Shown piece by piece: positions 1-64,000 of a stretch of DNA of 64,000 nucleotides. The DNA lies in NCBI RefSeq assembly GCF_002563715.1, contig NZ_PDJJ01000001.1:1736001-1800000 (forward strand), read 5' to 3'. Numbering within the stretch: the stretch's first letter is position 1; each line of letters begins with the position of its first letter. A program made the translations under genes and the position numbers. Origin of the DNA: Isoptericola jiangsuensis (GTDB taxonomy: Bacteria > Actinomycetota > Actinomycetes > Actinomycetales > Cellulomonadaceae). The notes beneath the pieces were generated by a model. That model made no database searches. It saw only the letters and a program-made list of their open reading frames with translations, and was not told where the DNA came from.

Positions 1-2603
<2,603 letters not shown>

Positions 2604-3245
2604 GTGACCGTCGACGCCGACGTGCTGGCGTCCCTGGTGCACCGGGTGCACCGGGCGCCGGCACGCCTGCCCGGGCCGGGTGCGTCGCCCGCGTGGCGAC
2701 GCACCCGGCTCGTCTGCGTGGACGGCCCGGCCGGGTCCGGCAAGACCACCCTGGCCTCCCAGCTCGCCGTCGAGCTCGATGCGCAGGTCGTGCACATGGA
2801 CGACCTCTACGAGGGGTGGGCCGGCGGACCGGACGACGGCGCCCGCCGGCTGGGCGAGCGCGTCCTGGCACCGCTGGCCGCGGGACGCGCCGGCGAGTAC
2901 CACCGCTACGACTGGGTGTCGGGGACGTGGGCCGAGCAGCACGTCGTCGAGCCCGCCCCGGTGCTCGTCGTCGAGGGCTGCGGGGCCGCCGCCCGGCAGG
3001 TCGACCCCTGGGCGGCGCTGCGCGTGTGGGTGGAGGCCGACGACGTCGAGCGCCTGCGTCGGGGGCTCGCCCGCGACGGGACGGACGCCCGCGAGCACTG
3101 GCTGCGCTGGATGCGGGACGAGTCCGCGCACTACGCTGCGGAGCAGACGCGCGCCCGGGCCGACGTCCGCCTCGACGGGGTCGGGCGCCCGGTCGGGGCG
3201 AGGCCCGAGCGAGGGAGGCGCGATGAGCACGTCGACCGACGGTGA
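2604..3245 (+). CDS. P-loop nucleoside/uridine kinase-like ATPase
   Basis: 213 aa. A Walker A loop GPAGSGKTTLA lies near residues 40-50, followed by the acidic MDDLYEGW segment that in uridine/pantothenate kinase-like P-loop proteins positions the nucleophile and metal. The substrate is not recognisable; similar actinobacterial genes are annotated as ATP-binding protein or uridine kinase. The GTG start directly follows the argH stop, and the 3' end overlaps the glycosylase gene by 23 bp, so it is part of the arg operon by position. A role in arginine synthesis is not implied by the sequence. Confidence 0.8.
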   Translation: MTVDADVLASLVHRVHRAPARLPGPGASPAWRRTRLVCVDGPAGSGKTTLASQLAVELDAQVVHMDDLYEGWAGGPDDGARRLGERVLAPLAAGRAGEYHRYDWVSGTWAEQHVVEPAPVLVVEGCGAAARQVDPWAALRVWVEADDVERLRRGLARDGTDAREHWLRWMRDESAHYAAEQTRARADVRLDGVGRPVGARPERGRRDEHVDRR

Positions 3246-3897
3246 CCGGATCACCGCCGTGCCGTGGCAGGTGCCCGGACCCACCTGGTACGCCCGCGAC
3301 GTGCACGCCGTCGCCCGCGACCTGCTCGGCGCCTACCTGAGGCGCCGCCACCCCGACGGCGACGTCACCCTGCGGATCACCGAGGTCGAGGCGTACGGCG
3401 GGGTCGACGACCCGGCCTCCCACGCGTTCCGTGGCCCGACGGCGCGCAACCGCTCGATGTTCGGTCGCCCGGGACGGCTCTACGTCTACCGGCACCTGGG
3501 TCTGCACCACTGCGTCAACGTCGTGTGCGGCCCGTCGGGTGACGCCGCGGCGGTGCTGCTGCGCGCCGGCGAGGTCGTCGAGGGCGCGTCGCTGGCCCGC
3601 AGCCGTCGCGAGGCCGCCGGGCGCTGCGACTCGGACCGGCAGATCGCGCGGGGACCGGCCCGCCTCGCCGTCGCCCTCGACCTGGCCCTGGACCAGGACT
3701 CCGCGGACGTCACCGACCCGGACGGCACGCTCGTGCTGCACCTGCCGGTCGACCCGCTGCCACGGACCGTGGCGACCGGCCCGCGGGTGGGCGTCGCGGG
3801 GGAGGGCGCGGACCCGGCACGGTTCGCCTGGCGGTCGTGGCTGGTGGACGAGCCGACGGTGTCGGCGTGGCGGCCGGTGACCGGCAGTCTGCGCTGA
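3223..3897 (+). CDS. DNA-3-methyladenine glycosylase (AAG/Mpg family)
   Basis: Base-excision repair enzyme that removes alkylated purines such as 3-methyladenine and hypoxanthine. 224 aa, typical of bacterial AAG-type enzymes. Diagnostic motifs are ITEVEAYGG (containing the catalytic Glu), SHAFRGPTARNRSMF and the LYVYRHLGLHHCVN strand that lines the base pocket. The ATG at 3223 is preceded by a good GAGGGAGG ribosome-binding site at 3211-3218, inside the 3' end of the kinase gene. In M. tuberculosis mpg also sits next to tyrS, as I recall, which supports the call. Confidence 0.93.
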   Translation: MSTSTDGDRITAVPWQVPGPTWYARDVHAVARDLLGAYLRRRHPDGDVTLRITEVEAYGGVDDPASHAFRGPTARNRSMFGRPGRLYVYRHLGLHHCVNVVCGPSGDAAAVLLRAGEVVEGASLARSRREAAGRCDSDRQIARGPARLAVALDLALDQDSADVTDPDGTLVLHLPVDPLPRTVATGPRVGVAGEGADPARFAWRSWLVDEPTVSAWRPVTGSLR

Positions 3898-3910
3898 GGG
3901 CCGACCGGGC

Positions 3911-3924
3911 GCGGACCGGTCCGC
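3911..3924. repeat. 14-bp perfect palindrome between mpg and tyrS
   Basis: GCGGACCGGTCCGC reads the same on both strands, 13 bp after the glycosylase stop. It has no loop and no T run, so it is a poor intrinsic terminator; it could be a protein-binding site or chance in 70+ percent GC sequence. Confidence 0.4.
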
Positions 3925-3997
3925 CGACGGCGCGCGGGTCGGGCACACTAGGAGCGCGGCCCGCCCGGGCTGCACCCATCCATCGAAGGAGCACACG

Positions 3998-5257
3998 GTG
4001 ACCCACGTTCTCGACGAGCTGCACTGGCGGGGCCTGGTGGCGCAGTCCACCGACGAGGCCGCGCTGCGCGACGCGCTCTCGGCGGGTCCGGTCACCTATT
4101 ACTGCGGCTTCGACCCGACGGCGCCGAGCCTGCACCACGGTCACCTCGTCCAGCTCGTCGTGCTGCGCCACCTGCAGCGGGCCGGGCACCGGGCCGTCGC
4201 CCTGGTGGGCGGTGCGACCGGGCTCATCGGGGACCCGCGGCAGTCGGGGGAGCGGGTGCTCAACACCAAGGAAACGGTGGCGGACTGGACCGAGCGGCTC
4301 AAGGCCCAGGTCTCCCGCTTCCTCGACTTCGAGGGGGAGAATCCCGCGATCCTGGTGAACAACCTCGACTGGACCGCCGACATGTCGGCGATCGACTTCC
4401 TGCGCGACGTGGGCAAGCACTACCGGCTCGGGACGATGCTCGCCAAGGACACCGTGGCGCGCCGACTGAACTCGGAGGAGGGCATCAGCTTCACCGAGTT
4501 CAGCTACCAGATCCTCCAGGGCATCGACTTCCTCGAGCTCCACCGGCGCCACGGCGTCACGCTGCAGACCGGCGGCAACGACCAGTGGGGCAACCTGCTG
4601 TCGGGCGTGGACCTCATCCGCAAGACCGAGGGCCAGGCCGTGCACGTCATGACGACGCCGCTCATCACCAAGGCGGACGGCACCAAGTTCGGCAAGACCG
4701 AGGGCGGCGCCGTGTGGCTCGCGCCGGACATGATGAGCCCGTACGCCTTCTACCAGTACTGGCTCAACGCGTCGGACGCCGACGTGGTGTCCTGGCTGAA
4801 GATCTTCACCTTCCGCTCGCGCGAGGAGATCGAGGAGCTCGCCACGGCCGTCCGCGAGCGGCCCGGTGCTCGCGAGGCGCAGCGGACCCTCGCCTCGGAC
4901 GTCACGACGCTGGTGCACGGGCAGGCGGCCACCGACGCGGTGATCGCGGCGAGCCAGGCGCTGTTCGGCCGCGGCGACCTCGCCGACCTCGACGCCGCGA
5001 CCCTGGGCGCGGCGACGGACGAGCTGCCGCGGGCCGAGGTCGCGCCGGGCACGCCGGTGCTCGACGCGCTCGTCGGTTCCGGCCTGGTGGCCTCGCGGGC
5101 CGCGGGTCGGCGGGCCATCGCGGAGGGCGGCGCGTACGTCAACAACGTCAAGGTCGTGGGCGAGGACGCGGTGATCGGGGCCGACGACCTGCTGCACGGT
5201 CGGTACGCGGTGCTGCGGCGGGGCAAGAAGACCCTGGCGGTCGGGGTCGCGGGCTGA
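3998..5257 (+). CDS. tyrS: Tyrosyl-tRNA synthetase
   Basis: Class I synthetase that charges tRNA-Tyr. 419 aa. The HIGH-equivalent motif HHGHL is at about residues 45-50, the KMSKS-equivalent KFGKT at about 229-233, and a C-terminal S4 RNA-binding domain covers roughly residues 350-419 (SRAAGRRAIAEGGAYVNN). The GTG start at 3998 is preceded by GAAGGAG (3985-3991). It is monocistronic by appearance, with a hairpin just downstream and the rRNA promoter 240 bp later. Confidence 0.97.
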   Translation: MTHVLDELHWRGLVAQSTDEAALRDALSAGPVTYYCGFDPTAPSLHHGHLVQLVVLRHLQRAGHRAVALVGGATGLIGDPRQSGERVLNTKETVADWTERLKAQVSRFLDFEGENPAILVNNLDWTADMSAIDFLRDVGKHYRLGTMLAKDTVARRLNSEEGISFTEFSYQILQGIDFLELHRRHGVTLQTGGNDQWGNLLSGVDLIRKTEGQAVHVMTTPLITKADGTKFGKTEGGAVWLAPDMMSPYAFYQYWLNASDADVVSWLKIFTFRSREEIEELATAVRERPGAREAQRTLASDVTTLVHGQAATDAVIAASQALFGRGDLADLDAATLGAATDELPRAEVAPGTPVLDALVGSGLVASRAAGRRAIAEGGAYVNNVKVVGEDAVIGADDLLHGRYAVLRRGKKTLAVGVAG

Positions 5258-5285
5258 CCTGCCGGCCCCCCGGACTCCACCTGCG

Positions 5286-5326
5286 CATGCCCTGACCTGC
5301 GGATTTGTCCCGCAGGTCAGGGCATG
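5286..5326 (+). terminator. tyrS terminator hairpin
   Basis: Perfect 17-bp stem: 5286-5302 (CATGCCCTGACCTGCGG) pairs with 5310-5326 around a 7-base loop ATTTGTC, 28 bp after the tyrS stop. There is no T run (GTGTAGTGTTCT follows), as is common for actinobacterial terminators. Confidence 0.75.
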
Positions 5327-5499
5327 TGTAGTGTTCTCGACGTTCGCCCGACAGGGAGGAACGGACAACGAGTGCCGGATCGCCGGCGCACGGATGGTCG
5401 GTCCCGCGGGTGTTCCACCCAGACCTTCGTCTCAGGTACAGTTGTGTGCCCTGGACGTCGGCGCGACGTCTCTCCCGATCGGGTCCCGCAGAGCGGGGT

Positions 5500-5528
5500 T
5501 TGACGGAGGAAGTCGAACCGGGTAAGGT
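5500..5528 (+). promoter_or_regulatory. rRNA operon promoter
   Basis: TTGACG at 5500-5505 as -35 and TAAGGT at 5523-5528 as -10, separated by exactly 17 bp. This matches the housekeeping sigma consensus for actinobacterial rRNA promoters. Transcription should start near 5535, about 210 bp upstream of mature 16S. Confidence 0.8.
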
Positions 5529-5586
5529 TGAAGGGTTGCCCCGGGCGGGGTTCGGACGAGGGTTCGGGCTTCGGATGGTGTGCGTC

Positions 5587-5614
5587 GGTTGTTTGAGAAC
5601 TCAACAGTGTGCTT
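5587..5614 (+). other. 16S processing stem, 5' strand (antitermination-like leader element)
   Basis: The 28 bases here can pair with 7491-7518 downstream of 16S (about 22 of 28 identical to the reverse complement, several mismatches being G-U). This is the expected RNase III-type stem enclosing 16S. The GTTTGAGAACTC core is the element conserved in actinobacterial rrn leaders and recurs before 23S. Confidence 0.7.
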
Positions 5615-5743
5615 GATAGTCAATGCCAAATTTATTGAACCTTCATTGGTTCCTTTGGATCGGACATCTAGATTTTTGCTAGCTGTCTGGCCAGTATCGA
5701 TTGGCATCGCACGCTCCTTGGGGTGTGTGGTGTTTTTCTCTCT

Positions 5744-7268
<1,525 letters not shown>

Positions 7269-7490
7269 AGCACGTGGCCCTGGTGGCTCGTGGCCGGCAA
7301 GGCTCGCCCGTTCGGGTGGGTGTCGGTGGCGGGTCGCGTAGCTGGGGTCCATGCAGGCCGCTTGAGACGCCGACAGTGCGTCTGGTGGCTGCTCTGGGTG
7401 GAACATTGACTACGGTCGCCTGCGGGTGGCTGGTGCTAGTACGCCTCGTTCGCGGGGCTGGAACGCGCTGGTCGGTCGTCGGGGGTCGGT

Positions 7491-7518
7491 GAGCACACTG
7501 TTGGGTCCTGAGGCAACC
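7491..7518 (+). other. 16S processing stem, 3' strand
   Basis: Complementary partner of leader positions 5587-5614; together they loop out the 16S precursor for RNase III-type cleavage. Confidence 0.65.
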
Positions 7519-7658
7519 GGCCATGGGTCGGGGGTTTCATGACGCGGGTCGTCGGTGGGTGTCATACCGCCTGGCTGCCTGGTGGGGGTGCGCACGCTCT
7601 AGGGTGTGGGTCCGCTGCCGGGGGGTGGGGTTGGTGGCATCGGTGCCGGCGGGTTCGT

Positions 7659-7688
7659 CCGTTGCTTGAGAACTGCACAGTGGACGCG
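7659..7688 (+). other. 23S processing stem, 5' strand
   Basis: Thirty bases pair with 10907-10936 beyond the 23S 3' end (26 of 30 identical to the reverse complement). It includes the same TTGAGAACT core as the 16S leader. Confidence 0.7.
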
Positions 7689-7779
7689 AGCATCCCAGAT
7701 GTTCAAGCTCATCATCTTCCCCTTGCGGGGTGGTGATGTGTTTTCTTGGATTTCTGTAGCATATTTGTAGTGTGTGTCG

Positions 7780-10886
<3,107 letters not shown>

Positions 10887-10906
10887 CACACATTCACTTG
10901 CATGCA

Positions 10907-10936
10907 CGCGTCCACTGTGCGGTTCCCGAGAAACGG
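10907..10936 (+). other. 23S processing stem, 3' strand
   Basis: Pairs with 7659-7688 to enclose the 23S precursor. Confidence 0.65.
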
Positions 10937-11003
10937 GCACCACCCCCCACACCCCACGACCACGGGTGCCAACACTGGGGGGAACCCTGACAACTCGATA
11001 ACG

Positions 11004-11120
11004 TTACGGCGGTCATAGCGTAGGGGAAACGCCCGGTCCCATCCCGAACCCGGAAGCTCAGCCCTACAGCGCCGATGGTACTGCCCTGGAGACGGGGTGG
11101 GAGAGTAGGACGCCGCCGGA
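11004..11120 (+). rRNA. rrf: 5S ribosomal RNA
   Basis: About 117 nt; the 5' TTACGGCGGTCATAGCG pairs with the 3' CGCCGCCGGA in the terminal helix. The family strings CCCGGTCCCATCCCGAACCC and GGGAGAGTAGG are present. Ends are good to a few bases. Confidence 0.93.
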
Positions 11121-11132
11121 CACCCTTCACAG

Positions 11133-11163
11133 CAGGCCCCCCAACCACCGGTTGGGGGGCCTG
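11133..11163 (+). terminator. rRNA operon terminator
   Basis: Perfect 14-bp GC-rich stem, 11133-11146 against 11150-11163, with a 3-base loop (ACC), starting 13 bp after 5S. The stem core CCCCCCAACC/GGTTGGGGGG is very stable; no long T run follows. Confidence 0.85.
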
Positions 11164-11270
11164 ACTGCTCTGCACACCACACGGGACGACGAACCCGGAC
11201 AACCCCCACAGCGCGCACCCGGTCGAACAGCCGTGGGATGATCGTTCGTCGGTTCTGACGAGAGGAAGAC

Positions 11271-13133
11271 ATGAACGACACGCCGCGCAACGAGAGCTCC
11301 CGCGAGGACGGCCGCGAGCCGCGCCGCCCCCGAGAGGGCGGCAGCGATCGGGGCCGGGACAGCGGCACCCACCGTCGTTCCGGCGGGCCCCGCCACGACG
11401 CGCCTCGTCGCTCCGACGGGTCCGGCTCGAGCCGTGACGATCGTGGCGGCGAGCGCCGCAGCGCGGGCGGCCACGGCCGTGACGACCGCCGCGCCGGCGG
11501 TGGCTATCAGCGCGACGACCGTGGCGGTCGCCCTGGGGGCGGTGCCTACGGACGCGACGACCGTCGTTCCTCCGGAAGCTACAACCGCGACGAGCGGGGC
11601 GGTGACCGACGCGAACGGGCCGCCGGCTCCGGTTTCCAGCGCGACGAGCGCGGCGGCGACCGCCGTGCGTCCGGTGGCGGCTACCAGCGTGACGACCGTG
11701 GCGGTCGTCCTGCGGGTGGTGGCTACGGCCGCGACGACCGCCGTGGCCCGAGCAGCTCCAACCGGGACGAGCGCGGCGGCGACCGTCGTCCTTCCGGTGG
11801 CGGCTACAGCCGTGACGAGCGCCGTGGAGACCGACGCGAGCGCCCGGCCGGTGGCGGTTACCAGCGTGACGACCGTGGCGGCCGTCCTGCGGGCGGGGGC
11901 TACGGGCGCGACGACCGTCGTTCCTCCGGCGGCTACAACCGCGACGAGCGCGGCGGTGACCGACGCGACCGCCCGGCCGGTGGCGGCTACGGGCGCGACG
12001 ACCGTCGTTCCTCCGGCGGCTACAGCCGGGACGAGCGCGGCGGCGACCGTCGTCCTGCCGGTGGCGGCTACCAGCGTGACGACCGCGGGAGCAGGCCGTC
12101 GGGCGGCGGGCACGGTCGCGACGAGCGTGGCGGTGACCGGCGTTCCTCCGGTGGTTTCCAGCGTGACGACCGCCGTGGGGGGCGTCCGTCCGGTGCCCCT
12201 CGAGGCGGGGCGAGGGATGACCGTCGTTCGGGTGGCCCCGGTGCGCGTCGTGACGGGGACCGCCCGCACGCGGACCAGCCGGTGCGCCCGTCCGGTCCGG
12301 AGCTGCCGGAGGACGTCAGCATGCGCCAGCTGGACAAGGCGGCGCGCGAGCGGCTGCGCGGGCTGACCAAGGAGAACGCCGAGTGGGTGGGGGCTCACCT
12401 GGTGATGGCGGGCCGCCTCGTCGACGCCGACCCCGAGCTGGCGTACGAGCACGCCCAGGCGGCGGTGAGCCGTGGTGGGCGCGTGGACGTGGTGCGTGAG
12501 GCCGCCGGTCTCACTGCTTACCACACGGGTCGTTACGCGGAGGCGCTGCGTGAGCTGCGCACTGTGCGCCGACTGAACGGCTCGTCGGAGCACCTGCCGA
12601 TCATGGCGGACTGCGAGCGCGGCCTCGGACGCCCGGAGCGTGCCGTCGCCCTCGCAGCGTCGGACGAGGCGCAGACCCTCGACGCGGAGGGCCGGACCGA
12701 GCTGGCCATCGTCGTCTCGGGCGCGCGCAGCGACCTGGGTGAGCACGACGCGGCACTTGCGGTGCTCGACAAGATCCCGGCGGCCGAGCGTCAGGGTGAC
12801 CTCGGAATCCGGGTCGTCCAGGCACGTGCGGTCGCGCTCGAGGCGGCCGGTCGTGAGGCGGAGGCCGCCGAGCTCCTCTCGCGGGTCGACCCGGTCGCGC
12901 TGGCGCGCGTGTCGGGCGAGGTCGAGGAGGACGAGGAGGTCGTCGTGTTCGACGCCTTCGACGAGGACGCCGACCTCGACGAGTCCGACCTCGAAGAGTC
13001 CGGCACGGACGCTGAGGAGCCCGCCACCGCGGAGCCCGAGGACGTGGGCACCACCTCCGCCGAGGCCGAGGTGGACGAGCCCTCCGCCGGGGACGCCCCC
13101 GGCGAGGAGGACGACGCCGAGGACCGCCGGTGA
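11271..13133 (+). CDS. Arg/Gly/Asp repeat (RGG-like) protein with C-terminal TPR region
   Basis: 620 aa. Residues about 1-330 are low complexity: roughly 17 copies of a Y/F/H-x-RD-D/E-R unit joined by GG-rich spacers and basic DRR stretches, with Asp/Glu balancing Arg. Residues about 345-535 are helical and TPR-like (AYEHAQAAVSRGGRVDVVRE and following), the part shared with actinobacterial genes at this locus (Rv1691-like, from memory). The last about 80 residues are acidic. ATG with AGAGGA at 11261-11266. It overlaps the HAD gene by 4 bp (GTGA). Function unknown; RNA binding or condensate formation is inference from composition. Confidence 0.85.
   Translation: MNDTPRNESSREDGREPRRPREGGSDRGRDSGTHRRSGGPRHDAPRRSDGSGSSRDDRGGERRSAGGHGRDDRRAGGGYQRDDRGGRPGGGAYGRDDRRSSGSYNRDERGGDRRERAAGSGFQRDERGGDRRASGGGYQRDDRGGRPAGGGYGRDDRRGPSSSNRDERGGDRRPSGGGYSRDERRGDRRERPAGGGYQRDDRGGRPAGGGYGRDDRRSSGGYNRDERGGDRRDRPAGGGYGRDDRRSSGGYSRDERGGDRRPAGGGYQRDDRGSRPSGGGHGRDERGGDRRSSGGFQRDDRRGGRPSGAPRGGARDDRRSGGPGARRDGDRPHADQPVRPSGPELPEDVSMRQLDKAARERLRGLTKENAEWVGAHLVMAGRLVDADPELAYEHAQAAVSRGGRVDVVREAAGLTAYHTGRYAEALRELRTVRRLNGSSEHLPIMADCERGLGRPERAVALAASDEAQTLDAEGRTELAIVVSGARSDLGEHDAALAVLDKIPAAERQGDLGIRVVQARAVALEAAGREAEAAELLSRVDPVALARVSGEVEEDEEVVVFDAFDEDADLDESDLEESGTDAEEPATAEPEDVGTTSAEAEVDEPSAGDAPGEEDDAEDRR
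11470..12190 (+). repeat. In-frame tandem repeat array encoding Y-x-R-D-[DE]-R units
   Basis: Imperfect DNA repeats of roughly 36-54 bp, with recurring strings such as GGCTACGGGCGCGACGACCG and GACCGTCGTTCCTCCGG. Copies are similar at the DNA level, suggesting expansion and contraction by slippage or recombination. Confidence 0.75.
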
Positions 13134-14143
13134 CGGCGGGGCTCCTCGGGAGCGACGTCCCCCTCGCGGACGGCCACGACCTCGCGCTGGTCGACCTCGA
13201 CGGGGTGGCCTACCACGGTCACCTGCCGATCGAGCACGCATCGGCCAGCCTGGTCGGGGCGCGGGAGCGGGGCCTGCGGCTGCTGTTCGTGACGAACAAC
13301 GCGTCGCGGGAGCCGGAGGACGTCGCGGAGCAGCTGTCGGGGCTGGACATCCCGACGGCCCCGGACGAGGTCATGACGGCCGCGCAGGCGTGCGCGGCGC
13401 TGCTGCGCACCCGCCTGGAGCCGGGCGCCTCGGTGCTGGTGGTGGGCGGCCGCGGGCTGGTCACCGCGGTGGAGCAGGCGGGCTTCCGCCTGGCGTCGGG
13501 GGCGGACGACGCCCCGGACGCGGTCGCCCAGGGCTTCGCGCCCGAGCTCGGGTGGAGCGATCTCGCGGAGGCGGCGTACGCCGTCGCCGGCGGGGCGTGG
13601 CACGTGGCGAGCAACCGTGACCTCTCGTTGCCCACGGCCCGCGGCTTCGCCCCGGGCAACGGCGCGCTGGTGGCGGCCGTCGTGGCCGCCACGGGCGTCG
13701 AGCCGGACAGCGCGGGCAAGCCGGCCCCGACGATGTACCGACTGGCCGTGGAGCGCGTCGGGGCGGAGCGTCCCCTGGTGATCGGGGACCGGCTCGACAC
13801 CGACCTGGCAGGTGCCCGGGCCGGCGGGTACCCGGGGCTGCACGTGCTGACGGGCGTGTCGAGCGCGCGTGACGCCGTCCTGGCGTCCCCTGACCTGCGC
13901 CCGCACTACGTCGGCGCGGACCTGCGGGCCCTGCTGGAGCCGCACCCGCTGCCGGAGCCTGCGGCGGACGGCTGGTGGCGGTGCGGCGACCGCGGCGCCC
14001 GCGTCGTCGACGGCATCCTCGAGGCGGACCGGGAGGGCCCGCAGGGCATCGACCTGGTGCGTGCCGCGTGTGCGGCGGCGTGGGCGGCGGCCGACGAGGG
14101 CGTGACGCTCGAACCGTCCGGGGTGCCCCGGATCACGGTCTGA
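13130..14143 (+). CDS. HAD-superfamily phosphatase (NagD/phosphoglycolate type)
   Basis: 337 aa. The DxD nucleophile motif VDLDGVAYHG has Asp22 and Asp24; motif II FVTNNAS follows near residue 63; motif IV GDRLDTDL is near residue 219. The cap insertion between motifs II and III is of the NagD (C2) type. The M. tuberculosis protein at the equivalent locus (Rv1692) is described as a glycerol-3-phosphate phosphatase, so a role in recycling glycerol phosphate is plausible. A roughly 45-residue C-terminal extension is present. The GTG start overlaps the previous stop by 4 bp. Confidence 0.88.
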   Translation: MTAGLLGSDVPLADGHDLALVDLDGVAYHGHLPIEHASASLVGARERGLRLLFVTNNASREPEDVAEQLSGLDIPTAPDEVMTAAQACAALLRTRLEPGASVLVVGGRGLVTAVEQAGFRLASGADDAPDAVAQGFAPELGWSDLAEAAYAVAGGAWHVASNRDLSLPTARGFAPGNGALVAAVVAATGVEPDSAGKPAPTMYRLAVERVGAERPLVIGDRLDTDLAGARAGGYPGLHVLTGVSSARDAVLASPDLRPHYVGADLRALLEPHPLPEPAADGWWRCGDRGARVVDGILEADREGPQGIDLVRAACAAAWAAADEGVTLEPSGVPRITV

Positions 14144-14216
14144 CGCCCGCCTGTGCGGCGCCCCGGAGCGGCGTCGCGCAGGCGGTAGCGTTGACCCGAC
14201 CGACCCAGGAGAGGAC

Positions 14217-14408
14217 ATGTCCCAGGACGCCGACCAGGCAACCCCCAGCACCCCGGACCCCGCCGACCCGCTCGCGACGCTGCACGACCTGGACGCCGTC
14301 CCCACGGCGGAGCACGTCGCGCGGTTCGAGGCCGTGGAGCGCGCCCTGCGTGCCCGGATCGACGACCCGGGCACGGACGGGACGTCCGCCGGGGCGGGGG
14401 CCCGATGA
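14217..14408 (+). CDS. Small conserved actinobacterial protein between HAD phosphatase and tlyA
   Basis: 63 aa. An AGGAGAGG ribosome-binding site at 14207-14214 precedes the ATG, and the stop overlaps the tlyA start by 4 bp (ATGA). The N-terminus is Ala/Pro/Asp-rich and probably disordered; residues 30-52 (AEHVARFEAVERALRARID) form an amphipathic helix. M. tuberculosis has an equally small gene at the same place (Rv1693, from memory), which argues it is real. Function unknown. Confidence 0.75.
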   Translation: MSQDADQATPSTPDPADPLATLHDLDAVPTAEHVARFEAVERALRARIDDPGTDGTSAGAGAR

Positions 14409-15289
14409 CGGATCGTGCCGACGTGGAACTCGTGCGGCGCGGTCTGGCCCGGTCCCGCCGGCAGGCCGGTGAGCTGGTGGCCGCGGGGCGGGTGCGCGCC
14501 GACGGGGCGGTCCTGACGAAGCCCTCGGTGCAGGTGCCCGCGTCGGTGCTGCTCGAGGTGGAGACGGACCCGCAGGACCCGGGCTGGGCGTCCCGTGCGG
14601 GCGGCAAGCTGGCCGGGACGCTCGAGGCGCTGGACGCCGACCCGGCGGGGCGGCATCTCACCGCTCGTGTCCCGGGTGCGCGCTGCCTCGACCTCGGGGC
14701 GTCCACCGGTGGCTTCACCGACGTGCTGCTGCGCCGTGGGGCCTCGTCGGTGGTCGCGCTGGACGTCGGTCACGGGCAGCTCGTCCCGGCGTTGCGCGCC
14801 GACGACCGGGTCACCGTGGTAGAGGGGTTCAACGTCCGCGAGCTCACCGCCGCGGACCTCGACGTGGTCCCCGACGTCGTCGTGGGGGACCTGTCCTTCA
14901 TCTCGCTGGTCCTCGTGCTGCCGGCGGTGGCGCGGGTGGCACCCCTGGGCACGGCCGTCCTCCTGCTCGTCAAGCCGCAGTTCGAGGTGGGCCGTGAGCG
15001 GTTGGGTTCCGGTGGGGTCGTGCGTGACCCCGCCCAGCAGGTCGAGGCGGTCGTGACCGTCGCGCGCTCCGGTGCGGCGGAGGGCCTGGTGCCGCGCGCG
15101 GTCGTGCCGAGCCCGCTGCCGGGGCCGTCGGGCAACCGGGAGTTCTTCTGCTGGTTCGAGCGTGTCGACGGACCGGTCGAGGTCGACGTCGCCGCCCTGC
15201 GGGCCGCAGCCACCACCGCCGTGGCGTGGGAACCCCACGGCGTGCCGCCCGTCGTCGCGTGCGGGTCGACGGACGGAGGAGACCGATGA
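14405..15289 (+). CDS. tlyA: 16S/23S rRNA 2'-O-methyltransferase TlyA
   Basis: 294 aa. The N-terminal S4-like RNA-binding domain covers residues about 1-60, followed by a Rossmann methyltransferase domain with SAM motif CLDLGASTGGFTD (about residues 95-107), VGDLSFIS and the catalytic lysine region LVKPQFE. TlyA methylates C1409 of 16S and C1920 of 23S rRNA and determines capreomycin susceptibility in mycobacteria. Overlaps at both ends (ATGA with the 63-aa gene, ATGA with nadK) show tight coupling. Confidence 0.93.
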   Translation: MTDRADVELVRRGLARSRRQAGELVAAGRVRADGAVLTKPSVQVPASVLLEVETDPQDPGWASRAGGKLAGTLEALDADPAGRHLTARVPGARCLDLGASTGGFTDVLLRRGASSVVALDVGHGQLVPALRADDRVTVVEGFNVRELTAADLDVVPDVVVGDLSFISLVLVLPAVARVAPLGTAVLLLVKPQFEVGRERLGSGGVVRDPAQQVEAVVTVARSGAAEGLVPRAVVPSPLPGPSGNREFFCWFERVDGPVEVDVAALRAAATTAVAWEPHGVPPVVACGSTDGGDR

Positions 15290-16227
15290 GCCGACGCATC
15301 CTCATCGTGACGCACGGCGGACGCCCCCAGGCGGTCGCGGCGACGGCCGAGGCCGTCGCCGAGCTGAAGTCCGCCGGGTTCGAGGTGACGCTCCACGACG
15401 ACGACCTGGCCGCCTCCTTCGGCGACCCCGCGCTCGAGGCACGCACGCGGGAGGGCGTCACGGAGTCCGAGGTCGTCATGGTGCTCGGCGGCGACGGGAC
15501 GATCCTGCGCGCGGCCGAGCTGACGCACGGCACCGACGTGCCCCTGCTCGGCGTGAACCTGGGCCACGTCGGCTTCCTCGCGGAGTCGGAGCGGGACAAC
15601 CTCCACGACGCGGTGCGCCGTGTCGCGGACCGCGACTACGTCGTCGAGGAGCGGCACGTCGTGGACGTGCTCGTGCACCGCCCCGACCGGGACGAGCCGG
15701 TCACCGGCTGGGCGCTCAACGAGGCGACCGTGGAGAAGGCCCGCCGCGAGCGGATGCTCGAGGTCGGCATCGCCGTGGACGGCCGTCCGCTGAGCTCGTT
15801 CGGGTGCGACGGCGTCGTCATCTCCACGGCGACCGGTTCGACGGCGCACGCGTTCTCCGCGGGCGGTCCGGTCATGTGGCCCGACGTGGACGCCGTGCTC
15901 GTGGTGCCGCTGGCGGCGCACGCCCTGTTCGCGCGCCCGCTCGTCATCGGGCCCCGGTCGGAGCTCGCGGTGCAGGTGCTGGACCGCAGCCCCGTGGACG
16001 GGGTGCTGACCTGCGACGGGCGACGCAGCATCGATCTGCCCGCGGGTTCCCGGATGGAGGTGCGCCGCGGTGAGGTCCCGCTGCGCTTCGCCCGGCTGAC
16101 CCACGCCCCCTTCACGGACCGGCTCGTGTCCAAGTTCTCCCTGCCGGTGATCGGCTGGCGGGAGGCCGCCGACGAGGCGGCCGCGCGCCGGGACACCGAG
16201 CAGGCGCACCGTCGAGAGGAGTGGTGA
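15286..16227 (+). CDS. nadK: NAD kinase
   Basis: Phosphorylates NAD to NADP with ATP or polyphosphate. 313 aa. Signature GGDGTILRAAEL near residue 67, the NE motif in the ALNEATVEK segment and the glycine-rich FGCDGVVISTATGSTAH loop near residues 172-188 are intact. The ATG at 15286 (ATGA overlap with tlyA) is preferred over upstream in-frame codons inside tlyA because the protein then begins with the usual beta-strand SRRILIVTHGGR. Confidence 0.96.
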   Translation: MSRRILIVTHGGRPQAVAATAEAVAELKSAGFEVTLHDDDLAASFGDPALEARTREGVTESEVVMVLGGDGTILRAAELTHGTDVPLLGVNLGHVGFLAESERDNLHDAVRRVADRDYVVEERHVVDVLVHRPDRDEPVTGWALNEATVEKARRERMLEVGIAVDGRPLSSFGCDGVVISTATGSTAHAFSAGGPVMWPDVDAVLVVPLAAHALFARPLVIGPRSELAVQVLDRSPVDGVLTCDGRRSIDLPAGSRMEVRRGEVPLRFARLTHAPFTDRLVSKFSLPVIGWREAADEAAARRDTEQAHRREEW

Positions 16228-16228
16228 G

Positions 16229-17932
16229 GTGCTCGAGGAGATCGCGATCGAGGACCTGGGGGTGATCCGTGCCGCCCGGGTGCCGTTGTCGGCCGGCCTG
16301 ACCGTCATCACGGGCGAGACCGGTGCGGGCAAGACGATGGTCCTCACGGGGCTCGGGCTGCTCATGGGCGGCAAGGCCGACCCCGCGACCGTGCGGCCCG
16401 GCGCCGAGCGGGCCGTCGTCGAGGGCCGGATCGACCTCAGCCGGCACCCGGTGGTCGCGGGGCGCGTCGACGAGGCGGGCGGCGCGGTCGACGACGACGG
16501 CACGGTCGTGGTCGTGCGGACCGTCGCCGCGGGCCGCTCGCGGGCGCACCTGGGCGGCCGGGGCGTCCCGCAGGGCGTGTTGGCGGAGATCGCCGACGAG
16601 ATCGTGACGGTCCACGGGCAGGCGGACCAGCTCCGGCTGCGGACCCCCGGCAAGCAGCGTGAGGCGCTGGACCGGTTCGCGGGGAACGAGCACGCGGCGA
16701 CCCTGGAGAAGTACCGGGCGGCGTGGACCGAGCGCACCGGCCTCCAGCAGGAGATCGACGACCTCACGGCGCGCGCCGCCGAGCGGGCCCGGGAGGCCGA
16801 GCTGCTGCGGCTCGGCCTCGCGGAGATCGAGCGGGTCGACCCCCAGCCGGGCGAGGACGCCGAGCTCACCGCGCTCGTGGCGCGTCTCGGCAACGCCGAG
16901 TCGCTGCGCCAGGGCGCGCAGGAGGCGCACGACGCCGTCGCTGGCGACGACGTCGAGACCGAGGGGTCGGCCGTGCACGCGGTGGAGCGCGCCCGGCGCG
17001 CCCTGGAGGCCGCGGCGGCGGACGACCCGGCGCTCGCCGACCAGGCGACGCGGCTGGCCGAGGCGGGCTACCTGCTGGCGGACGTCGCCACCGAGCTGTC
17101 CTCCTACGTCGCGGACCTGCAGGCCGACCCGGCCGCGCTCGAGACGGCGCACACCCGCCTGGCGGCGCTGGGCTCCCTGACCCGCAGCTACGGCGCGAGC
17201 GTCGACGACGTGCTGCGCTGGGCCTCCGAGGCGGGGCTGCGGCTGCTCGACCTGGACGACGGCGGGGACCGGGTCCGGGGCATGCAGGACCGGGTGACGG
17301 AGCTGGACGCGGAGCTCGCCGCCCTCGCGGACGGGATCTCGGCGGCCCGCCAGGAGGCGGCGGGGCGCCTGGCGGAGTCCGTCACCGCGGAGCTGGCCGG
17401 CCTGGCGATGTCCGGTGCCCGGCTGCAGGTGGAGGTCGTGGCGGGGGAGCCCGGACCGTCCGGCGCGGACCAGGTGTCGTTCCTCCTGGTGCCTCACCCG
17501 GGCGCTCCGCCGCGCCCGCTGGGCAAGGGCGCGTCCGGTGGCGAGCTGTCCCGGGTGATGCTCGCCGTCGAGGTGGCGCTCGCCACCGCCGGCGAGGAGT
17601 CGGTGCTGCCCACCTTCGTCTTCGACGAGGTCGACGCGGGGGTGGGCGGTCGCGCCGCCGTCGAGGTCGGTCGTCGCCTCGCGGTCCTCGCGCGGACCAC
17701 GCAGGTGGTGGTCGTCACGCACCTGGCGCAGGTCGCGGCGTTCGCGGACACCCACCTCGTGGTGACGAAGTCCACAGGGTCGCCCGACGAGGCGACGGTG
17801 ACCGGCGTCCGGCCGGTGACCGACGACGAGCGGGTGCGGGAGCTGGCGCGGATGCTGTCCGGCCAGGACGAGTCCGAGTCCGCCCGGCAGCACGCGCTCG
17901 AGCTCCTGGAGTCGTCGGACGTGGGACGATAG
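16229..17932 (+). CDS. recN: DNA repair ATPase RecN
   Basis: SMC-like protein acting early in double-strand break repair. 567 aa. Walker A GETGAGKTM lies near residues 30-38, coiled-coil arms occupy roughly 160-380, the ABC signature GKGASGGELSRVMLA comes near 430 and Walker B FVFDEVDAGVGG near 463-474. GTG start one base after the nadK stop. The tlyA-nadK-recN order is widely conserved in Gram-positives. Confidence 0.96.
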   Translation: MLEEIAIEDLGVIRAARVPLSAGLTVITGETGAGKTMVLTGLGLLMGGKADPATVRPGAERAVVEGRIDLSRHPVVAGRVDEAGGAVDDDGTVVVVRTVAAGRSRAHLGGRGVPQGVLAEIADEIVTVHGQADQLRLRTPGKQREALDRFAGNEHAATLEKYRAAWTERTGLQQEIDDLTARAAERAREAELLRLGLAEIERVDPQPGEDAELTALVARLGNAESLRQGAQEAHDAVAGDDVETEGSAVHAVERARRALEAAAADDPALADQATRLAEAGYLLADVATELSSYVADLQADPAALETAHTRLAALGSLTRSYGASVDDVLRWASEAGLRLLDLDDGGDRVRGMQDRVTELDAELAALADGISAARQEAAGRLAESVTAELAGLAMSGARLQVEVVAGEPGPSGADQVSFLLVPHPGAPPRPLGKGASGGELSRVMLAVEVALATAGEESVLPTFVFDEVDAGVGGRAAVEVGRRLAVLARTTQVVVVTHLAQVAAFADTHLVVTKSTGSPDEATVTGVRPVTDDERVRELARMLSGQDESESARQHALELLESSDVGR

Positions 17933-17938
17933 GCGGCG

Positions 17939-19132
17939 ATGAGACCTCTCCTGCGCCGGGCCGATCGTGGCCACGACACCAGCACCGACGTCACCGGGCC
18001 CGGCGGCCCGGCGCGTGTCGGCGCCCGCACCAAGGACCTCACGAAGCGGCTGAAGCCCGGTGACGTGGCCGTCATCGACCACGCCGACATCGACCGGGTC
18101 GCCGCCGACGCGCTCGTCGCCGCGGCCCCCACGGCCGTGCTCAACGCCGCCCGGTCGACGACCGGGCGCTACCCGAACGCGGGGCCGGACATCCTGGTGC
18201 AGGCGGGCGTCGTGCTGGTCGACGACATCGGCCCGGAGGTCATGACCGTCCCCGAGGGGGCGGCCGTGGTGGTCGACGGCGGCGACGTCTTCGTCGACGG
18301 CGTGCGGTTCGCGTCCGGCAAGCGGCAGACGGCCGAGACGGTGGCGGCCGAGCAGGCGGATGCGCGGGTCGGGCTGTCCGACGAGATCGAACGGTTCGCC
18401 GAGAACACCCTGTCGTACCTGCGGCGCGAGCGCGACCTCCTGCTGGACGGGGTGGGCGTGCCGGACGTGCGCACCGTCTTCGAGGGGCGGCACGTCCTCA
18501 TCGTGGTGCGCGGCTACCACTACCGCGAGGACCTCGCGATGCTGCGGCCGTACATCGCGGAGAACCGGCCCGTCCTGGTGGGCGTGGACGGCGGCGCGGA
18601 CGCCATCCTCGACGCGGGCCTGCGCCCGGACATGATCGTCGGCGACATGGACTCCGTCACCGACAAGGCGCTGTCGTGCGGCGCGGAGATCGTGGTGCAC
18701 GCCTACCGCGACGGCAGCGCCCCCGGCCTGGAGCGGGTGCGGGCCCTCGGCGTGGACCCGGTGGTCTTCCCCGCGACCGGCACGAGCGAGGACATCGCGA
18801 TGCTGCTCGCGGACGACAAGGACGCCGAGCTGATCGTCGCGGTCGGCACGCACGCGACCCTGGTCGAGTTCCTCGACAAGGGTCGCGCGGGCATGGCGAG
18901 CACGTTCCTCACCCGGCTGCGGGTGGGCGGCAAGCTGGTGGACGCCAAGGGCGTCTCCCGGCTCTACCGGACCCGGATCTCGAACCTGCAGCTCACGCTC
19001 CTGTCCGCCGCCGGCGTCGCCGCGGTCCTCGCCGCGCTGTGGTCGACGTCCGCAGGTCAGACCGCCTTCGGTCTCGTCGGCGCCCAGATCGACGACATCG
19101 TCTCGTGGGTGGGTAGTCTCTTCGGCGGCTGA
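17939..19132 (+). CDS. steA: SteA-like cell-division protein (thiamine-pyrophosphokinase-like fold)
   Basis: 397 aa. The central region (about 185-330) has the TPK-like core GVDGGADAILDAGLRPDMIVGDMDSV; the C-terminus carries one predicted transmembrane helix (about 350-372, LQLTLLSAAGVAAVLAALW). In Corynebacterium glutamicum SteA and SteB act together in cell separation and septal hydrolase activation; M. tuberculosis Rv1697 is the orthologue by position. It starts 6 bp after recN and is followed by steB, which supports joint function. Confidence 0.85.
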   Translation: MRPLLRRADRGHDTSTDVTGPGGPARVGARTKDLTKRLKPGDVAVIDHADIDRVAADALVAAAPTAVLNAARSTTGRYPNAGPDILVQAGVVLVDDIGPEVMTVPEGAAVVVDGGDVFVDGVRFASGKRQTAETVAAEQADARVGLSDEIERFAENTLSYLRRERDLLLDGVGVPDVRTVFEGRHVLIVVRGYHYREDLAMLRPYIAENRPVLVGVDGGADAILDAGLRPDMIVGDMDSVTDKALSCGAEIVVHAYRDGSAPGLERVRALGVDPVVFPATGTSEDIAMLLADDKDAELIVAVGTHATLVEFLDKGRAGMASTFLTRLRVGGKLVDAKGVSRLYRTRISNLQLTLLSAAGVAAVLAALWSTSAGQTAFGLVGAQIDDIVSWVGSLFGG

Positions 19133-19176
19133 CCCCCGGACCGACCCCCACCCGAACCAAGGAGCACCCGCACGCC

Positions 19177-20181
19177 GTGATCGACTTCCGGTACCACCTC
19201 GTCTCGCTGATCTCCGTCTTCCTCGCTCTGGCGGTCGGCATCATCCTGGGCGCCGGCCCGCTGCAGAACGCGATCGGTGACCAGCTCACCGACCAGGTGG
19301 AGGCGCTGCGCGTGGAGCGCACCGCGCTGCGCGACTCGCTGTCCGAGGCGGAGGCCGCCCGCGACGAGCAGAGCGCGTACGCGCTCGCCGCCGGTGCCGA
19401 GCTCGTCGACGGCTCGCTGGAGGACGTGCGCGTCGCCGTCGTCGACGTGGACGGCGTCTCGGGGACCCGCGAGGCCGAGGTCGTGGCGCAGCTCGAGGCC
19501 GCGGGCGCCCGGGTCGTCGCGCAGTCGTCGATGACGGGGGCGTGGACGTCCGCCGGTGACGCCGTGCTGCGCGGCACCGTCGCGGACGGCCAGCGCGGCC
19601 GGCTCGACGGCGTGGTCGAGGGGGACGCCACCACGGCGCAGGTGCTGGGCTCGGTGCTGGGGGTCGCGCTCACCGAGGCGGACGCGGAGGGCTCGGAGTC
19701 GCGCAGCACGCGCGCCGTCGAGCTCTACCAGCTGCTGTCCCAGGTGGGTCTCATCGAGTCGCGGTTCGCACCGTCGGCGCCCGCGGAGGCCGTCCTGCTG
19801 CTGTCGGCGGGCACGGAGGCCGAGGACGTCGCCGCGACCGAGTCGTCGGAGGTGCCGGAGGACGTGGACGCGGTCGGCGCGGTGCTCGCGCTGCAGGCGG
19901 CGGCGGGCACGGTGGTCGTGGCCGGACCGACCGCGGTCGACGGCGACCTGGTCGCGGACCTGCGGTCGGACGAGACCGCCACGGGCGTGCTGAGCACCGT
20001 CAGCGGGATCGAGCAGGAGCTCATGCGGCTGAACGTGCCGCTCGCCCTGGCCGCGCAGTACGTGGGCGAGGTCGGCCAGTACGGGTTCGAGGACGACGCC
20101 GCCGTGGTGCCCCCGGCGGTCGACCTCGCCGACCGGGCGGGCAGCGGGACGGACGCCGGGACCGACGGCGAGGGCTCCTGA
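19177..20181 (+). CDS. steB: SteB/MctB-like membrane-anchored coiled-coil protein
   Basis: 334 aa. N-terminal signal anchor (HLVSLISVFLALAVGIILGAG, about residues 6-26), a coiled coil at about 33-65, then a globular extracytoplasmic domain and an acidic/Gly-rich tail. The family is named copper transporter MctB after Rv1698, but in Corynebacterium it is the SteB division partner; position next to steA favours the latter role here. GTG start with AAGGAG at 19159-19164. It overlaps the next gene by one base. Confidence 0.83.
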   Translation: MIDFRYHLVSLISVFLALAVGIILGAGPLQNAIGDQLTDQVEALRVERTALRDSLSEAEAARDEQSAYALAAGAELVDGSLEDVRVAVVDVDGVSGTREAEVVAQLEAAGARVVAQSSMTGAWTSAGDAVLRGTVADGQRGRLDGVVEGDATTAQVLGSVLGVALTEADAEGSESRSTRAVELYQLLSQVGLIESRFAPSAPAEAVLLLSAGTEAEDVAATESSEVPEDVDAVGAVLALQAAAGTVVVAGPTAVDGDLVADLRSDETATGVLSTVSGIEQELMRLNVPLALAAQYVGEVGQYGFEDDAAVVPPAVDLADRAGSGTDAGTDGEGS

Positions 20182-21068
20182 TGGGTGTCCTGCGGGCCGG
20201 GCTCGCGGCGGTCGTCGCCGCCACCGCGACGGTGGCGGTGCGACGCTCGCTCGACCCGTCCCCGCCCGGCGGCGCGGAGCGCTGGACCCGCACGAACCAC
20301 CGTGGCGAGCCCGTGTCGATGCTGGAGGGCCCGGCGGTCGCCGCCGGCCTGGTCGCAGGGACCCTCGTGGGTCCCGGTCCCGCCCGGGCCCGTGCCGCCA
20401 CGGCGCTCGCGACGGCGGCCGCCGGTGCGTTCGGTGTGGTGGACGACCTCGCCGAGGACACGACGACGCGCACGAAGGGGCTGCGCGGCCACCTCGGCGC
20501 GCTCGCCGAGGGCCGGCTGACGACCGGCGGTCTCAAGGTCCTCGGGATCGGCGCGTCCGGGCTCCTCGCGGCCGCGGTCGGCACCCCCCGCCGGGGGAGC
20601 GCCACGGCTCACGCGGCCGACGTGCTGGTCAACGGCGCGCTCGTAGCCGGGACGGCCAACCTGGTGAACCTCCTCGACCTGCGCCCGGGGCGCGCCCTCA
20701 AGGCCTCGGCGCTGCTCACGCTGCCCGTGGCGGCGTCGCCGGCCGGCAGCGGCGCGCTGCTCGGCGCAGCGTCGGCGGCCGCGGCCGACGACCTGGGTGA
20801 GCGCGACATGCTCGGGGACGGCGGCGCGAACGCGCTCGGTGCGTACGTCGGCACCCGGTGGGCGCTCGGTGCGCCTCGCGCGGTCCGCGTCGCGGCGCTC
20901 GGCGGGGTCGTCGCCCTCACCCTCGCCTCGGAGAAGGTGAGCTTCTCAGCCGTCATCGAGCGCACCGCGTGGCTCCGCCGCCTCGACACGCTCGGTCGAC
21001 GTCCCGCGGACACCGCCCCGCAGGCGGCCGACGCCGCGGGGCCGGACGGCGGAGGCCTGCCCGGGTGA
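20181..21068 (+). CDS. Degenerate MraY/WecA-like (PNPT superfamily) membrane protein
   Basis: 295 aa. Hydrophobic segments resemble polyprenyl-phosphate glycosyl-1-phosphate transferases: GVVDDLAED matches the DD motif, NLVNLLDLRPGRALK sits where these enzymes have N-x-x-N-x-x-DG-x-DGLA, and MLGDGGANALGAY where they have GD-x-GS. The second and third motifs are altered, so catalysis is uncertain. Placed between steB and murJ, it probably works in envelope or division biology. TGATG overlap with steB and GTGA overlap with murJ. Confidence 0.7.
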   Translation: MGVLRAGLAAVVAATATVAVRRSLDPSPPGGAERWTRTNHRGEPVSMLEGPAVAAGLVAGTLVGPGPARARAATALATAAAGAFGVVDDLAEDTTTRTKGLRGHLGALAEGRLTTGGLKVLGIGASGLLAAAVGTPRRGSATAHAADVLVNGALVAGTANLVNLLDLRPGRALKASALLTLPVAASPAGSGALLGAASAAAADDLGERDMLGDGGANALGAYVGTRWALGAPRAVRVAALGGVVALTLASEKVSFSAVIERTAWLRRLDTLGRRPADTAPQAADAAGPDGGGLPG

Positions 21069-22762
21069 CCGGGGCCGGCGGGCGTCGCGCCGCCACGACC
21101 CTCGCCGGGGCGGCGGCCCTCATCACCGTGGTCACGCTGGCGAGCCGCCTCGTCGGGTTCGGACGCTGGCTCGCCCAGGCGAGCTACCTCGGCACGGGCG
21201 GCATCGACGCACCGTTCAACGCGGCGAACCTGCTGCCCAACGTCCTGTTCGAGGTCGCCGCCGGCGGCGCGCTGGCGGGCGCCGTCGTGCCGCTGCTGTC
21301 CGGCTACCTCGTGCGCGGCGACCGGGAGCAGGCCTCCCGCACGGCGTCCGCCCTGCTCGGCTGGACGCTGCTGGTGCTGGTGCCGCTCGCCGGAGTCATG
21401 GCGCTGCTCGCGGACCCGATCGCGGGGCTGCTGCGGCTCGGCGACCCGGTCGACACGGCGGTGGCCGCGGACTTCCTGCGGGTGTTCGCCGTCCAGGTGC
21501 CGCTGTACGGGCTCGCCGTCGTGCTGGGCGGGATGCTGCAGGCGCACAACCGGTTCTTCTGGCCCGCGTTCGCGCCGCTGGTGTCGAGCCTCGTCGTCAT
21601 CGGCGTGTACGCGCGGTTCGACACGCTGGCCGACGGCCACCAGACCGACGTCGCCGCGCTGTCGTCGCAGGCGCTCGGCTGGCTCGCCTGGGGCACGACG
21701 GCGGGCGTGGCGTTCCTCGCGCTGCCGCTGCTCGTGCCCGTGCTGCGCACCGGTCTGCGACTGCGCCCCACGCTGCGGTTCCCCGCGGGCGAGGGACACC
21801 GTGCCGCCCGCCTGGCGTCCGCCGGCATCGGGGCGCTCGTCGCGCAGCAGCTCGCGCTGCTCGCGACCATGACCGCCGCGAACGAGGCGGGCGGGTCCGG
21901 GGCATGGACGATCTTCCTGTACGCCCAGCAGGTCTACCTCCTGCCCTACGCCGTCCTCGCGTTCCCCATCGCGACCAGCGCGTTCCCGCGGTTCTCCGAG
22001 CTCGCGGCGCGACGGCTCCACGACGACCTCGCACGCCTCGTCTCGACGACGACCCGCGTCCTGGTCGTGGTGACGGCGGCCGGTGCCGCGGCGCTCGTCG
22101 CCGCGGCACCCTTCGTCGAGAACGTGTTCGACCTCGTCATCGAGTACGGCGACGCGGGCGGGCTCGCCGGCACCCTCACGTGGATGGCTCCGGGCCTGGT
22201 CGGCTACGCGCTCATCCTGCAGCTGTCGCGCGTGCTGTACGCCGTGGACGCGGGGCGGGCGGCCGTCGTCGCGACCGTCGCGGGCTGGGGCGTCGTGGCC
22301 GTCGGCGTGTGGCTGGCCGTGCCGATGTTCGCGGGCGCCGGCGACCCGACGCCGGGCAGCACCCAGGAGCAGGTGCTCGCCTGGCTCGGCGGGGCGACCA
22401 CCGTCGGGATGGTCGTCGCCGGCGGGGCACTCCTGCTGGCCGTCCGCGTCCGGCTGGGGCGGGGCGCGCTCGAACGCGTCGTGCGGACCCTGGTGGTCGT
22501 GGTGCTCGCCGGGGCGGTCGGGGCCGTGCTGGGGCGCTGGGCCGTGCCGGTGCAGAACCGGGCGGTCGCCGTCGGCCCCGGCGGTGCGGACGGCACGCCG
22601 GTCGAGACGCCGTTCGACCTCGGCGCCGCTGTCGCGGACATCGGTCTCGGGCTGGTGGCGGGCCTCCTGGCCGCCCTCGTCGTGCTGCTGGTCGCGGCCG
22701 CGACGGACCGTGACGTGCGCGCTCGCGTCGCCGCCGCGGGCCGGCGGTTGCGGCGTCGCTGA
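21065..22762 (+). CDS. murJ: Lipid II flippase MurJ (MviN family)
   Basis: 565 aa with about 14 predicted transmembrane helices. The start ITVVTLASRLVGFGRWLAQA and the segment FNAANLLPNVLFEVAAGGALAGAVVP are characteristic of MurJ, which translocates lipid II for peptidoglycan synthesis. The GTG at 21065 overlaps the previous stop by 4 bp and is preferred over upstream codons within that gene. The mycobacterial MviN is much longer (fused pseudokinase); here only the transporter core is present. Confidence 0.9.
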   Translation: MTGAGGRRAATTLAGAAALITVVTLASRLVGFGRWLAQASYLGTGGIDAPFNAANLLPNVLFEVAAGGALAGAVVPLLSGYLVRGDREQASRTASALLGWTLLVLVPLAGVMALLADPIAGLLRLGDPVDTAVAADFLRVFAVQVPLYGLAVVLGGMLQAHNRFFWPAFAPLVSSLVVIGVYARFDTLADGHQTDVAALSSQALGWLAWGTTAGVAFLALPLLVPVLRTGLRLRPTLRFPAGEGHRAARLASAGIGALVAQQLALLATMTAANEAGGSGAWTIFLYAQQVYLLPYAVLAFPIATSAFPRFSELAARRLHDDLARLVSTTTRVLVVVTAAGAAALVAAAPFVENVFDLVIEYGDAGGLAGTLTWMAPGLVGYALILQLSRVLYAVDAGRAAVVATVAGWGVVAVGVWLAVPMFAGAGDPTPGSTQEQVLAWLGGATTVGMVVAGGALLLAVRVRLGRGALERVVRTLVVVVLAGAVGAVLGRWAVPVQNRAVAVGPGGADGTPVETPFDLGAAVADIGLGLVAGLLAALVVLLVAAATDRDVRARVAAAGRRLRRR

Positions 22763-22812
22763 CCCGCACCTGCGCCGGTGGGGGCGTGGGGCGGACCCGG
22801 TCGGGCCGGCGT

Positions 22813-22826
22813 GTGCCGAACGGCAC
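22813..22826. repeat. Short inverted repeat in the murJ-pyrG gap
   Basis: GTGCCG and CGGCAC around AA. The 123-bp gap also contains TTAGCAT (22871-22877), a possible -10 element 8 bp before the pyrG GTG, which would give a near-leaderless message. No convincing -35 was found. Confidence 0.3.
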
Positions 22827-22885
22827 GGCGCCGAGGGGCGGTTCCGGCACGCCGCCGGGGGAGACCTCGGTTAGCATGGAGTTCC

Positions 22886-24574
22886 GTGGCTGACACCCTG
22901 AACCGAACCTCGTCCCGCTCCTCCAGCCGCGCCGGTGCGACGCACCAGACGCGACACATCTTCGTGACGGGCGGTGTCGCCTCCTCGCTCGGCAAGGGCC
23001 TGACGGCGTCCTCCCTCGGCCGGCTGCTGCGGTCCCGCGGCCTGCGCGTCACGATGCAGAAGCTCGACCCGTACCTCAACGTGGACCCGGGCACCATGAA
23101 CCCGTTCCAGCACGGCGAGGTGTTCGTCACCGCCGACGGCGCCGAGACCGACCTGGACATCGGCCACTACGAGCGCTTCCTCGACGTCGAGCTGCCCGCG
23201 TCGTCCAACGTCACCACCGGCCAGGTGTACTCGCGCGTCATCGCCAAGGAGCGCCGCGGCGAGTACCTCGGTGACACCGTGCAGGTCATCCCGCACATCA
23301 CCGACGAGATCAAGTCGCGCATGCGGGACCAGGCCGGCCCCGAGGTCGACGTCATCATCACCGAGATCGGTGGCACGGTCGGCGACATCGAGTCGCAGCC
23401 GTTCCTCGAGGCCGCGCGTCAGGTGCGCCACGAGCTCGGCCGCGACGACTGCTTCTTCCTGCACGTCTCCCTGGTGCCCTACATCGGCCCGTCCGGCGAG
23501 CTGAAGACCAAGCCGACCCAGCACTCGGTGGCCGCCCTGCGCTCGATCGGCATCCAGCCGGACGCGATCGTGCTGCGCTCCGACCGCGTGGTCCCCGAGG
23601 GCATCAAGCGCAAGATCGCGCTGATGTGCGACGTCGACAACGAGGCCGTGGTCAACGCTGCGGACGCGCCGAGCATCTACGACATCCCGCGGGTGCTGCA
23701 CTCCGAGGGCCTGGACGCCTACGTGGTGCGCCGCCTCGACCTGCCGTTCCACGACGTCGAGTGGGGCGGCTGGACCCGCCTGCTCGAGCGCGTGCACGAG
23801 CCGGAGCACAACGTCGAGATCGCGCTGGTCGGCAAGTACATCGACCTGCCCGACGCCTACCTGTCGGTCACCGAGGCGCTGCGCGCGGGCGGGTTCGACA
23901 ACGACACCCGCGTCGCGATCCGCTGGGTGGCGGCGGACGACTGCCAGACCCCCGCGGGCGCGCAGGAGGCCCTGGCGGGCGTCGACGCGATCCTCGTGCC
24001 GGGCGGGTTCGGCGTGCGCGGCATCGACGGCAAGGTGGGCGCGCTGCGCTGGGCGCGGGAGAACCTCGTGCCGACGCTCGGCATCTGCCTGGGCCTGCAG
24101 TCGATGGTCATCGAGTACGCCCGCAACGTCCTCGGTCTCGCGGACGCCTCCTCCACGGAGTTCGACTCCGACTCGGCGAACCCCGTCATCGCGACCATGG
24201 CCGAGCAGCTCGCGATCGTGGGCGGCGACGGCGACCTGGGCGGCACGATGCGTCTCGGCGCGTACACCGCGACGCTCGCCGACGACTCGGTCGTCGCGAA
24301 GACCTACGGCTCGACCGAGGTCTCCGAGCGGCACCGGCACCGCTACGAGGTGAACAACCAGTACCGCGACCGTCTCGAGGAGGCGGGTCTGCGGATCTCC
24401 GGCACGTCGCCGGACGGCAACCTCGTCGAGTTCGTCGAGCTGCCCGCGGACGTCCACCCGTACTACGTGAGCACGCAGGCGCACCCGGAGTTCATGTCGC
24501 GCCCCACGGGCTCGCACCCGCTGTTCCGGGGCCTCGTCGCCGCGGCGCTGGTGCGCCAGGGCGGCGGCGCGTGA
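22886..24574 (+). CDS. pyrG: CTP synthase
   Basis: Converts UTP to CTP using ATP and glutamine. 562 aa. The synthetase domain begins with [18 protein letters not shown] (residues about 25-42) and the C-terminal class I glutamine amidotransferase domain has the nucleophile motif GICLGLQ (Cys about 402) and the HPEF motif near the end. GTG 22886 is chosen because it leaves a short Ser/Arg-rich leader; an upstream ATG at 22876 is out of frame. It overlaps the Nudix gene by 4 bp. Confidence 0.96.
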
Positions 24575-25221
24575 CGACCGCGCCGCAGGAGCCGGTCGCG
24601 GACCGGGTCGAGCCGCGCCCGGTGCTGGACCGCGAGGTCCTGCACACCGGGGCGATCTTCGACCTGGTGCGCGACCGGGTCGATCTCGGGGGCGCCGGGA
24701 CCGTGTCCCGGGAGTACCTCGACCACCCGGGCGCGGTCGCCGTGGTCGTGCTGGACGAGCAGGACCGCGTCCTGCTGCTGCGCCAGTACCGGCACGCGGT
24801 GCGGACCCGCATGTGGGAGATCCCGGCGGGGCTGCTCGACGTCGTCGGTGAGCCCGCGGTGGACGCCGCCGCCCGCGAGCTCGCCGAGGAGGCGGACCTC
24901 ACGGCGGCCCGCTGGGACACGCTCGTCGACTTCGCGACGACGCCGGGGGCGAGCAACGAGGCGCTGCGGGTGTTCCTGGCCCGCGACGTCGCCCCGGTAC
25001 CCGACGCCGACCGCCACGAGCGCACGGGTGAGGAGGCGGAGATCGTCACCCGGTGGGTGCCGCTCGACGACGCCGTGGCGCTGGTCCTGGCGGGCGAGCT
25101 CCACAACCCGGCCGCCTGCGTCGGCGTGCTGGCGGCCGCGGCGAGCCGTGCCGGCGGCTGGACGTCGTTGCGCGCCGCCGACGCCGCGTGGCCGCACCGA
25201 CGGGGCACGCTGCCCGACTGA
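24571..25221 (+). CDS. Nudix hydrolase, ADP-ribose pyrophosphatase type
   Basis: 216 aa. The Nudix box GLLDVVGEP...[10 protein letters not shown] (about residues 88-112) has the REL-x-EE core and the same spacing as the mycobacterial ADP-ribose pyrophosphatase Rv1700, which also follows pyrG. Upstream [15 protein letters not shown] and RQYRHAV fit that family. It hydrolyses ADP-ribose to AMP and ribose-5-phosphate. The GTG overlaps the pyrG stop (GTGA). The terminator lies 32 bp downstream. Confidence 0.87.
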
Positions 25222-25253
25222 CGCCCGCGGCGCGGGCGGCTCTGCGCCCTCGG

Positions 25254-25296
25254 ACGACGAAGGCCGGCTCCCGTCGAGGGAGCCGGCCTTCGTCGT
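25254..25296. terminator. Bidirectional terminator between Nudix gene and ctaA
   Basis: Perfect 19-bp stem: 25254-25272 with 25278-25296, loop GTCGA. It lies between convergent genes and probably serves both. Confidence 0.88.
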
Positions 25297-25306
25297 GCGG
25301 GAGGGG

Positions 25307-26278
25307 TCAGGCCCGTGTGCGCAGCTTGAGGACGGCGTTCGCCGTGGCCCACACGAGCAGGCCCGCGCCGAGCATGTGCACGCCGACCAGGATCTCGGGC
25401 AGACCGGTGAAGTACTGGACATAGCCCACCAGGGCCTGCGCGAGGGTGACGACGACGAGCAGCCAGGCCGCGCGCCAGGCCCGGTCGACGGTCCCGGCGT
25501 CGGTGGTGCCCTGGCGGGACAGCCGGCGCATCAGCACGAGCAGCACGACGAGCGTGGCGACGAACAGCCAGACGGTGGCGGAGTGCGCGCGGGTCACGAG
25601 GTACGGGTCGAGGGCGAGGCGGTAGCCGACCTCGGTGTCGCCCGAGTGCGGGCCGGCACCGGTGACGAGCACGCCGAGCACCACGACGGCCGCCATGAGG
25701 GCGGTGAGCACGCCCCCGACGACCGTCAGGGCGGGCGCGCCGAGCCGGACGGGGGCGCCGTCGCCCTCGCCGTGCCGGCGCAGCAGGTACGCGCTGAACC
25801 ACACCAGCGCCGCAGACACCCCGAAGTGCAGGGACACCCAGCCGGGGTGCAGGTGCAGGAGGACCACCACGCCGCCGATGAGGGCCTGGGCGACCACCCC
25901 GGCGAGCGGCACGAAGCCGAGGACGCGGTACTCGGGGGAGCGGCGCCGGTCCGTCCACACGAGCAGCAGCACGGCGATGGCGATGGCCGCGAGCACGAAC
26001 GTGATGAGCCGGTTGCCGAACTCGACGTACGGGTGGATCGAGGTGGCCTCGTGCAGCACGGGCGTGAACCGGCCGGGCTCGCAGTGCGGCCAGGTGGAGC
26101 ACCCGAGGCCGGAGTCCGTGAGGCGCACGGCACCGCCGGTGACGATGATGGCGATCTGCCCGACGACGTTCGCGACGAGCACGCCGCGGGTCCAGCCGCG
26201 GAAGCGGGCGAACCGGAGGGGCGCTGGCGTCGGGGCGGGGGCGGAGCCCACGGGCTCGGCGGGGGCGGGGGTGCTCAC
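25307..26278 (-). CDS. ctaA: Heme A synthase (COX15/CtaA family)
   Basis: Oxidises heme O to heme A for aa3-type cytochrome oxidase. 323 aa with eight predicted transmembrane helices in two homologous four-helix halves. Family motifs include GGAVRLTDSGLGCSTWPHC with its cysteine pair, the heme-ligand histidines in HPYVEFGNRL and LHFGVSAALVWF, and TRAHSATVWLF and VHMLGAGLLVW in the second half. It is followed on the minus strand by an upstream ABC exporter pair, as in M. tuberculosis Rv1456c-Rv1458c. A 100-bp gap separates it from the permease gene. Confidence 0.93.
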   Translation of the reverse strand: MSTPAPAEPVGSAPAPTPAPLRFARFRGWTRGVLVANVVGQIAIIVTGGAVRLTDSGLGCSTWPHCEPGRFTPVLHEATSIHPYVEFGNRLITFVLAAIAIAVLLLVWTDRRRSPEYRVLGFVPLAGVVAQALIGGVVVLLHLHPGWVSLHFGVSAALVWFSAYLLRRHGEGDGAPVRLGAPALTVVGGVLTALMAAVVVLGVLVTGAGPHSGDTEVGYRLALDPYLVTRAHSATVWLFVATLVVLLVLMRRLSRQGTTDAGTVDRAWRAAWLLVVVTLAQALVGYVQYFTGLPEILVGVHMLGAGLLVWATANAVLKLRTRA

Positions 26279-26378
26279 GGGTCCACGGTAGTGCCCGTCG
26301 TCACGGCGGCCGGGCGTCGTCGGGCGCCGACGGCTGTGAGATTGGTCCGTCCGTGGCCGACCCGCGGGGGCGGGCGTG

Positions 26379-27167
26379 TCAGTGCCAGCGGAACAGACGG
26401 CTGGCCCCGGCGCCGAACGCCGCGGTCCACGCGAGCAGCACCATGACGCTCAGGGGCGGCACCCCGGCGCCTGTCAGGGCCCCGCGCAGGCCCTCGCCGA
26501 GCGCTCCCGACGGCAGGAACGCCGCCACGTGCGCGAGCACGCCGGGCAGCTCCGACGGGGGGACGATCAGCCCGCCGCCCACGACGAGGAGCACCAGGAC
26601 GAGGTTCGCGACGGCGAGCACGCCCTCGGCGCGCAGCGTCCCGGCGAGCAGCAGCGCCAGGGCCGTGAACGCCGCGGTGCCGAGCAGGAGGAGGCCGACC
26701 GCGGGGAGGATCCCCGCGAGCACCGGTTCCCAGCCCATCGCGAGGGCGACGGCCGTGATGACGACCACCTGCACCGCCTCGACGGCGAGCACGCCGAGCA
26801 CCTTGCCCGCGAGCAGGCCGCCGCGGCCGAGCGGGGTGGTGGCGAGCAGCCGCAGGACGCCGTTGCGGCGGTCGAACGCCGTCGCGATCGACTGGGACGT
26901 GAAGGCGGTCGTCACGCACGCCAGTGCCAGCACGCCCGGGGTGACGAAGTCGACGCGCGTCGCACCGCCGGTGTCGAGCTCGACCAACGACGTGCGCACC
27001 AGGCCGACCAGCAGCAGGACCGGCACGACGACCGTCACCAGCAGCTGCTCGCCGTTGCGCAGGATCGCCCGCGTCTCGAACGACGCCTGGGCGGCGACGC
27101 GGCGCCACGCGGGGGCGGCACCGGGAGCCGGGGCGGTCGTCGTGGGGGAGGTCGTCGGGGTCGTCAT
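26379..27167 (-). CDS. ABC-2 type exporter permease
   Basis: 262 aa with six predicted transmembrane segments. Conserved ABC-2 features include ATAFDRRNGVLRLLATTPLGR near residue 105, just before the first long membrane block. The ATG at 27167 overlaps the stop of the ATPase gene (ATGA), indicating one transporter. Substrate unknown; the linked ctaA hints at a role around cytochrome oxidase or envelope, but this is positional inference only. Confidence 0.85.
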   Translation of the reverse strand: MTTPTTSPTTTAPAPGAAPAWRRVAAQASFETRAILRNGEQLLVTVVVPVLLLVGLVRTSLVELDTGGATRVDFVTPGVLALACVTTAFTSQSIATAFDRRNGVLRLLATTPLGRGGLLAGKVLGVLAVEAVQVVVITAVALAMGWEPVLAGILPAVGLLLLGTAAFTALALLLAGTLRAEGVLAVANLVLVLLVVGGGLIVPPSELPGVLAHVAAFLPSGALGEGLRGALTGAGVPPLSVMVLLAWTAAFGAGASRLFRWH

Positions 27168-28126
27168 CGCAGGTGCCGTCCGGTGAGGTCGAGGAACACG
27201 TCCTCCAGGGTGCGCCGTCCGACGCTCAGGCGACGGACGAGGACGTCCTGGTCCGCGAGCGCGGCGGTCACGGCGGCGACCGCCGTGGGGGACGTCGGTC
27301 CCGACACCTGGTAGGTGCCGGGGTCGGTGCGGGACACGTGCCAGGTGGTGCCGGGCAGCGTGGTCGTGAGGTGCGCCGTCAGCGCCGCGTCGTCGACCTC
27401 CGCGGTGACGTCGACCCGCACCGTGGGGGCGGGGCCGTCGGCGTCCGCCGCGAGCAGCTCCGGCACCGAGCCGGACGCGATGACGCGGCCGTGGTCGACG
27501 ACGTGCACCCGGTCGGCGAGGTCCTCCGCCTCGTCCATGAGGTGCGTCGTGAGGACCACCGCGACGCCGTCGGCGCGCAGCTCGCGCACCAGGTCCCACA
27601 CGGCGTGCCGGGACTGCGGGTCCATGCCCGCGCTGGGCTCGTCGAGGAACACGACCTCCGGGCGTCCGACGACGGCCGCGGCCAGCGCGAGCCGCTGCCG
27701 CTGCCCGCCGGACAGCCGCCGCACCGTAGTGCGGGCGAAGGCGTGCAGGCCGAGCCGTTCGGCGAGCTCGCCGACGTCGCGCGGCGCGGCGTACATCGCC
27801 GCGACGTGGCGCAGCATCTCGAGCGCGCGCACGCCGGTCGGCAGCCCGCCGTCCTGCAGCATGACGCCGACCCGGGGACGCAGCCGCACGGCGTCCGTGA
27901 CCGGGTCCAGCCCGAGCACGCGCACCGTGCCGCCGTCGGGGGAGCGCAGTCCTTCGCAGCACTCGACCGTGGTGGTCTTGCCCGCCCCGTTGGGACCCAG
28001 GACGGCGGTCACCTCGCCGGCCGCGGCGTGCAGGTCGAGGCCGTCGACGACGTCGCGGCCCCCGTACGTCTTGCGCAGCCGGTGCACGACGACGGCGGCC
28101 TCGACTGGCGGGACGGTGGTGGGCAC
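27164..28126 (-). CDS. ABC exporter ATP-binding protein
   Basis: 320 aa, DrrA/CcmA-like. Walker A GPNGAGKTTT near residues 44-53, Q-loop VMLQDGGLP, signature LSGGQRQRLALA, Walker B VVFLDEPSAGMD and H-loop TTHLMDEAEDL are intact. The last about 90 residues form the extra C-terminal domain usual for drug/polyketide-type ABC-2 ATPases. First gene of the minus-strand operon; only 38 bp separate its start from the divergent HdeD-like gene, so the promoters must overlap. Confidence 0.9.
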   Translation of the reverse strand: MPTTVPPVEAAVVVHRLRKTYGGRDVVDGLDLHAAAGEVTAVLGPNGAGKTTTVECCEGLRSPDGGTVRVLGLDPVTDAVRLRPRVGVMLQDGGLPTGVRALEMLRHVAAMYAAPRDVGELAERLGLHAFARTTVRRLSGGQRQRLALAAAVVGRPEVVFLDEPSAGMDPQSRHAVWDLVRELRADGVAVVLTTHLMDEAEDLADRVHVVDHGRVIASGSVPELLAADADGPAPTVRVDVTAEVDDAALTAHLTTTLPGTTWHVSRTDPGTYQVSGPTSPTAVAAVTAALADQDVLVRRLSVGRRTLEDVFLDLTGRHLR

Positions 28127-28164
28127 CCGAGGATTCTACGGAGTCGAGCAGAGCGGGAGAGACG

Positions 28165-28788
28165 ATGACCTACTACACGTTCGCGCAGCCGGCCGACCTG
28201 GCTCGGGTGGCGCGTCGCATCTGGTACTGGCCCGTGGTCCGGGGTGTCCTGGCGGTGCTGTTCGGCCTCCTGGCGGTGTTCCTGCCCGACAAGACGCCGG
28301 GCCTGCTCGTGCAGGTCTTCGGGGCGTTCGTGATCGTGGACGGCATCGTGAGCCTGGTCGACGGGTTGCGTCGCCGCGGCTCCCAGGCGGGCTCGGTGAA
28401 CACCGGCATCGGGGTGGTGGCGGTCGTCTTCGGCGCGGTGATGCTGTTCCTGCCGGGGGTGACGCTCGGCCTGGTCCTGGCGCTCATCGCGATCTGGGCG
28501 ATGCTGTTCGGCCTGCTGCAGGTGTTCGGCGCGTTCGCGCTGCGCAGCCGCGGCGGCGGGTCGTGGGTGTGGAGCCTGGTGTCCGGCCTGCTGTTCGTGG
28601 CGCTGGCCGTGGTGTGCCTGGTCAACCCGAGCGGCGCGATCGAGTTCATGTCGGTCGTGGTCGGGCTCTTCGCGATCGCGATCGGGGTGCTGCTCGTCGC
28701 GTTCGGGCTGAAGATGCGGGCGCTGGGCAAGCAGGCGCCGGGCGGCGACGACCACGACGTCATCGAGGGGGAGGTCGTCGACGGGTGA
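28165..28788 (+). CDS. HdeD-family (DUF308) membrane protein
   Basis: 207 aa with six predicted transmembrane helices arranged as paired hydrophobic hairpins, e.g. VLAVLFGLLAVFLPDKTPG and VVAVVFGAVMLFLPGVTLG, the internal repeat typical of DUF308/HdeD. Members are associated with acid or general stress in some bacteria, but the molecular role is unknown. The ATG follows GGGAGAG. A terminator hairpin lies 42 bp downstream. Confidence 0.8.
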   Translation: MTYYTFAQPADLARVARRIWYWPVVRGVLAVLFGLLAVFLPDKTPGLLVQVFGAFVIVDGIVSLVDGLRRRGSQAGSVNTGIGVVAVVFGAVMLFLPGVTLGLVLALIAIWAMLFGLLQVFGAFALRSRGGGSWVWSLVSGLLFVALAVVCLVNPSGAIEFMSVVVGLFAIAIGVLLVAFGLKMRALGKQAPGGDDHDVIEGEVVDG

Positions 28789-28829
28789 CCACGCGGTGAC
28801 CGCCGCGTGAAACCTGTGTGACGTGCGTC

Positions 28830-28861
28830 GCAGCGGGCCTCCTGACCAGGGGGCCCGCTGC
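28830..28861 (+). terminator. Terminator after the HdeD-like gene
   Basis: 13-bp stem 28830-28842 with 28849-28861 (one G-T pair), loop TGACCA, followed by TTCGGT. It insulates the suf promoter that starts 20 bp later. Confidence 0.75.
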
Positions 28862-28881
28862 TTCGGTGAGGCATGCCTTGC

Positions 28882-28909
28882 TTGACAACCTCGATTACGC
28901 AACAAGGAT
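28882..28909 (+). promoter_or_regulatory. suf operon promoter
   Basis: TTGACA (28882-28887) is a perfect -35; AAGGAT (28904-28909) with a 16-bp spacer is the likely -10. The surrounding DNA is markedly more AT-rich than neighbouring sequence. Transcription would start near 28917, about 60 bp before sufR. Confidence 0.65.
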
Positions 28910-28913
28910 GTTG
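28900..28913. promoter_or_regulatory. SufR-type operator CAAC-N6-GTTG
   Basis: CAAC (28900-28903), six bases, GTTG (28910-28913); the dyad extends to CAACA/TGTTG. This matches the CAAC-N6-GTTG consensus reported for SufR. The six central bases are the proposed -10, so bound SufR would block RNA polymerase directly. A further CAAC half-site lies at 28886-28889. Confidence 0.65.
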
Positions 28914-28978
28914 TCTATATCGATGACGTCGGTCGGGGTGCTCCCGGCCGCGACGCACGGACGCCCGGAGGTGAGCAC

Positions 28979-29707
28979 GTGACGACTGCGCCCGCACCCG
29001 TCGGCGTGCCGCCGACCGCGGCGGACACCGAGGGGACGCGCCGTCGCGTGCTCGAGCTCGTCGCCAGCGAGGGGCCGGTCTCGGCCTCCGAGCTGGCCGC
29101 CCGCCTGAACCTCACCTCCGCCGCCGTCCGCCGCCACCTCGCCTGCCTCGAGCAGGACGGCACCGTCGCGGTGCACGAGGCGGGCCGCAACGACCGGCGA
29201 CGGGGCCGCCCCGCCCGCCGGTACGTCGTCAGCACCACCGGCCAGTCCGAGCTCGGCGGCGAGGACGTCGAGCTCGCGACCCAGGCCATGCGGTTCCTGC
29301 GGCGCACCGCCGGTGACGAGGCGGTCGCCGCGTTCGCGGCCGAGCGCAACGAGGCCGTCGTGCGCCGGTACGCCCCGCGGCTGACCGGCACCGACCCGCA
29401 CACCCGCGCCGAACAGCTCGCCGAGCTGCTCGCCGGGGACGGCTACGCCGCGTCCGTGCGGCCCGTCGTCGGCCCCCAGGTGCCCGTGGTGCAGCTGTGC
29501 CAGGGTCACTGCCCCGTGCAGCACGCCGCTGAGGACTTCCCCGAGCTGTGCGAGGCCGAGGCGCACGCCTTCGCCCGCCTGCTCGGGACCCACGTCCAGC
29601 GGCTCGCCACCCTCGCAGGCGGCGCGCACGCCTGCGTCACCAACGTCCCGCTTGCTCCCCCCACCCCCGCCGGCCGCACCCGCGGCACGCAGGAAGGATC
29701 ACGATGA
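28979..29707 (+). CDS. sufR: SufR-like Fe-S transcriptional repressor of the suf operon
   Basis: 242 aa. An N-terminal DeoR/ArsR-type winged helix (about 20-75: [23 protein letters not shown]) is followed by an effector region with four cysteines spaced C-x3-C-x12-C-x27-C (starting LCQGHC). That spacing equals the one I recall for the Fe-S ligands of M. tuberculosis SufR. It senses cluster status and autorepresses the operon through the CAAC-N6-GTTG site upstream. GTG start with CGGAGG at 28966-28971; the stop overlaps sufB (ATGA). Confidence 0.9.
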
Positions 29708-31167
29708 GCGCTCCCACCCAGGACGCCGCCGCGGCGGTGTCGTCGCCGGGCAGCGACAAGCAGACCGACGACGAGATCATCGCCTCGATCGGTGCCTACG
29801 AGTACGGCTGGCGCGACAGCGACGCCGCGGGCGAGACCGCCCGGCGCGGCCTCAACGAGGACGTCGTCAAGAACATCTCGGACATGAAGGACGAGCCCGA
29901 GTGGATGCGCAAGGCGCGTCTGAAGGCGCTGCGCCTCTTCGAGAAGAAGCCCATGCCGGGCTGGGGCGCCGACCTCACCGGGATCGACTTCGACCGCATC
30001 AAGTACTTCGTGCGCTCCACCGAGAAGCAGGCCACCAGCTGGGAGGACCTGCCCGAGGACATCAAGGCGACCTACGACCGCCTCGGCATCCCCGAGGCCG
30101 AGAAGCAGCGTCTCGTCGCCGGTGTCGCCGCGCAGTACGAGTCCGAGGTCGTCTACCACCAGATCCGCGAGGACCTGGAGGAGCAGGGCGTCATCTTCGT
30201 CGACACCGACACGGGCCTGCGCGAGTACCCGGAGCTCTTCCAGGAGTACTTCGGCACCGTCATCCCCGCCGGCGACAACAAGTTCTCCGCGCTGAACTCG
30301 GCCGTGTGGTCGGGCGGCTCGTTCGTCTACGTGCCGCCGGGCGTGCACGTCGAGATCCCGCTGCAGGCCTACTTCCGTATCAACACGGAGAACATGGGCC
30401 AGTTCGAGCGGACGCTGATCATCGCCGACGAGGGCTCCTACGTGCATTACGTCGAGGGCTGCACCGCGCCGATCTACTCGTCCGACTCGCTGCACAGCGC
30501 CGTCGTCGAGATCGTCGTGAAGAAGAACGCCCGCGTGCGCTACACGACCATCCAGAACTGGTCGAACAACGTGTACAACCTGGTGACCAAGCGCGCCACG
30601 GCCGAGGCCGGCGCCACCATGGAGTGGGTCGACGGCAACATCGGCTCCAAGGTCACCATGAAGTACCCGGCGATCTACCTGCTCGGCGAGCACGCCAAGG
30701 GCGAGACGCTGTCCATCGCCTTCGCGGGCGAGGGCCAGCACCAGGACGCCGGCGCCAAGATGGTGCACGCCGCGCCGCACACGTCGTCGTCCATCGTCTC
30801 CAAGTCGGTGGCCCGCGGCGGCGGCCGCACGTCCTACCGCGGCCTCGTGCAGGTGCTCGAGGGCGCCTCGCACTCCGCGTCGACCGTGCTGTGCGACGCC
30901 CTGCTGGTCGACCAGATCTCCCGGTCCGACACCTACCCGTACGTCGACGTCCGCGAGGACGACGTGTCCATGGGCCACGAGGCGACGGTGTCCAAGGTGA
31001 GCGAGGACCAGCTGTTCTACCTCATGTCCCGAGGCATGGACGAGACCGAGGCGATGGCGATGATCGTCCGCGGGTTCGTCGAGCCCATCGCGCGCGAGCT
31101 CCCCATGGAGTACGCGCTCGAGCTCAACCGCCTCATCGAGCTGCAGATGGAAGGGTCCGTCGGCTGA
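29704..31167 (+). CDS. sufB: Fe-S cluster scaffold protein SufB
   Basis: 487 aa; builds Fe-S clusters with SufC and SufD. The beta-helix core includes [34 protein letters not shown] and the C-terminal [16 protein letters not shown] region. Unlike M. tuberculosis SufB there is no intein: the EGCTAP segment is uninterrupted. The ATG at 29704 (ATGA overlap with sufR) is chosen; the frame is open further upstream only inside sufR. sufD starts one base after the stop. Confidence 0.97.
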
Positions 31168-31168
31168 A

Positions 31169-32386
31169 ATGACCGCAACCACAGATCTCACGACGGACCA
31201 CTCGCGCGCCGTCGCCGACGGCGCCCACTCCCACGGCGTGGTGCCCGCCGGCTCCCGCGCGGAGCGCGTCACCTCCTTCGACCTCGCGGACATCCCCGTC
31301 CCGTCCGGTCGTGAGGAGGAGTGGCGCTTCTCCCCGGTGGCCCGCCTCCAGCCGCTGTTCGCGGACACCCTCGGCGCCGACGGCGTGACCGTCACCGTCG
31401 AGGCGGCCCCCGAGGTGAAGGTCGAGACCGTCGGTCGCGACGACGCCCGCCTCGGCCGCGCCGGCAAGCCCGGCGACCGCGCCGCCGTCACCGCGTGGAA
31501 CGCCGTGGCGCAGGCGACCGTCGTCACCGTGCCCGCCGAGGCCGTCGCCTCCGCGGTGACGTCCGTGCGCGTCGACGGCGTGTCCGGCGACGCCACGGCC
31601 AGCCACCTGCTCATCGAGGCCGAGCGGCACGCCGAGGCCGTCGTCGTGGTGGACCACCGCGGCCTGGCCCTGCTCGACCAGACGGTCGAGATCGTCGTCG
31701 GCGACGGCGCGCACCTCACCGTCGTCTCCGTCCAGGACTGGGCCGAGGGCACCGTGCACGCCTCCTCGCACCGCGCCGTCATCGGTCGCGACGCGAAGCT
31801 CAAGCACGTCGTGGTGACGTTCGGCGGCGACGTCGTGCGCCTCACGCCGGACGCGACCTTCACCGCCGAGGGCGGCGAGGTCGAGATGGTCGGCCTGTAC
31901 TTCGCGGACGCCGACCAGCACCAGGAGCACCGCCTGTTCGTCGACCACGCCGTGCCGCGCTGCAAGTCGCGCGTCACCTACAAGGGCGCCCTGCAGGGTG
32001 CCGGCGCGCACGCGGTGTGGGTGGGCGACGTCCTCATCCAGGCCGAGGCCGAGGCCACGGACACCTACGAGCTGAACCGCAACCTGGTCCTCACCGACGG
32101 CGCCCGCGCCGACTCGGTGCCGAACCTGGAGATCGAGACCGGCGAGATCGAGGGCGCGGGCCACGCGTCCGCGACCGGCCGGTTCGACGACGAGCAGCTC
32201 TTCTACCTCATGGCCCGTGGCATCCCCGAGGCCGACGCCCGTCGCCTCGTCGTGCGCGGCTTCTTCGCCGAGCTGATCGAGGAGATCGGCGTCCCCTCCG
32301 TCCAGGAGCGGCTGCTGGCCTCCATCGAGGCCGAGCTCGAGAAGTCGATGAGCGTCATCACCGGCGTGCCCGCGGCGGAGGCCTGA
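31169..32386 (+). CDS. sufD: Fe-S assembly protein SufD
   Basis: 405 aa, structural partner of SufB and SufC. The N-terminal RAERVTSFDLADIPVPSGREEEWRF segment resembles SufD, and the C-terminal half shares the beta-helix with SufB, ending in QLFYLMARGIPEADARRLVVRGFF. Tightly linked between sufB and the Rieske gene. Confidence 0.94.
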   Translation: MTATTDLTTDHSRAVADGAHSHGVVPAGSRAERVTSFDLADIPVPSGREEEWRFSPVARLQPLFADTLGADGVTVTVEAAPEVKVETVGRDDARLGRAGKPGDRAAVTAWNAVAQATVVTVPAEAVASAVTSVRVDGVSGDATASHLLIEAERHAEAVVVVDHRGLALLDQTVEIVVGDGAHLTVVSVQDWAEGTVHASSHRAVIGRDAKLKHVVVTFGGDVVRLTPDATFTAEGGEVEMVGLYFADADQHQEHRLFVDHAVPRCKSRVTYKGALQGAGAHAVWVGDVLIQAEAEATDTYELNRNLVLTDGARADSVPNLEIETGEIEGAGHASATGRFDDEQLFYLMARGIPEADARRLVVRGFFAELIEEIGVPSVQERLLASIEAELEKSMSVITGVPAAEA

Positions 32387-32389
32387 GCG

Positions 32390-32734
32390 ATGGCCCTGCA
32401 GATCGCCTGCTCGGCCGACGACCTGGGACCGGAGGAGGCGAAGCTCGTCGAGCTCGCCGGCGCCGCCGGGACCGTGCCGGTCGCGGTCGTGCGTGACGCC
32501 GACGGCGAGTACCACGCCCTCAGCGACATCTGCTCCCACGGGGCCGTGTCGCTGTCCGACGGCGAGGTCGAGGGCTGCCTCGTGGAGTGCTGGCTGCACG
32601 GTTCGCAGTTCGACCTGCGCACCGGCCGCCCGCTCCAGCTGCCCGCGATCAAGCCCGTGCCCGTCTACCCGGTCAGCGTCGAGGACGGCAACGTGCTCGT
32701 CGACGTCGACGCGACCGTCGCCGTGGCGTCCTGA
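32390..32734 (+). CDS. Rieske-type 2Fe-2S ferredoxin in the suf operon
   Basis: 114 aa. The two Rieske ligand motifs are present: C-x-H in DICSHGAVSLSDG and C-x2-H in ECWLHGSQFDLRTG. It resembles the small ferredoxin subunit of non-heme oxygenases, but no oxygenase is nearby; its constant place between sufD and sufC in many Actinobacteria suggests an electron donor for cluster assembly. That role is inference. The stop is 33 bp before sufC. Confidence 0.88.
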   Translation: MALQIACSADDLGPEEAKLVELAGAAGTVPVAVVRDADGEYHALSDICSHGAVSLSDGEVEGCLVECWLHGSQFDLRTGRPLQLPAIKPVPVYPVSVEDGNVLVDVDATVAVAS

Positions 32735-32748
32735 CACCCCCTTCTTGA

Positions 32749-34845
<2,097 letters not shown>

Positions 34846-34884
34846 GACGAGGCAAGCACCGGGGACACCCGGGGAAGGAAGACC

Positions 34885-35373
34885 GTGAGCTCGCTCGAGC
34901 AGATGTACCAGCAGGTGATCCTGGACCACGCCAAGCGCCCCCACGGGCGCGGGCTGGCCGACCCTGCGCCCGGCCACCTCGCCGGGGAGTCGCACCAGGT
35001 CAACCCGACCTGCGGCGACGAGATCACCCTGCGCGTCGACGTGGAGGGTGGGCGCCTCGCCGCCGTCACGTGGGAGGGCCAGGGGTGCTCCATCTCCCAG
35101 GCGTCCGCGTCCGTCATGACCACCCTCGTGCAGGGGCAGGACCTCGCCGAGGTCGCCCGCCTCGACGGGCTCTTCCACGACCTCATGGCGTCCCGCGGCA
35201 AGGGCCTCGCCGACGACGACGCCCTCGACGCCCTCGGCGACGCCGACGCCTTCACCGGCGTCTCCCAGTACCCCGCCCGCATCAAGTGCGCCCTGCTCGG
35301 CTGGGCCGCGCTCAAGGACTCCCTGGTGCGCAGCGGCGCGCCCGACCACCGAACCGGAGGAACCGATGACTGA
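34885..35373 (+). CDS. sufU: SufU-type zinc sulfur-transfer protein
   Basis: 162 aa. The three metal cysteines are visible in NPTCGDE, GQGCSISQASASVM and RIKCALLGW. In Gram-positives SufU accepts persulfide sulfur from SufS rather than serving as an IscU scaffold. GTG start with GGAAGGAAG just upstream (34872-34880). The 3' end overlaps sufT by 8 bp. Confidence 0.93.
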   Translation: MSSLEQMYQQVILDHAKRPHGRGLADPAPGHLAGESHQVNPTCGDEITLRVDVEGGRLAAVTWEGQGCSISQASASVMTTLVQGQDLAEVARLDGLFHDLMASRGKGLADDDALDALGDADAFTGVSQYPARIKCALLGWAALKDSLVRSGAPDHRTGGTDD

Positions 35374-35707
35374 GAACACGACCGAGCCGGCGCCCGCGCC
35401 GACCACGGCCGCCGACGTCGAGGAGGCCCTGCGCGACGTCATCGACCCCGAGCTGGGGATCAACGTCGTCGACCTCGGCCTCGTCTACGGCGTCGAGGTC
35501 GACCAGAACAACCACGCCGTCATCGACATGACGCTGACGTCCGCGGCCTGCCCGCTGACCGACGTCATCGAGGACCAGGCCGGCCAGGCCCTCGAGGGCA
35601 TCGTCACCGGCCAGCGCATCAACTGGGTCTGGATGCCGCCGTGGGGCCCCGAGAAGATCACCGACGACGGTCGCGAGCAGCTCCGCATGCTGGGGTTCAA
35701 CGTCTGA
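35366..35707 (+). CDS. sufT: SufT, MIP18/DUF59-family Fe-S maturation protein
   Basis: 113 aa. The DUF59 core reads DVIDPELGINVVDLGLVYGV, followed by the LTSAACPLTDVIEDQ segment with the conserved cysteine. Members assist late Fe-S maturation of client proteins. Last gene of the suf operon; a terminator hairpin follows 24 bp later. Confidence 0.92.
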   Translation: MTENTTEPAPAPTTAADVEEALRDVIDPELGINVVDLGLVYGVEVDQNNHAVIDMTLTSAACPLTDVIEDQAGQALEGIVTGQRINWVWMPPWGPEKITDDGREQLRMLGFNV

Positions 35708-35731
35708 CCCCTGGACCTGCCGTACCCACGA

Positions 35732-35763
35732 CGTGCCGCTTCCCGCACCCGGGAGGCGGCACG
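35732..35763 (+). terminator. suf operon terminator
   Basis: 14-bp stem 35732-35745 with 35750-35763 (one T-G pair), loop CACC. It also faces the convergent TolB-like gene ending at 35804. Confidence 0.78.
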
Positions 35764-35803
35764 CCGTCGTTCTGCGGGCGGTCGCCTCCCGGGGAGCCGG
35801 TCG

Positions 35804-36901
35804 TCAGGGTCGGCTCGGTGCCGCTCCCCAGTCGGGGCGCATCTCGAACAGGGGCGAGGTCGTCAGGCGACGCTTGTCACGACCGTCCCAGCGCATCGTC
35901 CAGAGGTCGGCCGCGCCGGTCGAGCGGTCCGACCGGAAGGCCACGATGCGGCGGCCGTCGGGCGACCAGTCGGGGTTGAGGTAGACGATCGGTGCGGCGG
36001 TCGGCGAGGTGAGGTAGCGGATCCGGCGCTCGCACTGCGCCACGGGTCGGCAGTCGACCGGGACGGTCGCGACCACCGGCACCTCGCCCTCCGGCGCGTC
36101 GCCGGTGCCGTGGGTCTCGAAGACGACGAGCCCCTTGCCGGGTCCGGAACGGGCGGGGGACATCTTGGGGTGGTCGCCGCCCAGCTCCCACGGTGTCAGC
36201 CGGCGCAGGTCGCTGCCGTCCCGGTTCATCCGGTGCACCGCCACGCTCGGCGGGCCACCGGGACGCAGCGGCGGACCGAGACGCAGGAACACCAGGGTGG
36301 CCCCGTCCGGCGTGACACTGACCATGGCGTCCTCGTGGACGCCGTCGATGTCCGGGGAGGACACCCGCTCCACCTCGAGGGTCCGCAGGTCGGCGCGGAA
36401 CAGGGGAGCGGCCGCCGCGTTGCCGTGCTCGTCGTACGGGCCGTAGGCGCGGCTGAAGAACAGGTGGTGGCCGTCGGTGTCCCACATCGGCACGAACTCC
36501 GCGTCGCAGGGCCACGTGCAGCCCAGGTCGAGCGGCTCCTCCCGGCTCCCGTCGGAGCGGACCAGGACGAGCCCGTAGGACGTCGGCGTCACGCGCTCGA
36601 ACGCGATCCACCGGCCGTCGGGCGAGATCTGCGGGTTGAGGTCGTACACCCCGGACGGCGACGACGTGATCTCGCGGACGTGGCGCCCGTCCTGGTCACC
36701 GACGACGATCCGCGCGCCCGACCGGTCGTCGTCGATGAAGCGCGTCCACGCGAGCTGCGTCGTGACCCCCGGGGACCTGTGCCCGCGGTCGTCGGCGCCG
36801 TTCCCGGCGGTGGCCCCCGATGCCGGCAGGAGCCCGGCCAGCGCCAGCGCCACCCCGCTGACCGCCGCCGCGATCCTGCGCGTCCTTCCAGTCCTGGTCA
36901 T
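35804..36901 (-). CDS. Secreted TolB/PD40-like beta-propeller protein
   Basis: 365 aa. A cleavable signal peptide spans about residues 1-32 (two-Arg start, hydrophobic AAVSGVALALAGLLPASGATA). The mature part holds PD40 propeller blades with the usual S-PDG-R-W motifs, e.g. NPQISPDGRWIAFERV, VSVTPDGATLVFLR and NPDWSPDGRRIVAFRS. Four cysteines could form disulfides. Extracytoplasmic scaffold or sensor role is inferred; no catalytic motif seen. It is divergent from the IclR gene and may be its target through the palindrome at 36974-36996. Confidence 0.82.
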   Translation of the reverse strand: MTRTGRTRRIAAAVSGVALALAGLLPASGATAGNGADDRGHRSPGVTTQLAWTRFIDDDRSGARIVVGDQDGRHVREITSSPSGVYDLNPQISPDGRWIAFERVTPTSYGLVLVRSDGSREEPLDLGCTWPCDAEFVPMWDTDGHHLFFSRAYGPYDEHGNAAAAPLFRADLRTLEVERVSSPDIDGVHEDAMVSVTPDGATLVFLRLGPPLRPGGPPSVAVHRMNRDGSDLRRLTPWELGGDHPKMSPARSGPGKGLVVFETHGTGDAPEGEVPVVATVPVDCRPVAQCERRIRYLTSPTAAPIVYLNPDWSPDGRRIVAFRSDRSTGAADLWTMRWDGRDKRRLTTSPLFEMRPDWGAAPSRP

Positions 36902-36973
36902 GCCCGTCTCCTCACCGTGCCGTCCGACGCGTGCCCCGCCATCGTCGTCCCACGGCTCCAGGACCGGCGCGGG

Positions 36974-36996
36974 ACCGTTCCGCTCAACGGAACGGT
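36974..36996. promoter_or_regulatory. Perfect 9-bp-arm palindrome, candidate IclR operator
   Basis: Arms ACCGTTCCG (36974-36982) and CGGAACGGT (36988-36996) around CTCAA. IclR-family operators often carry GTTCC/GGAAC half-sites. It lies in the divergent region between the TolB-like gene and the iclR-type gene. Confidence 0.65.
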
Positions 36997-37062
36997 GCAG
37001 GGCTGCCCGGGGTCGGTCGGTCAGCGCGCGCGACGGGCGGACGCCCGGTGGACGATGGAGGG

Positions 37063-37851
37063 GTGGCCGTACCGGACGACGGGAGCGTCGTGGGGCGCGC
37101 CCTCGCGATCACGGACGCCGTGGCGGTCGCGGGGGTGGCGACGCTCGGCCAGGTCGCGAGGTCCACGGGGCTGCCGAAGGCGACGGTCCACCGGGTCGCG
37201 CACGACCTGGTCGCCCGTGGCGTGCTGACGCTCGACGACGCGGGCTACGCGCTCGGCCCCCGGCTGGGGTCGCTCGGCGCGCGCCGGACGGGCGGTCGCT
37301 GGCCCGCGTCCGACGTCATGCCCGTCGTCCAGGAGCTCCACGACCGGTCGCGGTCGATGACGTTCCTGCTCGACGTGGACGGCTGGCAGCTCGTCACCGT
37401 GGGCGTGGCGATGGACCGCGCCCAGGCGGCCGAGGTGCGCCGTCGGGGCGGCTGGCCGGCCCAGACGCGGCTCACCGCGGACGACCTCTTCACCGCGGCC
37501 GGACGCGTGCTGCTGGCCGGCTCCCCGGACGTGGTCGAGGGGCTGCTCCGCACCGGTCTGCGGGTCCGCACGCCGCACTCGTCCCGCAGCGCCGTGGCCC
37601 TGTGGCGGCAGCTGGCCCGGGTCCGGGACGAGGGCGCGGCCGTGGAGCGGGACGAGCACAGCGAGGGCTGGTGCTGCGTCGCCGCGGGCGTGACCGGTCC
37701 CGACGGTGAGCTCGCCGGCATCGTGGGCATGTGCGGACGCTCCGGCTCCGTCCCCGTGGACCGCACGCGGTGGGTCGTCGACGCCGCCGTCGAGCTGTCG
37801 CGGCCGGCCCGGCCCGCGCCGGGTCGCGGCTACTCCTCCAGCCAGGCCTGA
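37063..37851 (+). CDS. IclR-family transcriptional regulator
   Basis: About 262 aa. N-terminal winged helix (VAGVATLGQVARSTGLPKATVHRVAHDLVARG) and a C-terminal IclR effector domain with GWCCVAAGVTGPDGELAGIVGMCG. The start is uncertain: GTG at 37063, 37048 and 37090 are all in frame, and GGAGGGG at 37057-37063 gives no ideal spacing to any; 37063 is a compromise. Its 3' end overlaps the convergent ATP-grasp gene by 22 bp. Ligand unknown; autoregulation through the upstream palindrome is likely. Confidence 0.85.
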   Translation: MAVPDDGSVVGRALAITDAVAVAGVATLGQVARSTGLPKATVHRVAHDLVARGVLTLDDAGYALGPRLGSLGARRTGGRWPASDVMPVVQELHDRSRSMTFLLDVDGWQLVTVGVAMDRAQAAEVRRRGGWPAQTRLTADDLFTAAGRVLLAGSPDVVEGLLRTGLRVRTPHSSRSAVALWRQLARVRDEGAAVERDEHSEGWCCVAAGVTGPDGELAGIVGMCGRSGSVPVDRTRWVVDAAVELSRPARPAPGRGYSSSQA

Positions 37852-39062
37852 ACCTGTGCGTCGTCGGGCATGCGGGCGTCGCCGATGACGTGCGGGACGA
37901 CGCGCGAGAAGTAGTCGGTGACGGGGCCGTCGGACTCGCGCACGAGGCACCCGGCGGCGACGCCGCCGATCACCCACGACCCGAGCACGACACGGTTGCC
38001 GTCGAAGTCGGGCAGCGGCACGTACTGCTGGTAGACGAGCGGCTGGTCGCCGTAGTGCCCGTCGTTGACCTGGCGGACGTCGTCGGCGTGGACCTGCACG
38101 TTGTCCCCCTCGCGGCCCCAGAGCGGCTTGGCGACCCACTGGGTCAGCCCGCGCGGCTCGCCCAGGTAGGCGGGCAGGAGGTTCGGGTGGCCGGGGAACA
38201 GCTCCCACAGCACGGGCAGGATCGCCTTGGTGGACAGCAGCAGCTTCCACGCGGGCTCGACCCACTGCACGGGCCGGGCCTCACGACCGGCCAGCACGTG
38301 CGCGCCGAACGGCTCGTGCAGCATGTCCTCCCACGGGTACAGCTTGAACGCGGCCCGCACGGGCAGGCCGAAGTCGTCGACGAACCGGCGGGCGTCCTCG
38401 GCGTCGTCCCAGCCGAGCCCCTGGATGGGGTGGCCGTAGGTGCGCACGCCCGCCATCGCGGCGGTGTCCCGCAGGTAGGTGACCGTCATCTCCTCCTCGC
38501 CGGACTCGTCGACGTCGGAGTGGAAGAAGTGCACGCCCTCCGCGTAGCGGCCCGCCGTCAGGGCGTCGGACCACCAGCGCACGAGGCGGTCGTGCACGGA
38601 GTTCCACTGGTCGCGGTACGGGAAGACGTCCTCGAGCCAGCCCCACTGCGCGACCGCGGTCTCCACGAGCCCGGTGGGGGTGTCCCCGTTGATCTCCAGC
38701 ATCTTGGCGGGCCCGACGCCGTCGGTGACGAGGTCGAAGCGGGCGTACACCGACGGGTCGCCGCGGTCGAGCGACGCCTTCGCCAGGGCGAGGGAGCCGG
38801 ACGGCAGGCGGAGGTCCGCGTCGCTGTACCGGCGCAGCATCTCGCGCGCCGCCTCCAGGCACATGCCGTACAGCTCGTCGGTGGCGGCCTCCAGCCGCTC
38901 CACCTCCGCCATCGTGAGCTCGTACCAGGCCGCCTCGTTCCAGTACGGGACGTCGGTCGTCGTGCCGTCCGGGCCGTCCACCGGGGTGGAGGGGAACACG
39001 AGGCCCTGGGACTCGACCTTCTCCCGCCAGCCCAACCGGGGGGAGATCTCGTGGCGGCGCAT
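37830..39062 (-). CDS. Glutathionylspermidine-synthase-like ATP-grasp (YjfC/YgiC family)
   Basis: 410 aa, ATP-grasp ligase domain only, without the amidase half of E. coli Gsp. Conserved stretches: MLEINGDTPTGLVETAVAQW, KAILPVLWELFPGHPNLLPAY and the ATP-grasp WVAKPLWGREGDNVQV. The E. coli YjfC/YgiC proteins and relatives are predicted to form an amide bond to a peptide or small molecule; the substrate is unknown. The ATG at 39062 overlaps the DUF350 stop (TGATG), and the module upstream holds the DUF350, lipoprotein and K+ channel genes. Confidence 0.87.
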   Translation of the reverse strand: MRRHEISPRLGWREKVESQGLVFPSTPVDGPDGTTTDVPYWNEAAWYELTMAEVERLEAATDELYGMCLEAAREMLRRYSDADLRLPSGSLALAKASLDRGDPSVYARFDLVTDGVGPAKMLEINGDTPTGLVETAVAQWGWLEDVFPYRDQWNSVHDRLVRWWSDALTAGRYAEGVHFFHSDVDESGEEEMTVTYLRDTAAMAGVRTYGHPIQGLGWDDAEDARRFVDDFGLPVRAAFKLYPWEDMLHEPFGAHVLAGREARPVQWVEPAWKLLLSTKAILPVLWELFPGHPNLLPAYLGEPRGLTQWVAKPLWGREGDNVQVHADDVRQVNDGHYGDQPLVYQQYVPLPDFDGNRVVLGSWVIGGVAAGCLVRESDGPVTDYFSRVVPHVIGDARMPDDAQVQAWLEE

Positions 39063-39484
39063 CAGGCGATCGACGCGACCACGACGAGCGCCACGGCGAC
39101 GATGACGCCCGCGCTGACGGCCGCGAGCGGCACGACCGGGCCCGGCACCGTGACCTCCTCGCCCAGGGTGCCGGGCGTCACCGCGTCGACCAGCCGCCAC
39201 GCGAGCGCCTGCAGCAGCACGCCCACGAGGCTGAACGCCACCGTCCAGGCCAGCGCGACCCCGAACGCGGACTCCGCGTTCGTCCAGATCGCCGTGAACA
39301 CGATGAGGCCCTGCGCCACCATCCAGGTGGCGGACACCAGCGCCGCCGAGTGCGAGACGTGCAGGTGCTCGCCCAGCCTGCCGGGGGTCAGGACGTCCAG
39401 CACCTTCCAGGACGCGATGAGCACGAGGGTGCCGAGGACGCAGTACGCGGCGCCGTAGGACAGGGCGGAGAGCAGGTCGATCAC
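39062..39484 (-). CDS. DUF350 (YjfL-like) membrane protein
   Basis: 140 aa with four predicted transmembrane helices. An internal duplication is visible: SWKVLDVLTPGRLGEHL in the first half matches AWRLVDAVTPGTLGEEV in the second. DUF350 proteins recur next to YjfC-type ATP-grasp enzymes; function unknown. Coupled by a 1-bp overlap to the ATP-grasp gene. Confidence 0.85.
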   Translation of the reverse strand: MIDLLSALSYGAAYCVLGTLVLIASWKVLDVLTPGRLGEHLHVSHSAALVSATWMVAQGLIVFTAIWTNAESAFGVALAWTVAFSLVGVLLQALAWRLVDAVTPGTLGEEVTVPGPVVPLAAVSAGVIVAVALVVVASIA

Positions 39485-39521
39485 GTCGAGCCTTTCGAGG
39501 GGACGGGCGGGGGAGGGGAGG

Positions 39522-39905
39522 TCAGGAGCCGATCTTGCCGCTGCCGCCGAAGCCGCCGCGGGTGACCGTGCCGCCGTCGGCGGAGACCCCGCCCTTCGAC
39601 GTCGAACCGGTCAGGGTCGTCGAGTCGTACGTGCCGCGGGTCGTGACGTACGACGTGCCGACCGCCGGCGCCCGCGACCCGGAACGGACGTAGTACCAGT
39701 AGTGCCCGCCCCCGCTGCTCGTGCCGTGGTAGTCGTCGTCGTCCTCTTCGCAGTAGTCGTCGTCGACGCGGAGCTGGGTCTCGGGGTCGACGCAGATCGC
39801 CTGGTTGTCGGCGGCCGGCGCGCAGCCGGTCAGCGACGCGGCGACGACCGTCGTCAGGCCGAGGGCGACGGACCGGCTGCGCATCCGTCGGGTGGACGAG
39901 GTCAC
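39522..39905 (-). CDS. Small lipoprotein, DUF1190-like (YgiB/YjfM)
   Basis: 127 aa. Lipobox LTGC with the acylated Cys near residue 28, then a cysteine pair region (ICVDPETQLRVDDDYC), an acidic run, GGHYWYYVRSG and a Gly/Ser/Thr-rich tail ending TVTRGGFGGSGKIGS. The TRGGFG ending is also near the end of E. coli YgiB as I remember it. Together with the neighbouring DUF350 and ATP-grasp genes this supports a DUF1190-like assignment. Function unknown. Confidence 0.75.
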   Translation of the reverse strand: MTSSTRRMRSRSVALGLTTVVAASLTGCAPAADNQAICVDPETQLRVDDDYCEEDDDDYHGTSSGGGHYWYYVRSGSRAPAVGTSYVTTRGTYDSTTLTGSTSKGGVSADGGTVTRGGFGGSGKIGS

Positions 39906-39951
39906 GGGTTCTCCTCCAGGGAGGTCGGGGCGGGGGCGGGGGCGGGGACGC

Positions 39952-40383
39952 TCACCGGTCGGCGGCGGGCCGGGCGTCGTCGACGTCCGGCACGGGGATC
40001 TCGAGCTTCGCGCACACGCGCACGAGCATCTCCCGGACGTCGTCGACGTCCTCCTTGAGCTCCTCCTGCTCCTCGTGCGAGAACAGGTGGGGGTCCTGGA
40101 CCAGCCGGGCGGCGAGCCGGGCCGTCGCGATCGCCACGAGGGCGACGCTCGACACCATGAGCCACATGGCGAGCGCCCGGCCCGCGACGGTCGCGGGCGA
40201 CAGGTCGCCGTACCCCGTCGTCGTGGCGGTCGTGACCGCCCAGTACAGCGACTCCAGGTAGTCGGTGTGCTCCAGCAACGCGTACGCGGCCGCGCACACC
40301 GCGACGTTGGCGACGATCGCGGCGATCACGCGGCGGCCCGAGTCGCACCACCACGACACCGCCGAGATCATCTGGTGCAGCAC
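39952..40383 (-). CDS. Two-TM potassium channel
   Basis: About 143 aa. Two transmembrane helices flank the selectivity filter TTATTTGYGDLSP (the K+ signature TTxGYGD); a cytoplasmic tail (HEEQEELKEDVDDVREMLVRV) is a probable coiled coil. KcsA-like topology with no RCK domain. The start is GTG 40383 with AAAGG upstream; an ATG at 40371 is the alternative. First gene of the minus-strand module with the lipoprotein, DUF350 and ATP-grasp genes. Confidence 0.85.
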   Translation of the reverse strand: MLHQMISAVSWWCDSGRRVIAAIVANVAVCAAAYALLEHTDYLESLYWAVTTATTTGYGDLSPATVAGRALAMWLMVSSVALVAIATARLAARLVQDPHLFSHEEQEELKEDVDDVREMLVRVCAKLEIPVPDVDDARPAADR

Positions 40384-40453
40384 GCGGGAGCCTTTCGTCG
40401 GACCGGGGAGCCGCCGACGCGTCCGGACAAACCGGACGGACGGCGCGGACCGC

Positions 40454-40483
40454 AGCATAGGGGCGGCGCCCGCGGCTGTCGAA
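40454..40483 (-). promoter_or_regulatory. Candidate promoter of the K+ channel module
   Basis: On the minus strand TTCGAC (40483-40478) and TATGCT (40459-40454) are separated by 18 bp; transcription would start about 65 bp before the channel gene. Weak -35. Confidence 0.4.
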
Positions 40484-40596
40484 CCCCGCCCACCGCCCGG
40501 GATCCGGGTCCTCGCCCCGCCGCGCGAGCAGGCACGACGCGCGCCCCCGCCGGTCCTTTGGCATCGTGAGGACATCCGTCGTCACAGGAGGTCGCG

Positions 40597-41646
40597 GTGC
40601 CCGAGATCCCCTTGCGCGTCCTGGTCGTCGAGGACGACCCCGACACCGCCCTGCTCGTGCGCACGATCCTCGAGCGGCGCGGCGGCATGGACGTCGTCGT
40701 CGCCGGGGACACGACGGCGGCGCTCGCGGCCCTCGACGCGGACCCTCCGGACCTCCTGCTGACCGACATCGAGCTGCCGGGCGGGTCGGGCCTGGACCTG
40801 GCGCGCGAGGTGCGCACGCGCGGTCTGGGTCTGCCGGTGATCGTCATGACGGCGCACGCGAGCGTCGACTACGCGGTGGGTGCGCTGCGCGAGGACGTCG
40901 ACGAGTTCCTCGTGAAGCCGGTCGACTCCGCCACGCTCGTCGATCGGGTCCGTGCCCTGGTCGCCGACGCCCGCCGGCGCGGGACCCCCGCCCTGAAGGT
41001 GCTGGCGGTCGGCGCCCACCCCGACGACGTCGAGATCGGCGCGGGCGGCACCCTCGCGGCGCACCGCGCCGCCGGGGACCTCGTCACCGTGCTCACCCTG
41101 TCGGGCGGCGGCGTCGGCGGCGCGGCGGACGACCGGCGGCGCGAGGCGCAGGCCGCCTCCGACGTGATCGGGGCCCGGCTGGTCCTGCGCGACTTCGAGG
41201 ACACGCGCATGGAGCCGCTCGCCGCGGTCATCGTCGCCGTCGAGGAGGTCGTCAAGGACGTGCGGCCGGACGTGGTGTACACGCACTCGGCGAACGACCG
41301 GCACCAGGACCACCACACGGTCCACCGTGCCGTCGACGTCGCCGCCCGCGGCGTGGCGACCGTCGCGTGCTTCCAGAGCCCGTCGTCGACCATCGACTTC
41401 CGGCCCTCGCGGTTCGTCCCGGTGGACGACCACCTGGGCACGAAGCTCGCGATGCTCGCCGCCTTCGCTTCCCAGGCGCACCGCGGCTACATGGACCCCG
41501 ACGACGTGCGGGCGACGGCACGGTACTGGGCACGGTTCGGCGGCGTGAGCACGTACGCCGAACCGTTCGAGGTGGTGCGGGCGTCGACGGCGCCCGTCGA
41601 GGGTGCACGAGGCCAGGTGGGCGACGGGACCGGGGGTGGGGCATGA
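40597..41646 (+). CDS. Response-regulator receiver fused to PIG-L (LmbE) deacetylase
   Basis: 349 aa. Residues 1-125 are a complete receiver domain: acidic pocket VVEDDPD (Glu12-Asp14), phospho-acceptor Asp57 in LLLTDIELPG, Thr85 in VIVMTAHAS and Lys107 in FLVKPVD. After a short linker a PIG-L domain begins near residue 133 with AHPDDVEIGAGG (His141, Asp143, Asp144, Glu146) and the distal zinc histidines in NDRHQDHHTVHRA. PIG-L enzymes remove N-acetyl groups from GlcNAc-type substrates. The output of the receiver is thus probably deacetylase activity rather than DNA binding. GTG with AGGAGG at 40586-40591; first gene of a six-gene operon ending in a histidine kinase. Confidence 0.9.
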   Translation: MPEIPLRVLVVEDDPDTALLVRTILERRGGMDVVVAGDTTAALAALDADPPDLLLTDIELPGGSGLDLAREVRTRGLGLPVIVMTAHASVDYAVGALREDVDEFLVKPVDSATLVDRVRALVADARRRGTPALKVLAVGAHPDDVEIGAGGTLAAHRAAGDLVTVLTLSGGGVGGAADDRRREAQAASDVIGARLVLRDFEDTRMEPLAAVIVAVEEVVKDVRPDVVYTHSANDRHQDHHTVHRAVDVAARGVATVACFQSPSSTIDFRPSRFVPVDDHLGTKLAMLAAFASQAHRGYMDPDDVRATARYWARFGGVSTYAEPFEVVRASTAPVEGARGQVGDGTGGGA

Positions 41647-42632
41647 CACGGGTGCTGGTGACAGGGGCCGGGGGACCGGCGGGCGTCGCGGTGGTGCGTT
41701 CGCTCGCACGACGTGACGACGTCGAGGTGTACGCCGCCGACATGGACCGCTGGGCGAGCGGCATCTACCTCGTGCCACCCGAGCGGCGACGGCTCGTGCC
41801 GCCCGGCCTCGCCGACGACTTCGTCGACCACGTCGTCGGGCTGTGCGTCGCCGACCGCGTCGAGGTGCTCTTCGCGACGGTCGACGTCGAGCTCCCGCGC
41901 CTGGCAGCGGCACGCGACCGTCTCGCGGCGGTCGGCACCCAGCTCGCCGCACCGTCGCTGGAGACGCTGGAGACGTCGCTCGACAAGCTGGCGCTGGCCC
42001 GGGCGTGCGCGAGCCGCGTCCGGGTGCCGCGCACCGAGCTGCTCGGCGCGTCCGGTGCCGACGAGGGCTGGGACTTCCCGGTGATCGTCAAGCCACGGCG
42101 CGGCGCCGGGTCGCGCGGCGTGCGGCTCGTCACCGACCTCGCCGGGCTGGAGGACGCCCGCGGCACCGAGGACCTGCTGGTGCAGGAGCTCCTGCCGGGC
42201 GACGAGTACTCCGTGGACGTGCTGGCCGACCTCTCCGGGCACGTCGTGGCCGCCGTCCCGCGAGCCCGCCTGCGCGTCGACTCCGGGGTGTCGGTCGCGG
42301 GGGTCACGCTGCACGACGACGAGCTCGTCGCCACCGCCGCCGAGGTCGCCCGCACCATCGGTCTGGCCACGGTGGCGAACGTGCAGCTCAAGCGTGACGC
42401 CGCGGGTGTGCCGGCGCTGCTGGAGGTGAACCCCCGGTTCCCCGGCGCCATGCCCCTGACGATCGCGTCCGGCGTCGACATGCCGTCCCTCACCCTCGAC
42501 GCGGTCCTCGGGCGCCCGGTGCCGCACCACGTCGACTTCCGCGAGATCGCGAACGTGCGGTTCCTCGAGGACCGGTTCCTCCCGGTCGAGGACGTCCTGG
42601 ACCCGCTGCCCACGCGCGAGGAGAAGCCGTGA
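41643..42632 (+). CDS. ATP-grasp ligase (carbamoyl-phosphate-synthase/PylC-like)
   Basis: 329 aa. N-terminal pre-ATP-grasp Rossmann part (RVLVTGAGGPAGVAVVRSLA), then ATP-grasp motifs FPVIVKPRRGAGSRGVRLV, LLVQELLPGDEYSVDVLAD and the metal-binding LLEVNPRFPGAMPLT near residues 260-274. Such enzymes join a carboxylate to an amine or thiol through an acylphosphate. Substrate not deducible. ATGA overlap with the upstream fusion gene and GTGA with the PHP gene. Confidence 0.87.
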   Translation: MTRVLVTGAGGPAGVAVVRSLARRDDVEVYAADMDRWASGIYLVPPERRRLVPPGLADDFVDHVVGLCVADRVEVLFATVDVELPRLAAARDRLAAVGTQLAAPSLETLETSLDKLALARACASRVRVPRTELLGASGADEGWDFPVIVKPRRGAGSRGVRLVTDLAGLEDARGTEDLLVQELLPGDEYSVDVLADLSGHVVAAVPRARLRVDSGVSVAGVTLHDDELVATAAEVARTIGLATVANVQLKRDAAGVPALLEVNPRFPGAMPLTIASGVDMPSLTLDAVLGRPVPHHVDFREIANVRFLEDRFLPVEDVLDPLPTREEKP

Positions 42633-43378
42633 CGTCGGGCGCGCCCGCACCCGAGCCGTCGCGCCCCGCCCCCGATCCGCGGGGCGACCACCACGTCCAC
42701 TCGACGTTCTCCGACGACGCGGTCAGCACCCCGGCGGAGAACCTGGCCGCCGCGGTCGCGCGCGGGCTGACGCAGGTCCGCATGGTCGACCACGTCCGGG
42801 CGACCTCGACCCACGTGCCCGACATGCTCCGGGCGCTCGCCCTGCTCGACCCGCCCGAGGGGCTCGCCGTCCTCAGCGGCGTCGAGGCGAAGATCCTGGA
42901 CACCGCGGGTCGCGTCGACGCGCCGCCCGACGTCCTCGCGGCGCTCGGCACGCCGGCCGGTCCCGGCCGCGTGCTGCTCGCCGACCACCAGCTCCCCGGC
43001 CCCGACGGTCCCTGGAGCCCGCGCGTCGCCCGCGAGCACCTCGACGCCGGGCTGGCCGCCGCCGACGCGGTCGGCATGCTGGTCGACGCGTACGTCGCCG
43101 CCCTGGCCCGCAGCGGCCCGGCCCAGCTCGCGCACCCGTTCTCGATCCTGCCGAAGATCGGTCTGGTCGAGGACGACGTCACCGCCGAGCACCTCGCGGC
43201 GCTCACGGCGGCGCTGCGCGCCGCGGACGGTGTCGTCGAGGTCAACGAGAAGTGGCGCTGCCCCGGTCCTCGGGTCGTCGCCGCGCTGCACGCCGCCGGG
43301 GTGCCGCTGGTGGCGTCCACCGACGCGCACGACGCCCGTGACGTGGGCGCGTACGCGTGGCTCACGGGCGGCCCGTGA
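42629..43378 (+). CDS. PHP-domain phosphoesterase
   Basis: 249 aa. The PHP metal ligands are in place: DHHVHSTFSDDA (first His pair), MVDHVR, GVEAKIL, QLAHPFSIL and the C-terminal STDAHDARD. Members include histidinol phosphatase and nucleoside/sugar phosphatases; in this operon it may dephosphorylate an intermediate. GTGA overlap with the ATP-grasp gene and TGATG overlap with the glycosyltransferase gene. Confidence 0.87.
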   Translation: MTSGAPAPEPSRPAPDPRGDHHVHSTFSDDAVSTPAENLAAAVARGLTQVRMVDHVRATSTHVPDMLRALALLDPPEGLAVLSGVEAKILDTAGRVDAPPDVLAALGTPAGPGRVLLADHQLPGPDGPWSPRVAREHLDAGLAAADAVGMLVDAYVAALARSGPAQLAHPFSILPKIGLVEDDVTAEHLAALTAALRAADGVVEVNEKWRCPGPRVVAALHAAGVPLVASTDAHDARDVGAYAWLTGGP

Positions 43379-44862
43379 TGGGGGACGTGCTGCGGCAGCT
43401 CGTGATCGTGCTGTGCCTGGTGCTCGTCGCCGCCAGCACCCTGCCGGTGCTCGCCGGGATCTACCAGTACCTCCTGCTGCCGCTGCACGGCGTGCGCAAC
43501 CACTGGAAGGACTGCGCGCCCTACCTGCCGCGCGTGGTCGTGGTGGTCCCCGCCTGGAACGAGGGCGCCGTCCTCGAACCCTCCCTCGAACGCCTCATGC
43601 ACCTGGAGTACCCGCCGGACCGGTTGCGCGTCTTCGTGGTCGACGACGCCAGCACCGACGACACCCCCGACGTCACCCGGGAGATGGCGCGCCGCTACCC
43701 GGGCCGCATCCGGCACCTGCGGCGCGATCAGGGCGGTCAGGGCAAGGCGCACACCCTCAACCACGGCATCACGGCGGCCCTCGCCGACGACTGGATGCAG
43801 GCGCTGCTCGTCATGGACGCCGACGTCGTGTACCGGCCGGACTCGCTGCGCCGCATGACGCGCCACCTCGCGGACGAGCGCATCGGTGCCGTCACCGGGT
43901 ACATCAAGGAGGGGTCGGGGAGGCCGGGCACCGTCGCCCGCTTCATCGGGTTCGAGTACATCACCGCGCAGGCCGCCGCCCGCCGCGCGCAGAACGTCCT
44001 GGGCGCCATGGCGTGCCTGGCGGGCGGTGCGCAGCTCCACTCGCGCGCCAACCTGGAGGCCGTGGGCGGCGGCATCGACACCACCACGCTCGCCGAGGAC
44101 ACGTTCACCACGTTCCTCACCCAGCTCGACGGACGGCGCGTCGTGTTCGACCCCACCGCCGTGGTGCTGGCCGAGGAGCCCGAGTCGGTGCGCGCCCTGT
44201 GGAAGCAGCGTCTGCGCTGGGCGCGCGGCAACGTGCAGATCACGTCCCACTTCCGCCGGCTCTGGTTCCGCCCGTCCCGCGACCACCGGCTCGGGTCGCT
44301 GTCGTTCGGGCTCATCTGGTTCTCCGTGTACCTGCTGCCCGTGGCGGCGGTCGCCGCGGCCGCCGGGCTGCTCACGCTGCAGGCGATCGACGCCGTCGCC
44401 GCCGCCACCGTGTTCCGCTCCCTGTGGTGGGTGACCGCGCTGGGGTACGTGTACGTGACGATCCTGTCGCTCGTCCTCGACCCCGACACCGCCCGGCGCA
44501 CGTGGCTCCAGGCCGTGCTGTTCCCCGGGGTGGGGGCGCTGCTGGTCATGGCGGCCGCCTGGGCGCCGTGGCTGTGGCAGGAGTGGATCCCCGACCTGCT
44601 CGGCACCGAGCTCGGCGCCGGCACCCGCACCGCGCTCACCTGGGTGATGTACGCGTGGCCGCTGCTCGCGATGGCGCTGGCCTGGGTCGCGCGCTGGCTG
44701 GAGGGCGCCGTGCGATGGCGCCTGCCCTCCGTCGCCATGCTCTACGTCGTCGGGTTCGGGCCGCTGCTGTGCGCCATCACCCTCGACGCGTACGTCAAGG
44801 AGTGGCGCGGCGCCTCGCGCGCCTGGGACAAGACCGAGAAGACCGGGAGGGTCGTGGGATGA
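43378..44862 (+). CDS. Membrane glycosyltransferase, GT2, processive type
   Basis: 494 aa. N-terminal TM helix, cytosolic GT2 domain with VVVVVPAWNEG, VFVVDDASTDDTP, the DxD-type LLVMDADVV, the catalytic AEDTFTTF and the processive-enzyme motif KQRLRW (Q-x-x-RW), then several C-terminal TM helices. This layout resembles cellulose, hyaluronan and poly-GlcNAc (PgaC/IcaA) synthases. With a PIG-L deacetylase in the operon, a GlcNAc-containing product is a reasonable guess. ATG 43378 chosen; GTG 43375 directly before it is also possible. Confidence 0.88.
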   Translation: MGDVLRQLVIVLCLVLVAASTLPVLAGIYQYLLLPLHGVRNHWKDCAPYLPRVVVVVPAWNEGAVLEPSLERLMHLEYPPDRLRVFVVDDASTDDTPDVTREMARRYPGRIRHLRRDQGGQGKAHTLNHGITAALADDWMQALLVMDADVVYRPDSLRRMTRHLADERIGAVTGYIKEGSGRPGTVARFIGFEYITAQAAARRAQNVLGAMACLAGGAQLHSRANLEAVGGGIDTTTLAEDTFTTFLTQLDGRRVVFDPTAVVLAEEPESVRALWKQRLRWARGNVQITSHFRRLWFRPSRDHRLGSLSFGLIWFSVYLLPVAAVAAAAGLLTLQAIDAVAAATVFRSLWWVTALGYVYVTILSLVLDPDTARRTWLQAVLFPGVGALLVMAAAWAPWLWQEWIPDLLGTELGAGTRTALTWVMYAWPLLAMALAWVARWLEGAVRWRLPSVAMLYVVGFGPLLCAITLDAYVKEWRGASRAWDKTEKTGRVVG

Positions 44863-45059
44863 GCGAGCACGACGACGGGCGGCACGCCCGCCCGCACGGC
44901 GACGACCGGGCCGCCTGGTGGGCCGGCCTCACCGACGACGCCCTCGAGGACGAGACGGAGACGAACCGGCGCGCCGAGCGTCGGCTGCTGATCACCGGCC
45001 CCGCCGTGCTCCTGCTCACGGTGGTGCTCGCCTGGTGGCACGGGGCACCGACCCCGTGA
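44859..45059 (+). CDS. Small single-pass membrane protein
   Basis: 66 aa. His/Asp-rich N-terminus, amphipathic middle (WWAGLTDDALEDETETNRRA) and one C-terminal TM helix (LLITGPAVLLLTVVLAWWH). It is linked by 4-bp overlaps to both the glycosyltransferase (ATGA) and the histidine kinase (GTGA), so it is very likely a real gene. No family recognised; a small accessory subunit of the glycosyltransferase or the sensor is plausible. Confidence 0.72.
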   Translation: MSEHDDGRHARPHGDDRAAWWAGLTDDALEDETETNRRAERRLLITGPAVLLLTVVLAWWHGAPTP

Positions 45060-46732
45060 GCGACTCCCTGCTGCCCCGGCTCGTCCCCGTCGACGCGGGC
45101 TGGCGGGACCGGCGCGCCGTCCTCACGGGCCAGCTCGTGTTCACCGCGATGTACGCGATGGGCTTCCTGCTGGGGCTGCTGCCCTCCGTCGACTTCGCGG
45201 ACGCCGAGTTCGCGGTGGTCGGGGCCGTCGTGACGGTGGTCGCGCTCGGCCTCGCGGTCGGCCTGCCGCGCACGCGGTGGTCCGCGCCCACCGCGACGCT
45301 GCTGCCGTTCCTCGACGTCGCCGCCATCCTGCTGCTCGAGCGCGGCGCGGCCGACCACGCCGTCCTGCTCAACGGCCTCGTGCTCGTCCCCGTGGTCATC
45401 CTCGCCTGGTTGGGTGGCCTGCGGGGCGCGGCGCTCGCGACGCTCGCCTCCGTGATCGCCTCCTACACCCCGGTCCTGTGGGTGGACGAGCTCGCCGACC
45501 CCGCGGGGACCGTCGTCCGGTCGGCGTTCTTCCCCGTGATCTGCCTGGCGCTCGCCGTGTTCGTCGCGCAGGTGGCCGACACGACCCGGGCCGGCGCGAT
45601 CGAGCTGTCCCGGCTGGCGGACGAGCTGCGCGCGTCGCGCGACACCATGGCGGGGCTCATCGACGCCGCGACCGAGCAGGCCATCATCGGCACCGACGCG
45701 GACGGAAGGATCGAGTTCTTCAACCGCGGCGCCGAGCGCCAGACGGGTTGGACCGCGACCGAGGTCCGGGGGCGGTCCGTGCTCGACCTCGCCCTGCCCG
45801 CGGAGATCGACGCCCTGGTGGGCCGGTCCGCGACGACGCCCCGGCCCGGCGAGACACCCGAGCGGGCCCGATGGCGAGGTGCGCTGGGGGAGGCCGCGCA
45901 CGGCGGGGTACGCGAGGTCGACCTCACCCTGGTCCGGCGTGGCGAGGTCGTCGGCGCGTCGCACGTCGTGGTCACCCGCCGCGGGGGAGCGGGCGACCGC
46001 GGCTATCTGGTGATCGCCAGCGACGTCACCCGGGAACGCGAGATCGAGCAGGCGAAGAGCCGGTTCATCGGCTACGTCAGCCACGAGCTGCGCACCCCGA
46101 TCTCGTCCGTCCTGGGGTACCTCGAGCTCCTCGATCTCGACGGGGACGGCCTCACCGCCGAGCAGCGGGGACACCTGGAGGTGATCGACCGCAACGCCCG
46201 GCGCCTGCTCCACCTCGTCGACGACCTGCTCCTGACCGCGCAGGTCGACTCCGGGAACTTCACCGTCCACCGGCAGCCCACCGACCTGCGCGACGTGGTC
46301 GCCGCCGCCGCACGGTCCGCGGCCCCCACCGCCGCCGCGGCCGGCATCGAGCTCGTGGACGACGACACCGGACCGGTGCCGCTGCACGGGGACCCGGTGC
46401 GGCTCGCCCAGGCGGTCGACAACCTCGTCTCCAACGCGCTGAAGTTCACGCCGTCGGGCGGTGCCGTCACGCTCCGCGCCGAACGGGTCGGCGACGATGC
46501 ACGTCTCACCGTGCAGGACACCGGCCCGGGGATCGCCCCCGAAGACCTCCAGCACCTCACCGAACGCTTCTACCGGTCGCGCCGGGTGAACCGGGAGCGG
46601 GTCCCCGGCGTCGGGCTCGGGCTGGCGATCACCCAGGCGATCGTCGACGCGCACGGCGGGACGATGCGCGTCGACAGCGTCGTCGGACGGGGCACGACGT
46701 TCACGGTGACCCTGCCGACGGCGCCCGGCTGA
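45056..46732 (+). CDS. PAS-domain membrane sensor histidine kinase
   Basis: 558 aa. Five to six TM helices fill about residues 20-175, a short coiled coil follows, then a PAS domain (about 200-320: ATEQAIIGTDADGRIEFFN). HisKA has the H-box SHELRTPISS with His near residue 343; the HATPase has N-box DNLVSNALKFTP, G1 DTGPGIAPED, F-box ERFYRS and G2 GVGLGLAITQAIV. No separate response regulator follows; the only receiver in the operon is fused to the PIG-L deacetylase. Its stop abuts the convergent channel gene with no gap. Confidence 0.93.
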   Translation: MSDSLLPRLVPVDAGWRDRRAVLTGQLVFTAMYAMGFLLGLLPSVDFADAEFAVVGAVVTVVALGLAVGLPRTRWSAPTATLLPFLDVAAILLLERGAADHAVLLNGLVLVPVVILAWLGGLRGAALATLASVIASYTPVLWVDELADPAGTVVRSAFFPVICLALAVFVAQVADTTRAGAIELSRLADELRASRDTMAGLIDAATEQAIIGTDADGRIEFFNRGAERQTGWTATEVRGRSVLDLALPAEIDALVGRSATTPRPGETPERARWRGALGEAAHGGVREVDLTLVRRGEVVGASHVVVTRRGGAGDRGYLVIASDVTREREIEQAKSRFIGYVSHELRTPISSVLGYLELLDLDGDGLTAEQRGHLEVIDRNARRLLHLVDDLLLTAQVDSGNFTVHRQPTDLRDVVAAAARSAAPTAAAAGIELVDDDTGPVPLHGDPVRLAQAVDNLVSNALKFTPSGGAVTLRAERVGDDARLTVQDTGPGIAPEDLQHLTERFYRSRRVNRERVPGVGLGLAITQAIVDAHGGTMRVDSVVGRGTTFTVTLPTAPG

Positions 46733-47590
46733 CTAGTCGGCGCGCTCCTGGTCGGCGGCGAGGCCGTGGCGGCGCAGGTAGCGCCGGTCGTCGTTGGCGA
46801 ACGCGTAGTAGTAGCCGATCAGCAGCCCGCCGCCGACGAGATTGCCCGCGAGCACGACGCCGAGGTTGCCGAGCGCGAGCCCGACGTCGATGCCGGACGA
46901 CAGGCCGACCATGAGGAACAGGGCCGTGTTCGCCACCGAGTGCTCGAACCCGACGAACGCGAACACGAACACGCTCATCACCATGACCAGCACCTTGGTG
47001 ATGTCCGTCTTCACGAACCCGTTGTAGACCAGCAGCATCCCGACGTTGATCATGAAGTTGCACAGGACCGCGCGCACGAACAGGTCGGACACCCCGGCGA
47101 ACCCGCCCAGCAGGTACTCCAGCTTGTGGTCCACCGAGTGCTGCATCTGCTCGCCCACGGCCTCGCTGCCGAGGCTGGAGGCGAGCATCGCCAGCGCGAC
47201 CGCCAGCCCGCCCAGCGCGTTGCCCGCGTAGCAGAGCAGCAGCACGCGCAGCCCGCGCGGCGCCGAGATGCGCTTGTAGTAGCGCCCGACCGACACGATC
47301 ATCATGTTCGACGTGAGCAGCTCGGACTTCGTGAAGTAGATGAAGACCAGCGCGAACCCGAACACGAGTGCCCCGACCATGCCGCCCAGCCCGGGCAGAC
47401 CGATCTCCGCGAACGTCGCGATCACCGTGTAGTAGGTGAGGTACATGATCCCGATGAGCACGCCCGCCATCGCCGCCCGCATGAGGAAGACGTGCGCCAG
47501 CCCGCCGCTCATCGTCGACTTCGTCTCGAGCGCGTCGAGGACCGTGGAGATGAACTCCTTGCCAGGGAACAGCTTGCCCTGATCCGCCAT
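46733..47590 (-). CDS. Formate/nitrite transporter family channel
   Basis: 285 aa with six predicted TM helices, FocA/NirC fold. Family features include MRAAMAGVLIGIMYLTYY, the KSELLTSNMM region in TM3, LCNFMINVGMLLVY and GFEHSVANTALF with the conserved His in TM5. Whether it carries formate, nitrite or hydrosulfide is not decidable here. ATG 47590 chosen; stops of this gene and the histidine kinase are adjacent. Confidence 0.9.
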   Translation of the reverse strand: MADQGKLFPGKEFISTVLDALETKSTMSGGLAHVFLMRAAMAGVLIGIMYLTYYTVIATFAEIGLPGLGGMVGALVFGFALVFIYFTKSELLTSNMMIVSVGRYYKRISAPRGLRVLLLCYAGNALGGLAVALAMLASSLGSEAVGEQMQHSVDHKLEYLLGGFAGVSDLFVRAVLCNFMINVGMLLVYNGFVKTDITKVLVMVMSVFVFAFVGFEHSVANTALFLMVGLSSGIDVGLALGNLGVVLAGNLVGGGLLIGYYYAFANDDRRYLRRHGLAADQERAD

Positions 47591-47731
47591 GGCCCCACCG
47601 TACTGATCCCGGCGCTCCTCGGCCCTGCGGACGCCCGCGCGCCCGGGGTGACTTAAGCCGCAGCGTCGGAGCACCCGCGGACCGTAGACTGTCGCGGACC
47701 CCTCCTGTTCCGTCCGAAGGACACCCCTGCC

Positions 47732-49329
<1,598 letters not shown>

Positions 49330-49330
<1 letters not shown>

Positions 49331-49344
49331 CCCTCGACCTGAGG
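49330..49344 (+). repeat. 15-bp direct repeat, copy 1
   Basis: ACCCTCGACCTGAGG, beginning with the last base of the ABC-F stop codon; copy 2 is at 49406-49420. Confidence 0.6.
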
Positions 49345-49350
49345 GTGAAC

Positions 49351-49400
49351 CCTGGCCGCGCCTGGCCGCGCCTGGCGGCACTTGGCTGTGCCTGGCCGAA
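49351..49400 (+). repeat. Degenerate 10-bp tandem repeat, five units
   Basis: Five consecutive decamers with core C-[CT]-TGGC: CCTGGCCGCG twice, then CCTGGCGGCA, CTTGGCTGTG and CCTGGCCGAA. Non-coding. Confidence 0.7.
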
Positions 49401-49405
49401 CCCGA

Positions 49406-49425
49406 ACCCTCGACCTGAGGTCGAG
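49406..49425. repeat. Direct repeat copy 2 containing a 17-bp palindrome
   Basis: Second copy of the 15-bp repeat (49406-49420), here extended to CTCGACCT-G-AGGTCGAG (49409-49425), an 8-bp-arm dyad that copy 1 lacks. Confidence 0.6.
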
Positions 49426-49441
49426 ACTCCTGGGGGCGTCT

Positions 49442-49503
49442 GCGCTGACTCGCGTGGGCGTGCGCTGACTCGCGAGTCAGCGCTGGTCGGCGCGAGTCAG
49501 CGC
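49442..49503. repeat. 62-bp symmetric array of four 13-bp half-sites
   Basis: GCGCTGACTCGCG occurs at 49442-49454 and 49462-49474; its reverse complement at 49471-49483 and 49491-49503. The inner pair merges into a perfect 22-bp palindrome (49462-49483), the outer pair can form an enclosing stem, and all four share one axis between 49472 and 49473. It lies between convergent genes, 17 bp from the SURF1 stop; terminator, REP-like element or protein-binding array are all possible. Confidence 0.75.
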
Positions 49504-49519
49504 TGGGTGCGGTCGGCCC

Positions 49520-50398
49520 TCAGGCCCGCGGGCCGTGCGCGGCGTCGACGAGGGCGTCCTCGACGTCCTCGTCGACCTTGCGTCGCCGGGTGCGCGGCGG
49601 GCGCGAGCCGCCGGACGGGTCGTCGCCGGCGAGAAGCTGTCCCGCGGTGACGGTCGCGGCGCGCGTCTCGCGGCGCCACAGCACGACGTACCCGGAGATC
49701 GCGCCGATGGCGAAGATCGCCCACTGGAACGTGTAGCTGAGGTGGGAGCCGGGGTCGGTGTCCGGCGCGGGTGCGGGGACGAGCGCGGTGGCGGGGGCCG
49801 GGTCCTCGCCGCGGAGCTGGCCGTACGCCCCGACGGTCTCCCCGGCGCCGAGGGCGGCGCCGTCGGCACCGGCGGCGAGCACCTGGGCCGTGTTGACGGC
49901 GTTGACGGACGACTGGTTGGCGTCGCGGTCCGAGGCCGGCTCGTCGGCCCGCAGCGTGACGGTGACGGCGACCTCGCCCGCCGGCGGGTCGGGCACCTCC
50001 GCGGGCTCGCTCGCGTCCGCGCCGAGGGGCACGAAGCCCCGGTCGACGACCAGCACGACGTCCTGCCCGTCGAGCTGCGTGCGCAGCGGCACGAGCAGGT
50101 GGAAGCCGGGCGTGCCGTTCACGGGCCGGTTGCGCAGCAGGACGGTGTCCTGCGGCAGGTACTCGCCGACGACGACGGCGGGGCGCCACACGTCGTCGTC
50201 CGCGAGGACGTCCCCGGGGCCGTCCAGGACGTCGTCCAGGGGCACGGGGTCGGCGGCGTAGTTGGCCTCGACGAGCGCGATCTGCGCCTCGCGGTCGGTG
50301 TACCGGTGCCACTGCCAGAACGCGGCCGTCACGCACAACGCGGCGAGCAGCACCGCGCCGAGCCCGAGCGTGACCCACTGCCGGCGGGTCCTCGTCAC
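49520..50398 (-). CDS. SURF1-family cytochrome oxidase assembly protein
   Basis: 292 aa. N-terminal TM (WVTLGLGAVLLAALCVTAAFWQWHR with the conserved W-Q-x-x-R), an extracytoplasmic domain with LLRNRPVNGTPGFHLLVPLR and VDRGFVP, and a second TM near residue 240 (YTFQWAIFAIGAISGYVVLW). SURF1 helps insert heme a into oxidase subunit I; heme A synthase is encoded elsewhere in this window. The GTG overlaps the 79-aa gene by 4 bp. The C-terminal 50 residues are charged and cytoplasmic. Confidence 0.88.
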   Translation of the reverse strand: MTRTRRQWVTLGLGAVLLAALCVTAAFWQWHRYTDREAQIALVEANYAADPVPLDDVLDGPGDVLADDDVWRPAVVVGEYLPQDTVLLRNRPVNGTPGFHLLVPLRTQLDGQDVVLVVDRGFVPLGADASEPAEVPDPPAGEVAVTVTLRADEPASDRDANQSSVNAVNTAQVLAAGADGAALGAGETVGAYGQLRGEDPAPATALVPAPAPDTDPGSHLSYTFQWAIFAIGAISGYVVLWRRETRAATVTAGQLLAGDDPSGGSRPPRTRRRKVDEDVEDALVDAAHGPRA

Positions 50399-50634
50399 GC
50401 GCGCTCCAGGTCGTCGACGTCGACCGTGCTGCGCCAGAACCGGCGCGCGCCGAGGAACTGCTCGAGGCGGGTGCGGTGGTCGTCGCACGCGAGCCACACC
50501 TTGCGGCGCTCGGGGGTGTGGAGCTTCGGGTTGTTCCACAGCAGGCCCCAGCGGGCCTCGGCGCGGCAGCCCTTGGCGGAGCAGACGAGGGCGTCGGCGG
50601 CGACGGGGTCGGCGCCCAGGCCGAGCACGTCCAT
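50395..50634 (-). CDS. Small conserved Cys/His protein
   Basis: 79 aa. CSAKGC near residues 18-23 and CDDH near 50-53 could bind one metal ion, zinc-ribbon style. Overlaps at both ends (TGATG with the DUF3099 gene, GTGA with SURF1) show a three-gene operon. Related actinobacterial proteins carry uninformative names; function unknown. Confidence 0.75.
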   Translation of the reverse strand: MDVLGLGADPVAADALVCSAKGCRAEARWGLLWNNPKLHTPERRKVWLACDDHRTRLEQFLGARRFWRSTVDVDDLERA

Positions 50635-50990
50635 CAGTGGTCCTCCGGGGAGTCGTCGTGGTCGACCACGCGGTGGCCGGGCGGCGGTTCGGGCAGGGGG
50701 CCGTTCTCGATCTCGCGGGGCATGGGAGGCGGGAGGGTCTCCACCTCGTGCACGGTGCGGTCACGGCCCGCGTTGGCGAGGATCACCGCCGTGTACGGCA
50801 GCACGACGGCCCCGGCGATGCAGACCCACATCAGCCAGCTGCCGCGCGCGAACAGCACGGCGAGGAAGATCAGCACGATGCGCACGCCCATCTGGACCAG
50901 GTACTGGCGCATCCGACGCCACTGGTCCTCGGCGAGCGTCGCCGGGGCACTCGTGATCGAGTGCACCTCGGACGGGTCGTGCGTGCCCAT
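50634..50990 (-). CDS. DUF3099-like membrane protein
   Basis: 118 aa with two TM helices (VRIVLIFLAVLFARGSWLMW and CIAGAVVLPYTAVILANAG) preceded by RMRQYLVQMG, the pattern of actinobacterial DUF3099 proteins, and a Pro-rich acidic tail. Divergent from fabG across 183 bp. Function unknown. Confidence 0.75.
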   Translation of the reverse strand: MGTHDPSEVHSITSAPATLAEDQWRRMRQYLVQMGVRIVLIFLAVLFARGSWLMWVCIAGAVVLPYTAVILANAGRDRTVHEVETLPPPMPREIENGPLPEPPPGHRVVDHDDSPEDH

Positions 50991-51099
50991 GTCGGCAGTC
51001 TACGTCCGGCGCGACGACCCGAGGTCTTTGGAGGATTCCGACAATCGAGCACGTGGACGTGTGCCGCGCCCCCAGCGCGGTGGGCGGCCCCCGTCGGGG

Positions 51100-51105
51100 T
51101 ACGGT
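51100..51105 (+). promoter_or_regulatory. Candidate fabG -10 element
   Basis: TACGGT about 68 bp upstream of the fabG GTG, in the divergent gap with the DUF3099 gene. No clear -35 is visible, so support is weak. Confidence 0.3.
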
Positions 51106-51173
51106 CGCAGCGGTGCACCGACGTGCGCCCGGACCGCCCGGAACCGGGGGGCCGTCGTCGAGAGGAGCAGCCC

Positions 51174-51896
51174 GTGGCAGAAGCAGCATCCGGTGGTCGC
51201 GTCGTCGTCGTGACCGGTGCGGCACGAGGCATCGGACGGTCGATCGCCGAGCGCTTCGTGGCAGCGGGGGACACCGTCGCCACGCTCTACCGCGGGGGCG
51301 ACCTGCCCGACGGCGTCCACGGATTCGTCGCGGACGTCACGGACACCGCGGCGGTGGACGCCGCGTTCTCCGACATCGAGTCGACGCTCGGCCCGGTGAC
51401 GGTGCTCGTCGCGAACGCGGGCGTGACCCGCGACCAGCTCCTCATGCGCATGACGGACGAGGAGTTCGAGCAGGTCGTCGACGTCAACCTCACCGGGACG
51501 TTCCGCTGCGTGCGCCGCGCCTCCAAGGGCATGATCCGGGCACGGTCCGGGCGGATCGTGCTCGTCGGCTCGGTCGTGGGTCTCTACGGCGGCCCCGGTC
51601 AGGTCAACTACTCGGCGACGAAGGCGGCCCTGGTGGGCATGGCCCGCTCGGTGACCCGCGAGCTGGGCTCGCGCGGCATCACCGCGAACGTCGTCGCCCC
51701 GGGCTTCGTCGAGACCGACATGACCGCGGCGCTGCCCGAGGACACGCAGAAGAAGTACCTGTCGTCGATCCCGGCGGCGCGCTTCGCGTCCACCGACGAG
51801 GTCGCCGGCGTCGTGCAGTTCCTCGCCTCGGACGCGGCCGGGTACATCTCCGGTGCGGTGATCCCGGTCGACGGCGGCCTCGGCATGGGGCACTGA
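51174..51896 (+). CDS. fabG: 3-oxoacyl-ACP reductase FabG
   Basis: 240 aa SDR enzyme reducing beta-ketoacyl-ACP in fatty-acid elongation. NADPH motif TGAARGIGRS, NAGVTRDQLLMRM, catalytic Ser in LVGSVVGLYG and the YSATK Tyr/Lys pair are present; the C-terminus IPVDGGLGMGH is typical. GTG with AGAGGAG at 51161-51167. It is paired with fabI 65 bp downstream, the mabA-inhA arrangement of mycobacteria. Confidence 0.95.
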   Translation: MAEAASGGRVVVVTGAARGIGRSIAERFVAAGDTVATLYRGGDLPDGVHGFVADVTDTAAVDAAFSDIESTLGPVTVLVANAGVTRDQLLMRMTDEEFEQVVDVNLTGTFRCVRRASKGMIRARSGRIVLVGSVVGLYGGPGQVNYSATKAALVGMARSVTRELGSRGITANVVAPGFVETDMTAALPEDTQKKYLSSIPAARFASTDEVAGVVQFLASDAAGYISGAVIPVDGGLGMGH

Positions 51897-51927
51897 CCCC
51901 GAACTGTCCAACGGGCCCACCGCCCGA

Positions 51928-51933
51928 TACGCT
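51928..51933 (+). promoter_or_regulatory. Candidate internal -10 element before fabI
   Basis: TACGCT 28 bp upstream of the fabI ATG in the 65-bp gap; no convincing -35. It could provide extra fabI transcription. Confidence 0.25.
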
Positions 51934-51961
51934 CCACCCAGAACTTCACTGAAAGGTCACC

Positions 51962-52729
51962 ATGGCTCTGCTCGACGGCAAGAAGCTGCTCATCACGGGC
52001 GTCCTGACGGACAGCTCCATCGCGTTCCACGCCGCGCGCCTCGCGCAGGAGGAGGGGGCCGAGGTCGTCCTGACGTCGTTCGGCCGCCAGATGAAGCTCA
52101 CGCAGGCGTTCGCGAAGCGGCTGCCGGTGGAGGCCCCCGTCGTCCAGCTCGACGTGACCGACGCGGGCGACCTCGCCTCGCTGGCCGACCAGGTGCGCGA
52201 GCACACCGACCGTCTCGACGGCGTGGTGCACTCCATCGGCTTCGCCCCGCAGTCCGTCATGGGCGGCAACTTCCTGCAGGCCGGGTGGGACGACGTCGCC
52301 ACCGCGCTGCAGGTCTCGACGTACTCCTACAAGTCGCTCATCACCGCGGCCAAGCCGCTGATGACGCAGGGCGGCGCGTACGTCGGCCTGACGTTCGACG
52401 CGCAGTTCGCGTGGCCGGTCTACGACTGGATGGGCGTCGCCAAGGCGGGCCTGGAGTCGGCGAACCGCTACCTCGCCCGCGACCTCGGCGCGGACGGCAT
52501 CCGCGCGAACCTCGTGTCCGCGGGTCCGATCCGCACCACCGCCGCGAAGTCGATCCCCGGGTTCGCGACGATGGAGGACAACTGGCCGAAGCGTGCCCCG
52601 CTGGGCTGGGACCAGACCACCGCCGAGCCCGCGGCCCGCGCCGTGGTGGCGCTGCTGTCGGACTGGTTCCCCGCGACGACGGGCGAGATCGTGCACGTCG
52701 ACGGCGGCGTCCACGCGATGGGGCAGTGA
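51962..52729 (+). CDS. fabI: Enoyl-ACP reductase (FabI/InhA)
   Basis: 255 aa. Completes each fatty-acid elongation cycle and is the isoniazid/triclosan-class target. LLITGVLTDSSIAFHAARLA is the FabI/InhA dinucleotide motif; the catalytic Tyr-x6-Lys is in YDWMGVAKAGLES. ATG preceded by GAAAGG at 51951-51956. It shares the InhA-like order fabG-fabI but lacks the downstream ferrochelatase of mycobacteria; sixA follows instead. Confidence 0.95.
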   Translation: MALLDGKKLLITGVLTDSSIAFHAARLAQEEGAEVVLTSFGRQMKLTQAFAKRLPVEAPVVQLDVTDAGDLASLADQVREHTDRLDGVVHSIGFAPQSVMGGNFLQAGWDDVATALQVSTYSYKSLITAAKPLMTQGGAYVGLTFDAQFAWPVYDWMGVAKAGLESANRYLARDLGADGIRANLVSAGPIRTTAAKSIPGFATMEDNWPKRAPLGWDQTTAEPAARAVVALLSDWFPATTGEIVHVDGGVHAMGQ

Positions 52730-52739
52730 GCACCCACCC

Positions 52740-53297
52740 ATGAAGCAGCCGAAGCACGCGGACGGCGCCTCGATCCCGGGGCGTCGGCTCGTGCTGCTCC
52801 GGCACGCCAAGGCGGAGCCCTCGTCGGGTTCCCTGCCCGACCACGACCGGCCGCTCGCGCTCAACGGGCGCAAGCAGGCCGGTCGGGTCGGGATGGCCCT
52901 CACCGCGGCCGGGCTCGTCCCGGACCTCGCGCTCGTGTCGTCCGCGCTGCGCACCCGGCAGACGTGGGAGCTCGCCCGGGGCCACCTCGGCAACGGCGGG
53001 GGCAAGATCCCCGCGGAGGTCCGCGACGAGCTCTACGTCGCGAGCATCGCGGACGTGCTCGACCTCGTGCGCGACGTCGACCCGTCGGTCAAGACGCTCC
53101 TCGTCGTGGGGCACGAGCCCACGATGGCCGCGACCGCGGCCTACGTCGCGGACAAGGGCTCCGACGAGGTCGCCCTCGCCCAGGTGCGCGTCGGCGTGCC
53201 GACGGCGACGTACTCGGTCCTGCACGCCGTGAAGCAGCCGTGGCGCGAGTGGGGCAAGAAGTCCGCGAGCCTGGTGCGGGTCGGGCGCCCGAGCTGA
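52740..53297 (+). CDS. SixA-type phosphohistidine phosphatase
   Basis: 185 aa histidine-phosphatase fold. The RHG-equivalent LLRHAKAEP carries the phospho-accepting His; SALRTRQTWELA and VGHEPTMA supply the other conserved Arg and His. SixA proteins dephosphorylate phosphohistidine on phosphotransfer proteins; the substrate here is unknown. It starts 10 bp after fabI and converges on serB with a 16-bp gap. Confidence 0.87.
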   Translation: MKQPKHADGASIPGRRLVLLRHAKAEPSSGSLPDHDRPLALNGRKQAGRVGMALTAAGLVPDLALVSSALRTRQTWELARGHLGNGGGKIPAEVRDELYVASIADVLDLVRDVDPSVKTLLVVGHEPTMAATAAYVADKGSDEVALAQVRVGVPTATYSVLHAVKQPWREWGKKSASLVRVGRPS

Positions 53298-53313
53298 GCC
53301 CGGGCGCCGGCGC

Positions 53314-54015
53314 TCAGGCCGTGCGGGCGTCGACCTCGTCGACGACCTGCAGCACGTCGTCGAGGCGCGGCCCGTCGAGGCTGTACGGCGCCTGCTCGCG
53401 CACGACCGGCTTCGCGGCGAACGCGATGCCGACGCCGGCGGCGCCGATCATGTCGAGGTCGTTCGCGCCGTCGCCGACGGCGACGGTGGCCTCCAGCGGC
53501 AGGCCGAGCTCGGCCGCCCACTCGCGCAGCGTCGCCTCCTTGTAGGCGCGGTCGACGACCGGGCCGACGGTGCGCCCGGTGAGGAGGCCGTCGGCGACCT
53601 CCAGCCGGTTCGCGCGCCACCGGGTGATGCCGTGCTCGGCGGCGAGCGGCTCGAGGATCTCCGCGAACCCGCCGGACACCAGCCCGAACTCCCAGCCACG
53701 GCGGTGCACCTCCGCGACGAGCTCGGCGGCGCCGGGCATGAGGACCACGGCGTCGCGCACGGCGTCCAGGACGGTCACGGGCAGGCCGGCGAGGGTGGCG
53801 ACGCGCTCGCGCAGCGACGCCGCGAAGTCCAGCTCCCCGCGCATGGCCCGTTCGGTGACGGCCGCGACCTCGTCGCGGGTGCCGGCGTGCTCCGCGATGA
53901 GCTCGATGACCTCCTGCGTGAGGAACGTCGAGTCGACGTCGGTGACGACGAGGCGCCGGGGGTGGTGCGGTTGCTGCGGGGCGGGCGGGGTCGCGGCGGG
54001 GGCGCGGTCAGGCAA
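53314..54015 (-). CDS. serB: Phosphoserine phosphatase SerB
   Basis: 233 aa HAD phosphatase for the last step of serine synthesis. DxDxS motif [10 protein letters not shown], motif II LVSGGF, and motif [22 protein letters not shown] are all intact. The start is inferred as TTG 54015 because no ATG or GTG lies between the upstream stop region and the nucleophile strand; GAAGGG sits 8 bp upstream. The first 8 bp of the gene overlap the glgC 3' end, so expression is coupled to glgC. Confidence 0.87.
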
Positions 54016-55252
54016 CGTGGGTACCCTTCGGGACGACGGTGATCCCCGACTCGGTGACGGTGAACCCGCGGGCCCGGTCCTCCTCGTGGTCGACGCCGAT
54101 CCGGGCACGCTCGTCCACCACCACGAACTTGTCGAGGATGGCGCGGTGGACCTGGGCGTGCCGGTGCACCTGGACGTCGTCCATGATCACGGAGTCCGTG
54201 ACGGTCGCCCAGGAGTGCAGGTGCACGCCCGGGGACAGGATGGACCCTGCGACGGTGGCGCCGGACACGAGGACACCAGGTGAGACGATCGAGTCTGCCG
54301 CGTGCCCGAGGCGTCCCGGCCCGGCGTGCACGAACTTCGCCGGCGGCAGCCCGGTGTACCCGGTGAGCAGCGGCCAGTCGGCGTTGTAGAGGTTGAACAC
54401 CGGCTGGACGGCGATGAGGTCCTTGTTCGCGTCGAAGTAGGCGTCGATGGTCCCGACGTCGCGCCAGTAGTCCCGGTCCCGGTCGGTGGATCCGGGGACG
54501 TCGTTGCGGATGAAGTCGTACACGCCCGCGGTGCCCTCGTCGACGAACGCGGGGATGATGTCGCCGCCCATGTCGTGGCGCGAGTCGGGGTTGCCGGCGT
54601 CCTTCGTCACCGCCTCGACCAGCGCGTCGGTGTCGAACACGTAGTTGCCCATGGAGGCCAGGACCTCGGTGGGGGAGTCCGGCAGCCCGACCGGGTTGAC
54701 CGGCTTCTCGAGGAACTCCCGGATGCGCGTCGGGTCGGCCGGGTCGACGTCGATGACGCCGAACTGGTCGGCCAGCGCGATGGGCTGGCGGATCGCGGCG
54801 ACCGTCGCGCGCGCGCCGGACTCGACGTGCGCGTCGACCATCTGGGAGAAGTCCATCCGGTACACGTGGTCGGCGCCCACCACGACGACGATGTCGGGGC
54901 GCTCGTCGTCGATGATGTTGAGGCACTGGTAGATGGCGTCGGCCGAGCCGAGGTACCAGTGCTTGCCCACCCGCTGCTGCGCGGGCACCGAGGACACGTA
55001 GTTGCCGAGCAGCGACGACATGCGCCACGTCTTGGAGATGTGCCGGTCCAGCGAGTGCGACTTGTACTGGGTGAGCACGATGACGTGCAGGTAGTGCGAG
55101 TTGATGATGTTCGACAGGGCGAAGTCGACCAGCCGGTAGATCCCGCCGAACGGGACGGCCGGTTTCGCGCGCTGGGCGGTGAGCGGCATGAGCCGCTTGC
55201 CCTCCCCACCGGCGAGGACGATGGCCAGGACGCGGGGGTGTGACGACGCCAT
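54008..55252 (-). CDS. glgC: Glucose-1-phosphate adenylyltransferase
   Basis: Makes ADP-glucose for alpha-glucan synthesis. 414 aa. Nucleotidyltransferase motif [20 protein letters not shown] at about residues 12-31, substrate loop [10 protein letters not shown], and a C-terminal left-handed beta-helix ([20 protein letters not shown]). The frame is open far upstream through glgM but ATG 55252 gives the canonical N-terminus. Divergent from glgM across 69 bp containing a 15-bp palindrome. Confidence 0.95.
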
Positions 55253-55257
55253 GCTGT

Positions 55258-55272
55258 GAACCCTAGGGGTTC
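55258..55272. promoter_or_regulatory. Palindrome in the glgC-glgM divergent region
   Basis: GAACCC (55258-55263) and GGGTTC (55267-55272) around TAG, centred between two divergently transcribed glucan genes; a candidate operator acting on both. Confidence 0.5.
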
Positions 55273-55321
55273 CGGCGACCGGATGCCGCACGACGCGGCG
55301 AAGGGCGCTACGTTGACGTGC

Positions 55322-56548
55322 GTGAGCACGATGCCCCGGATCGACCTCCTGACCCGAGAGTTCCCGCCCCACGTGTACGGGGGTGCCGGCGTCCACGTCG
55401 CCGAGCTGTCCACCGTGCTGCGCGCCCACGCGGACGTGCGGGTGCGCTGCTTCGACGGGCCGCGCCCCGACGCCCCGGGCGTCACCGGCTACGACGAGCC
55501 CGCGACCCTGGCGGGGTCGAACGCCGCGCTGCGCACCCTGGGCGTGGACCTCGCGATGGCGGACGACGTCGCGGGCGCCGACGTCGTGCACTCGCACACC
55601 TGGTACGCGAACATGGCGGGCCACCTCGCGGGGCTGCTGCACGGGGTGCCGCACGTCGTCACCGCGCACTCCCTGGAGCCGTTGCGGCCCTGGAAGGCGG
55701 AACAGCTCGGCGGCGGCTACGCGGTGTCGAGCTGGGCGGAGCGCACCGCCTACCTGGGCGCGGCGGGCGTCGTGGCGGTGTCCGCGGGCATGCGGGCCGA
55801 CATCCTGCGCTGCTACCCGGAGCTCGACCCCGCGCGGGTGCACGTGGTGCACAACGGGATCGACCTGGACACCTGGGTGCGTCCCGGTGACGACGACGTG
55901 GCCCGCGTGGCGGCCGAGCACGGGATCGACCCGCGGCGACCCGCCGTGGTGTTCGTCGGGCGCATCACGCGGCAGAAGGGTCTGCCGCACTTCCTGCGGG
56001 CCGCCGCGATGCTGCCGCCCGAGGTGCAGGTGGTGCTGTGCGCGGGCGCGCCGGACACGCCCGAGATCATGGCCGAGGTCCGCGGGCTGGTCGACGAGCT
56101 GCGGGCCGCCCGCGGCGGCGGGCCGGGCGCGGGCGTGGTGTGGATCGAGCAGATGCTGCCGCGACCCGACCTGTGCGCCGTCCTGGCGGCGTCGACGGTG
56201 TTCGTGTGCCCGTCGGTGTACGAGCCGCTCGGCATCGTCAACCTGGAGGCCATGGCGGTGGGGCTGCCGGTGGTCGCGTCCGCGACGGGCGGCATCCCCG
56301 AGGTGGTCGACGACGGTGTGACCGGCCGCCTCGTCCCGATCGAGCAGGTCACCGACGGCACCGGCACCCCCGTGGACCCGGACCGCTACGAGCGTGACCT
56401 GGCGGACGCGCTGACCGCGGTCGTGGCCGACCCCGCGGGCGCCGCCGCGATGGGCGCGGCGGGCCGCCGTCGCGCGGCCGACCACTTCGCGTGGGCCGCG
56501 ATCGCCGAGCGCACCATGGACGTGTACCGGACGGTCCTGGCCGGATGA
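55322..56548 (+). CDS. glgM: ADP-glucose-dependent glucosyltransferase (GlgA/GlgM, GT4)
   Basis: 408 aa. N-terminal [21 protein letters not shown] and C-terminal donor site [22 protein letters not shown] (E-x7-E) are those of actinobacterial GlgA-type GT4 enzymes. The M. tuberculosis homologue beside glgC makes maltose-1-phosphate for the GlgE pathway rather than extending glycogen, so GlgM is the better name. GTG 55322 is chosen; TACGTT 8 bp upstream may be a -10 for a leaderless message, and ATG 55331 is the alternative. Confidence 0.88.
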
Positions 56549-57156
56549 GGCGCAAGGGCCGCGCCGAGCGCAGGTCCCTGTGGGAGGACGTGCGCGACCG
56601 GGCCCTGCCGCTGAGCCCCGAGGAGCAGGTCCGGCCCGCGGCGTTCCTGCGGGCGGGGGCGGGCGACGCCGCGACGCTGCTCGCCCTGCGGGCGCTGCGC
56701 CGGGCCGTGTGGCCCCTGATCATCGCCGGCGTCGGCATCGCGTGGCTCAACAACGAGTTCGACGCCCAGACCCTCTCCGTGCTGACGAACCCGGAGGAGT
56801 ACGTCGCCGCGTTCCTGTCGCCGCTGGCGCTGCTCGCCGTCGGGTGGGGGCTGCGGATCCTCGTCAGCCTCGCCGGGCTCGTCATCGCGGCGCCGCTGGC
56901 GCAGGGCGCCTGGGTCGAGGGCGCGCAGGCCGTCTCGCGCGGGCGGCGCCTGATCGACCTCGCGTACCTCTCGGCCGGGTACCGGTCGGTGCGGTGGTCG
57001 TACGCCGTGCAGCGCGAGGCGGTGGCCCGTTGCGGGGACCTGGGACGCCGGCTGTCCTGGCTGGAGACGGCGGGCCGGGTCGCGCTGCCCGTCGCGTTCG
57101 CGTTCCTCGTCTGGGTGGCGCTGCAGGACGTCGGCACGACGACGCCCGCCGGCTGA
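56545..57156 (+). CDS. Membrane protein of unknown function
   Basis: 203 aa. Basic N-terminus, then three predicted TM helices ([51 protein letters not shown]). ATGA overlap with glgM suggests co-expression. No family recognised. It ends 4 bp from the convergent DUF2156 gene. Confidence 0.75.
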
Positions 57157-57160
57157 ACCC

Positions 57161-59269
57161 TCAGGAGGACGCGCGGCGCGAGGAGCGCGCCGCCGCCAGC
57201 AGGTCCTGGGCGCGGGCCTCGGGCAGGTAGCAGCGCACGAGTGCCAGCCCCACGAGCGGCAACGTCGCCGGGTCCGGCACGACGAGGCTCAACGGGACGT
57301 CACGCGGCTGGAACTTCAGCTTGAACCGGTGCAGCGAGTCGAACCCGTACAAGGGCTCCAGGGTCGAGGCGAGCTGGTCCAGCACCCCGCCGAGGCCGCC
57401 CTCGGGGGCGTCGTCGCCGTGCGCGAGCGGGCTGCCGGACAACGACGCGACCTGGGCGCCCTCGTCGCGGAACGTCGTCAGCGCCGATGCGATGAGCAGC
57501 TCCATCGTGTACCGGAACGAGTCCGGAGCGCGTCGCATCACGTCCAGGGTCCAGCCGACGACCTCGCCACCGGGGGCGTGCACGGGCAGCCAGCTCGTGA
57601 CGCCGTGGACCCGGCCGTCGGCGTCGACGGCCAGCCCCACCCGCACCGCGGGGTCGAGGGCCTCGCGCACGCCGCCGAGGGTGAAGGCCATCTCGGGCAG
57701 GTCGCTGTCGCCGAGCCAGGCCTCGGAGATGGCCCGCACCTGGGCGAGCACGTCGGGCGGCTCCTCGGCCAGGATGGCCAGCCGGTGCGTCACCCCCTGC
57801 TTCGCGGCCTGGTTGAGCGCGGTGCGGACGTCCTGCCACCGCTTGCCGCGGAACTCCAGGCCCGGCAGGTCGACGACCGCCTCCTGCGCGACGGTGACGA
57901 CCGTCCAGCCCCGCGACGCCCCGAGCTCCGCGACCTCCGGCCCCGCGGTGAAGAAGCAGGCGCCGAGGCCGGCGTCGGAGGCGGCCTCCACGAAGGCGTC
58001 GACGAGCTCGGCCCGACCGGCCGGGCCGTCACCCACCGGGTCGGTGAGGGCGACGGCGACGCCGGCGTGGACCTGGTGCGCGACGAACCCGACCGGCTCC
58101 CCGGGCGCCCAGCGGGCGCTGCCCTCCCAGGTCGTCATCCAGCCGAGGCGGTTCGCGACCCCCAGCTCGGTCACGAGCCGCCGCGCCTCGTCCTGGTCGA
58201 TCCCCTCCCCGGCGACCAGGCGGGCGTGCCGGCGGTTGCGGAACGCGGAGCGGCGCGCGACGAGCAGGACGAGGGCGCCGCCGTCGAGAGCCAGCATCAG
58301 GACGAGCAGGGGCAGGGCCTGGCGGACGTCGAACACGACGGCCGCGGCGGCGAGGAGGAGTTCGAGCAGCACGGACACCGAGGTGAGCACGAGCGCCACG
58401 CGCCACCAGGACCGGCGCCCGCGCAGCAGCCCGACCGCGAGGACGAGGTCGACGGTGACCGCCACCGCGCCCGACGGCCAGCCCTCGCCCCCGAGCGTGC
58501 CCAGGGGGCCGCCCGCGGACGACGCGAACGTGCCGAGCGCGACGAGCAGCGCCGAGACGGCGAAGTACCCGGACGCGGTGACCCGGGCCCGCTGGACGCG
58601 CCCCGTGGACGTGCGGCGGTCGAGCCGGGCGCCCAGCAGCGGCCGGGCCAGAGCGAGGCCCGCCAGCCAGCCGATGACGTGCTCGACGTCGGCGATGCCG
58701 CCCCACACGACCAGCGCGGCCAGCACGTAGACCGTCAGCAGGGCGGAGGCCCGGAACCGCCACGGCTGCGTCAGGCTCAGCGCCGTCACCGTGGCCGCAC
58801 CGACGACGCCCGCGCTGAACCCGACGTCGAGCACCGACGCGACCCGTTCGGCCCAGTCCCACCCCGTCCGGGTGAGCAGCGCGAGGCCGCCCGCGGTGCC
58901 CACCACGCCGACGAGCTGGCACGTCACCGCGGCGACCGCGGCCCGGCGCGTGCCGAGGCGCAGCTCGGTCCAGCCGACCAGGAGCGCGAACACGCCGACC
59001 ACGGCGAGGTACTCGGCGGGCAGCAGGGCGAAGAAGGAGCCCGTCACGGGCGTCCACCAGCGCCCCGCGGCGAAGGCCGGCGCCCCGAACGCCACGTGCT
59101 CGAACCACGGGTGGTCCTCGAACGGGGTCCACAGCGCTCCCGTGACGACGCCGAGCACGAGCATGGCGGCCACCACGCCGAGGGTGAACGGGACCCGCCG
59201 CACCGTCGTCGCGGCCCATCGCGGCACCGGCGACCCCGTCCCGGTCGTCACTGGCTCGGTCACGGTCAT
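57161..59269 (-). CDS. Rhomboid-like membrane domain fused to DUF2156 (MprF-like) transferase
   Basis: 702 aa. The N-terminal half has about 11 TM helices; the first six look rhomboid-like, with VGFSAGVVGAA (possible G-x-S motif) and EHVIGWLAGLALA (His-x-x-Gly-x-x-x-Gly). Residues about 355-680 are a DUF2156/GNAT-like domain as in lysyl-phosphatidylglycerol synthase, e.g. LEFRGKRWQDVRTALNQA and the closing LYGFDSLHRFKLKFQP. It probably transfers an aminoacyl or acyl group to a membrane lipid. Whether the rhomboid-like part is proteolytic is open. Confidence 0.8.
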   Translation of the reverse strand: MTVTEPVTTGTGSPVPRWAATTVRRVPFTLGVVAAMLVLGVVTGALWTPFEDHPWFEHVAFGAPAFAAGRWWTPVTGSFFALLPAEYLAVVGVFALLVGWTELRLGTRRAAVAAVTCQLVGVVGTAGGLALLTRTGWDWAERVASVLDVGFSAGVVGAATVTALSLTQPWRFRASALLTVYVLAALVVWGGIADVEHVIGWLAGLALARPLLGARLDRRTSTGRVQRARVTASGYFAVSALLVALGTFASSAGGPLGTLGGEGWPSGAVAVTVDLVLAVGLLRGRRSWWRVALVLTSVSVLLELLLAAAAVVFDVRQALPLLVLMLALDGGALVLLVARRSAFRNRRHARLVAGEGIDQDEARRLVTELGVANRLGWMTTWEGSARWAPGEPVGFVAHQVHAGVAVALTDPVGDGPAGRAELVDAFVEAASDAGLGACFFTAGPEVAELGASRGWTVVTVAQEAVVDLPGLEFRGKRWQDVRTALNQAAKQGVTHRLAILAEEPPDVLAQVRAISEAWLGDSDLPEMAFTLGGVREALDPAVRVGLAVDADGRVHGVTSWLPVHAPGGEVVGWTLDVMRRAPDSFRYTMELLIASALTTFRDEGAQVASLSGSPLAHGDDAPEGGLGGVLDQLASTLEPLYGFDSLHRFKLKFQPRDVPLSLVVPDPATLPLVGLALVRCYLPEARAQDLLAAARSSRRASS

Positions 59270-59401
59270 GCGCGCCTCCGGCGGTCCGTCGTCGGAACGA
59301 ACCTAGACGGGTCCCGACACCGGCGCGCGAGGTCGTACGCGGGCGACCCGGCCGGTCCGTGCCCGCCGCCCCCGCCGGGCGGACGGGCGCCGTGGCGGGG
59401 C

Positions 59402-59407
59402 TACCAT
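59402..59407 (+). promoter_or_regulatory. Candidate SDR -10 element
   Basis: TACCAT about 60 bp upstream of the SDR gene within the 198-bp divergent gap; -35 not clear. Confidence 0.3.
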
Positions 59408-59467
59408 CGGTGCGCCTCGCCGTGGCACCCGGCCGCGGGCGGGCCCGACGTCGGGAGGACGCGCATC

Positions 59468-60211
59468 ATGACGAAGACCAGGGGAGTCGCGGTGGTCACC
59501 GGGGCGAGCTCGGGGATCGGCGCCGCCACGGCCCGCGCGCTGGCCGACGCCGGCTACGACGTCGTCCTCGGGGCGCGCCGTGCGGACCTGCTCGCGGACG
59601 TCGCGGCCGGGTGCGGAGGTCGCGCCGTCCCGCTGGACGTCACCGACGACGCGTCGGTGGAGGCGTTCGCCGCCCAGGTGGAGCGCTGCGACCTGCTGGT
59701 CAACAACGCCGGCGGCGCGCTCGGCACCGACGCCGTGGCCGAGGCCGACCTCGACGACTGGCAGTGGATGTACGACGTCAACGTGCTCGGCACCCTGCGG
59801 GTCACCAAGGCGCTCCTGCCGAAGCTCGTCGCTTCCGGCGACGGCCAGGTCATCACCATCGGGTCGATCGCCGCGCGCGAGCCCTACGAGGGCGGCGCGG
59901 GCTACAACGCCGCCAAGCACGCGGTGGCCGCCCTGACGCGCGTCCTGCGCCTGGAGCTGATCGGCCAGCCGGTGCGCGTCTGCGAGATCGACCCCGGCAT
60001 GGTGCAGACCGACTTCTCCCTCGTCCGGTTCAAGGGGGACGCCGAGCGCGCCGACGCCGTGTACGCCGGCGTCGACCCGCTGCAGGCCGAGGACGTCGCG
60101 GACGCCGTGGCGTGGGTCGCGACCCGGCCGTCGCGCGTCAACATCGACCAGCTCCTCATGCTGGCCCGCGACCAGACGTCCGCGAAGGTCGTGCACCGCC
60201 GCACCTCGTGA
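59468..60211 (+). CDS. Short-chain dehydrogenase (YdfG-like SDR)
   Basis: 247 aa classical SDR. VTGASSGIGAATARALADAG binds NADP, NNAGGALG is the stabilising loop, and catalytic Ser, Tyr and Lys are in TIGSIAA and YNAAKHA. Sequence around EIDPGMVQTDFSLVRFKGD resembles YdfG-type serine/3-hydroxy-acid dehydrogenases. The true substrate cannot be assigned. ATG with GGGAGG at 59453-59458. Converges on the next gene with a 22-bp gap. Confidence 0.88.
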   Translation: MTKTRGVAVVTGASSGIGAATARALADAGYDVVLGARRADLLADVAAGCGGRAVPLDVTDDASVEAFAAQVERCDLLVNNAGGALGTDAVAEADLDDWQWMYDVNVLGTLRVTKALLPKLVASGDGQVITIGSIAAREPYEGGAGYNAAKHAVAALTRVLRLELIGQPVRVCEIDPGMVQTDFSLVRFKGDAERADAVYAGVDPLQAEDVADAVAWVATRPSRVNIDQLLMLARDQTSAKVVHRRTS

Positions 60212-60233
60212 CCGGCGCGGCCCGTCGGACGGT

Positions 60234-60998
60234 TCAGCGCACCGCCGCGTAGGTGGCGGCACCGAGCGCCCGGCGGGCCGTGCGCTCCACCTCGCGCAGC
60301 GCGGTGGAGCGCTGGTCCACCTGCCACAGGTTGACCGCGCCGCCGTCGTCGGCCGTCGCGAGGTCGACGATGGCGAGCAGCCGCCACGCGAGCTGGAGCA
60401 CGCGCGCGCGGCGCCCCTCCAGGTCGGGGACGGGCCAGCCCGCCGTGGTGGAGTGCCGCACGAGCTCGATGGCGTCGGCGGCGTCGTCGCGCCAGCGCGC
60501 CACGTCGAGGGTGTCCAGGGCCTCGGTGGCGGTGACCAGGCTGGTGCGCAGCTCGCGCTCGGCCTCCGCCAGGGAGCCGACGGCGCCCGCGACCAGCGCC
60601 GACCACGGCGGCACCGCCGTCACGTCCCACGTGACCAGGTGACCGGGCTCCAGGTCCGAGCCGAACGTCGTGATGCGGGGGACCGCCGCCCACGCGCCGT
60701 CCGGCGTGGCGAGGAGCACGCACTCGCCCGCCTCGACCGCGGCGGCGGACACCGGCGCCGGCACCCCCGTCGGGTCGCCCGGCGCGGGCAGCAGGGCGCA
60801 CACCTCGCGCGGTCCCGTCGAGAACCGCGCGACCAGCTCCGTGAGGGTCGTGCCGTCCTCCGCGCCCGGCAGCCCGACGACGTCGTGGGGCTCGTCGTCG
60901 TCCGTCACCGACCGCACGGCGAGGCCGTGCGACGCGCCCGTGGCCTGGAGCCACAGCGCGAGCACGACGCTCCGGGGCAGTGCCGTGAACTGGGTCAT
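60234..60998 (-). CDS. Conserved actinobacterial protein of unknown function
   Basis: 254 aa, soluble. Two parts: an N-terminal mixed domain (about 1-130) and an all-helical C-terminal domain rich in Arg/Ala (ELRTSLVTATEALDTLDVARWRDDAADAIELVR). No catalytic motif recognised. ATG 60998 chosen (GTG 61001 immediately before is possible). Divergent from the ABC ATPase gene by 113 bp. Confidence 0.7.
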   Translation of the reverse strand: MTQFTALPRSVVLALWLQATGASHGLAVRSVTDDDEPHDVVGLPGAEDGTTLTELVARFSTGPREVCALLPAPGDPTGVPAPVSAAAVEAGECVLLATPDGAWAAVPRITTFGSDLEPGHLVTWDVTAVPPWSALVAGAVGSLAEAERELRTSLVTATEALDTLDVARWRDDAADAIELVRHSTTAGWPVPDLEGRRARVLQLAWRLLAIVDLATADDGGAVNLWQVDQRSTALREVERTARRALGAATYAAVR

Positions 60999-61111
60999 CA
61001 CCCCGCACGATAGACGCCGCGGGCGGCGCCGCGCGCGCCGGGTCGCCCAGCGGGACCACGCCACGTCCGTCGTGCGCTGCCGGGCGCGCCGCTCCGGTAG
61101 GGTCGACCACC

Positions 61112-61909
<798 letters not shown>

Positions 61910-61998
61910 GCATTCCCGACCGGCCCGCTCGGCCGGTCGTCGCGCGCCCTCGCGCGGCCCGACCCGCCGGATGATCGTCCCTCCCGCCTCGCCTGGAT

Positions 61999-62021
61999 CT
62001 TTGGTAACTTCTTGACCAAAG
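61999..62021. repeat. Inverted repeat upstream of the NfeD-like gene
   Basis: CTTTGG (61999-62004) and CCAAAG (62016-62021) flank an AT-rich 11-base loop containing TAACTT, a possible -10, in an otherwise very GC-rich gap. Candidate promoter/operator. Confidence 0.4.
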
Positions 62022-62045
62022 AGACGGCGCGGTCGGAGGGGGATC

Positions 62046-62537
62046 ATGGACTCGTGGTTGTGGTGGGTCGGCGGGGCGCTCGTCCTCGCCGTGGTCGAGA
62101 TGCTGACGCTCGACCTCGTGTTCATCATGCTCGCCGGCGGAGCGCTGGCCGGCGCCGCGACGGCGGCGGCGGGCGGACCCGTCTGGCTGCAGTTCGTCGT
62201 GGCGTGCGTCATCGCGGTGCTGCTGCTGGCCGGGCTGCGGCCCTGGCTGCTGAGCAACCTGCGCCGGCGTGAGCCGCTGGTCGAGACGAACGCCGCCGCC
62301 CAGGTCGGCCGCCTCGCCGTCGTCCTGGCGGAGGTCACCGAGACCGGTGGTCGCGTCAAGCTGTCCGGCGAGGTCTGGTCGGCCCGCCTGCCCGACGACG
62401 GGGTCCCCAACAGCACCGGGCGTGTGCCCGAGGGCACGGAGGTGCGGGTCGTGGCCATCGACGGCGCCACCGCCGTCGTCCAGCCCGTCGCGTCCCCGAC
62501 CGGTCCCGCCGCCGACGACGGCGGCCGCGCCGTCTGA
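62046..62537 (+). CDS. NfeD-like membrane protein
   Basis: 163 aa. Two to three TM helices (VGGALVLAVVEMLTLDLVFIMLAGGALAG...; LQFVVACVIAVLLLAGLRPWLL; quoted in part) followed by an OB-fold domain (QVGRLAVVLAEVTETGGRVK ... GTEVRVVAIDGATAVVQPV). NfeD proteins pair with SPFH proteins; the next gene is one. GGAGGGG at 62035-62041 precedes the ATG. Confidence 0.87.
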   Translation: MDSWLWWVGGALVLAVVEMLTLDLVFIMLAGGALAGAATAAAGGPVWLQFVVACVIAVLLLAGLRPWLLSNLRRREPLVETNAAAQVGRLAVVLAEVTETGGRVKLSGEVWSARLPDDGVPNSTGRVPEGTEVRVVAIDGATAVVQPVASPTGPAADDGGRAV

Positions 62538-62585
62538 GCGTCGCGCCCCACCCATCCATCCGTACGACGAAAAGAGCCAGCTGCT

Positions 62586-63779
62586 GTGGACCTTGATCCA
62601 GGAACGATCGTCCTCTACCTCGTCCTGATCGCGTTCGTGATCTTCGTGGTCACGGCCCTGTTCAAGATGGTGCGGGTCGTCCCGCAGGCGACGGCGCTCA
62701 TCATCGAGCGCCTGGGCCGGTACAACAAGACGTTCGACCCGGGCCTGCACTGGCTCGTGCCGTTCATCGACAAGGTCCGGGCCGGGGTGGACCTGCGCGA
62801 GCAGGTCGTCTCGTTCCCGCCGCAACCCGTCATCACGTCGGACAACCTCGTGGTGAGCATCGACACCGTCATCTACTTCCAGGTGACCGAGCCGAAGTCC
62901 GCGGTGTACGAGATCGCGAACTACATCACCGGTATCGAGCAGCTGACCGTCACCACCCTGCGCAACGTCGTCGGCTCGATGGACCTCGAGCAGACGCTGA
63001 CCAGCCGTGACCAGATCAACGGCCAGCTCCGCGGCGTCCTCGACGAGGCGACGGGGCGCTGGGGCGTCCGCGTCAACCGGGTCGAGCTGAAGTCGATCGA
63101 CCCGCCCGCGTCCGTGCAGGGTGCGATGGAGCAGCAGATGCGTGCCGAGCGCGACCGCCGCGCCACCATCCTCACCGCGGAGGGTGTCAAGCAGTCGCAG
63201 ATCCTCACCGCCGAGGGTGAGAAGCAGTCGCAGATCCTGCGGGCCGAGGGTGACGCGCAGTCGCAGATCCTGCGGGCCGAGGGTGAGGCGCGCGCGATCC
63301 TCCAGGTGTTCGGCGCCATCCACGAGGGCAACCCGGACCCGAAGCTGCTGGCCTACCAGTACCTGCAGATGCTGCCGGAGATCGCGAACGGCACGTCGTC
63401 GAAGCTGTGGGTCGTGCCGACGGAGTTCACCGCGGCCCTCGGCTCCATCGCCAAGGGGTTCGGCGGGACGCCGGGGACGCCGGGCATCCCGGCCGAGCCG
63501 GTGGACGACGACGGCGACGGCGGGGCGCGTGCCGGTCTCAGGGCCGCGCTCGGCAGCACCGGTCTGCAGGACCCGGGGGAGGCGCTGGCCGAGGCGCGCC
63601 GCCAGGCGGAGGCCGCCACGGCGGACGCCACGAGCTCGGGCACCCGGTCGGGTGCGCCGTTCGACCCGACGATCGAGCGGGGGCAGCGGCCGCAGGGCGA
63701 GGCCCCGCCGGCGCCGCCCGTGCCGCCGCAGCCGCGCACGCTCGGCGAGGACGACGCACCGCCGGCGCCGCAGCCGTAG
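62586..63779 (+). CDS. SPFH/Band-7 (stomatin/QmcA-like) membrane protein
   Basis: 397 aa. N-terminal TM (VLYLVLIAFVIFVVTALF), SPFH domain (about 30-190) with RLGRYNKTFDPGLHWLVPFID, then four consecutive 11-residue units beginning ILTAEGVKQSQ, a coiled-coil hendecad array used for oligomerisation, and a Pro/Ala/Gly-rich tail. Flotillin/stomatin-like proteins organise membrane microdomains. Forms the usual NfeD-SPFH pair. GTG start at 62586 with a weak ribosome-binding site (AAAAGAG). Confidence 0.9.
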   Translation: MDLDPGTIVLYLVLIAFVIFVVTALFKMVRVVPQATALIIERLGRYNKTFDPGLHWLVPFIDKVRAGVDLREQVVSFPPQPVITSDNLVVSIDTVIYFQVTEPKSAVYEIANYITGIEQLTVTTLRNVVGSMDLEQTLTSRDQINGQLRGVLDEATGRWGVRVNRVELKSIDPPASVQGAMEQQMRAERDRRATILTAEGVKQSQILTAEGEKQSQILRAEGDAQSQILRAEGEARAILQVFGAIHEGNPDPKLLAYQYLQMLPEIANGTSSKLWVVPTEFTAALGSIAKGFGGTPGTPGIPAEPVDDDGDGGARAGLRAALGSTGLQDPGEALAEARRQAEAATADATSSGTRSGAPFDPTIERGQRPQGEAPPAPPVPPQPRTLGEDDAPPAPQP

Positions 63780-63817
63780 CACGACGGCGGTCCGGGGGAC
63801 CGGGTCGCCGCAAGACT

Positions 63818-63860
63818 GCCGCAGGGCCGTCGCCCCTTCCGGGGGTGGCGGCCCTGCGGC
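63818..63860 (+). terminator. Terminator of the NfeD-SPFH operon
   Basis: About 19-bp stem, 63818-63836 against 63842-63860 with a few G-T pairs; the outer 12 bp (GCCGCAGGGCCG/CGGCCCTGCGGC) are perfect. Confidence 0.75.
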
Positions 63861-63884
63861 GTGCCCGTGCTCTCCCGTCTTGCG

Positions 63885-63900
63885 GAGTGAGTGCTCACTC
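63885..63900. promoter_or_regulatory. TetR-type operator
   Basis: GAGTGAG-TG-CTCACTC, 7-bp perfect arms, 15 bp before the TetR-like start. It lies between TTGCGG (63880-63885) and TTTAAC (63902-63907), a plausible promoter pair, so the regulator probably represses itself. Confidence 0.65.
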
Positions 63901-63915
63901 ATTTAACCTCGTCGC

Positions 63916-64000
63916 ATGATCACGCCCACCGCGACCCGGGCGGCCCCCATGACCCCCGACGACCGCCGCGCGGCGATCGTCGAGGCCGTGCTGCCGCTGG
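63916..64000 (+). CDS. TetR-family regulator, 3'-truncated by window edge
   Basis: Only 28 codons are present; PDDRRAAIVEAVLPL is the classic start of a TetR helix-turn-helix domain, and the upstream TetR-style operator agrees. ATG 63916 is 8-9 bp from the proposed -10, compatible with a leaderless message; ATG 63949 is an alternative start. Confidence 0.65.
   Translation, partial: MITPTATRAAPMTPDDRRAAIVEAVLPL

Follow-up and report, generated by a model that had tools for sequence, protein, structure and literature searches.

RESULTS

A six-gene operon of the actinobacterium Isoptericola jiangsuensis probably encodes a synthase-dependent exopolysaccharide system of a single-membrane type. 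It lies within the 64,000-nucleotide stretch of DNA that we analyzed (the window; Table 1). We infer that it represents a new variant of such systems. An amino-sugar unit would be edited in the cytoplasm by a deacetylase, a ligase, and a phosphatase, and the deacetylase would be set by a histidine kinase rather than by cyclic di-GMP (c-di-GMP).

Table 1. Features of the operon, with positions in the window
Feature	Position	Strand	Basis or remark
Ribosome-binding-site-like AGGAGG	40586..40591	+	Precedes the first gene (GTG start); read from the sequence
Receiver-PIG-L fusion, 349 aa	40597..41646	+	Receiver at aa 8-119, PIG-L/LmbE de-N-acetylase at aa 136-249; Pfam
ATP-grasp ligase, PRK12767/ATPgrasp_Ter type, 329 aa	41643..42632	+	Pfam, NCBIfam, invariant residues
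PHP-family phosphoesterase, 249 aa	42629..43378	+	Pfam score just below cut-off; metal-ligand positions invariant
Membrane GT2 glycosyltransferase, polysaccharide-synthase-like, 494 aa	43378..44862	+	Pfam, motifs, AF2 model, Foldseek
Small single-pass membrane protein, 66 aa	44859..45059	+	One hydrophobic segment; no family matches
Membrane sensor histidine kinase, 558 aa	45056..46732	+	PAS, HisKA, and HATPase_c domains

Conservation of the operon

All five gene junctions are start/stop overlaps of 1 to 4 bp (in order, ATGA, GTGA, TGATG, ATGA, and GTGA), and coordinates and reading frames confirm what the initial annotation had described. The protein families that it named are also present, as judged from Pfam matches and conserved catalytic residues, with PHP alone just below the Pfam cut-off. 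Its claim that the six genes form one unit, rather than being incidentally adjacent in one genome, is upheld by a neighborhood comparison of the six families, in which the genes co-occur and adjoin one another across genera and phyla. Because the block is conserved across genera with different flanks, chance adjacency is untenable, and the shared loci led us to reject it. A role in antiphage defense was likewise rejected, as PADLOC gave just a weak match (21 bits) to part of the receiver.

We based presence counts on tblastn because a simple gene finder overlooked some genes of GC-rich loci or placed their starts wrongly. After removal of 4 duplicates, 118 loci were counted; part of them are the 80 best among at least 545 confirmed relatives, so that the sample is skewed to close relatives and the true taxonomic spread is at least as wide as that seen. 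Receiver-PIG-L genes were found at at least 74 distinct loci in actinobacteria, proteobacteria, and one myxobacterium. Among the matches listed, ATP-grasp, PHP, and GT2 genes are also present at 36 of these 74 loci, and 6 more carry ATP-grasp, GT2, and a tetratricopeptide repeat (TPR) protein, with a histidine phosphatase in 4 of the 6. Across 150 family genomes, PHP occurs in 15 and GT2 in the identical 15; ATP-grasp occurs in 16 (the same 15 plus G315), and the 34 genomes with receiver-PIG-L include every carrier of the other three. Divergence of the PIG-L, ATP-grasp, PHP, and GT2 proteins is correlated (Spearman coefficients of 0.78 to 0.90, values inflated by shared ancestry). At 15 loci, which count against the proposed exopolysaccharide system, there is a distant GT2 (32 to 37% identity) on the opposite strand and no PHP; 14 of these loci (13 in a repeat with a larger database) have an ATP-grasp match of 28 to 33%.

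In eight genomes with receiver-PIG-L (those behind L065, L075, L076, L077, L101, L103, L108, and L111), searches gave neither an ATP-grasp match (E ≤ 1e-8) nor a GT2 match (E ≤ 1e-20). Four of them are 99 to 100% complete and belong to the window's own family, and in seven of the eight a histidine kinase match lies within 9 kb. These genomes also count against the proposed system and imply either that PIG-L can have a role independent of the other proteins or that they hold remnants. They would also fit a scheme in which receiver-PIG-L and the kinase are a separate signaling pair acting on another GlcNAc substrate, with ATP-grasp, PHP, and GT2 merely operon-mates. We consider this very unlikely, given the loci with the full set or with the TPR-containing set, the proteins that diverge in step, and two Leifsonia loci (L092 and L126) that have no GT2 nearby but keep one of 54 to 55% identity elsewhere in the genome.

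Receiver-PIG-L protein and histidine kinase

The first protein contains a Response_reg domain (94 bits) and a PIG-L domain (86 bits) according to Pfam. Its receiver has the phospho-acceptor Asp, switch Thr, and Lys of response regulators (D57, T85, and K107), which are invariant across 12 aligned sequences (alignment A1), as are the AHPDD (140 to 144) and HQDH (236 to 239) motifs of the PIG-L part. No hydrophobic segments were found in the fusion, which is predicted to be soluble. The kinase matches HATPase_c at 109 bits, and a kinase match lies within 9 kb of receiver-PIG-L at 60 of the 74 distinct loci among the matches listed, on the same strand in 57. Control by phosphorylation is not universal, since the receiver appears degenerate in L121 and L124, where by eye the D/T/K set is lost. 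Response regulators with enzymatic outputs similarly join a receiver to a metabolic enzyme and place its activity under environmental control (PMC5847659, on archaeal response regulators); that article mentions neither PIG-L nor LmbE nor any deacetylase by name.

ATP-grasp ligase and phosphatases

The second protein matches ATPgrasp_Ter (PF15632) at 118.6 bits against a gathering score of 29.1, and its residues K150, E261, N263, and R265 do not vary among 37 sequences. Of the solved structures, 2pn1 is nearest and has a generic name only, and no Ter family other than ATPgrasp_Ter was matched in Pfam by the six operon proteins. The third protein scored 24.2 bits against the PHP gathering cut-off of 26.4 and had no match in a sequence search of the PDB. 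Nevertheless, eight of its positions (H22, H24, H55, E86, H120, H169, D232, and H234), which we take to be the PHP metal ligands, are invariant in 37 sequences including that of the window.

The phosphatase family changes from locus to locus. Among the matches listed, PHP is present at 43 distinct loci, a histidine phosphatase takes its place at 6 (adjoining ATP-grasp in all 6), and a HAD hydrolase takes its place at 7, where the PIG-L relatives lack the receiver. Two of the three families never occur at one locus among these matches, and none of the three was found at L106 or L115. That three phosphatase families interchange at a single position is a strong pointer to a missing chemical step. 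A UDP-GlcNAc 2-epimerase gene is present at all seven of the listed HAD-bearing loci, which points to an N-acetylhexosamine (HexNAc).

Glycosyltransferase and channel-like partner

The GT2 protein matches Glyco_tranf_2_3 at 114 bits (Pfam) and carries DD (89 to 90), DAD (147 to 149), ED (240 to 241), and QRxRW (277 to 281). These correspond to the motifs of processive synthases (D, DxD, xED, and QxxRW), which are invariant in 27 aligned GT2s. Of the NCBIfam families, PgaC/IcaA scores highest with the window protein, and all 27 GT2s match it. With 127.9 bits against an equivalog cut-off of 422.3, however, identity as a PgaC/IcaA poly-GlcNAc synthase was rejected. A Foldseek search with an AF2 model (pLDDT 89) ranked PcManGT first by E value, followed by hyaluronan, cellulose, and chitin synthases. 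PcManGT is a mannosyltransferase, not a polymer synthase, and this top match counts against a polymer.

The small membrane protein encoded next to GT2 had no match in Pfam, NCBIfam, or PADLOC, and its tblastn matches were confined to close relatives. By eye, a small ORF with one hydrophobic stretch lies 3' of GT2 in 7 of 21 other loci. Systems for poly-N-acetylglucosamine (PNAG; PgaABCD/IcaADBC) have a comparable small membrane partner adjoining the synthase (PgaD/IcaD). Chemical editing of exopolysaccharides such as cellulose, PNAG, and the Nfr glycan generally takes place outside the cytoplasm, and PNAG deacetylation is extracytoplasmic, whereas the operon deacetylase is predicted to be cytoplasmic. 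We know of no ATP-grasp or phosphatase counterpart in PNAG synthesis.

Among the matches listed, a gene for a TPR and beta-barrel protein is present at 9 of 10 diderm loci and at none of 64 actinobacterial loci, assigned by sequence record title or membership in the window's family. At the tenth diderm locus, L107, the contig stops about 0.6 kb past the gene. A TPR and beta-barrel outer-membrane channel is a feature of synthase-dependent exopolysaccharide systems in diderms. In an AF2 model of the L119 protein (pLDDT 87), TPR helices at residues 35 to 211 are followed by about 15 strands; the top PDB match was BcsC, the cellulose export channel (E = 8.9e-13), and PelBC was third. The TPR protein of a diderm relative also matched PgaA weakly. 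Since the organism of the window is an actinobacterium, it would not be expected to have an outer-membrane channel.

The initial annotation had proposed signal-controlled production of a surface glycan, a glycolipid, or a small molecule. The BcsC/PelB-like protein of Gram-negative relatives favors the glycan and makes the other products less likely. For a glycolipid, GT2 would add HexNAc to a lipid, PIG-L would deacetylate it, and ATP-grasp would aminoacylate it, altering surface charge. A glycosyltransferase and a deacetylase are established to make GlcN-phosphatidylglycerol, an amino sugar on an envelope molecule, in Pseudomonas aeruginosa (gpgSDF; PMC12713373), the Pfam name of PIG-L refers to action on GlcNAc-PI, and PcManGT heads the structural matches to GT2. 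Still, this route is unlikely: the available text on gpgSDF describes a three-gene operon with a GT4 transferase, a COG3233 deacetylase, and a flippase (PMC12713373), the six operon proteins match no flippase family in Pfam, and the channel protein at diderm loci is of the polysaccharide type.

Alternatively, in a pathway to a small molecule resembling mycothiol or bacillithiol, a glycosyltransferase would make GlcNAc-X(-P), a phosphatase would remove the phosphate, PIG-L would deacetylate, and the ligase would add an amino acid. Mycothiol and bacillithiol synthesis follow this logic of glycosyl transfer, PIG-L deacetylation, and amino-acid ligation, the parallel with mycothiol extending to the phosphatase, and, among NCBIfam models, BshB1 lies closest to the PIG-L part. 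We nevertheless regard a thiol-like product as rather improbable. The BshB1 score is 85.1 bits against a cut-off of 182.5, MshB is not among the best 25 of 97 NCBIfam families for the window protein, and the MshB model scored 31.4 bits against a cut-off of 224.35 with the L133 homologue; these equivalog cut-offs led us to reject identity as a BshB or MshB thiol deacetylase. Thiol pathways use other glycosyltransferase and ligase families, whereas the operon type has a membrane protein with synthase motifs and a channel partner that, in diderms, is ill-suited to an intracellular thiol. The patchy distribution of the gene set, with PHP and GT2 in a minority of family genomes, also counts against such a product.

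Comparison with known systems

Our literature search, conducted mostly at title and abstract level and with most subscription journals outside its coverage, found no paper describing the combination, in agreement with the earlier statement that no characterized pathway contains it. Switching by c-di-GMP is common among exopolysaccharide synthases, including those for cellulose, PNAG, and the Nfr glycan (PMC8669469). The NfrBA system (N4 glycan) of Escherichia coli resembles the operon and its diderm relatives in having a membrane GT2 with DxD, TED, and QxxRW, a TPR-containing outer-membrane beta-barrel partner, and a link to UDP-GlcNAc 2-epimerase (PMC8669469); an epimerase gene also occurs in the HAD-type relatives. 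In contrast, NfrB is controlled by c-di-GMP via MshEN, and PIG-L, ATP-grasp, and a receiver fusion are unreported for NfrBA in the accessible part of that source (PMC8669469). PilZ, MshEN, and GGDEF domains were absent at E ≤ 0.001 from all six operon proteins in Pfam.

Gene clusters such as CA_C2186-2199 of Clostridium acetobutylicum, for which a modified surface polysaccharide is only predicted, share an ATP-grasp aminoacyl ligase, glycosyltransferases, and a HAD phosphatase (PMC4000134). The paper's table lists an NDP-sugar pathway that includes neuraminate synthase and a nucleotidyltransferase, which the operon lacks, and the paper mentions neither PIG-L nor any deacetylase by name (PMC4000134). 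A paper on lipocone proteins, as far as its available text goes, deals with gene sets other than receiver-PIG-L/ATP-grasp/PHP/GT2 (PMC12419801).

Proposed pathway

In the exopolysaccharide system that we favor, polymerization and extrusion of the sugar chain would fall to the membrane GT2, perhaps aided by the small membrane protein. Because the chain would pass directly through the synthase, cytoplasmic enzymes would be limited to the activated sugar or primer, and we therefore propose that PIG-L, ATP-grasp, and the phosphatase edit a HexNAc precursor. In the order suggested here, PIG-L would take off the N-acetyl group, and the ATP-grasp ligase would re-acylate the freed amine; the acyl donor is probably an amino acid, or else some other carboxylate. 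An intermediate would lose a phosphate to the phosphatase, which is PHP in the window and a histidine phosphatase or HAD hydrolase at other loci. The receiver fused to PIG-L would be phosphorylated by the kinase, so that a signal would set the extent of sugar editing, either in place of gene expression or in addition to it.

More tentatively, a two-component phosphorelay, not c-di-GMP, may switch the polymer from N-acetylated to N-(amino)acylated and back through the receiver-fused cytoplasmic PIG-L before polymerization. This arrangement might occur in actinobacteria as well as in several lineages of proteobacteria, and phosphatases of three unrelated families would then serve one required step. 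The gene set would bring exopolysaccharides under a second kind of control, in which the kinase acts directly on a metabolic enzyme, and would allow new acyl groups to be placed on the sugar before its incorporation. With the proposal, receiver-PIG-L fusions and the entire uncharacterized gene set gain a function that can be tested.

Individual loci added further observations. For the exosortase-like part of L144, Pfam gave no match; its homologues in L132 and L129 did match. At L118, GT2 is adjoined by a gene of GH81, an endo-beta-1,3-glucanase family. This neighbor hints that the product at L118 is a glucan instead of an amino-sugar polymer, and it counts against the amino-sugar reading.

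Operon layout and gene families

The initial annotation had described 1- to 4-bp overlaps between all six genes, and the junction strings, read directly, bore this out at every junction, with all genes on the forward strand. The gene families it named were likewise supported by Pfam and NCBIfam: a receiver fused to PIG-L, an ATP-grasp protein of the ATPgrasp_Ter/PRK12767 type, a GT2 and a histidine kinase, with the PHP call for the third gene falling marginally below the Pfam cut-off. The 66-aa protein contains a single hydrophobic segment and matched no family in Pfam, NCBIfam, or PADLOC. Across the whole 4.04-Mb single-contig genome there are five PIG-L matches. By kinship, Cellulomonas and Promicromonospora belong to the window's family: over the stretch compared, three family loci were identical to contigs named for these genera.

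Features of the window and of neighborhood loci (L handles) collected around PIG-L relatives
Sequence	Position	Strand	Feature
Window	40597-46732	+	Six-gene operon
Window	Upstream of first operon gene		AGGAGG, read in the sequence
Window	37830-40575	-	Cluster of GSP_synth-family (pre-ATP-grasp) protein, DUF350 membrane protein, small unmatched protein, and ion channel; immediately upstream of the operon, divergently oriented
L104	13059-16005		Tandem pair of GT2 genes; identity to the window GT2, 60% and 55%
L106	7885-8349	-	Low-molecular-weight tyrosine phosphatase gene (Pfam LMWPc) just beyond the TPR gene, on the opposite strand to it
L118	294-3355		BcsB-like and GH81 (family 81 glycosyl hydrolase) genes immediately before GT2
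L121, L124	About 9.4-10.6 kb		PIG-L gene with degenerate-looking N-terminal receiver (by eye); PHP-type loci (Occultella, Serinicoccus)
L122	820-2148		TPR/barrel gene interrupted by one internal stop; metagenome-assembled contig
L154	10001-11275		PIG-L match then receiver match on an archaeal MAG contig, possibly the same pairing in reverse order

Co-occurrence of the gene set

A co-occurrence search, suggested by the initial annotation, found PHP (E ≤ 1e-30) and GT2 (E ≤ 1e-100) in the identical 15 of 150 family genomes. ATP-grasp was found in 16 (E ≤ 1e-60) and receiver-PIG-L in 34 (E ≤ 1e-40), and all genomes with PHP, ATP-grasp, or GT2 fell inside those 34. The one ATP-grasp genome outside the 15 (G315, locus L056) had neither PHP nor GT2 at the same thresholds. 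This agreement is the pattern expected of a unit; the genomes are related, so we attach no P value to it. In a draw from the phylum, 9 of 296 genomes matched receiver-PIG-L at E ≤ 1e-20, and both domains were covered in two of these, including the window's own.

Neighborhoods were taken from 38 stretches around receiver-PIG-L matches and 80 from a contig scan (the best 80 of 545 confirmed relatives). After four duplicates were dropped, 114 loci were left, and tblastn detected a receiver at 74 of them. The 40 others include L121 and L124, whose receiver-like N-terminal domain appears degenerate by eye, and some loci clipped at contig ends. The full set of ATP-grasp, GT2, and PHP was present at 36 of the 74 receiver-PIG-L loci. 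Others combined ATP-grasp and GT2 with histidine phosphatase and the TPR protein (n = 4) or with the TPR protein (n = 2), or had ATP-grasp alone (n = 3), with PHP (n = 2), or with histidine phosphatase and the TPR protein (n = 2); one had PHP and the TPR protein, and nine had none of these. The remaining 15 encoded a distant GT2 (32 to 37% identity) on the opposite strand, with PHP absent. A weak ATP-grasp match (28 to 33%) lay on the distant-GT2 strand in 14 of these 15, L062 being the exception, and 13 of the matches were recovered with a larger database. Among 37 full sets (the window and 36 loci), pairwise identities of PIG-L, ATP-grasp, PHP, and GT2 were correlated (Spearman, 0.78 to 0.90); this apparent codivergence is supporting evidence only, as shared ancestry contributes to it. 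In three other loci (L131, L133, and L138), a PIG-L with a hydrophobic N-terminal region is directly followed by ATP-grasp and GT2, with no match to PHP, histidine phosphatase, or HAD; L138 also has a kinase and a response regulator downstream.

Behind 17 loci that lacked some part of the set, we searched entire genomes for GT2 and ATP-grasp. GT2 was close (E ≤ 1e-100) in six, distant in two, and absent in nine; ATP-grasp was present in eight. Eight whole genomes (behind L065, L075, L076, L077, L101, L103, L108, and L111) had receiver-PIG-L and neither GT2 nor ATP-grasp, and four of them belong to the window's family and are 99 to 100% complete. These eight genomes weigh most heavily against a strict pathway.

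GT2 and its channel-like partner

In Gram-negative relatives, GT2 is accompanied by a TPR protein with a long C-terminal beta region. It was found at 9 of 10 diderm receiver-PIG-L loci (L106, L109, L110, L115, L117, L118, L119, L120, and L122) and was absent from all 64 other receiver-PIG-L loci sampled; at the tenth diderm locus (L107), the contig stops about 0.6 kb beyond the gene. Modeled with AF2 (mean pLDDT, 87), the L119 protein shows TPR helices at residues 35 to 211 and roughly 15 strands between residues 217 and 441; the best PDB matches to the model were, in order, BcsC, OmpG, and PelBC. NCBIfam matches to PgaA and BcsC were weak, with scores far under cut-offs. The predicted anatomy, TPR plus beta-barrel, is that of an exopolysaccharide secretion channel. 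Retention of GT2 without the channel in single-membrane bacteria fits the behavior of a synthase-dependent system, and PMC8669469 offers a published parallel, NfrB without NfrA in a Gram-positive bacterium.

The GT2 catalytic motifs were invariant in 27 sequences. The GT2 model (pLDDT, 89) matched PcManGT best, followed by hyaluronan, cellulose, and chitin synthases. PgaC/IcaA was the highest-scoring NCBIfam family for the window GT2, which at 127.9 bits did not reach the cut-off of 422.3, and was matched by all 27 GT2s. No c-di-GMP domain was found in GT2 with Pfam. In 7 of 21 other loci inspected, GT2 is followed by a short ORF with a single hydrophobic stretch, as judged by eye. In L118, the neighbors of GT2 hint that the backbone there is a glucan, a warning that backbones may differ between branches.

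Receiver, kinase, and phosphatase

Twelve sequences (the window protein and 11 at 47 to 70% identity to it) all conserve D57, T85, and K107 in the receiver and AHPDD and HQDH in PIG-L. Of the 74 receiver-PIG-L loci, 60 had a histidine-kinase match within 9 kb of that gene, and in 57 the two shared a strand; L106, outside the 60, has its own adjoining hybrid kinase. The receivers of L121 and L124 suggest that phospho-control was lost while the domain was retained. An archaeal two-component survey (PMC5847659) describes receiver-enzyme fusions in general and does not mention PIG-L.

Among the sampled loci, 45 (43 distinct) carry PHP, 6 carry a histidine phosphatase, and 7 carry a HAD hydrolase; none carries two of these. 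Histidine phosphatase adjoined the ATP-grasp gene in all six loci, the position held by PHP in the window. The three would be unrelated enzymes for one chemical step. None was detected at L106 or L115. The seven HAD loci (L129, L130, L132, L143, L144, L146, and L158) combine a receiver-less PIG-L, distant ATP-grasp, UDP-GlcNAc 2-epimerase (7/7), HAD hydrolase, and GT2, the last a weaker match in L143 and L158. Some encode an exosortase-like protein (Pfam matches in L129 and L132); in L144, an exosortase-like part shares one reading frame with ATP-grasp.

Proposed mechanism and known systems

A synthase-made chain exits through the synthase itself, so that only donors or primers are within reach of cytoplasmic enzymes, which would place PIG-L, ATP-grasp, and the phosphatase ahead of GT2. 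Building on the observed anatomy and conservation, we infer substrate, acyl group, step order, and regulation as follows. Most likely, editing precedes polymerization: PIG-L would deacetylate a HexNAc unit, ATP-grasp would add a new acyl or aminoacyl group to the free amine, the phosphatase would clear a phosphate, and GT2 would polymerize last. The kinase-receiver pair would tune deacetylation and, through it, how charged or bulky the polymer is.

The operon shares its layout with PNAG, cellulose, and Nfr systems, but its GT2 falls below the PgaC cut-off and it has no c-di-GMP parts. Its logic is shared with mycothiol/bacillithiol synthesis and GlcN-PG synthesis, whereas the families differ as far as tested. 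An ATP-grasp aminoacyl ligase with glycosyltransferases and a HAD phosphatase was previously predicted to synthesize modified polysaccharide (PMC4000134), giving some precedent, as a prediction, for the ligase role. Literature searches returned no published description of the six-gene combination, in line with the initial annotation's view that no characterized pathway has it. The operon appears to be an uncharacterized variant of synthase-dependent exopolysaccharide biosynthesis across several phyla, whose novelty would lie in its control and editing module.

Chromosomal site

We searched 14 window proteins flanking the operon among the loci (E ≤ 1e-20). Matches were confined to L044, L070, and L071, besides distant ABC-F matches in four other loci. 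In L070 and L071, from the same genus, the distant-GT2 architecture has the flanks of the window's operon, namely SUF, formate-transporter, ABC-F, and SURF1 genes (SUF and SURF1 named by eye). With one site holding two gene sets, this position looks like an exchange point for surface-polymer genes.
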